Part shown: piece after piece, positions 1-62,413 of the stretch | Numbering within the stretch: position 1 is the first letter of the stretch | How the letters are laid out: each line of letters starts with the position of its first letter | Assembly (NCBI GenBank): GCA_016124845.1 | Contig: WGMW01000011.1 | Location: forward strand, 1-62,413 | Length of the DNA: 62,413 nt | DNA from: Flavobacteriales bacterium | GTDB lineage: Bacteria; Bacteroidota; Bacteroidia; UBA10329 | Direction of reading: 5' to 3' | Notes under the pieces: model-generated | Seen by the model: only the letters and a program-made list of their open reading frames with translations | Database searches by the model: none | Told to the model about the DNA's origin: nothing | Position numbers and translations under genes: made by a program

Positions 1-375
1 AAACAAAACGAAATATTTGTTTCGTATGCAGAGTCGCCAGCATCTGCAATAGGGAAAGAAAAAGCGTGGGAAATAATCAAAAAGCCTATTAAGCTATGAA
101 ATATCGGAATCAATCCTTTATAGGGAGACGTACGAAATAATTTATTCGGGTTGGACTACCCGATTAGGCAAAACCGATAGTTACGAATATACTTACGTGT
201 GGATCCCGAATTACAATATTGATGACACAACAGTTTCTAATCCGCTTGTGAATCCGAAATACAACTTGGAGTATCAAATTGAAACGACTAATGAAATGGG
301 GTGTATTGCGGAGGATCAGGTAAATGTTGAAGTAAGACAACCAATTCAACTAAGTGGTAGATGTATTATTTATTA
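1..375 (+). pseudogene. Remnant of a secreted Ig-like domain protein
   Basis: Two plus-strand reading frames look protein-like but do not join. Frame 1 is open from the window edge to a TGA at 97-99. Frame 2 is open from 77 to a TAG at 373-375 and reads like the end of an Ig-like/SprB-type domain: a YVWIPN stretch, then NPKYNLEYQI, then GC and an alternating VNVEV strand, as in the W-P...GC...D-V-V pattern of Bacteroidota secreted proteins. No start codon with a signal peptide is visible and the gene enters from the left edge. I read it as the 3' end of a larger gene with a frameshift near 77-99. It overlaps the start of the next gene by 15 bp. Assignment of the first 99 bases is uncertain. 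Confidence 0.4.
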
Positions 376-2199
376 GACCGATATACATTTCTGATTCGGC
401 CATTGGTGCTAATAATGTTTACGTTTTTCAAAACAAGCAACTATAGCGTCTGGGCACAAGGGCCAGCATTAGAATGGGTGGGGGTCATGGTAAATGGTGA
501 GCGTGAAATGGATTCGTACGCCATGACAGTCGATGACGAAGGAAGTGTCATTACAATGGGTTACTTCCTTGGTATAGTAGACATGGATCCAGGTCCTTCT
601 GAGTATCTCTTGGAAACAGATTTTACTTACACCGATATTTTTATCCAAAAACTGGACTCCTCCGGTAATTTTCAATGGGCAGCACAATTTGGTGGCAACC
701 TACCGGATGGCTCAATTTCTCCACCAGCACCTTTTGATAATGCTTCGCCAATAGGTGGTGCTGTGAAAGCAGATTCTGTAGGCAATTTGTTCTTAGTCGT
801 TGGGTTCATGAGCGACTCTGTAGATGTTGACCCCGGACCGGGTGTTAATTACATATATCGAACAAGTCCCTTTTCAGAAAGCGGTTGGGAGTTTGACTAC
901 GCTGTAATAAAGCTCGACCCAGAGGGAAATTTTATTTGGGCTCATTCCTTTGGCGGAACCATGTCGGAGTACGTAAGTGACGCTGAGGTGGATTCAGACG
1001 GAAATTTATATGTAGCAGGTTCATTTCAAGATTCTGTCGATTTTGACCCTTCACCCGCCAATAGTTCGTGGCTTTTGGCTGATGGAACCCAGTCTGGATT
1101 TATCCAAAAGTTCAATGGTGATGGTGAATTGTTATGGGTGAAGCAAATGGGAAGTCCGACCGGATATGCCATTGTGTCTGATATCGAAACTGATGCATTT
1201 GATAACCTTCTATTGGTCGGAACATTTACCGACACATTTGACTTTGACCTTGGATTAGGAGTATTTGAAATGATTGGTATGGTTGATACTGTGGCATTGA
1301 GCACGTTTGTTGTAAAGTATGACTCTGACCTGAATTTCCATTGGGCAAAACAACTACCAACGGGTGGCAAAACCTCAATGACCCTTCACTCAGGAGGCTC
1401 TATCGCCATTGCCTGTGAATTTGCAACTGGTAATGAGGTTACTGTTGACATTGACCCATCACCTATCAGTCAATTTTTTGTAAGCAACAATGGGATTTAT
1501 GGTTTCTACATTGTTAAACTAAACATGGATGGCGGCTTTATTTGGGGGGGAAGTATCGATTCCTATTTCTATAACCTGCAATATGAACAAGACGAGGGTC
1601 TTGTGCTGGCCATTGAACTACCAAGTGTAGTGGATATTGATCCCGGACCTGAGTTCTACGTCCCTGATTCAACTGACTTTGTTGGTGCCACATTCCTACG
1701 ACTACGTCCAGATAACTCGCTTGATTGGGCAAGGTCGGTTGGCTATCTCAAACCATTTCACCATGAGCAACTGTCAATGGAAGTGGATGATTCAAACAAC
1801 ATTTACATTTCATCTGGTTTCATTGGTACTGTTGATGTTGATCCTTCTCCAGCTGATACGTTCAATATTGATTGGGGTGGTACTTATTGGCGAAATTACG
1901 ACATTTTTGTTCTGAAATGGTCTCAGCCTGACATATCGGTTAATGTTTTAACCGAAATGGACTCAGCAATCTTAGCCGTTTATCCTAACCCCTCTACTGG
2001 CCAATTTGTCATAGACTTTGGAGATTCGCATGAAAGAGGAATATACCGTGTAGTGGATCAGTTTGGACGGGTTGTTCAAAGTGGTAGCTGCCCCGATGGT
2101 CAATATTGTGAAATTTACTTGGATGTCAGATATGGAACCTTCATCTGCACCGTGAACACAGAATCCAATAGTTACTCATTCCCGATTATTATTTATTGA
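361..2199 (+). CDS. Secreted seven-repeat beta-propeller protein, T9SS type A
   Basis: A 612-residue secreted protein. The N-terminus is hydrophobic (about residues 9-33, ending near VWAQ) and fits a signal peptide. The body holds repeats of about 70-80 residues with a W-A-x-x-F-G-G strand and a VDxDPGP-like turn. The turn occurs seven times (VDMDPGP, VDVDPGP, VDFDPSP, the degenerate FDFDLGL, VDIDPSP, VDIDPGP, VDVDPSP), which suggests seven blades. The last 75 residues start at VYPNPSTGQF and match the Por secretion-system (T9SS type A) sorting domain. Such propellers are common in Bacteroidota with unknown ligands. The coding sequence is AT-richer than the genes after 3700. It lies 18 bp before the M64-type peptidase gene and may be cotranscribed with it. 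Confidence 0.8.
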   Translation: MYYLLDRYTFLIRPLVLIMFTFFKTSNYSVWAQGPALEWVGVMVNGEREMDSYAMTVDDEGSVITMGYFLGIVDMDPGPSEYLLETDFTYTDIFIQKLDSSGNFQWAAQFGGNLPDGSISPPAPFDNASPIGGAVKADSVGNLFLVVGFMSDSVDVDPGPGVNYIYRTSPFSESGWEFDYAVIKLDPEGNFIWAHSFGGTMSEYVSDAEVDSDGNLYVAGSFQDSVDFDPSPANSSWLLADGTQSGFIQKFNGDGELLWVKQMGSPTGYAIVSDIETDAFDNLLLVGTFTDTFDFDLGLGVFEMIGMVDTVALSTFVVKYDSDLNFHWAKQLPTGGKTSMTLHSGGSIAIACEFATGNEVTVDIDPSPISQFFVSNNGIYGFYIVKLNMDGGFIWGGSIDSYFYNLQYEQDEGLVLAIELPSVVDIDPGPEFYVPDSTDFVGATFLRLRPDNSLDWARSVGYLKPFHHEQLSMEVDDSNNIYISSGFIGTVDVDPSPADTFNIDWGGTYWRNYDIFVLKWSQPDISVNVLTEMDSAILAVYPNPSTGQFVIDFGDSHERGIYRVVDQFGRVVQSGSCPDGQYCEIYLDVRYGTFICTVNTESNSYSFPIIIY

Positions 2200-2217
2200 C
2201 GTTTAGCTCCCATCACT

Positions 2218-5184
2218 ATGAAATCTATTGTACATTTTCTACCACTTTTCCTATTTGCCAGTCTCCAGTGTGTCGGTCAAATTCAAGTCGGCAATTATAC
2301 AATCTTCGCTGATTCAGAAAATTATGGAACACCATATCAATTGTGTGAAAACAGAATCAATCTGGTCTTTTTGGCCGAAGGTTATACAGGCAATGCGACC
2401 AATGATACATCCTATTTTCTTGCCCATGTGGATGCGATTGTACAAAGAATGTTTGATGATGACCCCAGTATACAGCAGCCAAATACAATTCCACTCAACC
2501 GTTACAGAGACTATTTCAACATCTATTGGGTTTGGGTTGAGTCCGTGGACACAAATGGACTTACAGGAGCGGGTTGTCGCTTTTATCCCAATTGTACTCA
2601 TACCTTACCGGGGTATACTTGCCAACCACCGGTGAATAACTATTTCGGATCCGTATATGATTACGATACGGTTACGCATAGATTACTGTTCCCAATTGAT
2701 CCGGAATGGGTGCTTGATGAAGTGCAACTGGAAATGTTCGGTGGTGATACGACATCTCCATTGGAGATAATTCTCTGTGTAAATACATTAACATCTCAGC
2801 CAGCGTCAGAGGCTACGCCTCCATGGTCTGAGTGGGGCGGTGGCGGTGATTGGGATGTATCCAACGGAGTTGGAATTCTGACCACTGCTAGATTTTCTTA
2901 TTCGTATGATACTTGGGGACCAGCGCTAAAGTATTCTGCAGACCTATGCTTACATGAGTTCGGTCACATGCTCGGTGAAGTTCTAGATGAGTACTGGTTT
3001 GACATGACCGAAATCGGTGGTGTCAACGAAGCTGCTAATCGGACGGTTGACGATAGTGACCCGTCATTGAGATGGGGTGAGTGGCAAGATGGAGATTACC
3101 CAGTTCCAACACCAATGATTGATGTTAACAATTTTGCCAATGCCGTGGTATCAGGTCCCGATACAGTTTTTAGGCCTACACAGAATGAGACATGTAAGAT
3201 GGAGAATGTGACGAGCCCGTACTGTGCAGTTTGTAAGGAAGGAATAATAGAAATGATTCACGCTTCAATTAAGCCATACGACCGAAATGATATATCGCCC
3301 GATACGAATCTGACACATCAGGCTAGCTCAAGCCTTGTTTTCGACCCCGCAATAATAGACACCGACCCCAGTTATATGCAGGTAACGTGGTATGTTAATG
3401 GACAACCTGCTGAAACAATCCTTGGCAGTGGTGCTGATGGAGGCACAACGGATTTTACTTGGCAATTCGATTGTTCGGATACAAACTTGGTAGTTGGAGA
3501 AAATATCATCTCTGTAGAAATATTCGACATTACGGGTTATGATGATTCAAATAACCCTTTGGGTCCCGTATTTACGGCAGATACTCGACTTGTCAGAGAA
3601 GCATACCATTCATTGAATCATAGAGACACCATTTCTTGGACGGTTACCTACAATGGTCTGGCGCAGACCGACCTCTGGATGAAAGATTATGATGAGGACA
3701 TTGGAGATGAACCATGGAGCCCCTTTGGGTGGTTCTTCGATCACTGCCCGGATGTGAAGGTGCAGAACACGCAGGAGACAGGCAGCTATACGTGGGATGA
3801 CCTCGTTAATGAGTCGCCCCATTATGACCCGGACTCCTCATCATTCATCTATGCTCAGGTGCGCAACCGTGGCTGTTCCACCTCTGATGGGAGTGACACC
3901 CTTCGGGTTTACACCACGTTCCGGGGTTCGGGCGATTCATGGGAAGCGGGCTACTGGGGCAACCCCGTTCCATCTCAGTTCGGTTACCAAGTGGGATATG
4001 GCATTATACCGAGCATTGCGAAAGGCGACAGCGGCATCGTTGAGATAGAATGGGACTGGGCCATGGACACCATCCATCCCGATACCGTGAACAACTGGTA
4101 CTCATGCCTTCTCGCACGTATCGAGAACGTGACCGTTGACCCGATCCATACTCCCGATACGCTCAACATCACCAACTGGATCCATTACAACAACAATGTT
4201 GCGATGTTCAACGCCCATGTGCTCGACCTGAACTTTGCTGGTATAGTGGTGCAGACAATAGGAGGAAAACCCTATGTGGGCGGCTGGGTGTATGTAGATA
4301 ACAACAGCAGCAGCACCGATGATTTCGATCTTGCATTCGATACCGACAGTGAAGGCAAGGAGACGGATATACGCGATGAGGCTGAGATCATTGTGAGTTT
4401 CGGTACACCATCTTCAGGCTTTGATGTGGTCAGCGCATTGGACAATGCCACCTTATCGGGTCTTGCCCAATTGGATTCGGTGACATTCAAGGTCTCCTCA
4501 GACAATGCGACCATCAGTGGTCTGGAAATTCCAGATGATGGTTATGTACCAACATTTGTAGGATTCGCCTTTCTCACACAACAGGTGACCGGCACGATGG
4601 ACCGACTGTATCACATGAGTCAGTATCTGTCTTCTGAACCCGGTAAAAATCTCGCAGGGCAGCATTACGAGACCAAGCGGGTTTCCAGAAACCTGTTCTC
4701 GGCCAATGCGGGAAGTGATGAAACGATCCTTTCGGGTGACACCGTTACGCTTTCGGCCACCGACATCGGTGAAGATGCCCTTTACTTTTGGCTGAACGAA
4801 GCGGGCGAAGTAGTTGGTACAGGAGACCAGTTGGATGTTTCACCGAGTTCCACCACCACCTACACGCTGGAAGCGATTGCCGAGGCCGATGGTTACAAGG
4901 ATTACGATGATGTGACCGTAACCGTCACCAACGGGCTGATAACCAGTATTGCTCCCAATCCCGCCAGTTCCACCACCACGGTGTATTACGAGACCACGGG
5001 AGTTACAACGGTCAAATTGAAGGTGGTTGATGTGGGCACCATGATGCAGGTTGACAATTTCACGGTAACGGCAGGTACAGGAAGTAAGGTCATTACGGTA
5101 TCGGGATATAATTCGGATGCGCACATAATTACCTTGGAAGGAGATGGCGAGAATCTGGATGCCAAGACATTGATGGTGCAGTAA
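2218..5184 (+). CDS. Secreted M64-type zinc metallopeptidase, T9SS type A
   Basis: A 988-residue secreted protein with a signal peptide (residues 1-21, ending CVGQ). The first 360 residues resemble the M64 (IgA peptidase) family: NLVFLAEGYT near residue 45 and the zinc motif HEFGHMLGEVLDEY at 246-259, where His246, Glu247 and His250 are the expected metal ligands and catalytic base. Beta-sandwich domains follow, including a DLWMKD...YAQVRNRGC module (about 485-570) found in other Bacteroidota exoproteins, and a region near 790-880 with an Ig-like strand pattern. The C-terminus from IAPNPASSTT is a T9SS sorting domain. Base composition changes abruptly near 3640-3730 (residues 475-505): AT-rich before, clearly GC-richer after, so the gene may be a recombinant. 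The physiological substrate is unknown. Confidence 0.8.
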   Translation: MKSIVHFLPLFLFASLQCVGQIQVGNYTIFADSENYGTPYQLCENRINLVFLAEGYTGNATNDTSYFLAHVDAIVQRMFDDDPSIQQPNTIPLNRYRDYFNIYWVWVESVDTNGLTGAGCRFYPNCTHTLPGYTCQPPVNNYFGSVYDYDTVTHRLLFPIDPEWVLDEVQLEMFGGDTTSPLEIILCVNTLTSQPASEATPPWSEWGGGGDWDVSNGVGILTTARFSYSYDTWGPALKYSADLCLHEFGHMLGEVLDEYWFDMTEIGGVNEAANRTVDDSDPSLRWGEWQDGDYPVPTPMIDVNNFANAVVSGPDTVFRPTQNETCKMENVTSPYCAVCKEGIIEMIHASIKPYDRNDISPDTNLTHQASSSLVFDPAIIDTDPSYMQVTWYVNGQPAETILGSGADGGTTDFTWQFDCSDTNLVVGENIISVEIFDITGYDDSNNPLGPVFTADTRLVREAYHSLNHRDTISWTVTYNGLAQTDLWMKDYDEDIGDEPWSPFGWFFDHCPDVKVQNTQETGSYTWDDLVNESPHYDPDSSSFIYAQVRNRGCSTSDGSDTLRVYTTFRGSGDSWEAGYWGNPVPSQFGYQVGYGIIPSIAKGDSGIVEIEWDWAMDTIHPDTVNNWYSCLLARIENVTVDPIHTPDTLNITNWIHYNNNVAMFNAHVLDLNFAGIVVQTIGGKPYVGGWVYVDNNSSSTDDFDLAFDTDSEGKETDIRDEAEIIVSFGTPSSGFDVVSALDNATLSGLAQLDSVTFKVSSDNATISGLEIPDDGYVPTFVGFAFLTQQVTGTMDRLYHMSQYLSSEPGKNLAGQHYETKRVSRNLFSANAGSDETILSGDTVTLSATDIGEDALYFWLNEAGEVVGTGDQLDVSPSSTTTYTLEAIAEADGYKDYDDVTVTVTNGLITSIAPNPASSTTTVYYETTGVTTVKLKVVDVGTMMQVDNFTVTAGTGSKVITVSGYNSDAHIITLEGDGENLDAKTLMVQ

Positions 5185-5373
5185 AATGCGCAGCAGTTTG
5201 CCGATAAGCTGTTGGAAAAAGGCATTTACGCCATCGGGTTCTTCTATCCCGTTGTTGGGAAAGGGCAGGCACGGATCCGAGTTCAAATTTCAGCTGCGCA
5301 CGAACAGCATCACTTGGATAAAGCAGTGGAAGCATTCACCTCCGTTGGCCGAGAATTAGGCGTGGTGAAATGA
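5185..5373 (+). pseudogene. kbl: 3' remnant of kbl (glycine C-acetyltransferase)
   Basis: Immediately after the peptidase stop codon, in the same frame and without a start codon of its own, 62 sense codons encode the C-terminal end of 2-amino-3-ketobutyrate CoA ligase. Recognisable pieces are [34 protein letters not shown] and VGRELGVVK before the TGA at 5371-5373. These correspond to the last 60 or so residues of Kbl, a PLP enzyme of threonine catabolism. The PLP lysine and the rest of the enzyme are absent, so the fragment cannot be functional. It marks a deletion or insertion boundary: the secreted-protein segment to the left has replaced about 85% of kbl. Its composition matches the core genes to the right. 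Confidence 0.85.
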
Positions 5374-5387
5374 TTTATTTACAAACC

Positions 5388-5477
5388 ATTGTTCATTCTG
5401 GAAATTAGTAATATCTTCGCAGCCCCAAATTCGGGGAGGAGTGGAAGCTCCTTTGATAAACTGAAAACAAATTTGAA
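5388..5477 (+). promoter_or_regulatory. rplM promoter and leader
   Basis: TTG at 5389-5391 and TATCTTCG at 5412-5419 are 20 bp apart and fit the Bacteroidota TTG / TAnnTTTG promoter with one C for T. The expected transcript starts near 5425. Just downstream are two short hairpins, CCCC/GGGG (5423-5436) and AGGAG/CTCCT (5437-5452), then an A-rich stretch before the GTG start at 5478. Ribosomal operons are often autoregulated through leader structures, but I recognise no named leader here, so that role is inference. Confidence 0.45.
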
Positions 5478-5924
5478 GTGAAAGCACCGAGCTTTAAGAC
5501 CATTTCAGCCAACAAGAACACCGCAAACAAAGAGTGGGTGGTGATCGATGCCGAAGGAAAAACCCTTGGCCGTTTGGCTTCTACCGTTGCCTACTACCTG
5601 AGAGGTAAGAACAAAGTCAATTTCACTCCACACGTTGATTGTGGTGATAACGTAATCGTTATCAATGCAGAGAAGGTGGAGCTTTCTGGCAACAAGCGCG
5701 AAAGCAAGCAGTACATGCACCACACAGGTTACCCTGGCGGACAGCGTTTGCGCAGCGTAGATCAGGTTTTGGCCAAAGACCCAACAGGGTTGGTGACCAA
5801 AGCGGTAAAAGGCATGTTGCCTAAGAACCGTTTGGGCCGCGCGCTTTTCGGTAACCTTCACGCCTATGCAGGACCTAACCATCCGCATGAGGCTCAGAAA
5901 CCACGAACTATTTCACTTAACTGA
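5478..5924 (+). CDS. rplM: 50S ribosomal protein L13
   Basis: A 148-residue protein whose whole length matches L13 of the large ribosomal subunit, an early assembly protein that binds 23S rRNA. Typical segments are GKTLGRLAS near residue 31, FTPHVDCGDNVIVINA, YMHHTGYPGG and MLPKNRLGR. The start is GTG; no ATG lies upstream in frame and the N-terminus has normal length. It heads the rplM-rpsI-rpsB-tsf block, with rpsI starting 13 bp after its stop, an order usual in Bacteroidota. Confidence 0.97.
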   Translation: MKAPSFKTISANKNTANKEWVVIDAEGKTLGRLASTVAYYLRGKNKVNFTPHVDCGDNVIVINAEKVELSGNKRESKQYMHHTGYPGGQRLRSVDQVLAKDPTGLVTKAVKGMLPKNRLGRALFGNLHAYAGPNHPHEAQKPRTISLN

Positions 5925-5937
5925 TATCCGAATTTAG

Positions 5938-6324
5938 ATGGAAGTGATCAACACATTAGGAAGAAGAAAGACCGCAGTTGCACGCGTTTACCTGAAAGCA
6001 GGTAAGGGCGCAATTTTGGTTAATGGAAAAGACGCAAAAGTGTATTTCCCAACGTCAATCCTTCAGGATACTATCAGAAGACCATTCAACGTATTGGAAG
6101 TTGATGGTAAGTACGATGTAAAAGTGAATGTGAACGGTGGTGGTATCACCGGACAGGCTGAGGCCATTTCGCTTGCAATTGCCAGAGCATTGGTGAAGCA
6201 GGATGAAACTGTGAAGCCGGCATTGAAAAAATTCGGACTGATGACACGTGATCCACGTATGGTTGAGCGTAAGAAATTCGGTCAGAAGAAGGCAAGGAAG
6301 AAATTCCAGTTCAGCAAGCGTTAA
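5938..6324 (+). CDS. rpsI: 30S ribosomal protein S9
   Basis: A 128-residue S9 protein of the small subunit. It begins [19 protein letters not shown] and has [19 protein letters not shown] in the middle. The C-terminal tail is very basic and ends FQFSKR, the extension that reaches towards the P-site tRNA in known ribosomes. It lies 13 bp after rplM and 31 bp before rpsB and is almost certainly cotranscribed with both. Confidence 0.97.
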
Positions 6325-6355
6325 TCAAGAAGATATTTCAAACAACATTATTCGA

Positions 6356-7147
6356 ATGGCTCAACCTACAGTACAGGAAATGCTAGAATCAGGTGTTCAT
6401 TTCGGACACTTGAAAAGAAAATGGAATCCGGCAATGGCGCCTTACATCTTCATGGAGAAGAATGGTACGCACATTATCGACCTGAACAAGACCTCAGCCA
6501 AGTTGGACGAGGCTTGCAAGGCCATCAAAAACATGGCGCGTTCAGGAAAGAAGATCCTTTTCGTTTCTACAAAGAAGCAAGCGCAAGGAATCATTGCTCG
6601 CGAGGCAGGTCGTGTAAACATGCCTTACGTTACTGAAAGATGGCCAGGAGGTATGCTTACCAACTTCGCTACTATCCGTAAAGCGATCCGTAAAATGGCT
6701 GCTATTGATAAAATGGCAACTGACGGAACGTTCGATACCATGTCGAAGCGTGAGCGTTTGATGATCACGCGTCAGCGTGAGAAATTGGAGCGTGACCTTG
6801 GTTCAATTGCTGACCTTACACGTCTACCATCTGCGATCTTCATCGTAGATATCGTGAAGGAGCACATTGCGGTTAACGAAGCACACAAGTTGAACATCCC
6901 AACTTTCGCAATCGTTGATACCAACGCAAATCCGAAAGAAGTTGATTTCGCCATTCCTGGAAATGACGATGCCGCCAAGTCGATCGAGTTGATCGTGAAG
7001 GCATTGACAGATGCAGTTGCTGAAGGTCTTGCTGAGAGAAAAGCAGGAAAAACGAGTGATGCTGAGGAAGAAGAGGAAGAAGGAGAAGTGGAAGAAGTTC
7101 CAGCAAGCGTAAAAGCTGTTGCTGCGGATAACGGAGACGATGACTAA
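6356..7147 (+). CDS. rpsB: 30S ribosomal protein S2
   Basis: A 263-residue S2 protein. The ATG at 6356 ([18 protein letters not shown]) is chosen because it gives the conserved N-terminus; the frame is open upstream into rpsI without coding logic. Family segments include [37 protein letters not shown] and [12 protein letters not shown]. The C-terminus carries a run of Glu residues (about 240-252) and ends in an acidic tail, longer than in E. coli but common in Bacteroidota. tsf starts 12 bp downstream, the standard rpsB-tsf pair. Confidence 0.97.
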
Positions 7148-7159
7148 AAACTAATTAAA

Positions 7160-7990
7160 GTGGAAGCTACAGTGAAAATTACTGCTGCTCAGGTAAACGA
7201 GCTAAGACAGAAGACAGGCGCAGGAATGATGGATTGCAAGAAAGCCCTTGTTGAGGCTGCTGGCGATTTTGATGCTGCTATTGACCTACTTAGAAAGCAA
7301 GGACAGAAAGTTGCTGCAAAGCGTTCTGACCGCGATGCTGCTGAAGGAATGGTTCTGGGTAAGGTGAACGGCAACAAGGCCATTCTTCTTAACCTAAGCT
7401 GCGAAACTGACTTCGTTGCGAAAACCGATGATTTTGTTGGTTTCACAAACGCGTTGGTTGATCTTGCTTTCGAGAACAACTTGACCACAGTTGATGCATT
7501 GGTTGCAGCTTCTTACAACGGAACAACGGTAGCTGAGGCTATTACTGAGCTTACTGGTAAAACGGGAGAAAAAGTTCAGGTTTCAGGACTTGAGGTGATT
7601 GAAGCTCCAACTGTTGTTGCTTACAATCACCCTGGAAACAGAGTTGGAACCATCGTTGGACTTAACAAGGCTGGTTTCGAGGAAATGGGACGCGATGTGG
7701 CAATGCAAGCTGCTGCCATGGCTCCGGTTGCCTTGAACAAAGAATCAGTTTCTGATGAGGTCATCGCCAAGGAAATTGAGATCGGTAAAGAGTTGGCCAT
7801 CCAAGAAGGAAAGCCAGCTGATATGGCTGAGAAGATCGCTCAAGGTCGTTTGGGTAAATTCTTCAAAGAGAACACCTTGATGGAGCAGGCCTTCATTAAG
7901 GACAACAAGTTGAGTGTTGCTCAGTACTTGAAGACCGGAGACCCTGAATTGACGGTTACAGATTTCAAGCGTTTTTCGCTTGGAGCTTGA
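7160..7990 (+). CDS. tsf: Elongation factor Ts
   Basis: A 276-residue EF-Ts, the nucleotide exchange factor that releases GDP from EF-Tu. The N-terminal UBA-like part has VNELRQKTGAGMMDCKKALV; the core carries the SCETDFVAKTDDF motif that contacts EF-Tu, followed by two dimerisation-like subdomains. The GTG at 7160 is taken as start; another GTG four codons later is possible. A strong terminator follows within 11-40 bp, closing the ribosomal block. Confidence 0.96.
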   Translation: MEATVKITAAQVNELRQKTGAGMMDCKKALVEAAGDFDAAIDLLRKQGQKVAAKRSDRDAAEGMVLGKVNGNKAILLNLSCETDFVAKTDDFVGFTNALVDLAFENNLTTVDALVAASYNGTTVAEAITELTGKTGEKVQVSGLEVIEAPTVVAYNHPGNRVGTIVGLNKAGFEEMGRDVAMQAAAMAPVALNKESVSDEVIAKEIEIGKELAIQEGKPADMAEKIAQGRLGKFFKENTLMEQAFIKDNKLSVAQYLKTGDPELTVTDFKRFSLGA

Positions 7991-8000
7991 TAAAAACAGA

Positions 8001-8030
8001 AAAAAGAGGATTTAAATCCTCTTTTTTTTT
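8001..8030 (+). terminator. Rho-independent terminator after tsf
   Basis: AAAAAGAGGATTT pairs with AAATCCTCTTTTT, and the descending arm runs into a nine-T tract. It lies 11 bp after the tsf stop and separates the ribosomal block from pyrH. Confidence 0.9.
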
Positions 8031-8055
8031 GCCCACAATTTTTTAAGATCGTAGC

Positions 8056-8769
8056 ATGAATTTGAAGTACAAGAGAGTGCTCCTGAAACTCAGCGGAGAA
8101 TCGTTGATGGGAGATAAGCAGTTCGGTATCGACCATGATCGTTTGGGTCAGTACGCGCAGGAGATCAAAGAAATTGTGGAATCTGGTGTTGAGTTGGCCA
8201 TCGTAATCGGTGGTGGAAACATCTTCCGAGGAATTCAGGCGGCAGAAGGCGGTATGGACCGCGTACAGGGCGATTACATGGGCATGTTGGCCACGATGAT
8301 CAACAGCATGGCGCTTCAGTCGGCTTTGGAGAACATCAACCTGGATACACGACTTATGTCTGCCATTAAGATGGATGAGATCGCAGAGCCGTTCATTCGC
8401 AGAAGAGCAGTTCGTCACTTGGAAAGAGGCCGTGTGGTCATTTTCGGTGCAGGAACTGGAAATCCATATTTCACTACGGATTCGGCTGCTTCGCTGCGCG
8501 CCATCGAAGTAGAAGCCGATGTGATTCTGAAAGGAACGCGTGTGGATGGAATCTACACGGCTGACCCTGAGAAAGACGCTACAGCCGAGAAATTCGATAC
8601 CATCAGCTTCAATGAAGTTTACAACCGAGGACTTCAGGTGATGGACATGACCGCATTCACACTTTGCAACGAGAACAAATTGCCGATCATCGTTTTCAAC
8701 ATGGATGAAGGCGGAAACCTTTCTCGTGTTGTGGCAGGTGAAACGGTCGGTACGCTTGTAGAAGGATAG
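8056..8769 (+). CDS. pyrH: UMP kinase
   Basis: A 237-residue bacterial UMP kinase of the amino-acid-kinase fold; it phosphorylates UMP to UDP with ATP in pyrimidine nucleotide synthesis. Visible motifs are [11 protein letters not shown] (phosphate-binding loop), [35 protein letters not shown] (UMP-binding loop) and [20 protein letters not shown]. Length is normal for the family. The gene is preceded by the tsf terminator and followed after 96 bp by frr, the conserved pyrH-frr order. Confidence 0.97.
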
Positions 8770-8865
8770 ATTACGCAGCCTCAAGCCTCTGTGTAACTCC
8801 TTTTCTCAGGTCATCTCTGTGCAACAACTTTATTCATAATCCCTATTTTCGACCAAATTTCAATT

Positions 8866-9429
8866 ATGGAAGAAGAGTTAGAGTTCATTTTCGATTCGAC
8901 TAAGGAAGGGATGGAGAACGCCATTGAGCGTTTGGAACATGAGTTGGCGCGTATCCGTGCGGGAAAGGCAAGTCCTCAAATGCTTACCAGCGTGATGGTG
9001 GAGTATTACGGTTCCATGACTCCGCTCAAGAATGTGGCGAACACCACCACGCCAGATTCCAAAACGTTGCAGATTCAACCATTCGAAAAAGGAATTCTTG
9101 AAGAAATTGAGAAAGGCATCATGCGTGCAAATCTCGGTTTCAATCCGATGAACGATGGAAAAGTGGTACGCATCAGCATTCCACCGTTGACAGAAGAGCG
9201 CAGACGCGATCTGGTGAAGCAAGCGCGAGCCGTAGCCGAGCAGGCAAAGGTTTCCATCAGAAATGCGCGTAAGGACGCCAACGATGAGATAAAGAAGCTT
9301 CAGAAAGACGGAATGTCGGAAGACATTGCCAAACGCGCTGAAGGTGACGTTCAAGAACTCACGACCACTTATTCGAATAAGGTAGATGCGTTGGTTGAAG
9401 AGAAGGAGAAAGACATTATGACGATTTGA
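8866..9429 (+). CDS. frr: Ribosome recycling factor
   Basis: A 187-residue RRF, which with EF-G splits post-termination ribosomes. The usual features are present: AIERLEHELARIRAGKASPQ in the first long helix, VEYYGSMTPLKNVAN, NLGFNPMNDGKVVRI, PPLTEERRRDLVKQA and the C-terminal helix ending KEKDIMTI. A TATTTTCG box at 8844-8851 lies 14 bp before the ATG and could be a promoter -7 element, which would give a nearly leaderless transcript; no clear TTG lies at the right distance upstream. Confidence 0.97.
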   Translation: MEEELEFIFDSTKEGMENAIERLEHELARIRAGKASPQMLTSVMVEYYGSMTPLKNVANTTTPDSKTLQIQPFEKGILEEIEKGIMRANLGFNPMNDGKVVRISIPPLTEERRRDLVKQARAVAEQAKVSIRNARKDANDEIKKLQKDGMSEDIAKRAEGDVQELTTTYSNKVDALVEEKEKDIMTI

Positions 9430-9436
9430 TATTTGG

Positions 9437-9500
9437 TCATGCTGTCCGCCCGAGGCGGATTCAGCATCTAAATAGACCCTGAAATAAATTCAGGGTGACG
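9437..9500. repeat. Dispersed hairpin repeat, TCATGCTG...GGGTGACG type, copy 1
   Basis: The 64-bp unit begins TCATGCTG and ends CAGGGTGACG and contains two internal palindromes: ATGCTG...CAGCAT, and ACCCTGAA...TTCAGGGT. A second copy lies at 15398-15458. When read as protein this family gives the spurious HPELVSGS peptide seen in many over-annotated genomes. It is intergenic between frr and recJ, next to a terminator. The first loop differs between copies (TCCGCCCGAGGCGGAT here). Confidence 0.75.
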
Positions 9501-9535
9501 AAAAAGTCCCGTGCCAAGCGACACGGGGCTTTTTG
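9501..9535 (+). terminator. Terminator downstream of frr
   Basis: AAAAAGTCCCGTG and CACGGGGCTTTTT form a long stem with a 7-nt loop followed by T-rich sequence. Because the ascending arm starts with five A residues it could also stop transcripts from the opposite strand. Confidence 0.85.
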
Positions 9536-9550
9536 TTTTAAATTAAGGGC

Positions 9551-11269
9551 ATGCTTGAAACCGAATGGAAATATGCTGACCTGCCCGACCCATCGTTGGT
9601 TCGGAATCTGTGCGACCAACTGGGCGTGAAGGAAGATGTGGCGCAACTGCTCATCAATCGCGGTATTACCGATTTTGATGAGGCCAAAGCGTTTTTCCGA
9701 CCAACGTTGGAGGACCTGCACGACCCATTTCTGATGAAGGATATGGACAAGGCGGTTTCGCGGTTGGAAGAGGCCTTGGGAAACGGGGAGAAGATTCTTA
9801 TTTATGGCGATTATGATGTGGATGGAACCACTTCGGTCGCGCTGGTTTACAGCTTTCTGAAAGAGCTCGGACAGGTCGATTTCTACATTCCAGACCGCTA
9901 CACGGAAGGTTACGGACTTTCCATTGCTGGAATTGATTTCGCCAAGGAAAATGGCATTTCGCTCATTATCACTTTAGACTGCGGTATTCGCGCCATTGAG
10001 AAAGTGGCGTATGCGAATGAGTTGGGCATCGATATCATCATTTGCGATCACCATTTACCAGGTTCAGAACTGCCAGCGGCTTACGCCATTTTGGATGCGA
10101 AGCAAGAAGGCTGCAACTATCCGTACAAGGAATTATGCGGTTGTGGAGTCGGCTTCAAACTGCTGCAAGCGTATTGCGAAAAGAACAATTCTGACTTCGA
10201 CCGACTGGCTTCACGATTGGATCTGGTGGCGGTGGCCATTGCGGCTGATATAGTTCCGATTACGGGCGAGAATCGTGTTCTCACAGCTTTCGGATTGCAG
10301 AAGATCAATCAGGAGCCGTCAACGGGAATCCGTGCGCTCCTCGAATACACCAAAATGAACCGTGAAATGACCATCAGCGATGTGGTCTTTACCATTGCGC
10401 CACGCATCAACGCGGCTGGTCGTATCGCTTCTGGAAAGCGCGCGGTGGAACTGCTCATTTCGGATGATCTGAACGAAGCGTTGGAGTTCTCGGCAGAGAT
10501 TTCCAAGTACAATACCGAGCGCAGAGACTTGGATAAGACGGTGACCGAAGGCGCGCTGGAAATCCTGCAAACGGATGATTTCTACAGCACTTCCAGAAGC
10601 ACGGTGGTGTTCAACCCCGATTGGCACAAAGGCGTGGTGGGCATTGTGGCTTCACGGCTCATTGAGAAGCATTACAAACCGACCATTGTGCTGTGCGAAT
10701 CGGAAGGAAAGGCCACGGGTTCGGCACGTTCGGTGCACGATTTTGACATTCACGAAGCGCTTGCCGCCTGCGAAGACCTTCTGGAGCAGTTCGGTGGGCA
10801 CAAGTACGCGGCCGGTATGAGTTTGAGCTTAGAGAATGTGGATGCATTCCGACAACGGTTTGAGGAAGTGGTTGCCGACCGCATTCAGGAACACATGCTC
10901 ACGCCCAAACTGGAAATTGACCTCGAGATCGACCTCGACCGCATCACACCCAAATTCATGTCGTTGCTCAAGCAGTTTGCGCCCTTCGGGCCAGGAAACA
11001 TGAATCCGGTGTTTGTTTCTCGGAATCTGGTGGCGGAAGATGTGCGCACCATGGGCGCGGACGATTCGCATTTGCGGTTCAAACCTGCGCAGCATGGCGT
11101 AAAGCATCTGATGCTACAGGCCGTTGCCTTTAAAATGGGACAACTCTATCCGCAACTGGCCGAAGGAAAACCCTTTGATATGGCGTACACGATTGAAGAA
11201 AACCATTGGAAAGACAAGGTTTATCTTCAGTTGAATGTGAAGGATATTAAGTTTTGGCACAAGACCTAG
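9551..11269 (+). CDS. recJ: Single-stranded-DNA-specific 5'-3' exonuclease RecJ
   Basis: A 572-residue DHH-superfamily nuclease that degrades single-stranded DNA from the 5' end in recombination and mismatch repair. The metal-binding motifs are visible: DYDVDGTTS at 87-95, DCG at 143-145 and CDHH at 165-168, followed by the DHHA1-type domain with the GGH motif (EQFGGHKYAAGMSL) and the C-terminal OB-like part (FGPGNMNPVF). Length is typical. The next frame opens one codon after its TAG stop, in the same frame. Confidence 0.96.
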   Translation: MLETEWKYADLPDPSLVRNLCDQLGVKEDVAQLLINRGITDFDEAKAFFRPTLEDLHDPFLMKDMDKAVSRLEEALGNGEKILIYGDYDVDGTTSVALVYSFLKELGQVDFYIPDRYTEGYGLSIAGIDFAKENGISLIITLDCGIRAIEKVAYANELGIDIIICDHHLPGSELPAAYAILDAKQEGCNYPYKELCGCGVGFKLLQAYCEKNNSDFDRLASRLDLVAVAIAADIVPITGENRVLTAFGLQKINQEPSTGIRALLEYTKMNREMTISDVVFTIAPRINAAGRIASGKRAVELLISDDLNEALEFSAEISKYNTERRDLDKTVTEGALEILQTDDFYSTSRSTVVFNPDWHKGVVGIVASRLIEKHYKPTIVLCESEGKATGSARSVHDFDIHEALAACEDLLEQFGGHKYAAGMSLSLENVDAFRQRFEEVVADRIQEHMLTPKLEIDLEIDLDRITPKFMSLLKQFAPFGPGNMNPVFVSRNLVAEDVRTMGADDSHLRFKPAQHGVKHLMLQAVAFKMGQLYPQLAEGKPFDMAYTIEENHWKDKVYLQLNVKDIKFWHKT

Positions 11270-11272
11270 ACG

Positions 11273-12142
11273 TTGGATTCAGCAACTTCATTTCTCGAAG
11301 CAATTTTTGATGCTCTCAGTAATCGTGAGATTTCAGTTCTGATTTGGATTGCTGGAGCACTCCTCTTAATGCTCGCATCAAAGTCTATTCGAGAGTCGAT
11401 TTGGGATATTGTGAAAATTCTTTTTGGTAGAACCTTCTTGGTTATTTACGCAATACTATTCTCTTATCTCGGAGTGATGTTGCATTGGTTGTACTCTTCT
11501 GAAATATGGGGTTTGGCTCAAGCAAAAGATGTGCTCTTCTGGACTTTCTCGGTTGCCATTATTTCGATTTTCAATACAAAAAAGAAAGATTCGGCTTATT
11601 TCAGTGGAGTAATCTTAGATGGTTTGAAATGGACTGCCATCTTGGAATTTGTGGTTAATTTCTACAGTTTCAGTCTGACCGTTGAACTTGTCCTTATACC
11701 ATTCATTATTTTTTTGAGTCTTATGCAGGCCGTAGCCGAGACTAAGACAGAGTATGCTGCATTGTCCAAGCAACTTTATAATCTGCTCGCCATCTTCGGT
11801 CTGATGATTATTTGCTTTACTGCTTATAAAACAGTTACCGACTCTGGTAGCTTCTTTCGTTTTGAAACCCTTTTCGACTTCTTCCTTCCGGTACTCTTGA
11901 CGGTGCTGCTAATTCCGTTCTTATACGGGTTAGCTCTGTTTAGCGAGTATGAGTCTTACTTCACGTATCTAAATGTCATCACGAATAAATACGATCAGGT
12001 AAAAGAGACTAAACGATTGGTGTTGTTGACCGCAAATTTTAACCTATTTAAGTTGGGGCGAATCAGAAAGAACTTCAGCAAGTCTGTTTATTATGACGGA
12101 ACGGATCTTAAAGATTATATCCGAAAAATAAGTTTGAAGTGA
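11273..12142 (+). CDS. Hypothetical multi-pass membrane protein
   Basis: A 289-residue protein not assigned to a family. It has about six hydrophobic segments (near residues 21-40, 53-74, 85-100, 118-150, 166-184 and 205-225), then a soluble tail rich in Lys and Arg that ends KDYIRKISLK. The proposed start is TTG at 11273, three bases after the recJ stop and in the same frame, so translational coupling or read-through from RecJ is possible. The only early in-frame ATG would cut into the first membrane segment. Base composition is AT-richer than recJ and dnaG, which hints at later acquisition. It ends two bases before the duplicated dnaG tail. Confidence 0.6.
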   Translation: MDSATSFLEAIFDALSNREISVLIWIAGALLLMLASKSIRESIWDIVKILFGRTFLVIYAILFSYLGVMLHWLYSSEIWGLAQAKDVLFWTFSVAIISIFNTKKKDSAYFSGVILDGLKWTAILEFVVNFYSFSLTVELVLIPFIIFLSLMQAVAETKTEYAALSKQLYNLLAIFGLMIICFTAYKTVTDSGSFFRFETLFDFFLPVLLTVLLIPFLYGLALFSEYESYFTYLNVITNKYDQVKETKRLVLLTANFNLFKLGRIRKNFSKSVYYDGTDLKDYIRKISLK

Positions 12143-12144
12143 GA

Positions 12145-12214
12145 TTACTTCAAAACCGTTGACCCGATTTCCTTGACCAATACTTTTCTGACCGCCAATT
12201 GACGGTTCAGTTTT
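12145..12214 (-). pseudogene. Duplicated, diverged 3' end of dnaG
   Basis: On the minus strand this segment encodes KLNRQLAVRKVLVKEIGSTV, then LK and TAA, which is the C-terminus of the neighbouring DnaG with one substitution (Ala to Val). Aligned with 13356-13423, 62 of 68 bases agree and five of the six differences are synonymous. The copy therefore diverged under coding selection, as expected if it came from the dnaG of a related strain or is the original tail displaced by the insertion of the toxin-antitoxin pair. It has no start codon. The toxin stop codon overlaps its last bases. Confidence 0.9.
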
Positions 12215-12776
12215 ACAGAAGTGAGTGGAGATAATTGGCCGTGTCTTTCAGGCCATTCGCTCGGAGTTGGTCAAGCACTTCAAATTCATCCATGTCGGGA
12301 TTGCGTCTGTGAAACACCATTTCCTTGAAGGCTTTCAGGGCTGTTTCGTGGTTGAGGTCTATCAGGTCGGTCAGAAAATCATCCGCGCTTTTGGCAGAAA
12401 GTCCGTAACTCGAAAGATACTCTTCGGGAAAATGCTTGAGGTTGTTGGTTACAATGATGTTCGCATTGGTCTTGATAGCAGCAGCCAATACATGTCGATC
12501 TTTCTCGTCAGGTAGATTCAAAACTGCGATCAATCCCTCATATTTAGTAACCAAGGCATCAGGAAATGCTTGGTTTGCAATGCTTACCCGTTTGGCAATT
12601 TCTGCTTCGGAAACGCCTTTCCGTTGCATCACATTTTCCCATTCATCAAAAATGTGCGCGCTCCATTTGGGTGTGAACAGGTCGTAATGGGCGAACCAGA
12701 AAAGTAGGTCACGAATGGTGATCGGGTAGATAACATTCGTATCCAGCACACACGTAAATCGAACACTATGAATCAT
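12213..12776 (-). CDS. PIN-domain toxin (putative ribonuclease)
   Basis: A 187-residue protein with a PIN domain in the first 120 residues: VLDTNVIYP with Asp12, a central acidic residue near Glu45 (FDEWENV), DEKDRHVLAAA with Asp93, and IIVTNN at 107-112. This is the normal acidic cluster for Mg-dependent RNA cleavage. A helical tail of about 65 residues follows (NHETALKAFKEMVFHRRNPD), typical of the larger PIN-toxin variant. Its start overlaps the antitoxin by 11 bp. The RNA target is unknown. Confidence 0.85.
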   Translation of the reverse strand: MIHSVRFTCVLDTNVIYPITIRDLLFWFAHYDLFTPKWSAHIFDEWENVMQRKGVSEAEIAKRVSIANQAFPDALVTKYEGLIAVLNLPDEKDRHVLAAAIKTNANIIVTNNLKHFPEEYLSSYGLSAKSADDFLTDLIDLNHETALKAFKEMVFHRRNPDMDEFEVLDQLRANGLKDTANYLHSLL

Positions 12777-13227
12777 ACAGACCCGATTCTTCGTCCGATC
12801 TCATAAGGTCGATCAGCAGATTCCGCTGCTTCTCCTTCATCTTCTTCTTGTAACCCATCACATCTTCGTATTTGATTCTGCGATGCTTGCCAACCTTTGT
12901 GAAAGGAATTTCGCCTTCTTCGAGCAGTTTCACCAAGTGCGGTCGTGAACAACCGATTATTTCGGCAGCAGCTTGCGTGGTTATTTCGGTTGCGATAGGA
13001 ACGATTGAAATCGGTTGGCCTTCGCCCGTCACCTTTAGGATGTGTGCAAGCATTTTCAAAGCCATCAAGGGAATTTTAATCTTCTCCTGTGTTTCCTCGA
13101 TTTCAATTTCCACTTGTTCATCCTGCGCATTCAACTCTCCAAGAATTGCTTCCAGCGCGCTGTAAGATTCCATGGCAGATTCTTGCACGGCTTTGGATGG
13201 GCGTTCTATTTGATCATACGTTTTCAT
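12766..13227 (-). CDS. Antitoxin with excisionase-type HTH
   Basis: A 153-residue protein. Residues 1-75 are mostly acidic and helical; residues 83-124 form an excisionase/MerR-like helix-turn-helix (TTQAAAEIIGCSRPHLVKLL, then VGKHRRIKYEDV). The C-terminal 30 residues are rich in Lys and Asp/Glu and may occupy the toxin. It lies upstream of the PIN gene with an 11-bp overlap, the order and spacing of a type II toxin-antitoxin pair. A 28-bp near-palindrome 42 bp upstream (13269-13296) is a likely autoregulatory site. Confidence 0.82.
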   Translation of the reverse strand: MKTYDQIERPSKAVQESAMESYSALEAILGELNAQDEQVEIEIEETQEKIKIPLMALKMLAHILKVTGEGQPISIVPIATEITTQAAAEIIGCSRPHLVKLLEEGEIPFTKVGKHRRIKYEDVMGYKKKMKEKQRNLLIDLMRSDEESGLYDS

Positions 13228-13268
13228 GACTGTGACGGCTCAAAAGTTTATGTCAAATAAACGAAATA

Positions 13269-13296
13269 TTCGAAAATATGTTTTGATTATTTCGAA
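13269..13296. promoter_or_regulatory. Near-palindrome upstream of the antitoxin
   Basis: TTCGAAAATAT and ATTATTTCGAA are near-perfect inverted arms around a 6-bp centre. On the minus strand the sequence includes TATTTTCG (13271-13278), which fits the TAnnTTYG -7 element, so a protein bound here would cover the promoter. The HTH antitoxin is the obvious candidate binder (inference). No clear TTG -33 box lies at the right distance. Confidence 0.5.
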
Positions 13297-13353
13297 TGAT
13301 GATTGAATCAAGTTTGAATTTGATCGGGTTATCTTCAAGAAAGATGGTCGATT

Positions 13354-15324
13354 TCACTTCAAAACCGTTGAACCGATCTCCTTGGCCAACACCTTTCTGA
13401 CCGCCAACTGACGGTTCAGTTTTTCCATGAGTAGGAGCAGTTGTTCCTCTTCCGCTTTCTTCATCAGTTCGCGGGTCTCGTTGATCATCTTTTCGAGCTT
13501 GCGCAGCTTCAGCACGTTGAGTGATGAAAGGATGGAGCGCTTCAGCACGTCTTCTTCGCGGGTTACGAAAACGTTGTGCTCTTTCCACCGTTCGCTGACG
13601 GTATGCGGTTGAGCAAAGAAGTTCACCGCCAAGGCAGAAATTTCGGGGTTCGGGTGGTTGATGAAATGCTGTTCCGTTGGTATTTGTTCCTTTTCCAACA
13701 TGCTGGCAATCTCCTTGAAAACGGTGTCGTACAGCGGATTGTCGAACGTAATTTCATCCTCCACCAACTCGGTGATCACAAAATCCACCACGTTCACTTC
13801 CTCGCGGTCGATCACCTTTTCCTCGTCCTCATCCCACACATCAAACTCAATGTTCTTCTCGCTGTAAAGCATCAGAATGCGGATGATGTCGCGCTCCTGA
13901 AAATCCGCATCGCGCTTCTTCAGTTCCTGATTGGATTTGCGCGTGAACGCAGGCATTTCCTCCACCGCAGGCGTTGGTTCGCGACCTGCATCCAGATCGG
14001 CCTTGCGCTGTTTTTCGCTCCAATTCTTTCTGCGCGAACGGTTCAATTCCATCATCAGCACTTCCTCGTCCATGTCCATGATGGTGCTGCACTCGCGGAT
14101 GTAGAGATTGCGCGTAATGGGGTCGGGGATGAGCGCAATGGAACTGATGATGTCCTTGATGAGCCCAGCCGTTTTTATCGGGTCGCCTTTGGCCTCTTCG
14201 GCCAGCAGTTGCGCCTTGAACTGAATGAAATCCTTCTGGTTCTGCGCAATGAATTCGCTGAATTCCACCTCATCCAGCTTCTTGCTGTACGAATCGGGGT
14301 CTTCGCCATCGGGGAAAAGCACCGTGCGCACGTTCATGCCTTCTTCCAGCACAAGGTCGATTCCGCGGAATGACGCTTTGATACCCGCGTCATCGCCATC
14401 GTACATGATGGTGAGGTTGTTCGTGTAGCGTTTAATGAGGCGGATCTGCTCCACGGTGAGACTGGTCCCGGAACTGGCCACCACGTTGTGGATGCCCGCC
14501 TGATGCAGCGAGATCACATCGGTGTAGCCTTCCACCATGAAACAGTTGTCCTGCTTGATGATCTCGGCCTTGGCCTGATAGATGCCGTAAACGATCTTGC
14601 TCTTGTGGTACACGTCCGTTTCGGGACTGTTGATGTACTTGGCAACCTTCTTATCGCTGCGCAGCGTGCGGCCACCGAACGCGATCACACGCCCCGAAAG
14701 ATTGTGAATCGGGAACATGACACGGCCTTTGAATCGGTCGAGCAGCTTGCCATCACGCTCCAAGCAAAGCCCGGAATCGATGAGGTATTTCTTGTTGTAC
14801 TGCTCTTCCAGCGCCTTGTTGCCGAACGCATCGTAGCGGTCGAAACAATAACCGAGGTCGAATTTTTCGATGGTTTCCTGTGAGAACCCACGCTCTTTGA
14901 AGTAGCTCAGTCCGATAGCCTGTCCTTCCTCTGTTTTAAGTAGGTTGGAAGTGAACGTACGCTGCGAGAACGCCAAAACCAGATAGAGGCTTTCGCGCTC
15001 ATTCTGCTCGGCCATCTGTTCGGGTGTCTGTTCTTCCTCCTCAATCTCAATGTTGTACTTCTTGGCCAAATATCGCAGCGCCTCTGGGTAGGTCATCTGC
15101 TCGTGTTTCATGATGAAATTGACGGAGTTTCCTCCTTCGCCACAACCGAAACACTTGTAAATCCCCTTGGCGGGCGACACGCTGAACGAAGGCGTTTTCT
15201 CGTTATGGAAAGGGCAATTGCCCCACAGATTGGCGCCCTTCTTTTTCAGGTGCACAAAATCGCCCACAACCTCCTCTACACGGGCGGTCTCGAATATCTG
15301 CGCTATGGTCTCCTGCGGAATCAA
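13354..15324 (-). CDS. dnaG: DNA primase
   Basis: A 656-residue DnaG that makes RNA primers for replication. The N-terminal CHC2 zinc-binding domain has Cys37, His40, Cys58 and Cys61 (CPFHNEKTPSF and YKCFGCG). The catalytic core has the Toprim motifs EGYTDV at 265-270 and DGDDAG at 309-314. The C-terminal DnaB-binding region is helical and ends GSTVLK. Its final 23 codons are present a second time at 12145-12214, beyond the toxin-antitoxin pair. The gene is divergent from the OmpA-like gene at 15597. Confidence 0.97.
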   Translation of the reverse strand: MIPQETIAQIFETARVEEVVGDFVHLKKKGANLWGNCPFHNEKTPSFSVSPAKGIYKCFGCGEGGNSVNFIMKHEQMTYPEALRYLAKKYNIEIEEEEQTPEQMAEQNERESLYLVLAFSQRTFTSNLLKTEEGQAIGLSYFKERGFSQETIEKFDLGYCFDRYDAFGNKALEEQYNKKYLIDSGLCLERDGKLLDRFKGRVMFPIHNLSGRVIAFGGRTLRSDKKVAKYINSPETDVYHKSKIVYGIYQAKAEIIKQDNCFMVEGYTDVISLHQAGIHNVVASSGTSLTVEQIRLIKRYTNNLTIMYDGDDAGIKASFRGIDLVLEEGMNVRTVLFPDGEDPDSYSKKLDEVEFSEFIAQNQKDFIQFKAQLLAEEAKGDPIKTAGLIKDIISSIALIPDPITRNLYIRECSTIMDMDEEVLMMELNRSRRKNWSEKQRKADLDAGREPTPAVEEMPAFTRKSNQELKKRDADFQERDIIRILMLYSEKNIEFDVWDEDEEKVIDREEVNVVDFVITELVEDEITFDNPLYDTVFKEIASMLEKEQIPTEQHFINHPNPEISALAVNFFAQPHTVSERWKEHNVFVTREEDVLKRSILSSLNVLKLRKLEKMINETRELMKKAEEEQLLLLMEKLNRQLAVRKVLAKEIGSTVLK

Positions 15325-15397
15325 AAGGGCGTTAAAGTTAACCCAAACGAGGTCAAAGCACGAAACTCTAAAAACTCAAATTCGAAACAATTTGCCG

Positions 15398-15458
15398 TCA
15401 TGCTGAACTTGTTTCAGCATCTATTTAATAAAGACCCTGAAACCAGTTCAGGGTGACG
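15398..15458. repeat. Dispersed hairpin repeat, TCATGCTG...GGGTGACG type, copy 2
   Basis: The unit starts TCATGCTGAACTTGTTTCAG, continues CATCTATTTAATAAAG and ends CAGGGTGACG, with two palindromic parts. It shares its outer parts and internal ACCCTGAAA...TTCAGGGTGACG with the copy at 9437-9500. It lies between the divergent starts of dnaG and the OmpA-like gene. The long antisense frame over the OmpA-like gene ends with the HPELVSGS peptide because of this element. Confidence 0.75.
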
Positions 15459-15596
15459 GTCTATTCTGGCGTATCGTGCTTCATCCCCTCGCTTCATCGC
15501 CATCAAAAATGTCTCAAAACCTTTTCTATGAGCAATAAGCAGAAAGCATTGGCAGTTTTTATGATGTACGGTAAGAATGTCTAAAACCCGTCCCCG

Positions 15597-17708
15597 ATGA
15601 AAAAGTTGCTTGTCTCTCTGCTGATGGTCACCACGTCTGCTTTTGCGCAGAACACGGTCGATCTTTCTGTTTACTTCGATAAGAACAGCGATGTGCCGCA
15701 CATGCCCGAAATGGCGATGCTCAATGACATTGCGCAGCATCCCAACTCGGACGAGCTGCGCTTTTCGGTGGTCGGATTTACCGACTCCAAAGGCTCGGAG
15801 GAATACAACCGCCAGTTGGCCAAGCGCAGGACCAAGGCCGTGGTGAACCATCTGCTGCTTTCGGGAATCATGCCATACAACATCATTTTCGAGTACGAAG
15901 GAGAAGTGTGTGACGATGGCGCTACGGATGAGGCGAGTTTGGCCAAGAACAGACGCGTGGACATCCACATCAGCAACGTGGGCAAGTTGGAGGATGAGGG
16001 CTTCGCTGGCATGTATGATGAATCGGTGTTCGATAGGCCGCTGCCAACGGTCAATCCCGATGCGGAGAAGTTCAGCATCAATGCCGATGAGGGTTCGTGT
16101 ATTGAAACCGCCAGCGGTACGCTGATCGACATTCCGCCCATGGCGTTTATGGATGCTTACGGACGGCCGATAAGCGGTGAGGTGGAAATTGAGTACGAGG
16201 AGTTCAACGACCCGTTTGCGATTTTCCTCAGCGGCATAACTATGAAGTACAAGGGAAACGGCAAGGTGGAGGATTTTGAATCGGCTGGAATGTTCAGTCT
16301 CACGGCATCGCAGCGCAATCGCCCTGTGGAGTTGCGTCCCGACCGCTCTGTCAGCCTCGATTTTGCTTCGGTAAGCACCGATGATGATTTCGATTTCTTC
16401 TTCCTCGACCCCAATTCTGGGGAATGGAATGACGTTGGGAAAGCCGCTCTGCGCGAGGATGAGGCGAATGTCGTTTACGCCATGAATTCCATGTCGCCTG
16501 CGGTGATGCATTACATCGGTCTGACCGATTTTATGTCGCCATCAACTGCACGGAGGATGACGCTTGAAGACCAATTTCAGAACATGCAGTACATGAACGG
16601 CCGACCCATTGCCAGCTACTACCGTTTTCTGCGCAATGGCGATCAGCGCGAGAAGCGGAAGTTCCGATCGGGCTGGAACAAGCAGGCGGGATTCAAATTC
16701 AAAATGAAATTGGCCAAACTGAAGGAACATCCCAATACCCTTCTTTTCAGCATTGATAAGCGCAAACGTTTTACGCAAAATCCGGAACTCCGCCTGTTCA
16801 ATGGCCGCCTGTGGGAGTATGCCGGTGCTCTTTCGCGTGAGCAGTTGAGAGCACAATTTCATCGCAGAAAGTTCCACAACATGCGAATTCGGTACGAAGC
16901 GGGTTCTGAAACTGCCATCCTCGAACTAAAGGATCTCGATTCTATCGTTTCGGTCCCGGTCAAGAAGGTGGCGGTTGCCGATCCATCGCTCGACATCCGC
17001 CAACGGATGTGGGGCGAATTCTCTCCCACTTACGAGAAAATGCGCCTTAAAAGCCAGACGCGGCAATTCGACACGCGTTATAAGATCTACCAGCGTTCGC
17101 TTGCCAGACAGGAGAGACAGTTGCAGCGAGAGGCCGACCGTTTCGATAAAAAGTCTCAGCGCGAATATGTCCGCAGCCTGAAAGGCGCGTGGAAGGAAAG
17201 CAAATATCAGATGCACGATGGCGAGAAGATGATGAGTTTCTCCTCGTGGAACACCTACTGCGAGAACCTGACCGATGAGGTGGAAGCATTTCAGGCGCGA
17301 CAACAAATGAGCAAGTCCGTCATTCGAAGCCTGCAGCTTGACAGGATGGGAATCTACAACTGCGACCGCATCAAACTGCTCAACGACCCGCAGAAGGTTG
17401 AACCACGGTTTGTGATGGGCGATGGCAAGGCGATCTACTGGGAAAAGGCCTACGCCATCCACGACAATTTCAATGGCGTGATCGAGTTTTGGAGCAGGGG
17501 AAAAGGTCCCATCACCATCGATCCCGCCCAGCTCGAAATGATCCTGGTGATCGATTTCTCAGGGCGCACCTATCGCCTCAACGAGGCCGAAGTGATTGCC
17601 ATGAACCGTGGCAAGGTGGCACATAGGATCATGCACGTGACCGAGTTCGACCACACGCCCGAATCATTAGATGACCTGCGGGAGTCTTTGAGTATGGTAC
17701 GGCAGTGA
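15597..17708 (+). CDS. Secreted OmpA-like protein with ZU5-like domain
   Basis: A 703-residue exported protein with a signal peptide (1-18, ending SAFAQ). Residues 20-127 form an OmpA/MotB peptidoglycan-binding domain: VYFDKNS, VVGFTDSKGSEEYN and KNRRVDI, keeping the Asp and Arg positions that bind diaminopimelate in the family. Residues 140-300 resemble a ZU5-like beta domain (SINADEGSCIETASGTLIDI, then ISGEVEIEYEEF). The remaining 400 residues are basic, rich in Arg and Lys with helical stretches (about 340-560), and unassigned. The OmpA domain is N-terminal, the reverse of most OmpA-family proteins. It probably links the cell wall to an envelope structure. Confidence 0.75.
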   Translation: MKKLLVSLLMVTTSAFAQNTVDLSVYFDKNSDVPHMPEMAMLNDIAQHPNSDELRFSVVGFTDSKGSEEYNRQLAKRRTKAVVNHLLLSGIMPYNIIFEYEGEVCDDGATDEASLAKNRRVDIHISNVGKLEDEGFAGMYDESVFDRPLPTVNPDAEKFSINADEGSCIETASGTLIDIPPMAFMDAYGRPISGEVEIEYEEFNDPFAIFLSGITMKYKGNGKVEDFESAGMFSLTASQRNRPVELRPDRSVSLDFASVSTDDDFDFFFLDPNSGEWNDVGKAALREDEANVVYAMNSMSPAVMHYIGLTDFMSPSTARRMTLEDQFQNMQYMNGRPIASYYRFLRNGDQREKRKFRSGWNKQAGFKFKMKLAKLKEHPNTLLFSIDKRKRFTQNPELRLFNGRLWEYAGALSREQLRAQFHRRKFHNMRIRYEAGSETAILELKDLDSIVSVPVKKVAVADPSLDIRQRMWGEFSPTYEKMRLKSQTRQFDTRYKIYQRSLARQERQLQREADRFDKKSQREYVRSLKGAWKESKYQMHDGEKMMSFSSWNTYCENLTDEVEAFQARQQMSKSVIRSLQLDRMGIYNCDRIKLLNDPQKVEPRFVMGDGKAIYWEKAYAIHDNFNGVIEFWSRGKGPITIDPAQLEMILVIDFSGRTYRLNEAEVIAMNRGKVAHRIMHVTEFDHTPESLDDLRESLSMVRQ

Positions 17709-17755
17709 TCGCCCTACCCTCTTTAAGGCCAATATTATGCTAAGAATTTGTGGTT

Positions 17756-17930
17756 CGGAACACCTTCCGGGCCACATAGTCGTACGAAAGTATCTGTCGG
17801 AACATCTTCCGACCCCTATATCCGTACGAAATAATGGTACGGAACTTCTTGCAACCCATGTATTCGTACACAAGTATGGTACGGAACATCTTTCCGCCCA
17901 TGTATCTGTACGAAACTATGGCTCGGAACG
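17756..17930. repeat. Tandem repeat, four units of exactly 42 bp
   Basis: Units start at 17756, 17798, 17840 and 17882, and a fifth begins at 17924. Each starts CGGAA, most contain CGGAACATCTTCCG-like inverted arms, and each carries a GTACGAAA-like motif at about position 27. The array lies in the 276-bp gap between the convergent OmpA-like gene and leuS. A 77-codon plus-strand frame (17737-17970) reads through it with a 14-residue period (SEHLPTPISVRNNG and relatives), but the units do not differ mainly at synonymous sites, so translation is doubtful. It could act as a structured bidirectional terminator. The rest of the gap shows nothing else. Confidence 0.85.
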
Positions 17931-17984
17931 GGGGTCAATCCACATATTGACGGTTAAGTTTTCCGTTTGACGGAAAAGGAATTA

Positions 17985-20900
17985 TTAGACAACGATATTC
18001 ACAATCCTTCCTGGAACCACAATTATCTTCTTCGGAGTAGCTCCTTCCAAACGCTGCTGCACTTCCTCGTTGGCGAGGACGTACTGCTCCACTTCTTCCT
18101 TTCCCATGGTAGCGGGAAGCTCTAAGTTCAAGCGTGTTTTGCCGTTGAAGCTGATCGGGTACGAAATGCTGTCTTCTACCAAATAGCTTTCGTTAAAGGC
18201 TGGATATTCCGCAAACGTGATGCTCTTGGTGTGACCGAGTTTTTCTTCACTCCACAACTCCTCACAAATGTGCGGTGCGTAAGTGGAAATGACAACCGTC
18301 AATGGCTCCAAGATTGCGCGTTTGTTGCACTTGAGGTCGGTGAGTTCGTTTACGCAGATCATAAACTGGCTGACGCACGTGTTGAACGACAACCGCTCGA
18401 TGTCTTCCTGCACCTTTTTGATGGTGGCGTGCAGCGCTTTCAGTTCCTTCTTGTTTGGTTCCTCATCGCTAACGCTGAAGGTGTCGCCATCGTAAAACAG
18501 GTTCCAGAATTTCTTGAGGAAACGGTACACGCCCTCAATGCCGTTGGTGTTCCACGGCTTGGCATCTTCCAATGGCCCAAGGAACATTTCGTACAGGCGA
18601 AGCGTGTCGGCTCCGTATTGTTCAACAATCCCGTCAGGTTCATCTTTTTCAACCTTTACTGGAGCAACCACATTGTATTTCGACTTAGACATTTTCTCGA
18701 CTTCGGAATAAGTCGTAAACGTCACTGGTGAAGTACATGGTTGATAATCCGAGATTCGATTCAAGGTCTGAATCTTTTCCAATGGAATTCTTCGATAATC
18801 CAGAAATTTATTGTTCCACCACAGTCCTTCCTCACAAGCAAATATGGCATTGGAATAGTGCGGCCACTTCTCAACTAGCGCCTGCAAGTCAACTCGACCC
18901 TGAGAATCAACGCAAGAAATAGGTATGTTAATACCAGAAGGCATGATAGTGCGAGATGTTTGAGCGACCTCTGGATGTAGCTTTCTTAGTTTGAATACGT
19001 TTGATGCACTATAGAAGAATTCATTGATATCCCCACCCAAGCTGCTTGCTCCATAGAAACTGATTTCAGTAGATAGGTATCCGTTCTCAATACTTGTTCC
19101 ATCATACTTTTTGAACATTTTTTGAGAAACCCCCTGAATCATCCCTTGATTCACCAACTTCTTAGCAGGTTCATCAAACGGTAGATAGCCAAGGTCTTTC
19201 AGGAATTTGGTCCAGAAACGCACGTACAGCAAGTGACCCGTGGCGTGCTCAGCACCGCCCGCGTAGTAATCCACATTGCCCCAGTATTTGATGGCCTCTT
19301 GGCTACAGAATTCGTTGTCGTTTTTCGGATCCATGTATCGGAGGTAATACCAGCTACTTCCCGCCCAACCTGGCATGGTGCTGAGTTCAATCGGGTAACC
19401 TTCTCCATTCGGAACAATCGCTTCTTTTTCTGGGTCCCAATTCCAGTTTTCGGCATTGCCCAATGGTGGGTCGCCAGCCTCGGTGGGGAGGTATTTTTCC
19501 ACTTCCGGCAATTCCAGCGGCAACTTGTTGATCGGATAGGGCACACCATCCTTGTAGTGGATCGGAATCGGTTCACCCCAATAGCGCTGACGACCGAACA
19601 CGGCATCGCGTTGACGGTAGTTGATCTTGCCCTTGCCAATTCCTTTTTCTTCCAGCTTCGCGATGGCTGCACGGATAGCGTCTTTCACCTTCATTCCGTT
19701 CAGGAAATCGGAGTTGATGAGAGTTCCGTCTTTGCCTTCATAGGCACCGACCTCCCCCTGACCCCCTCCCAAGGAGGGGGAATTCGCAGGTGGTTCAACC
19801 ACAGGAATGATGGGAATGTTGAAATGTGTTGCGAAATTCCAGTCGCGCTGGTCGCCACTTGGTACGGCCATAACCGCGCCCGTTCCGTAACCGGCCAACA
19901 CGTAATCTCCAATCCAGATTGGAATCGGCTCGCCTGTGAACGGATGTTCGGCATAAGCACCTGTGAAAGCTCCCGAAACGGTCTTCACATCGGCCATCCG
20001 CTCGCGCTCCGACTTGGCTTTCGCCTTTTGGATGTACGCTTCAATTTCGCCTTTCTGTTCTGGAGTTGTGATCTGCGCCACCAACTCATGTTCAGGTGCC
20101 AGCGTCATGAACGTCACCCCGAAAATGGTATCAGGTCGGGTCGTAAACACCTCGATTACCTCCCCCTGACCCCCTCCTGAGGAGGGGGAATTCGAGATAT
20201 TAGGCCGCTGTTTCAATTCAGCCGTGATGGCGGCTAAAACCCTGTCTGTATCACCAAAAATTTCTTCGTTTTTGAATCGCAGCACCTTGTATCCGAGTTC
20301 TTCCAGCCGTGCTGTCCGCATGGCGTCATCATCCTGCGTGTAATCGTGGATTTTTCCGTCCACTTCCACAATCAGCATTTTGCTGAGACAGACAAAATCT
20401 GGAATGTACTTGTCGATAATGTGTTGTCGTCTGAAATGATACCCCGTTTTATCTCCTTTCAGCAATTGCCACAACGCATTTTCCGCTTGCGTTGGATTGT
20501 CCTTCATCCATTTGGCCTTGTCCTTTAGGACCCCATAAAGCATCGGGTCTACGGTAACGTATCCGGGCGCGTCACCCCTTTCCTTTGGAGAGGGGTCGGG
20601 GGAGAGGTAGAATTTGATCGAAGCACCTTCACTTCTTCCTATCCAATTGCGCTGCTGCTCCTTCAAACTTTCGCTCCAATCAAGGTCTTCCAAACCATCC
20701 AACAAACGCTGCGAATAAGCCGTGATGCGCATGCTCCACTGCTTCATCAGCTTTCGCTCTACGGGATAACCGCCACGTTCCGAGACACCATCTTTCACTT
20801 CATCATTCGCCAAAACGGTTCCCAATGCAGGACACCAGTTTACGAACGCTTCGCTCAAATACGCAATGCGGTAATTCAGAAGGATGGTCTGCTGCTTCGC

Positions 20901-21476
20901 CTCATCCCAACTGTTCCAATCATCGGCAGTAAACGCTTCTGTCTCATCGCCATGCGCATTTACCGTGGCGTTGCCGTTCTTGCCGAACTCGGCCACAAGG
21001 TCTGCGATCGGTCGTGCCTTGTCTGTAGCGTTATCGTACCATGCATCAAACAATTGCAGAAAGATCCACTGCGTCCATTTGTAGTACGATGGGTCGGAAG
21101 TCCGCACCTCACGGTCCCAATCGAAACTGAACCCGATGTTATCCATCTGCCTGCGGAACGTATCGATGTTCTTCACCGTGGTAATGGCAGGGTGTGTGCC
21201 CGTCTGAATCGCGTACTGCTCGGCAGGCAACCCGAATGAATCATAACCCATTGGATGCAGCACATTGAAGCCCTTCAAGCGCTTGTAGCGCGCATACACA
21301 TCCGAAGCAATGTAGCCCAGCGGATGCCCCACGTGCAGCCCCGCACCCGAAGGATACGGGAACATGTCCAGCACGTAAAACTTCGGCTTGGGCGAGTCGT
21401 TCTCTGCACGGAACGTCTTGTTCTCGACCCAATATTGCTGCCACTTCTTCTCGATCTTCTCCGGATGATACTGCAT
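17985..21476 (-). CDS. leuS: Leucyl-tRNA synthetase with in-frame insertions
   Basis: A 1163-residue class I synthetase; the usual length is about 920-950. The HIGH motif is HVGH at 48-51, the editing-domain TRPDT is at 446-450, the zinc-like and tRNA-binding regions follow, and KMSKS is at 928-932. Three foreign segments interrupt it without breaking the frame. Residues 291-440 hold a complete DUF559 nuclease-like domain bounded by peptides from hairpin repeats (SPDPSPKERGD and NSPSSGGGQGEV). Residues 565-576 (NSPSLGGGQGEV) are another hairpin-derived peptide in the editing domain. Residues 783-925 are AT-rich and diverge strongly before the KMSKS loop. All catalytic motifs are intact and no stop occurs, so the enzyme should be functional. 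Confidence 0.93.
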   Translation of the reverse strand: MQYHPEKIEKKWQQYWVENKTFRAENDSPKPKFYVLDMFPYPSGAGLHVGHPLGYIASDVYARYKRLKGFNVLHPMGYDSFGLPAEQYAIQTGTHPAITTVKNIDTFRRQMDNIGFSFDWDREVRTSDPSYYKWTQWIFLQLFDAWYDNATDKARPIADLVAEFGKNGNATVNAHGDETEAFTADDWNSWDEAKQQTILLNYRIAYLSEAFVNWCPALGTVLANDEVKDGVSERGGYPVERKLMKQWSMRITAYSQRLLDGLEDLDWSESLKEQQRNWIGRSEGASIKFYLSPDPSPKERGDAPGYVTVDPMLYGVLKDKAKWMKDNPTQAENALWQLLKGDKTGYHFRRQHIIDKYIPDFVCLSKMLIVEVDGKIHDYTQDDDAMRTARLEELGYKVLRFKNEEIFGDTDRVLAAITAELKQRPNISNSPSSGGGQGEVIEVFTTRPDTIFGVTFMTLAPEHELVAQITTPEQKGEIEAYIQKAKAKSERERMADVKTVSGAFTGAYAEHPFTGEPIPIWIGDYVLAGYGTGAVMAVPSGDQRDWNFATHFNIPIIPVVEPPANSPSLGGGQGEVGAYEGKDGTLINSDFLNGMKVKDAIRAAIAKLEEKGIGKGKINYRQRDAVFGRQRYWGEPIPIHYKDGVPYPINKLPLELPEVEKYLPTEAGDPPLGNAENWNWDPEKEAIVPNGEGYPIELSTMPGWAGSSWYYLRYMDPKNDNEFCSQEAIKYWGNVDYYAGGAEHATGHLLYVRFWTKFLKDLGYLPFDEPAKKLVNQGMIQGVSQKMFKKYDGTSIENGYLSTEISFYGASSLGGDINEFFYSASNVFKLRKLHPEVAQTSRTIMPSGINIPISCVDSQGRVDLQALVEKWPHYSNAIFACEEGLWWNNKFLDYRRIPLEKIQTLNRISDYQPCTSPVTFTTYSEVEKMSKSKYNVVAPVKVEKDEPDGIVEQYGADTLRLYEMFLGPLEDAKPWNTNGIEGVYRFLKKFWNLFYDGDTFSVSDEEPNKKELKALHATIKKVQEDIERLSFNTCVSQFMICVNELTDLKCNKRAILEPLTVVISTYAPHICEELWSEEKLGHTKSITFAEYPAFNESYLVEDSISYPISFNGKTRLNLELPATMGKEEVEQYVLANEEVQQRLEGATPKKIIVVPGRIVNIVV
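19749..19784. repeat. GC-rich hairpin element inside leuS, copy A
   Basis: The 36-bp element starts CCTCCCCCTGACCCCCTCCC and ends AAGGAGGGGGAATTCG. CCCCCTCC pairs with GGAGGGGG. Apart from two loop bases it equals the element at 20159-20194. In leuS it adds residues NSPSLGGGQGEV to the editing domain. Confidence 0.85.
20157..20606 (-). mobile_element. DUF559 endonuclease-like insertion in leuS
   Basis: A 450-bp segment (150 codons) that normal LeuRS lacks. The joint is clean: GASIKFY before it and IEVFTTRPDT after it are contiguous in the family. Inside is a complete DUF559 domain, residues about 312-421 of the fusion: AENALWQLLKG, HFRRQHIIDKYIPDFVC, LIVEVDGKIHDY, RTARLEELGYKVLRF and NEEIFGDTD. 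It belongs to the very-short-patch-repair-like nuclease fold, with acidic Asp360 and Glu371-Asp373 as plausible metal ligands. Each end carries a hairpin element, 20159-20194 on one side and about 20571-20606 on the other. An internal Met at residue 312 could start a free nuclease. This looks like a transposed DUF559 unit tolerated in an essential gene. Whether it is active is unknown. Confidence 0.8.
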
Positions 21477-21495
21477 GCTTCAGAATTTGAAGCCG

Positions 21496-21526
21496 CGAAG
21501 TTAAGGATCGCGAACGCTTAATTCAG
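21496..21526 (-). promoter_or_regulatory. Putative leuS promoter
   Basis: On the minus strand TAACTTCG (21496-21503) fits the TAnnTTYG -7 element, with CTG 20 bp upstream in place of TTG. The predicted transcript would begin about 13 bp before the ATG at 21476. Confidence 0.4.
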
Positions 21527-21536
21527 GTTAGAATGC

Positions 21537-22280
21537 TTACAGAAATAGCTTGAGATAGAAGGTGTAAAGGATGGAAAAGATCAGCGGCAACATTACCCAT
21601 TTGAGTCGTTTTACGTTTTTACTCAGGAATTCATTCTTCCATGCGCTGTAAAAAGAGTATCCAAGGACGCTGAGAAGTAGTAGTCCGGTGAGACTGACAA
21701 CAGCCTTATTCGTAGAAACAAAAAATGTTCCCATTACTGCAATCATACCTACTGACGCCAAAAGGACAGGCATTATTCCGAGGTCGAAGGTTCTGCTGGA
21801 AGGAGCAAATGGGACGGTTCTTTGAAGAAATTCCTCAACCTCATTGATACGTTCCAATTGTGCTGGTATCCAGATTTTATCAGCTGCACTGACTCCATTC
21901 ACTATTAGGTCGCCATTCTTGCGTTTGACAATATTTGTGATGTCATCCAAGCGCATCGATCGTACTGGCATGTCGCCCATTTCCCTGATCAGCTGGTCAT
22001 CTTCAACACGGAGCAAGTACAGCGAAAACAGTTTTGCTTGCTTGGACCAAGTTCGGTATAGTGTGAAGCCTAAGACCAAGACAACCAAAAAATAAGGTGC
22101 AAAGCCAACCAGGCCTTGGTTTTTAGGAACATTCCCTCCAAACTCTACAAGCAGGATGCCTCCAACTACAGCCATTGATGAGACAATAACACTTCTAATG
22201 CGAAGCTTTTTATTAATGGCTTTCAAGCCTTCTGGGGTAATGCGGAATTGGGTTTGATGCATGCGATCAAAATAAGACAT
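21537..22280 (-). CDS. Hypothetical membrane protein
   Basis: A 247-residue protein starting MSYFDRMHQTQFRITPEG at 22280; an ATG six codons later is an alternative, and the frame extending further upstream would run into the divergent CoA-transferase gene and is rejected. Two hydrophobic hairpins near residues 30-50 and 60-80 are followed by a soluble stretch (VEDDQLIREMGDMPVRSMRL) resembling a PH-like membrane-protein core, then three membrane segments near 163-180, 188-205 and 225-245. The family is not recognised. It follows the leuS start, separated by 60 bp. Confidence 0.6.
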   Translation of the reverse strand: MSYFDRMHQTQFRITPEGLKAINKKLRIRSVIVSSMAVVGGILLVEFGGNVPKNQGLVGFAPYFLVVLVLGFTLYRTWSKQAKLFSLYLLRVEDDQLIREMGDMPVRSMRLDDITNIVKRKNGDLIVNGVSAADKIWIPAQLERINEVEEFLQRTVPFAPSSRTFDLGIMPVLLASVGMIAVMGTFFVSTNKAVVSLTGLLLLSVLGYSFYSAWKNEFLSKNVKRLKWVMLPLIFSILYTFYLKLFL

Positions 22281-22319
22281 TTTGGAATTTGTGCTTTCAT
22301 GGTTTTCTATTTTCACACC

Positions 22320-23357
22320 ATGAACCAACCACTTCGCGGCTACCGCATTCTCGATTTCACCAAACTGCTGCCAGGTCCGTTGGCCACACTTTGGATGGCA
22401 CAGCAAGGCGCGGAGGTCATCAAGGTCGAGTCACCCACTTCGCCAGATTCCGTCCGTTGGATGCCACCAACCAAAGATGATGGGAACTCGGTTTTCTATC
22501 ATGCCTTGAATGCTGGCAAGAAGAGTGTTTCGGTCGATTACCGTTCAGATAGTGGGAGAGAGGCCATCCTCAAATTGGTGGAAACGTCAGATGTCGTCAT
22601 CGAGCAATTCAGGCCTGGTGTTCTGGAGGCTTTCGGACTTGGTTTCAAAGCGTTGAAAAAGCGTAATCCAAAGATCATCCTTGTTTCCATCACAGGTTAC
22701 GGACAAACGGGTGAAATGGCTGCCAAACCAGGGCACGACATCAACTACCTGAGTTATTCTGGTGTGTTGGATGGGCTACGCAATGGCAATGGAAATCCCG
22801 TCATTCCTAAAGCACAATTGGCCGATGTGGCGGGTGGTAGCATGATGGCGTTGAATGCAACCGTTACAGCTCTTCTTCACAGAGAAAGATCAGGCGAAGG
22901 CCAACACGTGGATGTGGCCATGGCCAAGAACGCTTCAGTCCTGCAAATGCTTCGTATTGCAGAAGAAAAAGAAACAGGCAACTATGAAGATTACCTGTCA
23001 GGGAAACTCGCTTCATACAACGTTTATCGCTGCGCAGATGGAAAGCATGTGGCTTTGGGCGCTCTGGAACCCAAATTCTGGCAGAAACTCTGCAATCTGA
23101 TCGGCCATTCCGAGTGGGGCGCACGCCTCATGGAACCCGAATTGAAACAGGAAGTAGCAGACCTTTTTGCATCTCAACCGCAGCAATTCTGGACAGGCAA
23201 ATTGGAGAACGAAGATGTTTGTCTATCACCCGTTCTTTCAGTTCAAGAAGCCATGAATCATCCACTTTTCGCGGATAGTTTTCCTACGGTTTTCGGTTCA
23301 GCGCAGCTTTCGCCAGCCCCGAAACTAGGAGCGGATAATGATGAACAGACCTCCTAA
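22320..23357 (+). CDS. CaiB/BaiF-family CoA-transferase or acyl-CoA racemase
   Basis: A 345-residue class III CoA-transferase-family protein. The ATG at 22320 gives the conserved start MNQPLRGYRILDFTKLLPGP. Visible motifs are IKVESP, the FRPG segment at 97-100 and GHDINY with the catalytic Asp140, to which CoA is transiently transferred in the family. The length fits the short, alpha-methylacyl-CoA-racemase-like branch more than formyl-CoA transferase; the substrate cannot be told. The last residues (QTS) and the TAA stop lie within a hairpin repeat beginning at 23349, so the original C-terminus has probably been replaced. Confidence 0.85.
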   Translation: MNQPLRGYRILDFTKLLPGPLATLWMAQQGAEVIKVESPTSPDSVRWMPPTKDDGNSVFYHALNAGKKSVSVDYRSDSGREAILKLVETSDVVIEQFRPGVLEAFGLGFKALKKRNPKIILVSITGYGQTGEMAAKPGHDINYLSYSGVLDGLRNGNGNPVIPKAQLADVAGGSMMALNATVTALLHRERSGEGQHVDVAMAKNASVLQMLRIAEEKETGNYEDYLSGKLASYNVYRCADGKHVALGALEPKFWQKLCNLIGHSEWGARLMEPELKQEVADLFASQPQQFWTGKLENEDVCLSPVLSVQEAMNHPLFADSFPTVFGSAQLSPAPKLGADNDEQTS

Positions 23358-23523
23358 ATCCCCCAAAGGGGGACTTTGCGCCCTCCACGAAATCTCTGCC
23401 CTATGCGGTTAATAATAGAACGCGGATGACGCGGATGAAACGGGTCTGCACGGATCAAATATTGTGTTTGATCAGCAACTCAGTGTTCTTTGTGCTTCCT
23501 CCGTGTGTCCTCTGTGGTTAAAT
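23349..23523. repeat. Cluster of three dispersed intergenic repeats
   Basis: Three elements of separate families lie end to end between the CoA-transferase gene and the propeller lipoprotein. 23349-23378 contains AATCCCCCAAAGGGGGACTT, a CCCCC/GGGGG hairpin that supplies the CoA-transferase stop. 23419-23458 holds the ACGCGGATGACGCGGATGAA type. 23479-23523 ends GTCCTCTGTGGTTAAA. Sequences of these types recur in Bacteroidota intergenic DNA (from memory). No gene is visible in the gap. Confidence 0.65.
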
Positions 23524-24821
23524 CAATCGCAAGGAGCAAACGTGATCAACTGCAAATAGATCTTCGTCTTGCCCAATTGCCCCATCAGCCAATCGCGTTT
23601 TTGGTGATTGATGGGCGATGTGTAATTCGCCACCAGAAAACGGTGTTTGTCCAATCGGATGATGGACGGAAAAGCCGTGTCTCCAGCACCAGGAAGGTCC
23701 ATAACCCATTCTACTTTGCGCGTTTCCTGGTTGATCTTGAAAAGCGCAGTGGTTTTCGGGGAAAGCGAATACCCGACCCAATTCCCTTTTCGCTGCGCGG
23801 ACATTTTCTTGCTTCGTTTCACCTTTCCGAACGGCTTTTTGCCCAACTGCCTTCTTCCGATCAGGTAAAGATCATCGCCATGTCGGAACATTTTGGGCGA
23901 CATGAAGCAGCGCGCATCAGCCGTATCCGGAAACTCCCAGTTGCCCAGGTTTCCTGCTTTCGCGAAAGCAACATGCGAACCGAATCCTGTTCTGTCGCCA
24001 TCTTCTAATCTTGTAACTGCCCAGAGGTTTCCATCTCGGTCAAATTCCCACGCAGTTTCCGACACCCCTCCGAAATAGACCGCGCCTGTATCGTTCATGG
24101 AAGTCCAGTTCACGCCATCATCGGTCTGTTTGAAGAACAACCGCACTTTCGATGGGCCTTTCAGTTCGTAATGCGACCCAACGTAGCTCGTCATAAAAGT
24201 CGTATTGTTCCGATTCTTGATGCTCCAATGCACTTCACCCAATGTCAGCACCTTTTCAGGTTCGCTCCAGTTTCCGTTGCCATCAGAAGTGAAGTGGTCA
24301 ATGAATTCGGGTTCGAAGGCCGTCATTTTGGTTCCTGCACCGAAGGTGTAGAAATGCAGTTTCCCATTGATCGGAACTAAGAAAGGTTCGCGCATATCGC
24401 GCCCAATGAAGACCTCCTTTTCCTTTTGCCATGTCTTTCCATCTGCGGAGCTGATGATGTAAATGCCCGTTTTCTTGGAGGCGAAATGCGTTGGTCCTGT
24501 TCGGAAAGCGAGGAAAATACGCTGCTTGAAGATGGTAATGCTGACGTTATTGTTCGAGTTCTGTGGTTTAACGCCTTCGGGAAGATCGACCGATGGTATC
24601 AGCCAGTACGGATTGCTCAGCTGCGGGCAATATTCCTTGCTGAAATCGAACCCAGCGTCATGAAGCGCGGGGTCGTCCGCGGCAACTTCCAACCGTGGAA
24701 GCAATTCTCCCAAAACCGTCTGAACCTCCAATGGATATTCGTTCTGCATGGGCCATTTGGGTGTGGTGCAGGCGGTGAGGAAAAAGGCGAAAATGAAAAA
24801 GGGAAAATGGTGGAGCTTCAT
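23523..24821 (-). CDS. Lipoprotein with sialidase-like beta-propeller
   Basis: A 432-residue lipoprotein: signal MKLHHFPFFIFAFFLTAC with the lipobox Cys18. The rest is rich in beta strands with repeated patterns reminiscent of BNR/sialidase or five-bladed glycosidase propellers: YIISSADGKTWQ, HFTSDGNGNWSEPEKV, FFKQTDDGVNWTSM and LWAVTRLEDGDRTGFG. A sialidase Arg triad is not evident, so a glycan-binding or unknown hydrolase role is as likely. The stop lies at the edge of the repeat cluster at 23349-23523. Confidence 0.65.
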   Translation of the reverse strand: MKLHHFPFFIFAFFLTACTTPKWPMQNEYPLEVQTVLGELLPRLEVAADDPALHDAGFDFSKEYCPQLSNPYWLIPSVDLPEGVKPQNSNNNVSITIFKQRIFLAFRTGPTHFASKKTGIYIISSADGKTWQKEKEVFIGRDMREPFLVPINGKLHFYTFGAGTKMTAFEPEFIDHFTSDGNGNWSEPEKVLTLGEVHWSIKNRNNTTFMTSYVGSHYELKGPSKVRLFFKQTDDGVNWTSMNDTGAVYFGGVSETAWEFDRDGNLWAVTRLEDGDRTGFGSHVAFAKAGNLGNWEFPDTADARCFMSPKMFRHGDDLYLIGRRQLGKKPFGKVKRSKKMSAQRKGNWVGYSLSPKTTALFKINQETRKVEWVMDLPGAGDTAFPSIIRLDKHRFLVANYTSPINHQKRDWLMGQLGKTKIYLQLITFAPCD

Positions 24822-24956
24822 AAAGGTTTGGGTGTGCCACGAAAATACAGGAACGCGAAGCCAGACGACTGTTAAATTAATGCAAAGTGAAAAAGACCTT
24901 TTCGGTCGGAACCGAATTACTCCGAACCAAGCAGAATTACTCTCTAACTTGCGAGC

Positions 24957-25418
24957 ATGGACTGGCCCAGTCTCTTACATGCAATTCAGCAGTTCCTCAT
25001 TGACTGGGGATATTGGGGGATAATCCTGGCAGGGTTTCTTTCCGGTACCATCATTCCGCTATCATCGGAAGCTGTTCTGGTGGTACTTCTCAGCCAAGGT
25101 TTGGATCCGGGAAAATTGTTTCTGCTTGCCACGGTCAGTAATTGGATTGGTGGCATGACCACTTTCTGGATCGGGCATCTCGGCAAATTGGAATGGATCG
25201 AGAAGTATTTCCGTGTAACGCACAAGCAATTGCTTGAATGGGAATCGAAAGTGGAGAAGTACGGAGCTTATTTCGCCATTTTGGGTTGGCTTCCGCTTTT
25301 GGGTAATGCGATCGTACTTGCATTGGGGTATTTTCGCGCCAGAGAATGGCCAAGCGCGTGGTGGCTGCTTGTCGGAAAAACAGTCCGCTACGCGATCATC
25401 ATTTGGTTGATGAACTAG
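24957..25418 (+). CDS. YqaA/DedA-family membrane protein
   Basis: A 153-residue integral membrane protein of the small SNARE-associated (DedA/VTT) group. It shows the GYWGIILAGFLSGTIIPLSS re-entrant start, EAVLVVLLSQG, NWIGGMTTFWIG and the C-terminal LPLLGNAIVLALGYFR helix pair. Larger DedA proteins transport polyprenyl or other lipid phosphates; the role of the short YqaA branch is less clear. The 135-bp gap before it holds only a weak GACC/GGTC hairpin near 24892-24908. Confidence 0.75.
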   Translation: MDWPSLLHAIQQFLIDWGYWGIILAGFLSGTIIPLSSEAVLVVLLSQGLDPGKLFLLATVSNWIGGMTTFWIGHLGKLEWIEKYFRVTHKQLLEWESKVEKYGAYFAILGWLPLLGNAIVLALGYFRAREWPSAWWLLVGKTVRYAIIIWLMN

Positions 25419-25463
25419 ATGTTGGTCAAGAGGCGACTTTTCTTGTAATCGGAGAAAGAATTG

Positions 25464-26198
25464 TTACCTCTCATACCTCAAATGTTTTGATACCCTCGCA
25501 GCCAATGATCTCACCATTCCAATATCAACTGGAGTGTTTTCAACCTCGATTGTATCTTCCTCATCCTCAATTTCTCCGGTCAGATTTTCCTCCAGTATCT
25601 CGTAGTAGTCATATTTAACCTTGCAGCCTTTAGTACACGGTGCATAACTGGTCCGCATGGTACCAACTATTTCTCCCGTTTTAAGGTCTATGATTTTGGA
25701 TGAAAGTTCTGCACCTAAGTAGTAATGTCTCATACCGTTTTGGCGAATTCCTTTTTTGCCTGCAGGTCTTTGATGGAGAAAGATTCCCGTATAATATTTT
25801 ACCGTTCTATACTCTACGATTTCAAATACGTAGTCTGCGAATTGATCAAGGTTAACTGATTCGGCTGATTTTTTTTCGAAGAAGGTTCTATCGATAACCT
25901 TAAATCCATTGTCAACTAGGGCTTTTTCCAATTCATAGTACATGTTGGAATTGTAGTAGCCATCCTCCTTTACAATGGAGGTTTGGACTTCAGGAAACCT
26001 CACAACAAACCGAGGTATCCGGACACTGTCAATCAAATATATCAGACTTGGATTCAAGAAAACGTCATCCTTGCCTTCCTTGAATTTAACTCTTTTGGTA
26101 AGGGTCGGATTTGGAATTTCCACCGTTTTACATTGGGTGAAAAGACAAATGACAAACAGAGCCAATGCTAGATTAAGACTTGTTTTTCCAGTGTGCAT
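25464..26198 (-). CDS. Hypothetical lipoprotein
   Basis: A 244-residue lipoprotein, starting at 26198 with signal MHTGKTSLNLALALFVICLF and lipobox Cys23. A start 15 codons upstream is less likely because it puts charged residues before the signal. The mature part has strand-rich blocks (FVVRFPEVQTSIV, YVFEIVEYRTVKYY) and a LKTGEIVGTMRTSYAPCT segment, reminiscent of lipoproteins that assemble at the outer membrane, but no family is recognised. The gene is AT-richer than its neighbours. Confidence 0.6.
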   Translation of the reverse strand: MHTGKTSLNLALALFVICLFTQCKTVEIPNPTLTKRVKFKEGKDDVFLNPSLIYLIDSVRIPRFVVRFPEVQTSIVKEDGYYNSNMYYELEKALVDNGFKVIDRTFFEKKSAESVNLDQFADYVFEIVEYRTVKYYTGIFLHQRPAGKKGIRQNGMRHYYLGAELSSKIIDLKTGEIVGTMRTSYAPCTKGCKVKYDYYEILEENLTGEIEDEEDTIEVENTPVDIGMVRSLAARVSKHLRYER

Positions 26199-26293
26199 TA
26201 CTTTAGGTCGGTGGTTGGATTCAATCGAAAGTAGATAATTCAAACTAAATCCGCTGTTTAGTTGAGACTACGGTAAACGTTTTGTTTCAAACA

Positions 26294-26323
26294 AATTGTT
26301 TCCGCTAAGATTCAGAAACAATT
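26294..26323 (-). terminator. Weak hairpin terminator
   Basis: AATTGTTTC and GAAACAATT form a 9-bp stem with a 12-nt loop just after the hydrolase stop, followed on the minus strand by TGTTTG. It is AT-rich and lacks a long T tract, so termination is uncertain. Confidence 0.45.
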
Positions 26324-26330
26324 GGCCGTG

Positions 26331-27209
26331 TCATTCCAGACTATTCAGGATTATGTTCCTCACCAACTCCTCATCTTCCCAAGGTGTCATGTGGCTGCCT
26401 CCATCAATTGTCACGATCGTTAAGAGTGAATCTGGCATCATACGATTCGAAAATTCAATATTGGAATAAGGCACAATGTCATCATCCGTTCCATGAACGT
26501 GTATGAATGGCGTTCGGACCGTCTTCCATTTTGGGAGCATTTTTCTGAGCTCAGATTCGTGTGCTTTTTTCTCAGCGGCAGCTACCATGAAAAAAGGAGG
26601 GACCGCCCATCGCGTGGCCTTCCATTCGGTGAATTTGACGATGGCGAAATCCTTCTCTTCATCGGGATTCAAAGCGGGGGCAAGCAGAACGGCCGCTTTC
26701 ACTTTTTCGGGATGGTCAAGCACGTAGTTTGCGGTTATCGGCCCGCCATACGAATGCCCGACCGCAATCACGTACGGATACGGATAATGCGACAGCACTT
26801 TTCCCAATGCCTCGCTCTGTCGCTGAATGGAAACCTCAGCATTTCCCTGATCATCAGGACTGTAGCCCAAACGGTCGATGGAGATCAATCGTGCGTGTTT
26901 CAGCAGCGAAGTATCATCCAAAAACTGGAAGAAATTGTTGGCAGCACCTGGAGCTCCGTGCGTGAAGATGACGATCGGTAACGAGTCGTCCTTCAAGGTC
27001 GATACCTCAACCCACCGCAGCGGATGACCGAAAATGCTGTCGTGGCCGATGGTGCATGTCAGACCCTTGTCTTCGAAGAAATCATACGTGTCTTCATCAT
27101 TTGCCACCGACATCGGACTGTTGAAGTACCAGATGGCAAGCGGAATGTGAATTCCGATGAAGATGAGCAGAAAGATGTAGCGCTTTTTCACGTGCTTCGG
27201 GTCAAGCAA
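26331..27209 (-). CDS. Alpha/beta hydrolase, membrane-anchored
   Basis: A 292-residue alpha/beta-hydrolase with an N-terminal membrane anchor (residues 11-29). The oxyanion HGAPGAANN follows at 84-92, the nucleophile elbow is GHSYGG with Ser153, the acid is in HGTDDDIVP (Asp242 or Asp243) and the base is His273 in GGSHMTPW. All members of the triad are present. The substrate is unknown; a signal anchor suggests a periplasm-facing enzyme. It lies 26 bp after the GldN-like lipoprotein gene and may be cotranscribed. Confidence 0.8.
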   Translation of the reverse strand: MLDPKHVKKRYIFLLIFIGIHIPLAIWYFNSPMSVANDEDTYDFFEDKGLTCTIGHDSIFGHPLRWVEVSTLKDDSLPIVIFTHGAPGAANNFFQFLDDTSLLKHARLISIDRLGYSPDDQGNAEVSIQRQSEALGKVLSHYPYPYVIAVGHSYGGPITANYVLDHPEKVKAAVLLAPALNPDEEKDFAIVKFTEWKATRWAVPPFFMVAAAEKKAHESELRKMLPKWKTVRTPFIHVHGTDDDIVPYSNIEFSNRMMPDSLLTIVTIDGGSHMTPWEDEELVRNIILNSLE

Positions 27210-27235
27210 CTACAACATCAGAATCGAAGCGAGGT

Positions 27236-27757
27236 TCAATCGTACTTCACCCAAAAGGCGGAAGTAAACCCGCGCAGATTACCGCCTTGCGAAGAATACA
27301 CGGGAATTCGTGGAGCGATGCCCAGAATTTTGCGGTTGATGATGGCACCTTCGTCATTGTAGGCCCATTGTTCGCGGAAGGTGAATCCGTAGAAATCCTT
27401 GGTGTAATCGCGCTCCACAATATCGATGGAACGGTCGCCTGTTTCGGGTTCTTCAAACCAAATGGTATCGGTGAAAACCAGAATCTCCTTGGCCTGTTCA
27501 GGGCTCAGCACCTCGTCTGAACCGCGGTCATACGCTTTCAGCTTTCCTTCCAGTACGTTGGTGATCAGCTTCTCCGCCAATGGCGAAACATCTGAGAAGT
27601 CCTCGTCATTCAGATCCTGATGGAAAACCGAGTTCAGATCCACCGCATATTCCATGGTTTTGGTGTAGGCAACCTCTTCCTTGGGCGTTTCGGGTTCAAC
27701 TGGCTTTTGATTGCAGGCCGCAAGGCCAATAAGTAAAAAGGGAATCAATCGTTTCAT
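27236..27757 (-). CDS. GldN/PorN-like lipoprotein
   Basis: A 173-residue lipoprotein with signal MKRLIPFLLIGLAAC and lipobox Cys15. The rest resembles the C-terminal half of GldN, a core periplasmic ring component of the T9SS motor: IVERDYTKDFYGFTFREQWA, RKILGIAPRIP and GFTSAFWVKYD. True GldN is larger (about 300 residues) and sits in the gldKLMN operon, which is absent here, so this is a short stand-alone paralogue. It may have a regulatory or substrate-specific role in secretion (inference). Confidence 0.6.
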   Translation of the reverse strand: MKRLIPFLLIGLAACNQKPVEPETPKEEVAYTKTMEYAVDLNSVFHQDLNDEDFSDVSPLAEKLITNVLEGKLKAYDRGSDEVLSPEQAKEILVFTDTIWFEEPETGDRSIDIVERDYTKDFYGFTFREQWAYNDEGAIINRKILGIAPRIPVYSSQGGNLRGFTSAFWVKYD

Positions 27758-27863
27758 GAGGTTACGAATTGCAAATACCGCAAGCGGTACGAATATAACA
27801 AATGTGCAATCTCCCGTGGTGTTAATGCAAGGCGATAGGGATTTACCGTTCGCATATTCGTAC

Positions 27864-29504
27864 TTATTCGTGATTCGAAACCATTTCTGATTTCATCTTT
27901 TCCCGCTCCTTCATCACGGTATCTGCAATGTTCTCGGCCAGCCTGAAACTGGTGGTAACGTGCGCTGCGGTCAGCAGTCCGCTCATCAATGCACCCCCAA
28001 TACCAACGGTCACAATATCTTGACCCGTGAGATACAGATTTTTGATCGGTGTTTTGGGTCGAAGTTCCGTTTGGCGGAATCGGGCAGGGGAGTGGTCGAG
28101 GCCGTAAATTTCTCCTTTCTCATAGTTCACGAAATGCTTGGTGGAAAGCGGTGTGGAAAGTTCGTAGTAATCCACTTTTCCCTCCAGCTGCGGAAACTGC
28201 TTGTAGAGTTCCTTCAGCAATCGCTGCGAGAATTCCTCCTTGTATGCTTCGTACTCTTCACCACGGTGCTTCCAACGCTCATCTTCCCATTTCTCGAACC
28301 ATTCATAAGGTGCCAGCGTGATCATTTCAATGGTGCTCTTGCCAGGATAACGCGCTTCCCATTCTGGATCTTTCAGCGAGGGGAATGAAATGTAAGTGAT
28401 CGGGAACGGTTTGCTCGGATCCTCCATATACTCCTTCACGCCACGGTCGTGATCGTTGTGCGGATACACCCAATAATTGGTGTTGCCGATGCCGAGTTCG
28501 CGGAGGTTTTCCTTCAATCCGACATACAGACAAACGTGCGACACCGATCGCGCCACGGAGTTCTTGGCATCAAAACCAATGGCTTTCTGAACGTCCTTGT
28601 CGAGCAGTTTTTCCATCGTGTTCAGGTAACCTGCACCGCTCACGATCATCGGAGCGTTCAGCACGGTTCCATCTTCCATCAGTACGCCCGTGGCTTTTCC
28701 GTTTTCCACAATGATCTTTTCCACCCCGGCCCGCACGGCAACCGCTCCGCCCGCTTTCTCAATCACAGGAATGATGGTCTCTGCAATACGCTGGCAGCCA
28801 CCAATGGGAAACGCACCGCCTTTCCAATAATGCTTGTTCACCACAGATTGAATGGCAAAACTGCTTTCGGCAGGAGGCATGCCATGGTCTCCGTACTGCC
28901 CGGCAAGTACCGCTTTCAGCTCTTCATTATCGGTAATTCCATCCAGAACCTCCTTTGTGGTCTTATCCGACCACTCGTTGTATTTCTTCGTGAGAAGACC
29001 TCCGAAGAGCTTGCTGAGAATGGTCGGCAACGCCTTCTCCTGAAAGAATTTCTTATTGGAGCCACTTGCGGCATAAACGGCTTTGATGTAGTTGTCGATG
29101 GCCTCTTCCTCACCTGGAAAACGCTCGTAGAGCATCTCAATGAAATTCTCTTTTCCCGATTTGAAATCGTACACATTCTCACCGAGAATGATGCGATCAT
29201 ACACCTCGTCCATCTCCTGCCATTTGAGTTGATGGTCGGTGATGTAATCGAAGAGAATACTCATGAACGTGAACTCCTGATGCACATCTCCCACGTAGTG
29301 AATACCCACGTCCCACTCGTAATCTTTCCGCTTGAAAACGTGTGTGAAACCGCCTGCCACATAATGCTTTTCGAGCAACAGCACCTTCTTACCCATCTTG
29401 GCCATGATGGCCCCGAAGGTCATGGCACCAAGCCCCGAACCAATGACAATGGCATCGTAGCCCGTTTTCTTTTCAAGTCGTTTCCAAGGAGTTCCTGTTG
29501 CCAT
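27864..29504 (-). CDS. Retinol-saturase/CrtI-like FAD oxidoreductase
   Basis: A 546-residue flavoprotein of the phytoene-desaturase superfamily. The FAD-binding start is YDAIVIGSGLGAMTFG, with LLLEKHYVAGGFTH after the second strand; the C-terminal FAD segment is LYLTGQDIVTVGIGGALMSG. Overall it resembles all-trans-retinol 13,14-saturase homologues more than classical phytoene desaturase. It is the last gene of the long minus-strand operon, 97 bp after the diheme cytochrome. Its substrate is probably an unsaturated isoprenoid or similar lipid. Confidence 0.75.
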   Translation of the reverse strand: MATGTPWKRLEKKTGYDAIVIGSGLGAMTFGAIMAKMGKKVLLLEKHYVAGGFTHVFKRKDYEWDVGIHYVGDVHQEFTFMSILFDYITDHQLKWQEMDEVYDRIILGENVYDFKSGKENFIEMLYERFPGEEEAIDNYIKAVYAASGSNKKFFQEKALPTILSKLFGGLLTKKYNEWSDKTTKEVLDGITDNEELKAVLAGQYGDHGMPPAESSFAIQSVVNKHYWKGGAFPIGGCQRIAETIIPVIEKAGGAVAVRAGVEKIIVENGKATGVLMEDGTVLNAPMIVSGAGYLNTMEKLLDKDVQKAIGFDAKNSVARSVSHVCLYVGLKENLRELGIGNTNYWVYPHNDHDRGVKEYMEDPSKPFPITYISFPSLKDPEWEARYPGKSTIEMITLAPYEWFEKWEDERWKHRGEEYEAYKEEFSQRLLKELYKQFPQLEGKVDYYELSTPLSTKHFVNYEKGEIYGLDHSPARFRQTELRPKTPIKNLYLTGQDIVTVGIGGALMSGLLTAAHVTTSFRLAENIADTVMKEREKMKSEMVSNHE

Positions 29505-29580
29505 AGGTTCGTTTACAGAGTTGATAAAGTTGACAAGTTAATTAGTTGCAGCGTGATTTCAAGTGTTGATCGCGGAATCA

Positions 29581-29612
29581 GTTCCCCTCCTTTGGAGGGG
29601 TTAGGGGAGGTT
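29581..29612. repeat. GC-rich hairpin element at a cytochrome 3' end
   Basis: GTTCCCCTCCTTTGGAGGGG followed by TTAGGGGAGGTT forms a CCCCTCC/GGAGGGG hairpin. It is of the same general type as the elements in leuS. The stop codon and last residues (NLP) of the diheme cytochrome on the minus strand lie within it. Confidence 0.7.
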
Positions 29613-30689
29613 GCACGGATGTTTTTCATCCATCCCCGAAATCCATTGTCGGATGATCTGCATGGCTTCTTCGTGAACCAATTTACGACCCATTTCGGGC
29701 ATCATAATACCTGGGTCGGTGCTTTCCATTCGGTACACCATGATGGAACTGTCGGGCTGACCAGGAGCGATGTCGTACATGTACTGACCGCCACCACGGC
29801 CCGCAGCCACATTCGTTTTGTAGAAACCGCGCCTGGTGCAATCGGTCTCTTCAATATTCAGGAAGAAACCAGATGTGTTTCCCGGCCCTTTGGGGTTGTG
29901 GCAATGCGCGCAATTGATGTCGAGCCAAGCACGGGCGCGCTCATCCAATGTTCCTGTGGTTTCATCATCCCAAACGGCCAGTTTTGGCGCGGCATCCGAA
30001 GGAGAAAATCCTGTGAGATAACCCTTGGCCGCCCATTTTTCCAGTTGGTTCATTTCGCCATCGGAATACGAGAAATCTCGGTTCAAATGCTTGGCCTTTG
30101 GGCCGATGGGAACCCAAGCTCCGTCATATTCATGGCAACCTTTGCATTGGTTCTTGTTTGGAATAACGTAGTTGACCGACTTCTTCGAGCCATCATCATG
30201 AATCCATGAAACATCGGTCTTTCCACCAGCCAATTCCAGCTGCGCATCGGTCTGTTCTTCGTTCCAGATGTACGGCAATCCGACCCAACCATCTTCTCGG
30301 TTTATGAGCAAGCGTGTTTCGATGATCCTGCGGCCTTTGCTTTCATCACGGAAATCAAAAGGGTAGTAGAAGTTTTTGATGAGAATGGCTCCAACGGGAA
30401 AGTCGAATTCGCGTGTCGGATTGTACTCGGCCGTCTTGCCTTCTGGCATCCAGACGAATCGCGCTTTGTGCGCATAATCTGTGAAAAGCGTGGAGTTGAG
30501 CGTGTACGGAAGCACGCCATCGTTCGGTTCGAGGTTTTTCTGTTCACCACGGAACAGGTGGTACTCGGATAGCTTTTTCAAGTACTCGCCAGAAGTTGGA
30601 ACATTCACGGGGCCATCAACAATGGTTGCCGATTCCTGACAACCGATGACGGTAGCCAAGCACAATCCGATGACCAAAAATCTGCACAT
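29601..30689 (-). CDS. SO2930-family diheme c-type cytochrome
   Basis: A 362-residue exported cytochrome with signal MCRFLVIGLCLATVIGC and lipobox Cys17 when started at 30689. The ATG at 30689 overlaps the SDR stop (TGA at 30689-30691); an ATG one codon earlier is equivalent. Two heme motifs are CKGCH and CAHCH, with distal Met residues in MMPEMG. The fold matches the HNE_0200/SO2930 diheme family (TIGR03806, from memory), which is often found with parallel beta-helix proteins, as here. The C-terminus ends NLP inside a hairpin repeat and may be altered. Confidence 0.8.
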   Translation of the reverse strand: MCRFLVIGLCLATVIGCQESATIVDGPVNVPTSGEYLKKLSEYHLFRGEQKNLEPNDGVLPYTLNSTLFTDYAHKARFVWMPEGKTAEYNPTREFDFPVGAILIKNFYYPFDFRDESKGRRIIETRLLINREDGWVGLPYIWNEEQTDAQLELAGGKTDVSWIHDDGSKKSVNYVIPNKNQCKGCHEYDGAWVPIGPKAKHLNRDFSYSDGEMNQLEKWAAKGYLTGFSPSDAAPKLAVWDDETTGTLDERARAWLDINCAHCHNPKGPGNTSGFFLNIEETDCTRRGFYKTNVAAGRGGGQYMYDIAPGQPDSSIMVYRMESTDPGIMMPEMGRKLVHEEAMQIIRQWISGMDEKHPCNLP

Positions 30690-31549
30690 CATTTGAGTGG
30701 GAATTCCTGTCCGACCAGTTCTTCGCTTTTCTTCCAAAGTGCTGCTGCTGTTTCGGGGTCTTGCGATGGTCGGTTGCTGTAATACTGTTTGCATTTGACC
30801 CAATAACCGCCTGTTTTTCCTTCCACTTCATCGGAAGAAGCGAGATACACGGATGTTTTGGCACCATCCTCTACCGAAACCATCAGCGGTTTGGTGAGAA
30901 TCCATCCCAGTTTGGTGAACCAGTTGGCGTTCTTCTCGGCAATTTCCGTTCGCACTCCGCCTGGATGCACCGCGTTGGCGGTGATTCCTGTTCCTTCCAA
31001 GCGTTTGGCCAACTCTCTGGTAAACAGAATATTGCAGAATTTGGAACGGGAGTACGACTTCCAGCCTCCGTAACCCGACTTCTCGAAATTGATGTCATTC
31101 AGGTCCAGCTCTCTGGTTGATTTGTGTGCGATGGAAGCAAGGTTGACGATGCGTGCTTTGTCCGTAGCTTTCAGGTTTTCCATCAACAGATTAGTTAGTA
31201 GAAAATGCCCCAAATGGTTGGTGGCGAACTGCATTTCCAATCCAGCATCATTCAGTTTCAATTCCGAGAAATAGCAGCCCGCATTATTGATCAGCACATC
31301 GATCTTCGGGCATTTCGCCTTCAGTTTCTCCGCTGCTTCCCGAACGGATTTCTGCGAACTCAGGTCGATGGTCACAAAATCAATCTTCTCGTTTCCTGAC
31401 GATTTCTTGATCTCGGCAACGGCTTCCTTCGCTTTTTCTTCCGAACGGGAAGTGATGACAATGGAAGCACCTTTCTTGGCCAGCGCAATGGCCGTGGCTT
31501 TCCCGATTCCAGCGTTTCCGCCAGTTATGACAACGGTTTTTTCGTTCAT
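30689..31549 (-). CDS. Short-chain dehydrogenase, retinol-dehydrogenase-like
   Basis: A 286-residue classical SDR: cofactor motif TGGNAGIGKA at 9-18, then NNAGCYF, the catalytic Ser in NLASIAH and YSRSK with Tyr and Lys of the YxxxK pair. The Arg-rich TSRSEEKA after the second strand suggests NADP(H). Overall it resembles RDH11-14 (retinol dehydrogenase-like) and WWOX-like SDRs. It overlaps the toxin stop and the next start (ATGA-type overlaps on both sides), so it is translated with its neighbours. Confidence 0.85.
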   Translation of the reverse strand: MNEKTVVITGGNAGIGKATAIALAKKGASIVITSRSEEKAKEAVAEIKKSSGNEKIDFVTIDLSSQKSVREAAEKLKAKCPKIDVLINNAGCYFSELKLNDAGLEMQFATNHLGHFLLTNLLMENLKATDKARIVNLASIAHKSTRELDLNDINFEKSGYGGWKSYSRSKFCNILFTRELAKRLEGTGITANAVHPGGVRTEIAEKNANWFTKLGWILTKPLMVSVEDGAKTSVYLASSDEVEGKTGGYWVKCKQYYSNRPSQDPETAAALWKKSEELVGQEFPLK

Positions 31550-31884
31550 TTCCCTGAATTTCGTTTGTGCTTCAATAGTCTGTGGAGCTTTTTCGGATCC
31601 TGTCGGTTATCCCAAAAAGAGGTGATCAGAATTCCATCCTCAACAATCCGATACAGAATGGAAAAATGACCCATCGCGGCTTTTCGAGTATTCGGAAAAT
31701 CTGCTTTCACAGAACTCAACGGGTTCTTGGCCAAGAAAGCCGTTCTGTTCCAAACTGCACTGGATAGCTTTTCCGCATAGGAAGTAGAATTATTTCTTTC
31801 CGTCCAGTAATCCAGCACCTCAAAAAACTGATTTTCGGCTGTTTCGGTCCATGCTATTGTCGGCTCCTTTTTTCGTTCAGCCAT
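31546..31884 (-). CDS. ParE/RelE-family toxin
   Basis: A 112-residue toxin: IAWTETAENQFFEVLDYW, then a helical hairpin and the strands FSILYRIVEDGILITSFWDN typical of the RelE/ParE fold, followed by a basic tail. It overlaps the antitoxin by 31 bp and the SDR by 4 bp. ParE-like members poison gyrase and RelE-like members cleave ribosome-bound mRNA; which branch applies is not decided by sequence alone. Confidence 0.8.
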   Translation of the reverse strand: MAERKKEPTIAWTETAENQFFEVLDYWTERNNSTSYAEKLSSAVWNRTAFLAKNPLSSVKADFPNTRKAAMGHFSILYRIVEDGILITSFWDNRQDPKKLHRLLKHKRNSGK

Positions 31885-32108
31885 GCTGTCGTTCTGGTTT
31901 TCAACTCACTCTGAGATAGGACTTTGCCGTTGCGAATGTCATCTTCGCTCATTTCAAGCATCAGTTTCTGCTCTTCGGTGAGTGTTGCCGTTTCCGAATT
32001 TTCTGAACTGGATGCAATGAGTTTATCCAGCGCCAAAAGGAATTCCTTATTGCGAATAGACAGGATCTTATCGATCAATCCATTTCTGATGTTGTCAACC
32101 GTAGCCAT
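31854..32108 (-). CDS. Antitoxin of the ParE-type pair
   Basis: An 84-residue protein, MATVDNIRNGLIDKILSIRN, then an acidic Ser/Glu/Thr linker and LTEEQKLMLEMSEDDIRNGK, a pattern of Bacteroidota antitoxins that pair with RelE/ParE toxins. The C-terminal basic part overlaps the toxin start by 31 bp. It starts 17 bp after the beta-helix lipoprotein stop, and a promoter between them is not apparent, so it is probably read from the upstream operon. Confidence 0.75.
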   Translation of the reverse strand: MATVDNIRNGLIDKILSIRNKEFLLALDKLIASSSENSETATLTEEQKLMLEMSEDDIRNGKVLSQSELKTRTTAWLNEKRSRQ

Positions 32109-32124
32109 GCACTAAAGATACGCT

Positions 32125-33348
32125 TTAACTCTCCGTTTTCGGAGTTTGCGGATGCGGCAGTTCGCAGTCGAAACCATCCAATTCCGTACTCATATCCTCA
32201 AAATTGCTGGGCGCATTGATGTTGCAGAACGTGGTATTGTTGTTCTTGATGCAGATCATGTTCTCTGGCGCAATGCTCATGGTTTCCATGTCGATCAGCG
32301 CAGGGTCGAAGATGCCATCATAAACGATATGAGGTGATTCCGCTCCGAACAGCGAAGCCATCAATTGACCCAAACGCTTGGTCGTGTCGGGAAGCATCGG
32401 TTCCTGTTCTTCATACACGTTATCGTGAACGTAAATACCCGTTGAGAACGGGTAAAATAGCGAGTCTTCCCAAGGGCGTTCTGTGAGTTGATAGCTCACA
32501 ATTCCTGTGCTGGTTGTCTTGTGGTTTGAGAACGTGTTGTGATCCATCTCAATGTTCTTTCCCGCAAGGATGAAACTGGCTGTTCCGCCTGGAAGGACGC
32601 CCACGATCGCACCTGGATTTCCGAAGTTATCGTGGTTGTTGTTGCGGATAATGTTGTCGTGGATACGAACGTTCGACCCTTGTTTTTCAATCAGATCAGG
32701 AAGGTTGTAGAACGCAATGCCACACGCATTTCCTTCGCACGTGTTGTTGTAAACCTCTGTGAAGGAGCAGTTCTCGATGGCAATTCCCTGCACGTTCATG
32801 GAAGCGTAGTTGTCACGAAGGATGACATTGCGGCTCTGACCTGTGTAAATACCCGCATCGCTGGCGTTGTAGAGTTCGCATTTTTCGATCAACAGGCCAT
32901 CGCAAAGCACGGGATAAAGCGCGTAAGCCCCGTTTGCAGAAGATGAACCGCCCGTCCATTCCACTTTGATGTTGCGCATGGTCACATCCTTGCTCTGATG
33001 CACCTTGATGCCGTCTCCGCTCAGATCCTGAATGGTCATATCGCAGATGGTCACGCCATCGGCTTTGATGTAAAAGCCCTGCGCGCCTTCGGTCTGCTTG
33101 CCAAAGTTGATGATGGTCTTATCGATGCCTGCGCCTTTGATGGTCACATTCTTCACGTCACGCATCGACAGTTCGCTGGTGAACTCATACGTCCCGGCAG
33201 GAATCTCAATGGTTCCGCCTTCCTGCACCGCGATCATTTCTTCCTGCAATTTCTTGTGCAGTTCTTCCGAGGTCAGTTTTGGCTGGCCGCATGAAGCCAA
33301 CAGCATCGCTGCCGCAGCTATGCCGAGAAGTTTGGGGTTGATGGTCAT
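32125..33348 (-). CDS. Parallel beta-helix lipoprotein
   Basis: A 407-residue lipoprotein: signal MTINPKLLGIAAAAMLLASC (lipobox Cys20), starting at 33348; an upstream extension of the frame overlaps the preceding gene and is rejected. The body is a right-handed parallel beta-helix with repeated VTICDMTIQDLSGDGIKVHQ, VILRDNYASMN and RIHDNIIRNNNHDNFGNPGA coils, as in the TIGR03805 family. The catalytic chemistry is unknown; related proteins are lyases, epimerases or binding proteins. It forms a pair with the next beta-helix-cytochrome gene (17 bp apart). Confidence 0.85.
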   Translation of the reverse strand: MTINPKLLGIAAAAMLLASCGQPKLTSEELHKKLQEEMIAVQEGGTIEIPAGTYEFTSELSMRDVKNVTIKGAGIDKTIINFGKQTEGAQGFYIKADGVTICDMTIQDLSGDGIKVHQSKDVTMRNIKVEWTGGSSSANGAYALYPVLCDGLLIEKCELYNASDAGIYTGQSRNVILRDNYASMNVQGIAIENCSFTEVYNNTCEGNACGIAFYNLPDLIEKQGSNVRIHDNIIRNNNHDNFGNPGAIVGVLPGGTASFILAGKNIEMDHNTFSNHKTTSTGIVSYQLTERPWEDSLFYPFSTGIYVHDNVYEEQEPMLPDTTKRLGQLMASLFGAESPHIVYDGIFDPALIDMETMSIAPENMICIKNNNTTFCNINAPSNFEDMSTELDGFDCELPHPQTPKTES

Positions 33349-33364
33349 AATTGGTTGGGGTTGG

Positions 33365-34867
33365 TTATTTCTTTTTCTTTTTGGGCTCGATGCTGAGCAG
33401 GTACTCGGCAACGGCCAAACGTGTTTCCTCGGTGAGGTAGTTCTGAGGAGGCATTTCTTCGTAGTCATCCCGTCTGTGCACCGGATTGGCAATGTAATCG
33501 GCAATGCCCTGCGGATTGCCCTTGTACATGGCCTGAATGGTCTGAACGGGAGGTCCGATCATGCGCACATCATACGCGTGGCAACCGGAACAAACTCCGT
33601 AGAACGCCATCTTTCCTTTCTCTTCTGTTTCGATGTCGCGAGGTGCAACTGGCTCAGAAAGCAGATACGATTTCACATTGGCCGTGCTTGAAAGTTCGCA
33701 TGAAGCGAAATTGTCCAAGCCCCACGTCCGGTACATATCGCGGTTGCGGATGCAACTTCCGGTACCGCCACCGTAGGCAAGAATGTCCGGACCTTTGGTT
33801 TCCATCAGCGTGGCCATCGCAGCTTTCACATCTGCCACAGGATTGTTGCCGTTGTCAAACATCACGTTGTCCAAGATCACCAAGTTGTCCGGGTTTGGAT
33901 CCGCTTCCGGATCTTTCGAGATCTGCGAACCGAAACTCAGGTCGGTGATGCTGATTCCTGCATTGTCGTTTCCAGAAATGATGTTGTTCTCCACCACTAC
34001 TTCATCGGCAGCCATGATGATGAGACCGCTTCCCGGAGGCAGCATGGAAATGATGGCTCCCGGCTTGCCGAAATTCTCGTGGTTGTTGTTCACCATATAG
34101 TTGTTTCGGATGATGACATCCTTGCACGTTTTGATCGGAAGTCCAGGCGTAATGAAAGCCAGAATTCCGCCCGTGTTGTCGTGTGTGTAGTTTCCTTCCA
34201 CCAACGCGTGACGGCAGTTCTCGATCTCAATTCCGGCCACGCTTTCGAACACCTCATTGTATTTCACGTCAATATTGTCGCACATGCCCACATAAATGGC
34301 CGCATCGGCAATGCCGCTCAGCACGTTATGCTCGATCAGTCCGTTCTTTCCAAACTCAGGGAAAATGCCGTAAACGCCCGATTCCACGATCCAGTTGTTG
34401 CGGATAAGGAAGTTGTTGCCCGCCTGCCCCATGATGCCGTTGCCCTTGTACTGAACGATCTTGAAGTTCTCGATCAGCGTGTTCGAACCTGAGTAAAGGA
34501 TCGCATCGTTCAGCACTTTCTCGCCATTCTCGCTGCCATCCAACGTGGGCCATTTGCCTTTTTGGATCACGCCTTGCAGGCTGATGCCGTCCTTATCGAT
34601 GTACACCGTTTCGTGATACGTTCCCGGATAGACGCGGATGAGGTCACCCGAATTCGCCTTTCCAACCGCATCCTGAATGGATTCTCCTGCGTGCACTTCG
34701 ATCACGTTCTTTTCAGACGCGTCAATCGACATGGTTCCGTCACCGCCCTCGAAGAATGTCGGTGGTGGAGCGGCAGGTCCAGAAGCGGAATATTTCACCT
34801 TTCCGATATACACTCCCACAACGAAAACGAGTGCAGATACAATGATCCAAATGATGGCTTTTTTCAT
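33365..34867 (-). CDS. Parallel beta-helix protein fused to cytochrome c
   Basis: A 500-residue exported protein. Residues 1-24 are a signal or signal anchor. Residues about 55-370 are a parallel beta-helix (VIEVHAGESIQDAVGKANSG, then a row of coils such as IIRNNYMVNNNHENFGKPGA). The C-terminal 80 residues are a mono-heme cytochrome c domain with CSGCH, the MIGPP segment and a Met in EEMPPQNYLT as likely axial ligand. The fusion joins a carbohydrate-type fold directly to a redox centre. It ends in a run of Lys residues, unusual for an exported protein. Confidence 0.85.
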   Translation of the reverse strand: MKKAIIWIIVSALVFVVGVYIGKVKYSASGPAAPPPTFFEGGDGTMSIDASEKNVIEVHAGESIQDAVGKANSGDLIRVYPGTYHETVYIDKDGISLQGVIQKGKWPTLDGSENGEKVLNDAILYSGSNTLIENFKIVQYKGNGIMGQAGNNFLIRNNWIVESGVYGIFPEFGKNGLIEHNVLSGIADAAIYVGMCDNIDVKYNEVFESVAGIEIENCRHALVEGNYTHDNTGGILAFITPGLPIKTCKDVIIRNNYMVNNNHENFGKPGAIISMLPPGSGLIIMAADEVVVENNIISGNDNAGISITDLSFGSQISKDPEADPNPDNLVILDNVMFDNGNNPVADVKAAMATLMETKGPDILAYGGGTGSCIRNRDMYRTWGLDNFASCELSSTANVKSYLLSEPVAPRDIETEEKGKMAFYGVCSGCHAYDVRMIGPPVQTIQAMYKGNPQGIADYIANPVHRRDDYEEMPPQNYLTEETRLAVAEYLLSIEPKKKKK

Positions 34868-34892
34868 AGGGCTTTAGAAGAATTGATTTTTA

Positions 34893-36089
34893 TCAAGGCG
34901 ATGAAGGTAATCGATCTGGGCGTTTCGGCATAAAGCTTTCATCTGTAAGTGTTTGCAGAAAATCCACCAATCGGTCCAATTCATTGTCAGAAAGCTCTGG
35001 CTCCCAAATGTGCCAATGCAGATACAGGTTCTCGCCTTCGGGAACAGCATGCCCGCGACCCATGGTGTAGAACTCAACTGTTTCGCGCAGCGTTTTGAAA
35101 TTTCCCGAATGCATGTAAGGCGCGGTCTTGGCCACATTCCGCAGGCTTGGAACCTTGAATGCTGCCCGCAACGTTGGGTCGTTGTATGGAACCTGCGCTC
35201 CGGGATCGAGTTCCCGTCCGTCAGGTTCGGGCGTGCCCAGCACCGCCAATTGCTGATTGGTAAAAAGCGGTGGCGTGTGGCATTCCGCGCATCGCGCCAC
35301 AAACGAGCGGAACACGTTCATTCCTTCAATTTCATTCTGATTCAGCGCGCCATGAAAGCCATGCGCATATTGATCGTATCTGCTGTTGAGCGAGATGAGC
35401 GAAGTTTCGAACGCAGCTATCGCGAGATAGATCTCGTTCAGTTCAATTTCCTCGCTCGACTTTGGAAAAGCCTCATGGAACAGCTTGCGGTAGTTCTCAA
35501 TACCGTTCAGCGTTGAGATCAATTTTTCAGGCGTGGTACTCATTTCATTTTCGGCAAATAGCGGTCCTTGCATCTGCTCTTCCAAAGAATGCGCTCTTCC
35601 ATCCCAGAAGAAGAGTTTCAGAAATGCCACATTCCAAAGGCTTGGTGCACCGCGCTTTACCGCTTGTCCACCAATTCCCACGCTTGTTCCCAAACCATCG
35701 CTGAAACCCTTTTCGGGTTGATGGCACGAAGCACAGCTCACCGTTCCGTCCTTGGAAAGAACAGGGTCGAAGAACAGGTAACGCCCAAGGTCGATCTGTT
35801 GTGGGGTGAAGCCATCTCGGTATTCGGGCAGCGCGGTTTTCAGTCCGCCAACGCCTTGGTCTTCCAACGATTTGTACTGCTGGTACATCGACCGCAATCG
35901 GCAAACGCCTTCTTCGGTCAGTTCAAAACCGGGCGGACAGGTTTCACAGAGACTGAGATCGCCAGTAGCGGTGGATGCAAGTTCGGTTGCATCTTCCGCA
36001 TCGTTCGGAATCACATCTTTCTCGCAGGAAACCAGCGCAACCGAAAGGGTTGCTATGAAGAACGTAACGCCTGCGAGCGCGTTTCTCAT
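34893..36089 (-). CDS. Diheme cytochrome c peroxidase/MauG-family lipoprotein
   Basis: A 398-residue exported protein starting at 36089 with signal MRNALAGVTFFIATLSVALV and lipobox Cys22. It is a di-heme peroxidase-like protein: SCASCH and RCAECH heme motifs, the LGRYLFFDPVLSKDGTVSCA start, RGAPSLWNVAF, FFWDGRA and MHSGNFKTLRETVEFY with the Met/His of the family. The start overlaps the preceding stop as ATGA. MauG-like members oxidise proteins or small molecules; peroxidase members detoxify hydrogen peroxide. Confidence 0.85.
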   Translation of the reverse strand: MRNALAGVTFFIATLSVALVSCEKDVIPNDAEDATELASTATGDLSLCETCPPGFELTEEGVCRLRSMYQQYKSLEDQGVGGLKTALPEYRDGFTPQQIDLGRYLFFDPVLSKDGTVSCASCHQPEKGFSDGLGTSVGIGGQAVKRGAPSLWNVAFLKLFFWDGRAHSLEEQMQGPLFAENEMSTTPEKLISTLNGIENYRKLFHEAFPKSSEEIELNEIYLAIAAFETSLISLNSRYDQYAHGFHGALNQNEIEGMNVFRSFVARCAECHTPPLFTNQQLAVLGTPEPDGRELDPGAQVPYNDPTLRAAFKVPSLRNVAKTAPYMHSGNFKTLRETVEFYTMGRGHAVPEGENLYLHWHIWEPELSDNELDRLVDFLQTLTDESFMPKRPDRLPSSP

Positions 36090-36781
36090 TCGGCACTCAG
36101 CGAATTGATGTATGCGATGAGGTCGCTCACCGTCTGATCGTCTGGAATATCGGCTGCAATCTGCAGCATCTGTGCTCCGTACGTGTCTCCCGGTTCGTTG
36201 CCTCTTATGCTGTCGCGGAAGTTGTTCAGCTGCCGCTGGATGTACCAATCCTGCAAGCCCACCAAACGTGGCGAATGCAACGATTCAATACCCACCGCAC
36301 CCGGACCATGGCACGCACCACAGATCATGTTGTAATACGCCTTGCCGTTCTCTGCATCGCCACCTTCCAACGTGGGCTCCACTTTCGGTGACGGAAAGGT
36401 CTTGATGTACGCGATCACATCATCAATGCCTTGGCTGTCCAATGTCTTTGCCATCGGTGCCATCTGCGCTCCGTAGGTGTCTTTTGCATGAACGCCACGC
36501 TTGTTCGTTCTGAAATTCTGTAGCTGCTGATGCAGATAATATGGTTCCTGATCGGCCAGCGCAGGAGCACCCAAAGCGCGCATTCCTTCTGCCTGTTGCC
36601 CGTGGCAGGTGGTGCAGGTCATGTAAAGCGATTTCCCTTTTGCCGCATTTCCAGTGGATTCTGCGGTTGGCTCTACCGTTCCGGGAGGAGCAGCTTTTTT
36701 GGTTTCTTCTGTTTTGTTTCCGCAGCCCGAAAAGGCTATAGTGGCCAATAAAATGCCGAGAGAAATGAACGTGATGCGCAT
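36086..36781 (-). CDS. Diheme cytochrome c lipoprotein
   Basis: A 231-residue lipoprotein, starting at 36781 (MRITFISLGILLATIAFSGC, lipobox Cys20); the longer upstream frame lacks a sensible N-terminus. Two cytochrome c domains of about 90 residues carry CTTCH and CGACH, each followed by a DTYGAQM-type segment whose Met is a likely sixth ligand. The layout recalls cytochrome c4. It is the first gene of the operon and could pass electrons between MauG-like and beta-helix-cytochrome partners and the quinone or oxidase pool (inference). Confidence 0.8.
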   Translation of the reverse strand: MRITFISLGILLATIAFSGCGNKTEETKKAAPPGTVEPTAESTGNAAKGKSLYMTCTTCHGQQAEGMRALGAPALADQEPYYLHQQLQNFRTNKRGVHAKDTYGAQMAPMAKTLDSQGIDDVIAYIKTFPSPKVEPTLEGGDAENGKAYYNMICGACHGPGAVGIESLHSPRLVGLQDWYIQRQLNNFRDSIRGNEPGDTYGAQMLQIAADIPDDQTVSDLIAYINSLSAE

Positions 36782-36859
36782 CGTGTAGTTGATTGATTGC
36801 GAAGATGCGCAATTGTGCTTGAAATTCCTGTAAAGTAGTACGGATTTCACGGAACAGTA

Positions 36860-39800
36860 TCAGTAAACGTTCCGCAGCAGCGTAACCGTACCGATCTTCT
36901 TATGCACATCCATCGGAGCAATGTCGGTGGTGTACTGAAGCGTCCACACATACACTCCGGTCTGCACGTCCCGTCCGTTCATGGTGCCGTCCCAGCCTTT
37001 ATCAAGCTCGTTCGATTGGAAGATCATCTGTCCCCAACGGTTGAAGATGGTCAGCGTGAAATCGGCAATGCCACGGCCGTACGCATAGAAGATCGGATTC
37101 TTCTCGTTGCCGCCCGGTGTAAAGGCGTTCGGCACATAGATGGTCGGGTAGGCATAAACGATGATCGAGTCGATGTTGGTACAGCCCAGCTCATCTGTAA
37201 TGGTGATGTAATACGTGGTGGTCTCCTCCGGATTGGCGATCGGGTCGGGACAGGTAATGCAGCTCAAACCTTCGGTCGGAGACCATTCGATAGTACTGCC
37301 AACTTGAACGCTGGCCGTAAGACTTCCATTTACTCCTGGTTCCAAATAGGCATCATCCCCAACACTCAGGTAAGGCGGCTCCGATACCACCACCAGAACC
37401 GTGTCGGTAACGGTGCAGCCAACCGAATCGGTGGCGGTAACCAAGTAGGCCGTGGTTTCTGAAGGGGACGCATTCGGTTGGGTGGAGGATGGGTCATCTA
37501 CCGTAGCGGCCGGGTTCCATTCGTACGAAACGATACCAATGCCTTCCACGCCCAACGGAACGGTATCGCGCGCGCAGATGGTATCGCCTCCGAATACCGA
37601 GATGACCGGTGGTTCAGGAATGTCGAATTCCACATAACCCGTGTCGGGAACCAGGCAGCCTGCCGAGTCGGACGCATACAGTGAGATTTCGTAATGCCCG
37701 GGGTCGGTGTAATAGTGGTTGCCCTCAAAATAAGAGGAGGTTTCCCCATCACCGAAGGTCCACAGAAATGTGTTGGCCCCTGTACTCTGGTTGGTGAAAT
37801 CCACCTCCATCGGAAAGTCGCAGTTCTGCAGGTTGAGGTAGAAATCCGGAACGGCAATGATCTGGTTCAGGTTGAACTTGAACACGCCCAAGTTGCAGTT
37901 GCTGGAATTGTTGGTGTTGGACCACGCGCCCGGTGTGGTAGGGAAATCACTGTGGCCGTCACATCCGGCACACACGGCCTCATATACGATCCCGTTCTTG
38001 TCAAATCGGCTGGTGCCACCGTCCACGTGTTCTTCGCTCACAGGTCCGCCAAAGAAAGTTCCGTAGGTCAGTGCGGCTACGTCTTCTTCCAGCATCATCA
38101 GGTAAAAGTCGCTGCCATCGCTGGTGGACTGGTGGGCATCGGAAGTGATTGGAAGCCCCACCGTGGAACTCTGCACCGCATTACCGATAACGTGGTTGGT
38201 GGCACCGCCCCAGCCCGAAACGAATATCTGGTAGCAGTTACTGACAAGGAAGGCCGTTGGCGAGAAATCGATCACTCCGCGGCCTGTTCCGATCGTGGAG
38301 GACACGAGGAGATTGCTCAATGAATTGTCCAGTTTCTGAATGAACTGGCAGCTGTTATTGTTGTGATAAACGGATGCCGGAGTGATCGGCATATTCCCAA
38401 GGCTCTGACCAAGCAGGAAAACGTTATTGTCCGGGTCTATCTGCACAAAATAGGCCTGATCGTACTTGTCGGTTCCGATGTAACTGCTGGCGGTAATGCT
38501 GCTTCCGTTGGCCGCAAGTTTCATCACCCAGCCATCGCCTTGCCCGCCATAGGTAGGATGCAACGAACCGCTGGTGGTCGGAAAATCGCTGCTCAACGTA
38601 CCACCTGCGATCACGGGGCTTCCGCCTTGATCGAACTGGATGGAATAGGCGTTATCGGTAGAAGAACCTCCCACGTACGTGGACCAGATCATGTTCGAAA
38701 GATTCGGATTCATCTTAAAAACCACCCCATCGCGGCCTCCCGCATTCGTGGTCTGCACCGCACCCGATGTCACGGGAAAATCGGTCGATTCCGTGGAGCT
38801 GGCCACATACACGTTTCCGGCATCATCAAGGTTGATCTCGCCTCTGAAAGGATCGCCATAGTTGTAGTAGAGGATCGTGTTTGGGTTCAGTCCGTCATTC
38901 AAAGTGCCTCCAACAAAAGTGGATGATAGAATGGCCGATCCATCCGCAGCCAATCGCGTGATCACGATGTCGCATCCCAGATCATGGTCAATTCCATAGC
39001 CGTAGGCATAATTGTATTGGGGCAATACGGTCCAATTGACGGAAGGTCCTCTGCCATTGGTGGTTTGAAAGGCGTTGTTGCTGATCGGGTAATCCAAACT
39101 ACTGGAGGTTCCCAATATGTACAGCTCATTATTGCCATTCACAATAAGGCTGTTCACCGATTCGGCATTCGAACCACCTATAAAGGTGGAATACGCCAAG
39201 GATGAGCCGTCAGGGCTGAATTTGCTGATACCGATGTCCGTATGTCCGGCAGCCGGTTGGCTGTAAGCTCCGGTGGTCACCGGATAGCCGTCTCCGAAAC
39301 TGGTTCCTGCGCCATACAGGTACCCGCTATTGTCAAAGGTGGCAGAACTTCCAAAGTTGTCCGTGGTCGATCCCGTAAAGGAGGCGAAAACCAGTTCGGG
39401 GTCAATGATCAGTTCGCGGGTCGGGTCATATCCTTCCGGAAAAATGAACGTCACGGTTTCTCCGTTCAATTCAAACGCACACGGAACCTCAACCCGCTCA
39501 TCTCCGATCATCTGATACGCCACCGGTTTCTTCTCAAAAACATTGACCACCGAGTTGCTCAGTTCCAGGTCGCCATTTTCAAGGATTCTCATTCCGTCCA
39601 ATCCCTCATAATGCATTTGCAGTTGGCCCAGGTCGGCATTCGGGGCCACCATCAGGTCGTATTTCAAATGCTCACCGTTGCTATACACTTTCAGGTCAAT
39701 GCCATCGTAAAGCGAGACGTACTGCACCGTTTGGTACGCATAAACCTTGGAAGCCCATTTCGTTGGGTCGTTCCCCAAATAGTAATTGCGATAGTTGGTA

Positions 39801-40114
39801 GAGCGCTCGGTTGTTTTGGTTGCGGCCTCGGTATTGGCATTCACGAAGGTCATTCGAAAGGCATGCGCCTGAATGGTCTCCGGAAAGGGCGTATGGTGGT
39901 CGTGCGCTTCGCGGATGGCCTGCAGATCCATCAATGAGTACATGAACCCGCCTTTCTCCAAGTAAAACCCGCCTGTGGAAAGACCTACCTTGTAAAGGAC
40001 CTGTTCCGGCCATTGGCCACCATTCTCAATAAATTCAATATTCCCCGCCCGCGCATCAATGTTGGATAAGAGCACGCCCCAAAAAAGAAGGATGAAAAAG
40101 ACTGTGCGTAGCAC
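36860..40114 (-). CDS. Secreted SBBP-repeat/Ig-like protein, T9SS type B
   Basis: A 1084-residue secreted protein with a signal peptide (1-23, ending DARAG). Residues about 24-260 form the DUF7948-like start (FIENGGQWPEQVLYKVGLST). Residues 260-720 hold SBBP-type propeller repeats (STFIGGSNAESVNSL, STYVGGSSTDNAYSI). A PKD domain (FLWTFGDGETSSYFEGNHYY) and two Ig-like modules with paired Cys follow. The C-terminus from IYVPNAFTPGGNEKNPIF with FNRWGQMIF is the gliding-motility-associated (TIGR04131, T9SS type B) domain. The 152-bp gap upstream shows no gene. Confidence 0.85.
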   Translation of the reverse strand: MLRTVFFILLFWGVLLSNIDARAGNIEFIENGGQWPEQVLYKVGLSTGGFYLEKGGFMYSLMDLQAIREAHDHHTPFPETIQAHAFRMTFVNANTEAATKTTERSTNYRNYYLGNDPTKWASKVYAYQTVQYVSLYDGIDLKVYSNGEHLKYDLMVAPNADLGQLQMHYEGLDGMRILENGDLELSNSVVNVFEKKPVAYQMIGDERVEVPCAFELNGETVTFIFPEGYDPTRELIIDPELVFASFTGSTTDNFGSSATFDNSGYLYGAGTSFGDGYPVTTGAYSQPAAGHTDIGISKFSPDGSSLAYSTFIGGSNAESVNSLIVNGNNELYILGTSSSLDYPISNNAFQTTNGRGPSVNWTVLPQYNYAYGYGIDHDLGCDIVITRLAADGSAILSSTFVGGTLNDGLNPNTILYYNYGDPFRGEINLDDAGNVYVASSTESTDFPVTSGAVQTTNAGGRDGVVFKMNPNLSNMIWSTYVGGSSTDNAYSIQFDQGGSPVIAGGTLSSDFPTTSGSLHPTYGGQGDGWVMKLAANGSSITASSYIGTDKYDQAYFVQIDPDNNVFLLGQSLGNMPITPASVYHNNNSCQFIQKLDNSLSNLLVSSTIGTGRGVIDFSPTAFLVSNCYQIFVSGWGGATNHVIGNAVQSSTVGLPITSDAHQSTSDGSDFYLMMLEEDVAALTYGTFFGGPVSEEHVDGGTSRFDKNGIVYEAVCAGCDGHSDFPTTPGAWSNTNNSSNCNLGVFKFNLNQIIAVPDFYLNLQNCDFPMEVDFTNQSTGANTFLWTFGDGETSSYFEGNHYYTDPGHYEISLYASDSAGCLVPDTGYVEFDIPEPPVISVFGGDTICARDTVPLGVEGIGIVSYEWNPAATVDDPSSTQPNASPSETTAYLVTATDSVGCTVTDTVLVVVSEPPYLSVGDDAYLEPGVNGSLTASVQVGSTIEWSPTEGLSCITCPDPIANPEETTTYYITITDELGCTNIDSIIVYAYPTIYVPNAFTPGGNEKNPIFYAYGRGIADFTLTIFNRWGQMIFQSNELDKGWDGTMNGRDVQTGVYVWTLQYTTDIAPMDVHKKIGTVTLLRNVY

Positions 40115-40217
40115 GAAATGGGCTGTTCAGGGTTTTGAAAGGTTGAATATCGTAATTTATTGTGTTAGAAAATGTCAAGTGCCGAAACAAACATTTATTT
40201 GAAATTACATTCTAAAC

Positions 40218-40252
40218 GAAAAAAGCCGAAGCAGTTGCCTCGGCTTTCCCTT
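40218..40252 (-). terminator. Rho-independent terminator after fadJ
   Basis: On the minus strand AAAGCCGAGGC and GCTTCGGCTTT form a stem followed by a T-rich run. It lies 15 bp after the fadJ stop and closes the fadI-fadJ transcript. Confidence 0.85.
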
Positions 40253-40266
40253 TTATTCGGTTTTGG

Positions 40267-42396
40267 TTAGGAGTAGAACTTTTCTCCCGCCTTTGCCTTG
40301 TCTACAATGATCTGTGGCGGCAAGAAACGCTCTCCGTGTTTCTGGGCCAAGCGGTTGAAGATGTCAACAGTTTCCTGCGCGCCTAACGCATCCATGTATC
40401 GGAACGGTCCACCACGGAATGGAGGGAATCCCAATCCAAAAACAGCCCCCACATCGCCATCCAACGGGTTCGAAACAATGCCTTCCTGCAAGCACAGAGC
40501 GGCTTCGCTCACCATGCTCATGCCAATACGCTCATAGATCTCCTTGTCATCGAACTTCTTGCGGTTGTTGCCACCGAAAAAGCTGTAAACGTTCGCATCC
40601 AGTTCCTTTTTCTTATTGCCGTTCTCATCGTACTGATAGAACCCTTTCTTGTTCTTCCTTCCATGGTAACCCGCATCGAACATGCGCTTCAACCCGTCAG
40701 ATGCCTTCGCACCTTTTCGGGTCGAAATGAAATGCTGCATCAATTCACCGCTCATGATGTGTGCACCCACATCAATTCCAACCTCGTCCATCAGCGTTAT
40801 AGGTCCCACAGGGAAACCGAATTTCTTCAGCACCTTGTCTATTTGAAGCGCGTCTGCGCCTTCTTCCAACATGTTCAAGGCTTCGCCAAGAAGCGGAGCC
40901 AGAATACGCGTGGTGTAGAACCCAGGGCCGTCTTTCACCACGATCACCGTTTTGCCTTGCTTCACACCGAGGTCGTAGCAGGTGGAAGTGACCCAATCTG
41001 CCGTCTGATCAGTGACAACGATCTCCAGCAATGGCATCTTCGGAACAGGGGAGAAGTAGTGCATCCCGATCACCTGCTCAGGTCGTTTACTTGCTTTCGC
41101 GATCTCGCCAATGGGCAGGGCGGAGGTGTTGGAAGCAAAAATGGCGTTGGGGCTCATCGCCTCTTCGCACTCGGCCAACACGCGGTGCTTCAGTTTCAGA
41201 TCCTCGAAAACCGCTTCAATGACCACCTGAACCTTCTCAAAGTTGTTGTAATCGAGCTGGCCTGCAATGCGGTTCATCAAGCGGTCGGCATCCAACTGCG
41301 GCATCGCCTTGCGCTGCACCTTTTTGCCTATGTCTTTCCAAATGGTCTGCTTGGCCTGCGTAATGGTTTCCTGCTTGATGTCTTTCAGCAGCACCTTCAC
41401 ATCCTTGGCGGCAGAAACCTGCGCAATGCCTGCACCCATGAAACCGGCACCTACCATGGCGATGGTGTCAACGGGCTTGGCCAACTCGGCCAATGGGTTT
41501 TTCTTCTTCTCCGTCATGGCGAAGAAAATGCCGCGCAACTGAAAACTCTCGGGTGTAAGGATGAGTTTTTCAAAACGCTTCACTTCTTCCTCATAACCGC
41601 GCTTCTCACCAGATGTCATTCCAATGCGAACGCACTCCAGAATCTCGTACGGAGCAGGGTAGTTTCCTTTGGTCTGTCCGTCCACCATCTCTTTGGCCTT
41701 CTTGAAGATGATGCCTTTGGTGATCGGGTTTCCTTCCAGGAATTTCTCCATCCCCGAACGCTTATCCTCACGCTTCAGCGGGCCTTTGGTCAGTTCTTTC
41801 GCCAAACAAATGGCCGCATCAAGCAATGCTTCTTTGGTGGAAAGTCGATCGACCAATCCCATTTTCTTGGCAGGATACGCGAACACGTTCTTTCCAGTGA
41901 GCATCATATCCAAGGCTTTCTGAATACCAACTAATCGTGGCAGACGTTGTGTTCCGCCACCGCCAGGAAGCAGTCCAAGCTTCACTTCAGGTAGAGAAAG
42001 AATGGTCTTTGGACTATCGGAAGCCACACGGGCAGCGCACGCCAACGCGATCTCCAGTCCAGCACCCATGCAAGCACCGTTGATGGCGGCCACCACGGGC
42101 TTTTTGCTCTTCTGCAATCGGTTCAGGATCTCGTGGCCTTTCTTGGCGATAGGTTGCCAGTCGCCCTCCTTCTTCACATTGGCGAAAGCCTCAATATCAG
42201 CTCCTGCAATGAAATCCTTTTTGCGGCTGATCATCACCGCAGCTTTCACCTCAGGGTCTTTTTCGAGTTCGTCCATCATCGGGTTGAACGTTTCGATCAT
42301 ATCAGGCCCGATCTTATTGATCTTCGAATCTTGCTCGTCCATCCAAATGATGGCGATACCGTCCCGTTTTTCTATTTCAACATACTTGTTTTTCAT
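40267..42396 (-). CDS. fadJ: FadJ-like beta-oxidation multienzyme subunit
   Basis: A 709-residue bifunctional enzyme. The N-terminal enoyl-CoA hydratase half (1-190) has FIAGADIEAF, GACMGAGLEIALAC (oxyanion hole) and PEVKLGLLPGGGGTQRLPRL, with the two catalytic Glu positions kept. The 3-hydroxyacyl-CoA dehydrogenase half begins IAMVGAGFMGAGIAQVSAA (NAD-binding) and continues with FASNTSALPIGEIA, HYFSPVPKMPLLEIV (catalytic His) and GFPVGPITLMDEVGIDVG. The order matches FadJ/FadB. The neighbouring thiolase lies upstream in the same direction, separated by a four-helix-bundle gene. Confidence 0.92.
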   Translation of the reverse strand: MKNKYVEIEKRDGIAIIWMDEQDSKINKIGPDMIETFNPMMDELEKDPEVKAAVMISRKKDFIAGADIEAFANVKKEGDWQPIAKKGHEILNRLQKSKKPVVAAINGACMGAGLEIALACAARVASDSPKTILSLPEVKLGLLPGGGGTQRLPRLVGIQKALDMMLTGKNVFAYPAKKMGLVDRLSTKEALLDAAICLAKELTKGPLKREDKRSGMEKFLEGNPITKGIIFKKAKEMVDGQTKGNYPAPYEILECVRIGMTSGEKRGYEEEVKRFEKLILTPESFQLRGIFFAMTEKKKNPLAELAKPVDTIAMVGAGFMGAGIAQVSAAKDVKVLLKDIKQETITQAKQTIWKDIGKKVQRKAMPQLDADRLMNRIAGQLDYNNFEKVQVVIEAVFEDLKLKHRVLAECEEAMSPNAIFASNTSALPIGEIAKASKRPEQVIGMHYFSPVPKMPLLEIVVTDQTADWVTSTCYDLGVKQGKTVIVVKDGPGFYTTRILAPLLGEALNMLEEGADALQIDKVLKKFGFPVGPITLMDEVGIDVGAHIMSGELMQHFISTRKGAKASDGLKRMFDAGYHGRKNKKGFYQYDENGNKKKELDANVYSFFGGNNRKKFDDKEIYERIGMSMVSEAALCLQEGIVSNPLDGDVGAVFGLGFPPFRGGPFRYMDALGAQETVDIFNRLAQKHGERFLPPQIIVDKAKAGEKFYS

Positions 42397-42420
42397 ACTT
42401 CAGAGATTTTCAATAGACGA

Positions 42421-42445
42421 TGTGCAATTGGCAATTTACAATTTG
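42421..42445. repeat. CAATTG-type repeat downstream of the four-helix-bundle gene
   Basis: TGTGCAATTGGCAATTTACA followed by ATTTG matches the type of AATTG-rich repeats at 42848-42930 on the other side of the gene, bracketing it. Confidence 0.55.
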
Positions 42446-42463
42446 ATGGGCCGATGCACTCCG

Positions 42464-42829
42464 TCATTTCTGATTCATGTTCTTTTTAGCTGTGTTTACG
42501 CTTGCAACGAAAATTGCAAGAAGTTCTTTGCATTCTTGTCTGGCCTTAACGATCACTGCTTCAGAAGCGTAGAGCTTAGTTCTTTGGATGATTTTGAGAC
42601 AATTGGTCGTTTCTCTCAACTCCTTAAGAACGACATTCATCTTATGAACAAAGTCACGCTTTGATTCTGCTGCACGCACTTCGCCATAGTTTAGTGCTGG
42701 AGAGGAACCACTTCTGAGCAATTGCTTTGCGTAGTAGTCTGCTGCGTACGACTTTGGCATCTTCTCCGTGATTTCTACGATCATCACGGCAAAGTCAATA
42801 ACCCTATTCTCGAGTTCTTCTGAGGTCAT
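42464..42829 (-). CDS. Four-helix-bundle protein, 23S rRNA IVP-like
   Basis: A 121-residue protein starting MTSEELENRVIDFAVMIVEI at 42829; an in-frame start 15 codons upstream reads into flanking repeats. It is helical with the signature YYAKQLLRSGSSPALNYGEV and LKELRETTNCLKII of the four-helix-bundle proteins that resemble those encoded in intervening sequences of 23S rRNA genes. In Bacteroidota such genes occur singly, often flanked by short AATTG-rich repeats, as here. The function is unknown; the surroundings suggest a mobile or hitchhiking unit inserted between fadI and fadJ. Confidence 0.8.
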   Translation of the reverse strand: MTSEELENRVIDFAVMIVEITEKMPKSYAADYYAKQLLRSGSSPALNYGEVRAAESKRDFVHKMNVVLKELRETTNCLKIIQRTKLYASEAVIVKARQECKELLAIFVASVNTAKKNMNQK

Positions 42830-42847
42830 CTGTAGTTTACTTGCGAT

Positions 42848-42930
42848 GGACAATTTGCAATTTTCAATGTGCAATTGGATTGCAGCCTTCGCTCAAATTG
42901 TCAATTGCATATCGCCAATTGTCAATTGCA
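42848..42930. repeat. AATTG-rich inverted repeats upstream of the four-helix-bundle gene
   Basis: The sequence AATTGTCAATTGC occurs at 42896-42908 and again at 42917-42929, and CAATTTGCAATT and GTGCAATTGGATTGC lie at 42851-42883. These are arms of overlapping palindromes built from CAATTG. Together with 42421-42445 they frame the four-helix-bundle gene. The fadI stop lies 3 bp further on. Confidence 0.65.
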
Positions 42931-42932
42931 AA

Positions 42933-44216
42933 TTAGTTTGGATAGCGTTCCAAAATACTCGCATGACCATGCGCCCCAGCAGCACAGGCGGCCAATAGTC
43001 CATAACGACCACCTTCAGCGATCAATCGGTTGGCGGTGGTTGTCATAATACGTGCGCCAGTGGCTCCAAATGGGTGACCGATGGAAAGCGACCCGCCCCA
43101 CAGGTTCATTTTCTCCATTGGAATTTGTCCTACAGCCTTGTCTCTGCCCAAATACTTCTTACAGAAATCGTCTGAGGACAAAGCGGCAATGTTTGCCAAT
43201 ATCTGTCCGGCAAATGCCTCATGGAATTCAATGACATCCATGTCCTCCATCTTCAGGTTGTTTCTGTCGAGGATTTTGGCCATGGCATAAGCAGGTCCGA
43301 GTAAAAGCTCTTCGCGAATATCTTGAGCTGTGAACAGATAATCGTGGATGTAAGCCTTGGGCGTGAATCCAAGTTCTTTTGCTTTTTCTTCACTCATGAT
43401 CAGAACTGCTGCACCGCCATCCGTCAGGAATGATGAGTTGGCAGCGGTCAATGTTCCGTGAGGTTTTACGAAAGCAGGCTTCAGTTTCGCCAATTTCTCC
43501 AAAGGTGCAACGCGGATTCCGTTGTCTTTATCGATCGGTTTGAACTTCGGAGCGAGTTCTACGGGTGCGATCTCCTTGGCAAGATGACCTTCGTCCTGTG
43601 CTTTCTGTGCCAACGTGTGCGATCGCAATGCAAACTCATCCTGCGCCTCGCGGCTAATGCTGAATTTGGCGGCCAATGTTTCGCAGTCCTCACCCATCAG
43701 TCGGTCTGTCAAGAACTCGGCAACGGCTGGCCTGTCGGGGAGGAAGTCTGTCAACTTCAGCGTCATTGCAAACTTGATCATATCGCCCGTTGTTTTCAGT
43801 TTCTGGGCGTTGAACAGCTTCTTGCGCATACTTTTCTTGTAGCCGATAGGCGAATCGGAAGTACAATCTGTACCGCCTGCAATCACCACATCAGCATGTC
43901 CCAAACGGATTAGGTCTGCTCCGCGAGAAATGGCCTGGTTGGCCGAAATACACGCCTGTGAAACGGTGTGGCAAGGCGTGGTCATGTTCAATCCTGCCGT
44001 CAGGGCGCTTTCGCGCGCCACATTGGGAGTTTTCACATTATGGATCACGGTTCCCATCACCACTTGGTCGATCTGGTCGGGTTTTATCCCCGTTTTATCT
44101 ACCACGCCTTTGATGGCGAAAGCTCCCAATTGGTAACTCATCAGGTCCATGTAATCGGTCCCAGCCCTCAGAAATGGAGTGCGCGCTCCATCTATCAATA
44201 CTACTTTCTTGCTCAT
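42933..44216 (-). CDS. fadI: FadI-like 3-ketoacyl-CoA thiolase
   Basis: A 427-residue thiolase for the last step of beta-oxidation, forming a complex with FadJ in known systems. Motifs: acyl-accepting Cys in VSQACISANQAI (near residue 89), HEAFAGQ, GHPFGATGARI with the active His, and the second Cys in LLAACAAGAHGHA. The N-terminus MSKKVVLIDGARTPF is standard. It is the first gene of the minus-strand group fadI - four-helix bundle - fadJ. A TACATTTG -7 box and a 14-bp palindrome lie just upstream. Confidence 0.9.
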   Translation of the reverse strand: MSKKVVLIDGARTPFLRAGTDYMDLMSYQLGAFAIKGVVDKTGIKPDQIDQVVMGTVIHNVKTPNVARESALTAGLNMTTPCHTVSQACISANQAISRGADLIRLGHADVVIAGGTDCTSDSPIGYKKSMRKKLFNAQKLKTTGDMIKFAMTLKLTDFLPDRPAVAEFLTDRLMGEDCETLAAKFSISREAQDEFALRSHTLAQKAQDEGHLAKEIAPVELAPKFKPIDKDNGIRVAPLEKLAKLKPAFVKPHGTLTAANSSFLTDGGAAVLIMSEEKAKELGFTPKAYIHDYLFTAQDIREELLLGPAYAMAKILDRNNLKMEDMDVIEFHEAFAGQILANIAALSSDDFCKKYLGRDKAVGQIPMEKMNLWGGSLSIGHPFGATGARIMTTTANRLIAEGGRYGLLAACAAGAHGHASILERYPN

Positions 44217-44227
44217 ATCAAATAATT

Positions 44228-44249
44228 CAATGCATGCATTGCAAATGTA
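44228..44249 (-). promoter_or_regulatory. fadI promoter -7 box with overlapping palindrome
   Basis: On the minus strand TACATTTG (44242-44249) is an exact TAnnTTTG element. CAATGCATGCATTG (44228-44241) is a perfect 14-bp palindrome immediately downstream and would span the transcription start, an ideal place for a repressor. A TTG lies 23 bp upstream of the -7 box, wider than the common 17-20. The regulator is not encoded nearby; a TetR- or GntR-like fatty-acid sensor would be the expected partner (inference). Confidence 0.5.
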
Positions 44250-44452
44250 TTCTTTTAGGCAACAAGTTTAAGCAAGAAAAGTTTCGCTGGAAATGTGGAC
44301 AACCATGTTGACAAACCCTGTTGACTTTTCTCCACGATGGTAAATCACTTCTTCGTAATATTGTGGTTTCATCGGGAATTGTAAAACCAATTACAGTTTT
44401 CCGCGTAGAAAACGCTCGCATGCGAAACCAACCAATCACAAATACGGACATC

Positions 44453-47400
44453 ATGAATAACCGTAGTTACCCTTTGGCCCTATTGACGGGCCTCTTTTGT
44501 TTTTTTATGCTTGGTTCTAACCTCTCTTACGCAGAAGGTACCAAGCAGACCACGGCCACATCCTCGGATTATACTCACCTTTTGGTGAACGTGGATGAAT
44601 ACAACAATTTCGGTCGATATGATGGAAATGTCGATCAGCGGCTTTTCATTCACTTTGAGGATCCGGAGAATGAGGTGGTCTATTTCGGTTTCAGTAACTT
44701 CAAGAGTGAAACGCATTGGCCGAACACTGGAGGCAACAGAACCGGATATTTCCGCATCAAGGATCCAAGTGGTAACGTGGTTTGGCCAACTGCCGGAGAC
44801 CCAGCAGGTCAGCTGAACAATGCTGCTATATCCACTTGGCAGCAGGCGGTAAACGGTCCGAACCAGATTGTTGGATCGGGCGGTTATAACGCTTACACAT
44901 TCAATCCGGATGGCCTTCCTGCGGGTGATTACTACATCGAGTTTAGTGCTTCGCAGTCCAGTTATAGCTCGCAACAGCTTATCATACCTTATTACGACAT
45001 TACCGTTGCAACTGAAGGTGGAACACCAACTGCAATTGATGGTCGTGTGTTCTCGTACAACTGGGCTTTCATGTGTCCTTCCATCGACTATCCGAACGAT
45101 TATTTCGACCGCGATTTTACGGGTACGCTCTATATCTATTCGGATGATGGTTTTGTGAGTCTGATCGATTTCAGCCAAGCTGGTTTTCAAGGTGCAGCTT
45201 TTAACATCGCTTTCAACAGTTCCGGTACCAGCGCGACAGGCGTTTTTGAAGTGGACCGTGCCTCGGTGGAGAGTGCGAACGTGACCTTTGCGGAGTATCG
45301 GGTCTTTTTGAATAATCCGGATGAGACATCCTACCCGAACGGCTCATTTGGTGAGTTTGTGACCAATGCCGACTTTCCGAAACTCTATGGTTGTCCTGAC
45401 GACAATCTATGGTTCTTCAGGCTTGCGGCAACGAAAGCGGGTAGGGTAGAAGTGCTCATAGATTCAGATGCCAACGGACAATATGATCCAGGTTCGGCTG
45501 ACGTGCTTCTGACCACGGACATCGTTCCGTTCCCGGGTGAGACACCCCCATATGACCGAGATATTCCTTGGGATGGTCTGGATGGTTTAGGAAACCCGAT
45601 TCCAACCAATACCAACCTCAGTGTTCAATATAGTTACTCCCAAGGGTACTATCACTTGCCGGTGTATGATGTGGAACACTTGAGAACCGGTATGCAGGTT
45701 CAGGCGGTACGCCCTGCCACACCACAGCCCTACGATCCGAAGTTCTTCTATGACGATCAGGCGATTACCGAAACGTTACCTGGTGGTCAGCCAGCCCTCG
45801 AATTGAACGGTTGTACGCCTCCTTGTCACTATTGGGATGCATACGATTATGGAAACGTGAATACGATTAACACTTTCTGGTATGCTTATCGATCTGCGAC
45901 CAATGTGACGATTCCGTTTGAGACGCCTCCGCCAACATGTGCGGGATGTCCTTTTGTTCCGTTTGAGATCATAGGCAGTGTCTTCTTGGATACTGATGCC
46001 AATGGCACCATGGATGGTTCCGATTACGGTTTTGCTGGCGTAACTGTGAACGTATATAATGATGCGAACAACAATGGCACTTACGAATCCGGGACAGATC
46101 CGCTTATAGATACGGATGTGACTGACAGCCTTGGTAATTACTCATTGATCGGTCAGATCGCTACGGATCACTTGATCGTGATCGATCAGACTACGCTGCC
46201 ATCGAACAGCACAATGACCACAAACGATCTGTATAGCGTACAATTCTCATCTCTGTACGATGCTTCTTGCGATAGCATGTTCGGCTTTGTGACCTATCCG
46301 ATCGCTGTTACTGACTATGATACGATCCAAGATACATCCATTCCGATCGTTGTATGTGTTCAGAACAATGATTCTGACCCATTGGGCGGAGGATTGACCA
46401 CATCCATTGTTACCGCACCTGTAAATGGCGGAACGGCTGTGCTTCAGGGAGATTGCATCCAGTACACGGCCATACCCAATTATATAGGTGTAGATTCTCT
46501 GCTCTATCAGGTATGTACTCCTGAGGGCCTTTGCGACAGTGCATGGGTCATCATCCAGATAGGAGATATATGTGGTGATGGAATTGATAACGATGGCGAT
46601 GGTATCATTGATAATTATTCTCCTCAGATAGTTGTCACAGCAAGTGGAACAGACCCTTATTGTGTAGGTTTTTCGGATGGAACGCTGACCAGTAGCGCCA
46701 CCGGTGGTCGACCTCCATATTCTATCACTTGGATCGAGAACAGCCTTCCATTTGCATCAACTGCCGATGTGAACGGACTGGGCGCAGGAACTTATATCGT
46801 TTCTTACGAGGATGCAAACGGTTGTAAGGAAAGTCAGACGGTTACGTTGACAGAGGACAACTGTCCACCGATCGCGAACAATGATTTCAACAATACCTTG
46901 GTTGATGTTCCGGTTTCAGGAAACGTGGTAACAAATGATATTGACCTGAACGGTGACAACCTCATTGTAAATACCACTCCGGTTTCTGGTCCTTCGCATG
47001 GTAGTGTAACGCTTAATGCGAATGGAACTTACACGTACACTCCGAACTCCGGTTATGAGGGAGAGGATGAGTTCGTTTACCGTGTCTGTGACGATGGCAC
47101 ACCCTCACTCTGCGATCAGGCAACGGTTTACATCGAGGTGATTCCGATCACTTCTGGAAATGAGCCACCGATAGCAAACGCGGATGTTGCTCAAACGATG
47201 CAGGACGTTCCGGTTACAGGAAATGTGCTTGTAAACGATGGTGACCCTGATGGAAACAACATCATTCTGAACACAACTCCGATCACGGGTCCAACCAATG
47301 GAACGGTTACATTGAATCCTGATGGTTCATTCACCTACACGCCCAACTCCGGTTTCACCGGAACGGATACCTATATATATAGCATCTGCGATGATGCTAC

Positions 47401-50400
47401 CCCATCGCTTTGCGATACCGCGGTGGTGACCATCAATGTTCTTCCGGATTCTGGTCCGGGCAACGACCCTCCATTTGCGGGTGATGATGGTGCATTGACC
47501 CCGCAGGATGTTCCAGTTTCTGGAAATCTGCTTACCAATGATTTTGATCCGAACGGAGACAACATCATTATTAATACAACTCAGGTCTCAGGGTCATCGA
47601 ATGGTACGGTTACCATTTCCTCAAATGGAGATTACACCTATACTCCAAACTCCGGTTTCATCGGTGCCGATCAGTTCGTGTATCAAATATGCGATGATGG
47701 CACGCCAAGCCTTTGTGCTACGGCCACTTGCTACATCACGGTTTACCCGGACAATAATCCTCCGATCGCCACCGATGATATCAACTCAACATTGGTGGGT
47801 GTTCCGGTTTCTGGAAATGTTTCAACAAACGACACGGATCCGGATGGCGATGACCTGACGGTGAACACCACGTTGGTGACCAACCCTTCCAATGGTTCGG
47901 TGACCATCAACCCAGATGGTTCTTACACCTATACTCCAAACTCTGGTTTCAGCGGTGAGGACACATTTGAGTACGTGACCTGCGATAATGGAATTCCAAG
48001 CCTTTGCGATACGGCTCAGGTTTCCATTCAGGTTGTTCCTATTACAACCGGTAATGAACCTCCAGTTGCACAGGATGATGCTGCTCAAACGCAGGTTGAT
48101 GTTCCTGTTTCTGGAAACGTACTCATCAATGATGACGACCCTGATGGAAACAACATCATTTTGAATACCACTCCGGTCACAGGTCCTTCTCACGGTACCG
48201 TGACCTTGAACCCTGATGGAACGTTTACTTACACGCCTGATCCGGGATACGTTGGGACAGATGTCTTTACATATAGTATATGTGATGATGCCACACCATC
48301 GCTGTGTGATGAGGCACAGGTGACGATCGTGGTTGTTCCGAATTACAACGGACCGGACAACGATCCTCCATTTGCTGGCGATGACGCTGCATTGACACCT
48401 CAGGAAGTACCTGTTTCTGGAGACCTTCTTGCGAATGATTTCGACCCGAACGGAGACAACATCACCATTAATACTACTCCGGTTTCTGGGCCATCTCATG
48501 GTACGGTGGTCATTAATCCGAACGGAACTTACACGTATACTCCAAACCCAGGCTATACTGGTCCAGACCAATATGTGTATGAGATCTGCGATGATGGCAC
48601 GCCAAGTCTTTGTGCTCAGGCCACATGCTACATCACGGTTTACCCAGACAATAACCCACCGACAGCGGTCAACGACTTCAATAATACATTGGTTGATACG
48701 CCAGTTTCGGGCAATGTTGCTACCAACGATTCGGACCCTGACGGTGATAACCTCACGGTGAATACAACTTTGGTAAGTGGCCCATCAAATGGTACCGTTA
48801 CCATGAACCCAGATGGCTCTTACACCTACACGCCAAACCCAGGGTACGTTGGTGAGGACACCTTTACCTACGAGATCTGCGATGATGGAATTCCATCGCT
48901 TTGCGATCAGGCAACGGTAACCATTTCGGTTATTCCTGTAACGAATGATAACGACCCACCTGTAGCCAACCCAGATGCATACGTAACGCAGGTTGGAGTT
49001 CCTGTTGGTGGAAATATCACGGCAAATGATGATGATCCGGATGGAGACAACATCATGCTGAACACAACTCCGCTGACCGGACCTTCTCATGGAACCGTTA
49101 CGGTGAACGCGAACGGAAATATCGTTTACACTCCGAACCCGGGTTATGTAGGTCAGGATTCTTTCACATACCAGATATGTGATGACGGAACACCTGTGCT
49201 GTGCAATCAGACGACTGTGACCATTACGGTGCTCCCAGATTACAACGGACCGGACAATGATCCTCCATTTGCCGGAGATGATGCAGCGCTGACTCCGATG
49301 AACGTTCCGGTTTCTGGAGACCACTTGGTGAACGATTTCGATCCGAACGGAGACAATATCATCATCAATACAACTCCTGTTTCAGGGCCGTCTCACGGTA
49401 CGGTTGTCATCAACCCGAATGGAACTTACACCTATACACCAGCATCTGGTTATGTTGGTCCGGATCAGTTCGTGTATCAGATCTGTGATGATGGAACGCC
49501 AAGCCTTTGTGCTCAGGCAACCTGCTACATTACGGTGTTCCCTGGTCCAGGAATTTCTTACACCACTACAGAGCCATTGTGTAATGGAAATGCCAATGGT
49601 TCTATCAACATTACAGTTACCAATGCCACGCCTCCGCTAACTTACAGCTGGTCCAACGGTGCAACAACTGAAGACCTGAATAACGTTGCTGCTGGTACTT
49701 ACGTGGTCACGGTTACTGATGCGCAGGGAAGTGTACTTCAGCAAACTATTCAACTTACACAACCCGATGTTCTCGGTACCACTGTTGATGTTCAGGATGA
49801 GACCATCGTGAACGGATGTAACGGTTCGGCAACTGCCAACCCAACAGGTGGAACAGGACCATACACTTATTTGTGGAGTGATGGTCAGACCACACAGACC
49901 GCAACAGGTCTTTGTGCTGGAATCTACACGGTTACGATCACAGATGCGAACGGATGTACGGTTACAACAAGTCGCGTTATCAATCCGCCATCCTGTGATC
50001 TGGATGTGAACGTCACAGGTCAGCCAGTTGGTTGTAATGGCGGCACGAATGGAAGTGTTCTTGCCACTCCAATCACGCAGCAGAACAATACACCATTTAC
50101 GTATGCTTGGAGCAATGGAGCAACCACTCAGCAGATAACCGCTGTGGCTGCCGGACCATATTCGGTAACAGTTACCGATGCCATCGGTTGTACAGCTTCT
50201 GGAAGCTTCACCGTTACCGAACCACCTTTGCTTGGGGTTACCACTTCGGTTGTTGACGAGCAGACCTTCAACGGATGTGATGGTTCGGCAACAGCAACGG
50301 CTACAGGAGGAACATCACCATTCCTATATGAGTGGAGCGATGGCCAGCTCGGTCAGACGGCTTCAAATCTCTGCCCAGGAAACTACACCGTGACCATTAC

Positions 50401-53400
50401 GGATGCGAACGGTTGTACCAGTTCAAGAACAATTACTGTCAATGCACTTTCGTGCGGTGGATTTGCGGTATCGGTCAATACGTATAACCTATCATGTTTC
50501 AACGCAAGTGACGGTGCTGCCGTAGCAGTAGTTTCTGGCGGAACTGCTCCGTTTACTTATTTCTGGCCAACAGGAGGTTCATCGGCAGATAGCCTTGCCA
50601 ACTTGGGTGCTGGAACGTTCACTGTTCAAGTGACGGATTCTGTCAACTGTCAGCAGACAGCGAGTGGGGTTGTTACGCAACCAGCCGTTTTGCAGGCGGC
50701 AACTGCTGTTGATCCAGTTACCTGCCACGGTCTGGCAAATGGAGCCATCGAGCTGACGGTTACTGGAGGTACAACGCCTTATTCTTATTCATGGTCGAAT
50801 GGTGCCACCACCGAGGACATTAATAACCTCGGACCAGGCACTTATGGTGTGTCCATTCTGGATGCACACGGTTGTACAGCCAATTCAAGTGGTTCGGTAA
50901 CCGAGCCAGATACATTGGGAGCCAGTAGTGTTGATACGGACGTGACCTGCTTTGGAGGTTCTGATGGAGCCATCGACCTTACGGCTACGGGAGGTCTTCC
51001 ACCATATAACTATTCTTGGTCGAACGGGCAGACAACGCAGGATGTCTCCAACCTCAGTGCAGGAGCGTATAGTGTAACGTTTGCCGATCAGAACGGATGT
51101 GTGTTCGTTTACTCCACCACAATCGATCAGGCATCGCAGTTCAATCCGACCATTACGGCTGATGGCCCGACCACATTCTGTAATGGAGACAGCGTAGTAC
51201 TTACTGCAACTGCGGGTGACAACTACCTGTGGAGTACGGGAGCAACCACGCAGTCCATCACGGTATTTGCAAGTGGTGTTTACACCGTTCATGTGGTGAC
51301 TGCCGAAGGCTGTTCGGGAGATTCCGGTCCTGTTCAAGTAACGGTAAACTCGAACCCAACACCGACCATCAATCCGATCGGACCTACTACTTTCTGTCAA
51401 GGCGGAAGTGTGACCCTGACAACCGGTTCGTATGCCACATATGAATGGAGTACCGGAGCAACGACTCAAAGTATTTCGGTTTCCACTTCAGGAACATACA
51501 CCGTAACAGTTACGGATGGAAACGGATGCTCGGCAGCTTCGGCTTCTGTCACGGTGACGGTCAATCCATTGCCTACGCCAACTATCGATGCAGATGGTCC
51601 GCTGACCTTCTGTCAAGGCGATAATGTTGTTCTTACAGCAAGTTCTGCCTCTGCATGGCAATGGAGCAATGGCGCAAATACACAACAGGTAACGGTGACC
51701 ACCGCTGGTACTTACACCGTAACGGTAACGGATGCCAACAGCTGTGTTGGAACGTCAGATCCCGTGACGGTTCAGGTGAACAGCAATCCGACACCAACTG
51801 TGACACCAGATGGTCCAACAACTTTCTGTGACGGAGACAGCGTTGTACTGACTTCCTCTGTTGCTGATTCGTATGCTTGGAGTACGGGAGCAACAACGCA
51901 GTCCATTACGGTCTATTCTTCAGGAACGTACACAGTAACTGTGACAGATGCCAACAGTTGTTCTGGTGCCTCGGCCCCAGTAACAGTTACGGTGAACAGC
52001 AACCCAACTCCGACCATCACGGCAAATAACGACCTTGAGTTCTGCGATGGCGATAGCGTGGTGCTGACCTCAAGTTTGGCCAGCTCTTATCTATGGAGTA
52101 CGGGAGCAACAACAAGATCGATTACCGTATTCGCAACTGGAGACTACTATGTAACTGCCACACTCGGAACGGGATGTGCTGGAACATCAGATACGGTAAG
52201 CGTTACTGCATTCCCGAATCCAACTCCTACGGTAACTGCAAATGGTCCAACCACTTTCTGTCAAGGTGGAAGCGTGGATCTGACCTCAACACCGGGTGCA
52301 TCTTATCTATGGAATACAGGTGCCACCGGGCAGACCATAACGGTGACAACTACTGGTCAGCGATGGGTTACGGTAACTTCCATCAACGGATGTTCGGGAG
52401 TTTCGGACACAGTTGATGTGGTTGTGAACCCGAATCCAACTCCGACAATTACACCGGACGGACCACTTGAATTCTGCGATGGCGACAGCGTTACGTTGAC
52501 TGCCTCGGCAGCTGCCTCTTACCTGTGGTCGAACGGAGCAACTACACAATCTACCGTTGTATACGCGTCCGGAACGTATTCGGTAACGGTTACCGATGCA
52601 AACGGATGTTCGGGAACTTCGGGATCGGTCACAGTCAATGTGAATCAGCTTCCGTTCTCATTCATCTTTGCTACAGGACCTACCACTTTCTGTGAAGGTG
52701 ATAGTGTCGATCTCGTGGCCCGTCAGTCAGCAGGTTATCTGTGGAATACGGGTGATACGACAAGGATCATTACTGTGAATACATCCGGAACATACTCCGT
52801 TACTGTTTTCGATGCCAATGGTTGTCAGAGCGAATCGAACGAGATCACCGTGACGGTGAATCCGAATCCGACACCTACGGTTTCTGCAAATGGTCCTTTG
52901 GCCTTCTGCGATGGTGAGAGTGTGATTCTGACGCTGTCCGGTTCAGGAACGTATACTTGGAATACTGGAGAGATCACTAGAAACATCTCTGTTGGCGAAA
53001 CAGGAAGCTACTGGGGAACTGTGGTTGACAATAATGGTTGTGAAGGTCAGAGTGACACGGTTGATGTGACGGTTTGGGATCTTCCGCAACCGGAGGTTAC
53101 CACCATAGGAACACCTTCTTTCTGTGCTGGCGATACCATTTGGTTGACCACAACAGAGCCGTTCGAATCATATCTGTGGACCAACACGGGAGACACAACT
53201 CAGACAACATACGCGGTTCAAACCGGATTCTACACCGTTCTGGTAACGGATACGAACGGTTGTCAGGGACTCTCACCGGAAGATCTCATCACGGTGAATG
53301 TGAATCCAACACCTACCACCACACCGGATGGAACGGTGGAGATCTGCCAGGGCGATACCATCACCATTACCTCTGTAATGGCTGAAAGCTATCTCTGGAC

Positions 53401-56400
53401 AACTGGAGACACCACGCAGGCCATTCAGATTTGGCAGGCTGGAACATACAATGTTTCTGCTACCGACCAGAACGGATGTACTGGAACAAGTGCTGATGTG
53501 ATCGTAATTGTGAATCAGTTGCCAACTCCGACCATTGTTCCGGATGGAGACCTGGATTTCTGTCTTGGTGGAACGGTTGGTCTTTCCACTCAGAATTACG
53601 AGACCTATTCTTGGTCGAACGGTGCCAACAGTCAGGCAATTCTTGTCAATCAGTCAGGAACGTACACGGTAACTGTTACAGACAGTACTGGGTGTGCCGC
53701 TGCGGCTGCATCTATCGATGTAACGGTTCATCAACCGCCAACGGTCAACATCAACGTGACCGGACCGCATCAGTTCTGCTTCGGAGATTCTGCCGTTCTG
53801 ACCGCCACACCGGGTTACAACGGATACCTGTGGTCGAATGGTGCTACCACGCAGTCCATTACGGTTTACACATCCGGTTCGTTCAACGTAACAGTAACGG
53901 ATGAATACGGCTGTGAAGGAACATCTCCATTGACAACCATTGAGGTCTACTCTCTGCCGAACATCGACATCATCGCCAACGGCCCGACAGAGTTCTGCCA
54001 AGGAGACTCAGTTGTACTTACCGCTACCGGTGGTATGAACTACCATTGGAGTAATGGTGCCAGTGGACCATCCATTGTGGTGTACACAGCAGGAAGCTAT
54101 TACGTGACCGGAAGCAACCAGTTCGGTTGTCAGGATGTGTCTGCCAGCGTTTCTGTACTGGTCAATCAGCCTCCAACGGTATTCGTATTCCCTGATGGGC
54201 CTACTGAGTTCTGTCAAGGTGGAAGTGTAGATCTTGTGGCGAGCGGGGCAGACTCGTATCTGTGGTCAACAAATGAGACAGGGCCGATCATCACGGTAAC
54301 CCAATCAGGACTTTACCACGTGACCGGAACAGATGCGAACGGTTGCAGTACACAGTCTGGAAACGTTCAGGTAACTGAATACCCAGAGCCTGTGCCAACG
54401 ATCACGGCCAGCGGTCCTACCGAGTTCTGCGATGGTGACAGCGTAGTTCTTACTGCCAGTACTGCCAACTCCTACTCATGGTCAACTGGTGAGACCACAC
54501 AATCCATTACTGTGTTTGTTGCGGGTTCTTACCAAGTTACGGTGGTAGATGCAAACGGTTGTACCGGAACATCGGCTCGTGTAACGGTGGATGTTTGGTC
54601 AAACCCGACTCCAACGATCACACCTGATGGACCGACCGAGTTCTGCGATGGCGATTCTGTGACCCTTGCAGCTCCAACGGGATTTGAGGAGTATCTGTGG
54701 AGTACGGGAGATACGACCGAAACGATTGTCGTAATGGTCGGTGGTACATACAACGTTGCGGTAACCGATGAAGGTGGTTGTTCAGGCGTTTCGCCAGATG
54801 TAACGGTGACGGTTTACGCCAATCCTGTTCCTGTTATCTCTGCCTCAGACACCGTTGTGTGTGATGGTCAGATCGTGACATTGACCTCAACTCAGGCCGT
54901 TGGTTATGAGTGGAACACGACCGCCAATACGCAGCAGATCACGGTGACAACATCGGGCATTTACTCGGTGGAAGTAACCGATGGCAACGGATGTATGGGT
55001 ACGGACAGTATCGAGATCACGGTCAATCCAACACCTACACCGGTACCGGTCATCACACCAGATGGCCCTACCACGTTCTGTGATGGCGATAGCGTAACCT
55101 TGATGGTGGATACTTGGAATTCTTACATGTGGACGCCAACTGGCGACACGACTCAGAACATTACTGTTGGCGAATCAGGAACGTATATCGTAACCGTGAC
55201 CAACGAGTATGGTTGCGATGCTGCCGCTGCAGGTGTCACCGTAACGGTCAATCCATTGCCAACGCCTACAATCCAGTCAACCGGAGACGGTATGCTTTGC
55301 GCAGGTGAATCCATCACGCTAAGCACAGGATTGTTCAATAGCTATGAGTGGAGCACAGGAGACACCACACAGGCCATTGATGTAGATACGACCGGATTGT
55401 ACAACGTGACAGTGACGAACAGCTTCGGATGCGAAGGAACATCTGAGGACTTTGAGGTCACTCAGCATCCGCTTCCTGAAATTTCAATTGATGCGGATGG
55501 CCCGACAACCATCTGTGCAGGAAGTGAGGTGACGTTGACCGCGGTTGGAAACGGTCCTTACCTGTGGAGTACAGGCGATACTACGCAGACCATTACAGTT
55601 TCTGATGAAGGTGTCTATTTCGTTCAGGCAACAGATACTGTTACCGGTTGTTCCGGTGTGTCTGACGATGTGGTGGTTTCATACTTCCCAGATTTTGTAC
55701 CGGAGATCACAGCAGATGGCCCTACTGCTTTCTGCGATGGCGGACAAGTGGTTCTTACTGCCACAGAAGGACTGTCGTACACTTGGTCAACCGCAGATAC
55801 CACGCAGAGCATTACCGTTTCTACAAGTGGTGTTTATCAGGTAACAGTAGTTGATACGAACGGATGTTCTGGAACGGCAACACGTACAATAACCGTGTTG
55901 CCAACTCCGCAAACACAGATCATACCGGACAGTCAGTTCCCATATTGCGATGGCGATGTGGTGACCCTGACCGCCACAGGTGTACCATTTGTAGATGACT
56001 TTGAGTGGAACACGGGTGAAACATCACAGACCATTCAAGTAACGCAGAGCGGTGTTTACACGGTAACGGTAACCAACCCGCTTGGATGTTCTTCTTCGGC
56101 ATCGTTGCCTATCGGCTTCTTGCCATTGCCTCCGGCCAACATCAATGTTGATGGCGGCTCAAGCATCTGCGAAGGCGATCAGGTAACGTTGACCGCTTCA
56201 GGTCTGCCATTCGGTAACGATTACATGTGGAGCAACGGAGAGAACACGCAATCCATCACGGTTTCGGAGGCCGGTACGTATACTGTAACCGTTACGAGCG
56301 TTACGGGATGTAGCAATACATCGGAGCCGGTTACAATTGATGTGGTGCCTGGCCCAACGGCAGATGTTTCTGTGTTGCCAGATACGGCAGTATGTGTGGG

Positions 56401-57085
56401 CGACACGGTTACGCTGGGTGCTACGGGCGGTGAGAATTACATGTGGAGCAATGGCGAGACCACTCCGTCCATCACATTTGTTGCAACCGAGAATGCCACT
56501 TATTCTGTAGAAGTGACCAATACCGGTTGCGATCAAGTGGCTACGGCCGGGGCTTCCATTGTGGTTCAGCAATATCCAATGGCCGGATTCACCGTTGGAG
56601 ATACCGATCTTGGAAAACCGGTTGAGTTCACCGATACCTCGTTGGTTCCACCGCTGTACAGTTGGAGCTGGCAGTTCGGTGATGGTCAAACATCCAGCGA
56701 TCAGAGTCCGAACCATGATTATGAGGCACCAGGTCAATATACCGTATCGTTGATCGTAAGCACTTCTGCTGGTTGTATGGATACAGCTTCGCAAGCAATC
56801 GATGTGGAAGAGTTCTTCACCATTACCAATGTTCTTACACCGAACGGTGATGATATCAACGACTACATCTGGATCACCAGTAGTTTGGCCAAGCAGATCG
56901 ATGCCAAGGTTTACAACAGATGGGGCTTCTCGGTATGGGAAGCTGTGGGAACAGACCTGCGATTTACAGGAAAAACAAGCGAGGGCGTTGACCTTGAGGC
57001 CGGTACCTACTACTACACCATTGTATTGGATTATGATGATGCTGGTGTAAGGGAAATGACCGGTTACATTACGCTGATCAGGTAA
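44453..57085 (+). CDS. Giant T9SS type B adhesin with tandem Ig-like domains
   Basis: A 4210-residue surface protein, started at 44453 ([20 protein letters not shown], signal ending SYA-EG); the upstream in-frame ATGs precede a charged stretch. Order: unique N-terminal region (28-500), an SdrD-B-like module (505-590), an Ig-like module, a Ca-binding-like [14 protein letters not shown] loop, one SprB repeat, nine cadherin/Ig-like domains (805-1695), seven SprB repeats (1697-2228), 25 Ig-like domains of about 72 residues (2228-4038), a PKD domain with [10 protein letters not shown], and the gliding-motility-associated C-terminus ([33 protein letters not shown]). It lacks an enzymatic domain. 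It resembles SprB-type mobile adhesins and may mediate gliding or attachment. Confidence 0.92.
46865..49540 (+). repeat. Nine Ig-like domains in an ABCABCABC higher-order repeat
   Basis: Nine domains of about 99 codons start with a PP[IFVT]A-type turn and end in CDDGTPSLC. They fall into three types: A ([13 protein letters not shown]), B (AQT...[11 protein letters not shown]) and C ([11 protein letters not shown]...DFDPNGDN). Starts of the A types at 46865, 47759 and 48656 are 894 and 897 bp apart. The last unit ends at ITVFPGPG. Confidence 0.9.
51137..56568 (+). repeat. Twenty-five tandem Ig-like domains with paired cysteines
   Basis: Each domain of about 72 codons starts [19 protein letters not shown] or a variant and ends [20 protein letters not shown] or a variant. 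One Cys follows the first strand and one precedes the last, probably a disulfide per domain. Two or three divergent copies ([27 protein letters not shown]) mark older units. Nucleotide identity between units is moderate, so they are not recent copies. Confidence 0.9.
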
Positions 57086-57105
57086 TTGTAAAAAGCGTTT
57101 GAATT

Positions 57106-57141
57106 GAACGGGGCGGCCAATCGGTCGCCCCGTTCTGTTTT
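57106..57141 (+). terminator. Rho-independent terminator after the giant adhesin
   Basis: GAACGGGGCG and CGCCCCGTTC form a 10-bp GC-rich stem with a 10-nt loop, followed by TGTTTT. Confidence 0.9.
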
Positions 57142-57183
57142 ACGTCAGTTGTCGAAATTAACGTAGTGTTCATCGAACCAATA

Positions 57184-57212
57184 TTGGCGTTTGACGTATT
57201 TGTGTACCTTCG
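57184..57212 (+). promoter_or_regulatory. Putative promoter of the second giant adhesin
   Basis: TTG at 57184-57186 and TACCTTCG at 57205-57212 are 18 bp apart and match the Bacteroidota promoter pattern with a TTCG end, as at rplM. A leader of about 145 nt would precede the ATG at 57361. The rest of the 275-bp gap holds the terminator at 57106-57141 and nothing else recognisable. Confidence 0.45.
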
Positions 57213-57360
57213 TAGGCTGTCCGAAGTGGCCTGTTTTGAACATGTTATCAACACAAGAAAGTATGTCGTTCATCGAAACAGTATCAACTGTTCGTGATTT
57301 TGTGCGTAGCACCGACCACTTCGGAACAACCCCCTTTCAAGAATTGAAATTCATCTTTAT

Positions 57361-60300
57361 ATGAGAAAGCAATACTTCCCTACCGTATTGAAGTCTATCC
57401 TGTTTGTTGCCATCATGGCAATGCAGTCGTTTTCAGCTTCCGCCACTTGTAATGCCCACATCGATAATTTGGTGATCCATGACCTTGGGAACAACAGTAA
57501 CACCACCATTGTGGATGGGGCCACCTATTCTCTCGGCAGTCTGCCTACCAACTGGAATGTGGAAGCCATTGTTTCGGGTACGACCATAGGCAGCGTCAAG
57601 TTTACGTGGTCTGGAGACTACTCTTCAACGAACACGGAGAACGCATATCCCTATAGATCGCCATCAGATGCAGGAGCCCTCAATTTCGGAGCAGGTTCTT
57701 ACACGCTTACCGTAAAGGTCTATTATGAAGGTGGTTGTGGAGGTTCGCTTTGCGATGAGACGACCATCCATTTTACTATTTCGGGTTGTGATAATGTGAC
57801 CGATCCAGGAGAGATCGGCTATGCTCAGAGCGAGTGCAGCTCATTCGATCCGACCGAGATTGTGAGTGTTCATGACCCTTCAGGAGGTTCTGGCAACTTG
57901 GAGTTTGTCTGGTTGAAGTCTTACGATGGCGGCAGCACATACAGCGTCATTACAGGTGCCAATGGTTTGACCTACGATCCCGGGGTCATCACACAGACCA
58001 CGTGGTTCAGAAGATGCTCTCGCAGAGCTGGATGTACTTCTTATGTGGGAGAGAGCAACTGGGTGAAAATGGCTATCGATCCGCAGGCTTGTTTCGTTCC
58101 GATCCAAGGCGAACTCTGCTTCAACGGCAATGATGAGACGATCGTCAATGCCCAGTCAAGGTGGGTTTCGCAATGGTCAACCGATATCGATGCTGGAACA
58201 TTGACGGTTCGTACCACTCTTGCTAAAACATTCGTTGACAACACCTATGGAACCAACGCGGTTCAGTGGCCGGGCAATGGCCATTCTTTCAGTCAATTGG
58301 TAGGATCCGATAAACTGCAGATCGCGCTTTATGATAACAATGACAACAAAAAGATGGAGTTCAAAATGGACTACATCACCAGCACCAATTCGGCTCCTTC
58401 GGGATATAAGACCTTGGGCGTGACCGGAGGGGATGGAGGCATGCTTACAGGTAATGCCTCTGATGTGGTTGGCGTGAAAACCTCACTTTCTGAGAACTTC
58501 AACACGTACGGTTATGTGCTCACCACCAATTCACCAGCCACAGACAATGATTATACTCCAAACCCATCCTATCCAAATTGGGACTTTGACGTTTGGTATG
58601 AGGCCACGGTCAAATTGGATGTGTTCGGTTCAGCCGGATTCGGTTACCCTGACATCACAGCGGTTCATGCCTCACCAAGTAAAACGGGACATAACTCGGA
58701 AGATGTAACTCCGGTTCCGTGTGACAATTGTGCAGGTGTGACCATCAGCGTAAATGCATCAGCAACAGACGTAAGCTGCAATGCCGATACCATTGGCCAA
58801 TGCCAAGCGGTAGATTACCAGAATGGTTCACACGCCATTTGGATCAATACACTTCCAAATACGGGGCAGTATTTCCGGTTTGAGAACGGTTCGGGCAGTT
58901 TGGTGGAGTATCCTGATGGAACCGCTCACATCACAGGCATCATCTACAATACCGTGGAGACCAACAAGCGTTGGCAAGTAGATGTCTATCTGAACGATAA
59001 GATGAACTGGACCCAATGGCAAGCTGCCGGAGGTTCATGGAAGGGAACAGCTTCTATCGTTGGAAACAACTATCTGGATTGGGCTTACTACGAGATGGAT
59101 GCATCCCAGAGCAAGTTGATCGGTCTTGATTATTATGCGGGCAAGGTTTTGAACCTACAGCGCATGGCCGCAGCTCCTCAATTCCGTGTTCAGGTTGGAA
59201 CAGCAGCCAACGACAAGAATGGTAACTATGGTCTTTCGCTTTGGTACGATTACTCCGGTTCATTCTGCTCTTCAGGTCATGGAGATTTCAATTTCGACCT
59301 TCAGAACTGTTCGTCACAAGGTTGTGATGGAACTGCCACGGCTGTTGCCTCTGGCGGAACGGCACCTTATACGTATTCATGGGACAATGGTGGCTCATCT
59401 TCAACGCTTGATGGCCTTTGCGCTGGACAGTACTGCGTAACAGTTACTGATGCCAACGGTTGTACTTCAGACGCGGTTTGCGTAACCGTTGGTCAGCAAG
59501 GCCCTTGCTGCGATAACGTGACAGATGCTGGTCAGATCGGTGTGGATCAGAGCAACTGTGGCGAATTCGATGTGGCGGAACTGACAAACATCTCTGCGCC
59601 TTCTGGCGGAACAGGTGATCTTGAAATTGTATGGATCACGCGTCCGGGAACTTCTGGTACTTGGCAGATGATAGCCGGTGCCAGTGGATTGAGTTACGAT
59701 CCAGGAGTTGTTTCAGTGACCACGCAGTTCAGAAGATGCGCAAGACGTGCTGGATGTACAGATTACGTGGGCGAAAGCAACATCATCACCATTACCATCA
59801 ACCCATCTTTTACACTTGATTGCAACTCTTCGGATGCATCTGCTTGGGAAGCAAGCGATGGTACTGTTGGCGTTATTGTGAATGGCGGAACAGGTCCATT
59901 TACTTATCTGTGGAACACAGGCGCGACCACCGCGTCCATTTCTAATGTTCCTGCGGGCGTTTACTCGGTAACTGTTACCGATGCAAACGGTTGCGAGCAA
60001 TGGACAGAATGCTGCGTGAAGCAACCGCCTGTTCCTACCGTTTGTATCGGTTTCCGAACTCAGACGCAAGGTGGTTGGGGAGCAGTTCCGCACGGTGGTA
60101 ATCCAGGAACGTATCTACACGACAACTTCAGTACTGCTTTCCCATCGGGAATTGAGATCGGTTGCAACAACAAATTCAGATTCACATCGGCTCAGGCCAT
60201 TACCGATTTCCTTCCTTGCGGAGGAACAGCCACGTCTCTGCCATCGGGGATAGCAACTGACCCAGCTTGCCCTGGAAACGTATTGGCAGGTCAGGTTCTT

Positions 60301-62413
60301 GCCGCTACCATCAGCGTTGGGTTCGACAACGCCATTCCTTCATACTCAACATCTACCGTTCCTCTCGAAAATCTTATTGTCCGTTATGGAACCTTCCAAG
60401 GCTGGACCGTTGGCGATCTTTTGGCCGAGGCCAATCGCAAGTTGGGCGGATGTTCTTCAAGCTATTCGTATAGTCAATTGAATGATGCGGTAACTGCGGT
60501 CAATGAGAATTACGATGATGGAAACGTGACAGGCAACTACTTGGATTGCTGCACGCTAACGGCATCTGCCACTTCTACAGACGTAACGTGCGATACGGCC
60601 ACGTCTCATGTGTGTGAAGTAATTCCTTACGAAAATGGATCGCATGCCGTTTGGTTCAATTCGCTCAGTACGGGTTCTGCCTACTACAAATTTGTGGATG
60701 GCCATGGAACATTGGTCGAGTATCCGGACGGAACAGCTCATTATTCTGGAACGGTTTACAACACTTCGGACAACAATAAGAAGTGGTTGGTTGACATCAA
60801 CCTTGAGAACAAAAAGAATTGGACCCAATGGTCTGCAACGGGAGGACAATGGAAAGGAACGGCCTCCATTGTTGGCAGTAACTACCTCAACTGGTCGTAC
60901 TACGAGTTTGCTGCTGGTAGCAAAATGGTGGGGCTTGGCGATTGGGCAGGCAAGGAACTGACCATCACACAGAATTCGAATGCCCCGCAATACGCGGTTC
61001 AGGTTGGCGTTGCCGCCAACGATAAGAATGGAAACTACGGCCTTTCCGCTTGGTTCAACTTTGTCGGTTCGGGCGAGAGCGGCCATGGCGATTTCAACTT
61101 CGATATTCAGAACTGCACCGATGGTTCATGCAATGGAACGGCTACTGCCTCAGCAGCTGGCGGCTCTGCTCCGTACACCTATCTGTGGGACAATGGGGCT
61201 ACAACGGCCTCTTTGAGCGGATTGTGCGCGGGACAGTACTGCGTAACAGTCGTTGATGCTACAGGTTGCAAGGCCGATGCCTGCGTTACCGTTGGCGATC
61301 GTCCTGCATGTTGCAATGCCAACGAACCTGGACAGATCGAGGGCAGTCAGGAAAGTTGTGGGGCATTCGACCCTGAAACATTCCAAAGTCTAAACCCTGC
61401 ATCAGGAGGCTTGGGAGACCTGGAATACCAATGGTACTCGAAGACTACGGAAACGTCTTGGATTCCAATTCAAGGAGCCACGGGCGAAACGTACGATGCA
61501 CCCTATACTTCGGAGACAACCCAGTTTAAGCGATGCGCGCGAAGAAGTGGATGTCCAGAGTTCAACGTTTGTTCGAATGTGCTGGAGATCACTATTCACC
61601 CGAACAATATTGTTGCTACCTGTAGCTCAACACCTGCTGGTTGCAATGGTGTGGCAAGTGGAAGCGTTTCGGTCTATGTTCAGGGTGGAACTTCGCCATA
61701 CGCTTATATATGGAGCAATGGTGCTACATCAACCTCACTTAATGGTTTGGCTGCGGGAACCTACAGCGTGACCGTTACGGATGCCAATGGATGTTCAACT
61801 TCATGCCAGGCCGCGGTTTCAGAGCCAGCCTCAATATCGGTTACTTGCACCAAAGTTGATGGTACCTGTTCGAACAATAACGAAGGTTCTGTATCTGCTT
61901 CGGTTTCTGGAGGAACAGCACCGTTCACCTATTCATGGAGCAACGGTTCAACCGCGTCAAGCATTTCTGGCCTTGCGGGCGGAACGTATTCGGTGACCGT
62001 TACCGATGCGAACGGATGTTCAGCTACATGCAGTAAATCCGTATCCATCACCCCATGCTGCAACGTGACCAACGGAGGTCAGATCGCAGGAGGCGGTTCA
62101 CATTGCGGACCGTTCGATCCGGACCCGATCACATCGGCCTCATTGCCAACAGGCGGCTTGGGCGATCTTGAGTACGTATGGCTGTGGAATACCGAGGACG
62201 TGCCGAACTACGGCAACAACGGTTGGGTGATGATCCCGAACAGCAACTCACCTACTTATGATCCAGGCATGCTGACAGAGAGCCGATGCTTCCTGCGTTG
62301 CGCAAGAAGAAGCGGATGTGCCACGTATGTGGGAGAGAGCAACAGGATCTGCTTCACCATCAATCCAGAGCCTACTGCCAATTGCAGCAAGGTGGATGGA
62401 ACCTGTGCCAATG
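57361..62413 (+). CDS. Giant secreted multidomain protein, 3' end outside window
   Basis: An open frame of 1684 codons from ATG 57361 to the window edge with no stop. Signal peptide MRKQYFPTVLKSILFVAIMA to SASA. Order: a malectin-like start domain (NLVIHDLGNNSN... to about residue 140); RRxGC module 1 (CDNVTDPGEIGYAQ, FRRCSRRAGCTSYVGESN); a region with VRTTLAKTFVDNTYG; duplicated domain copy 1 (58771-59310, ending GHGDFNFDLQNC); an SprB repeat; RRxGC module 2; an SprB-like module; a GGWGAVPHGGNPGTYLHDNF domain of about 170 residues (60031-60560) ending NYLDCC; duplicated domain copy 2 (60562-61120); SprB; RRxGC module 3; two SprB; RRxGC module 4. A T9SS C-terminus is expected beyond the window. 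Ligand unknown. Confidence 0.88.
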   Translation, partial: MRKQYFPTVLKSILFVAIMAMQSFSASATCNAHIDNLVIHDLGNNSNTTIVDGATYSLGSLPTNWNVEAIVSGTTIGSVKFTWSGDYSSTNTENAYPYRSPSDAGALNFGAGSYTLTVKVYYEGGCGGSLCDETTIHFTISGCDNVTDPGEIGYAQSECSSFDPTEIVSVHDPSGGSGNLEFVWLKSYDGGSTYSVITGANGLTYDPGVITQTTWFRRCSRRAGCTSYVGESNWVKMAIDPQACFVPIQGELCFNGNDETIVNAQSRWVSQWSTDIDAGTLTVRTTLAKTFVDNTYGTNAVQWPGNGHSFSQLVGSDKLQIALYDNNDNKKMEFKMDYITSTNSAPSGYKTLGVTGGDGGMLTGNASDVVGVKTSLSENFNTYGYVLTTNSPATDNDYTPNPSYPNWDFDVWYEATVKLDVFGSAGFGYPDITAVHASPSKTGHNSEDVTPVPCDNCAGVTISVNASATDVSCNADTIGQCQAVDYQNGSHAIWINTLPNTGQYFRFENGSGSLVEYPDGTAHITGIIYNTVETNKRWQVDVYLNDKMNWTQWQAAGGSWKGTASIVGNNYLDWAYYEMDASQSKLIGLDYYAGKVLNLQRMAAAPQFRVQVGTAANDKNGNYGLSLWYDYSGSFCSSGHGDFNFDLQNCSSQGCDGTATAVASGGTAPYTYSWDNGGSSSTLDGLCAGQYCVTVTDANGCTSDAVCVTVGQQGPCCDNVTDAGQIGVDQSNCGEFDVAELTNISAPSGGTGDLEIVWITRPGTSGTWQMIAGASGLSYDPGVVSVTTQFRRCARRAGCTDYVGESNIITITINPSFTLDCNSSDASAWEASDGTVGVIVNGGTGPFTYLWNTGATTASISNVPAGVYSVTVTDANGCEQWTECCVKQPPVPTVCIGFRTQTQGGWGAVPHGGNPGTYLHDNFSTAFPSGIEIGCNNKFRFTSAQAITDFLPCGGTATSLPSGIATDPACPGNVLAGQVLAATISVGFDNAIPSYSTSTVPLENLIVRYGTFQGWTVGDLLAEANRKLGGCSSSYSYSQLNDAVTAVNENYDDGNVTGNYLDCCTLTASATSTDVTCDTATSHVCEVIPYENGSHAVWFNSLSTGSAYYKFVDGHGTLVEYPDGTAHYSGTVYNTSDNNKKWLVDINLENKKNWTQWSATGGQWKGTASIVGSNYLNWSYYEFAAGSKMVGLGDWAGKELTITQNSNAPQYAVQVGVAANDKNGNYGLSAWFNFVGSGESGHGDFNFDIQNCTDGSCNGTATASAAGGSAPYTYLWDNGATTASLSGLCAGQYCVTVVDATGCKADACVTVGDRPACCNANEPGQIEGSQESCGAFDPETFQSLNPASGGLGDLEYQWYSKTTETSWIPIQGATGETYDAPYTSETTQFKRCARRSGCPEFNVCSNVLEITIHPNNIVATCSSTPAGCNGVASGSVSVYVQGGTSPYAYIWSNGATSTSLNGLAAGTYSVTVTDANGCSTSCQAAVSEPASISVTCTKVDGTCSNNNEGSVSASVSGGTAPFTYSWSNGSTASSISGLAGGTYSVTVTDANGCSATCSKSVSITPCCNVTNGGQIAGGGSHCGPFDPDPITSASLPTGGLGDLEYVWLWNTEDVPNYGNNGWVMIPNSNSPTYDPGMLTESRCFLRCARRSGCATYVGESNRICFTINPEPTANCSKVDGTCAN

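Follow-up and report, generated by a model that had tools for sequence, protein, structure and literature searches.

An array of 42-bp dyad units between convergent genes of a Flavobacteriales bacterium, and the 21-bp quantum of most intergenic arrays sampled in its genus

Bacterial minisatellites, or VNTRs, are head-to-tail intergenic repeats like the arrays described here but, to our knowledge, their unit lengths in one genome do not usually fall on a shared quantum, unlike those of these arrays. REP and BIME elements, as the available part of the source presents them, are short extragenic palindromes with a GTAG/CGTC tag that sometimes form tandem clusters, and roles in supercoiling (through gyrase), termination and mRNA stability have been proposed for them (PMC3733652). 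The tandem repeats of Borgs resemble the present arrays in being many, of independent origin, fast-evolving, both genic and intergenic, and found in one lineage. Their units, unlike those of the present arrays, are perfect. Of the intergenic ones only 14-38% have a length divisible by three, and the accessible sections of that paper make no mention of a 21-bp quantum (PMC9879509). Helically phased A-tracts and the 10-11 bp periodicity, so far as the excerpted source goes, are likewise periodicities of helical pitch tied to chromosome structure, but the present arrays carry no 10/11-bp signal and repeat as whole units at two turns or more (PMC4060949). A literature search, outside which most subscription journals lay, returned no description of intergenic arrays quantised in 21 bp.

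The array considered here lies in a stretch of 62,413 nucleotides from a Flavobacteriales bacterium, referred to as the window, between two convergent genes. Its features are as follows.

15597 to 17708, plus strand: OmpA-family gene of 703 aa, left convergent neighbour (Pfam PF00691, E 2.4e-11)
17737 to 17970, plus strand: open frame of 77 codons through the array, judged untranslated
17740 to 17901, minus strand: weak open frame (13.3 nats, threshold 12), probably a chance occurrence
17751 to 17929, no strand: 42-bp tandem array of 4.3 units (TRF and lag scan)
17756 to 17797, no strand: unit 1
17756 to 17769, no strand: A dyad of unit 1, CGGAA-N4-TTCCG, recurring at 17798-17811 and, one base wider, at 17882-17896
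17770 to 17797, no strand: B dyad region of unit 1, centred on GTAC at 17782-17785 and recurring every 42 bp
17798 to 17839, no strand: unit 2
17840 to 17881, no strand: unit 3, with the A dyad broken (TTGCA)
17882 to 17923, no strand: unit 4, with the arms one base further apart
17924 to 17930, no strand: partial unit 5, CGGAACG
17959 to 17977, no strand: perfect inverted repeat TTTTCCGT-TTG-ACGGAAAA adjoining leuS (read by eye)
17985 to 21476, minus strand: leuS, 1163 aa with a DUF559 domain within, right convergent neighbour (gene call and Pfam)

A preliminary description of this DNA had reported an exact 42-bp tandem repeat between convergent genes, made of four units and a partial fifth. 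The array, its period and the unit count are borne out by TRF (period 42, 4.3 copies, score 165) and the convergent setting by the gene calls, but the repeat is periodic rather than exact: three comparisons between neighbouring 42-bp units contain 34 differences and no gapped column, and adjacent units disagree at about a quarter of positions. Identity at lag 42 is 0.74 across 126 bp, while the best value over lags 13 to 130 in ten whole-window shuffles lies at 0.44-0.48. The CGGAA and TTCCG arms that had been ascribed to the units hold in units 1 and 2 and, one base wider, in unit 4, but not in unit 3, which ends in TTGCA. A second dyad, roughly CCATA..TATGG around GTAC, has its centre 21 bp from that of the A dyad in each unit; the preliminary description was silent on this dyad, as on the open minus-strand frame. 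The unit profile is its own reverse complement at a level of 0.59, compared with 0.41 in column shuffles (z 5.3), and the array contains no 21-bp direct sub-repeat (lag-21 identity 0.15). Similarity spans the full 42-bp unit and leaves no unrelated spacers of the CRISPR type, and Rfam 15 gave no match at gathering score across the entire window.

With its A and B dyads the unit of the window array has the kind of imperfect palindromy, over 20-40 bp, that marks REP and BIME elements, and it is like them in extragenic position too, as the consulted part of the source describes them (PMC3733652). Tandem amplification of a REP/BIME-like or other short mobile palindrome would also account for the presence of the motif at several loci of the host genome, which has seven matches to the Y1-transposase family PF01797, a count that does not separate RAYT from IS200-type enzymes. 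We nevertheless regard this origin as very improbable. A consistent GTAG/CGTC tag is absent (no GTAG and one CGTC in 226 bp of the window, both strands), no match was found among 72,556 plasmid or 50,697 phage records, and most other arrays with periods that are multiples of 21 bp (21n) have no common motif by eye. In comparison with REP/BIME elements, to the extent that the source covers them, the present arrays lack the tag and are defined by a 21n-bp register instead of a common sequence.

Two further arrays in the host genome were found by BLAST, L002 with about four units and L003 with about ten, and both lie between convergent genes like the window array. In L003 the arms drift from CGGAA..TTCCG to CCTGA..TCAGG while the 42-bp spacing is kept, apart from a single point where a base has been added. 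A model of the unit (R1) also matches a codirectional gap at C6:36264-36319 (L143), where two to three CCTGA-type units stand, and, more weakly, C26:8576-8715. BLAST with the window array returned nothing in 38 other genomes; beyond the host genome R1 found one weak place, at leuS of G005 (E 0.003), and still weaker places in G008 (C73), G004 (C7 and C10) and G001, the C10 place lying within a predicted gene and not being an array. Convergence was considered as a rule and rejected, since L143 is codirectional and only 5 of the 18 21n arrays with both flanks are convergent (p 0.08).

The leuS 3' end itself carries 42- or 21-bp arrays in four genomes, directly in G000 and G008 and past a duplicated 3' piece of leuS in G004 and G005. 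These consist of a 42-bp array of different sequence in G008, a 42-bp array sharing the same A dyad in G005 and a 21-bp array of 13.5 copies in G004. The gap to the next gene measures 46 bp in G007, 6 bp in G006 and 0 bp in G001, and these three have no array; in this comparison the contig of G003 ends at leuS and G002 gave no match.

The preliminary description offered three options for the window array, namely a structured terminator, a protein-binding array or a small repeat peptide. The 77-codon frame on which the last was based exists, and unit differences show, as had been said, no preference for synonymous sites (11/12/11 by column modulo 3). A peptide with a 14-residue repeat, encoded on either strand, could draw on the open frames that run through the array on both strands, and the minus-strand frame, with a hexamer score of +0.20 per codon, resembles an open frame of L002 in a comparison by eye. 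The plus frame scores -0.12 per codon, which is like spurious ORFs (mean -0.20, sd 0.20, n=1117), L002 contains an in-frame stop (read by eye), the extra base interrupts the L003 array, and in L147, the L003 locus, the strand chosen by the gene caller is opposite to that implied by the window. All gene calls come from a purpose-built hexamer caller and not a standard one. In a set of 26 arrays, which includes L129:4296-4512 from within a predicted gene and L248 and L204 from other families, a fully open frame occurs in 21 compared with 19.0 expected from column shuffles, and the remaining five have stops in all six frames. Neighbour differences by column modulo 3 are flat in 23 of the 26, with p < 0.05 in L216, L154 and L021. 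The repeat peptide was rejected on codon position, the hexamer score of the plus frame and open-frame counts, and we give it hardly any credence. As open frames are no commoner than in column shuffles, a coding heptad does not explain the 21-bp quantum either, and annotators should expect open frames across such arrays by chance.

The host genome also has two 21-bp arrays, at L147 19560-19810 and L129 4296-4512, each with about ten units that have diverged strongly. These units have two conserved blocks with variable letters between, and a heptapeptide repeat is possible there because both overlap predicted genes.

RNA structure prediction, which had been proposed as a check, shows that both strands of the window array form more stable folds than dinucleotide-shuffled sequences do (z -4.27 and -3.52), and the same is true of the related arrays (L003 -7.31, L002 -4.44). 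This would suit an RNA hairpin element, either a bidirectional terminator or a protector of mRNA 3' ends for both convergent genes, as would the convergent setting of all three arrays. When 18 units from these three arrays are pooled, 160 of 234 named cells pair (68%) compared with 35-45% when slid, and both sides have changed in 38 cells compared with 10-19. Counted within single arrays, the cells changed on both sides number 22 for L003, 0 for the window array and 1 for L002. Within the window array there are no compensated and 10 uncompensated double changes, and compensated changes are not clearly in excess between neighbouring units. A conserved RNA hairpin was rejected on this ground, the covariation of pooled units being confined to L003 within single arrays. 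The structured terminator of the preliminary description likewise lacks support despite the good folding: a scan for a G+C-rich stem followed by a U-tract gave no intrinsic terminator on either strand in 17500-18200, and the inverted repeat at 17959-17977 has no U-tract after its 3' arm on either strand. The fourth locus of the family, L143, is codirectional, and an RNA element would leave the 21n quantum without explanation. We therefore consider a hairpin element unlikely.

What recurs elsewhere is the spacing. Draft sequence amounting to 1,945,673 bases was sampled from eight of the nine genomes of the host's Bacteroidia genus (all but G003), weighted to G000, G005, G004 and G006, and TRF was restricted to noncoding, non-simple arrays of at least 2.5 copies and a score of at least 60. 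The periods of 18 of the 22 arrays retained are 21 (10 arrays), 42 (5), 63 (2) or 84 bp (1), the rest being 17, 41, 100 and 119, so that no period outside the 21n group is divisible by three. The excess has a uniform-lag binomial probability of 3e-20, and of 3e-14 (13 of 17) when the five arrays known before sampling (L002, L147, L154, L021 and L187 at 16110) are left out. The window array and L171 are missing from the 22 because weak ORFs caused them to be labelled coding. A lag scan independent of TRF placed 23 of 39 genus intergenic regions at 21n, or 17 of 33 once the six already known are set aside; the two regions of G006 that passed it had fundamental lags of 64 and 18. In its shuffle control five regions, probably because they contain runs of N, match at every lag, and one further match was seen.

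Two control sets were used, one of 661,972 bases from other families in the class and one of 663,594 bases surrounding leuS, the latter from 79 of 80 loci, L049 being left out as belonging to the same genus. The same TRF filter retained three arrays in all (periods 42, 46 and 99), and the lag scan placed 6 of 27 control regions at 21n. Genus and controls differ with p 0.003, or p 0.019 without regions known beforehand. The controls alone also exceed uniform expectation (p 0.002), so the 21n tendency may not be limited to this genus; a palindromic array of 42-bp period (L248) is present in G011.

Most 21n arrays have sequences unrelated between loci. Autocorrelation over 24 arrays gave no signal at 7, 14 or 10/11 bp; as these arrays were picked for 21n periods, their 21n peaks arise by construction and the result is informative only for the absent 7- and 10/11-bp peaks. 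A 7-bp origin of the quantum was rejected on the silence of lags 7 and 14. Nor is the spacing absolutely fixed, because gapped columns occur in L002 (2), L003 (12) and L248 (8). Intergenic arrays of 14 bp were seen in two of the control genomes, G009 (L206 and L266) and G020 (L254), and in G008 of the genus (L240), and may represent a 7-bp habit distinct from the 21-bp one.

Palindromy follows the length of the period. Ten genus arrays with 21n periods of at least 42 bp were tested (the window array, L002, L147, L150, L154, L157, two in L187, L236 and L238), and nine are self-reverse-complementary beyond column shuffles (p < 0.03), L238 being the exception. Among the 12 arrays tested in the genus that repeat every 21 bp, L170 alone is palindromic (p < 0.05), and so dyads are typical of long-period arrays and not general. 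In G008, L187 17-222 and L236 711-933 are 63- and 84-bp arrays made of clear 21-bp sub-repeats, and the former carries the palindrome GGGAGTACTCCC.

The DNA helix repeats every 10.5 bp, so that 21 bp correspond to two turns and 42 bp to four, and we read the 21n register as a likely consequence of these turns. The protein-binding array of the preliminary description fits best of its three options, because the 21n-bp spacing and not the sequence recurs elsewhere, although the protein itself is putative. On balance, and tentatively, we favour a non-coding dyad array that acts as a patch of double-stranded DNA under a dimeric nucleoid-type protein. Two-fold dyads recurring every 21 bp would all be exposed on one side of the helix, where such a dimer could sit, and the bound patch would form in the gap between transcription units, where it might hold supercoils or separate converging transcription. 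A sequence-specific protein would not explain the differences in sequence from locus to locus, and it also counts against binding that 21-bp arrays are mostly non-palindromic, that contexts are not specifically convergent and that periods of 17, 41, 100 and 119 occur.

The main rival to a helix-phased bound array is a mutational ruler of little or no function, in which duplications copy whole multiples of 21 bp and then drift, for example when the DNA between two nicks, which lie two turns from each other on the same helix face, is filled in, or through hairpin slippage. It is a genuine possibility, though one we rate slightly lower. A ruler would be consistent with sequences that are mostly unrelated from locus to locus, with array contexts of all kinds, with the lack of a codon signal and of a clear compensatory signal, and with the fact that the arrays at the HAD gene and at miaA have no clear 42-bp counterpart in the other genomes of the genus that were read. 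Many arrays, on the other hand, look old, adjacent units having an identity of about 60-80%, but have kept their register; simple duplication does not predict the palindromy of most long-period arrays; and four genomes have an array in the gap at the leuS 3' end. Binding by a same-face dimer and copying by a ruler can be placed under one broader proposal, that a genome-wide class of intergenic arrays in this lineage is either selected or generated in two-turn quanta (21, 42, 63 and 84 bp) independently of sequence and frame and represents either a new helix-phased element or the 21-bp ruler of an undescribed enzyme. We hold this as a serious possibility that falls short of probable.

Tandem repeats are usually classed by sequence or by reading frame, whereas here it is the unit length in double turns that recurs. 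If the quantum holds in closed genomes, a nucleoid protein that reads the helical face with little sequence preference becomes testable, as does a bacterial enzyme that duplicates with a fixed 21-bp ruler.

The leuS genes next to these arrays have features of their own. In the LeuRS of the window (17985-21476, minus strand) the nuclease-like DUF559 domain occupies residues 318-421 and adjoins the editing domain PF13603 (residues 438-608), and other genus genomes have shorter LeuRS open frames. The last 50 or so codons of leuS are duplicated in two species, at L021 2045-2823 (G004) and at G005:C1:104588-106701 (L029, L022). The leuS copies enclose different cargo, in G004 a DUF433/DUF5615 pair and in G005 a Schlafen AlbA_2 gene, and the duplications look like repeated insertion at one gene end.
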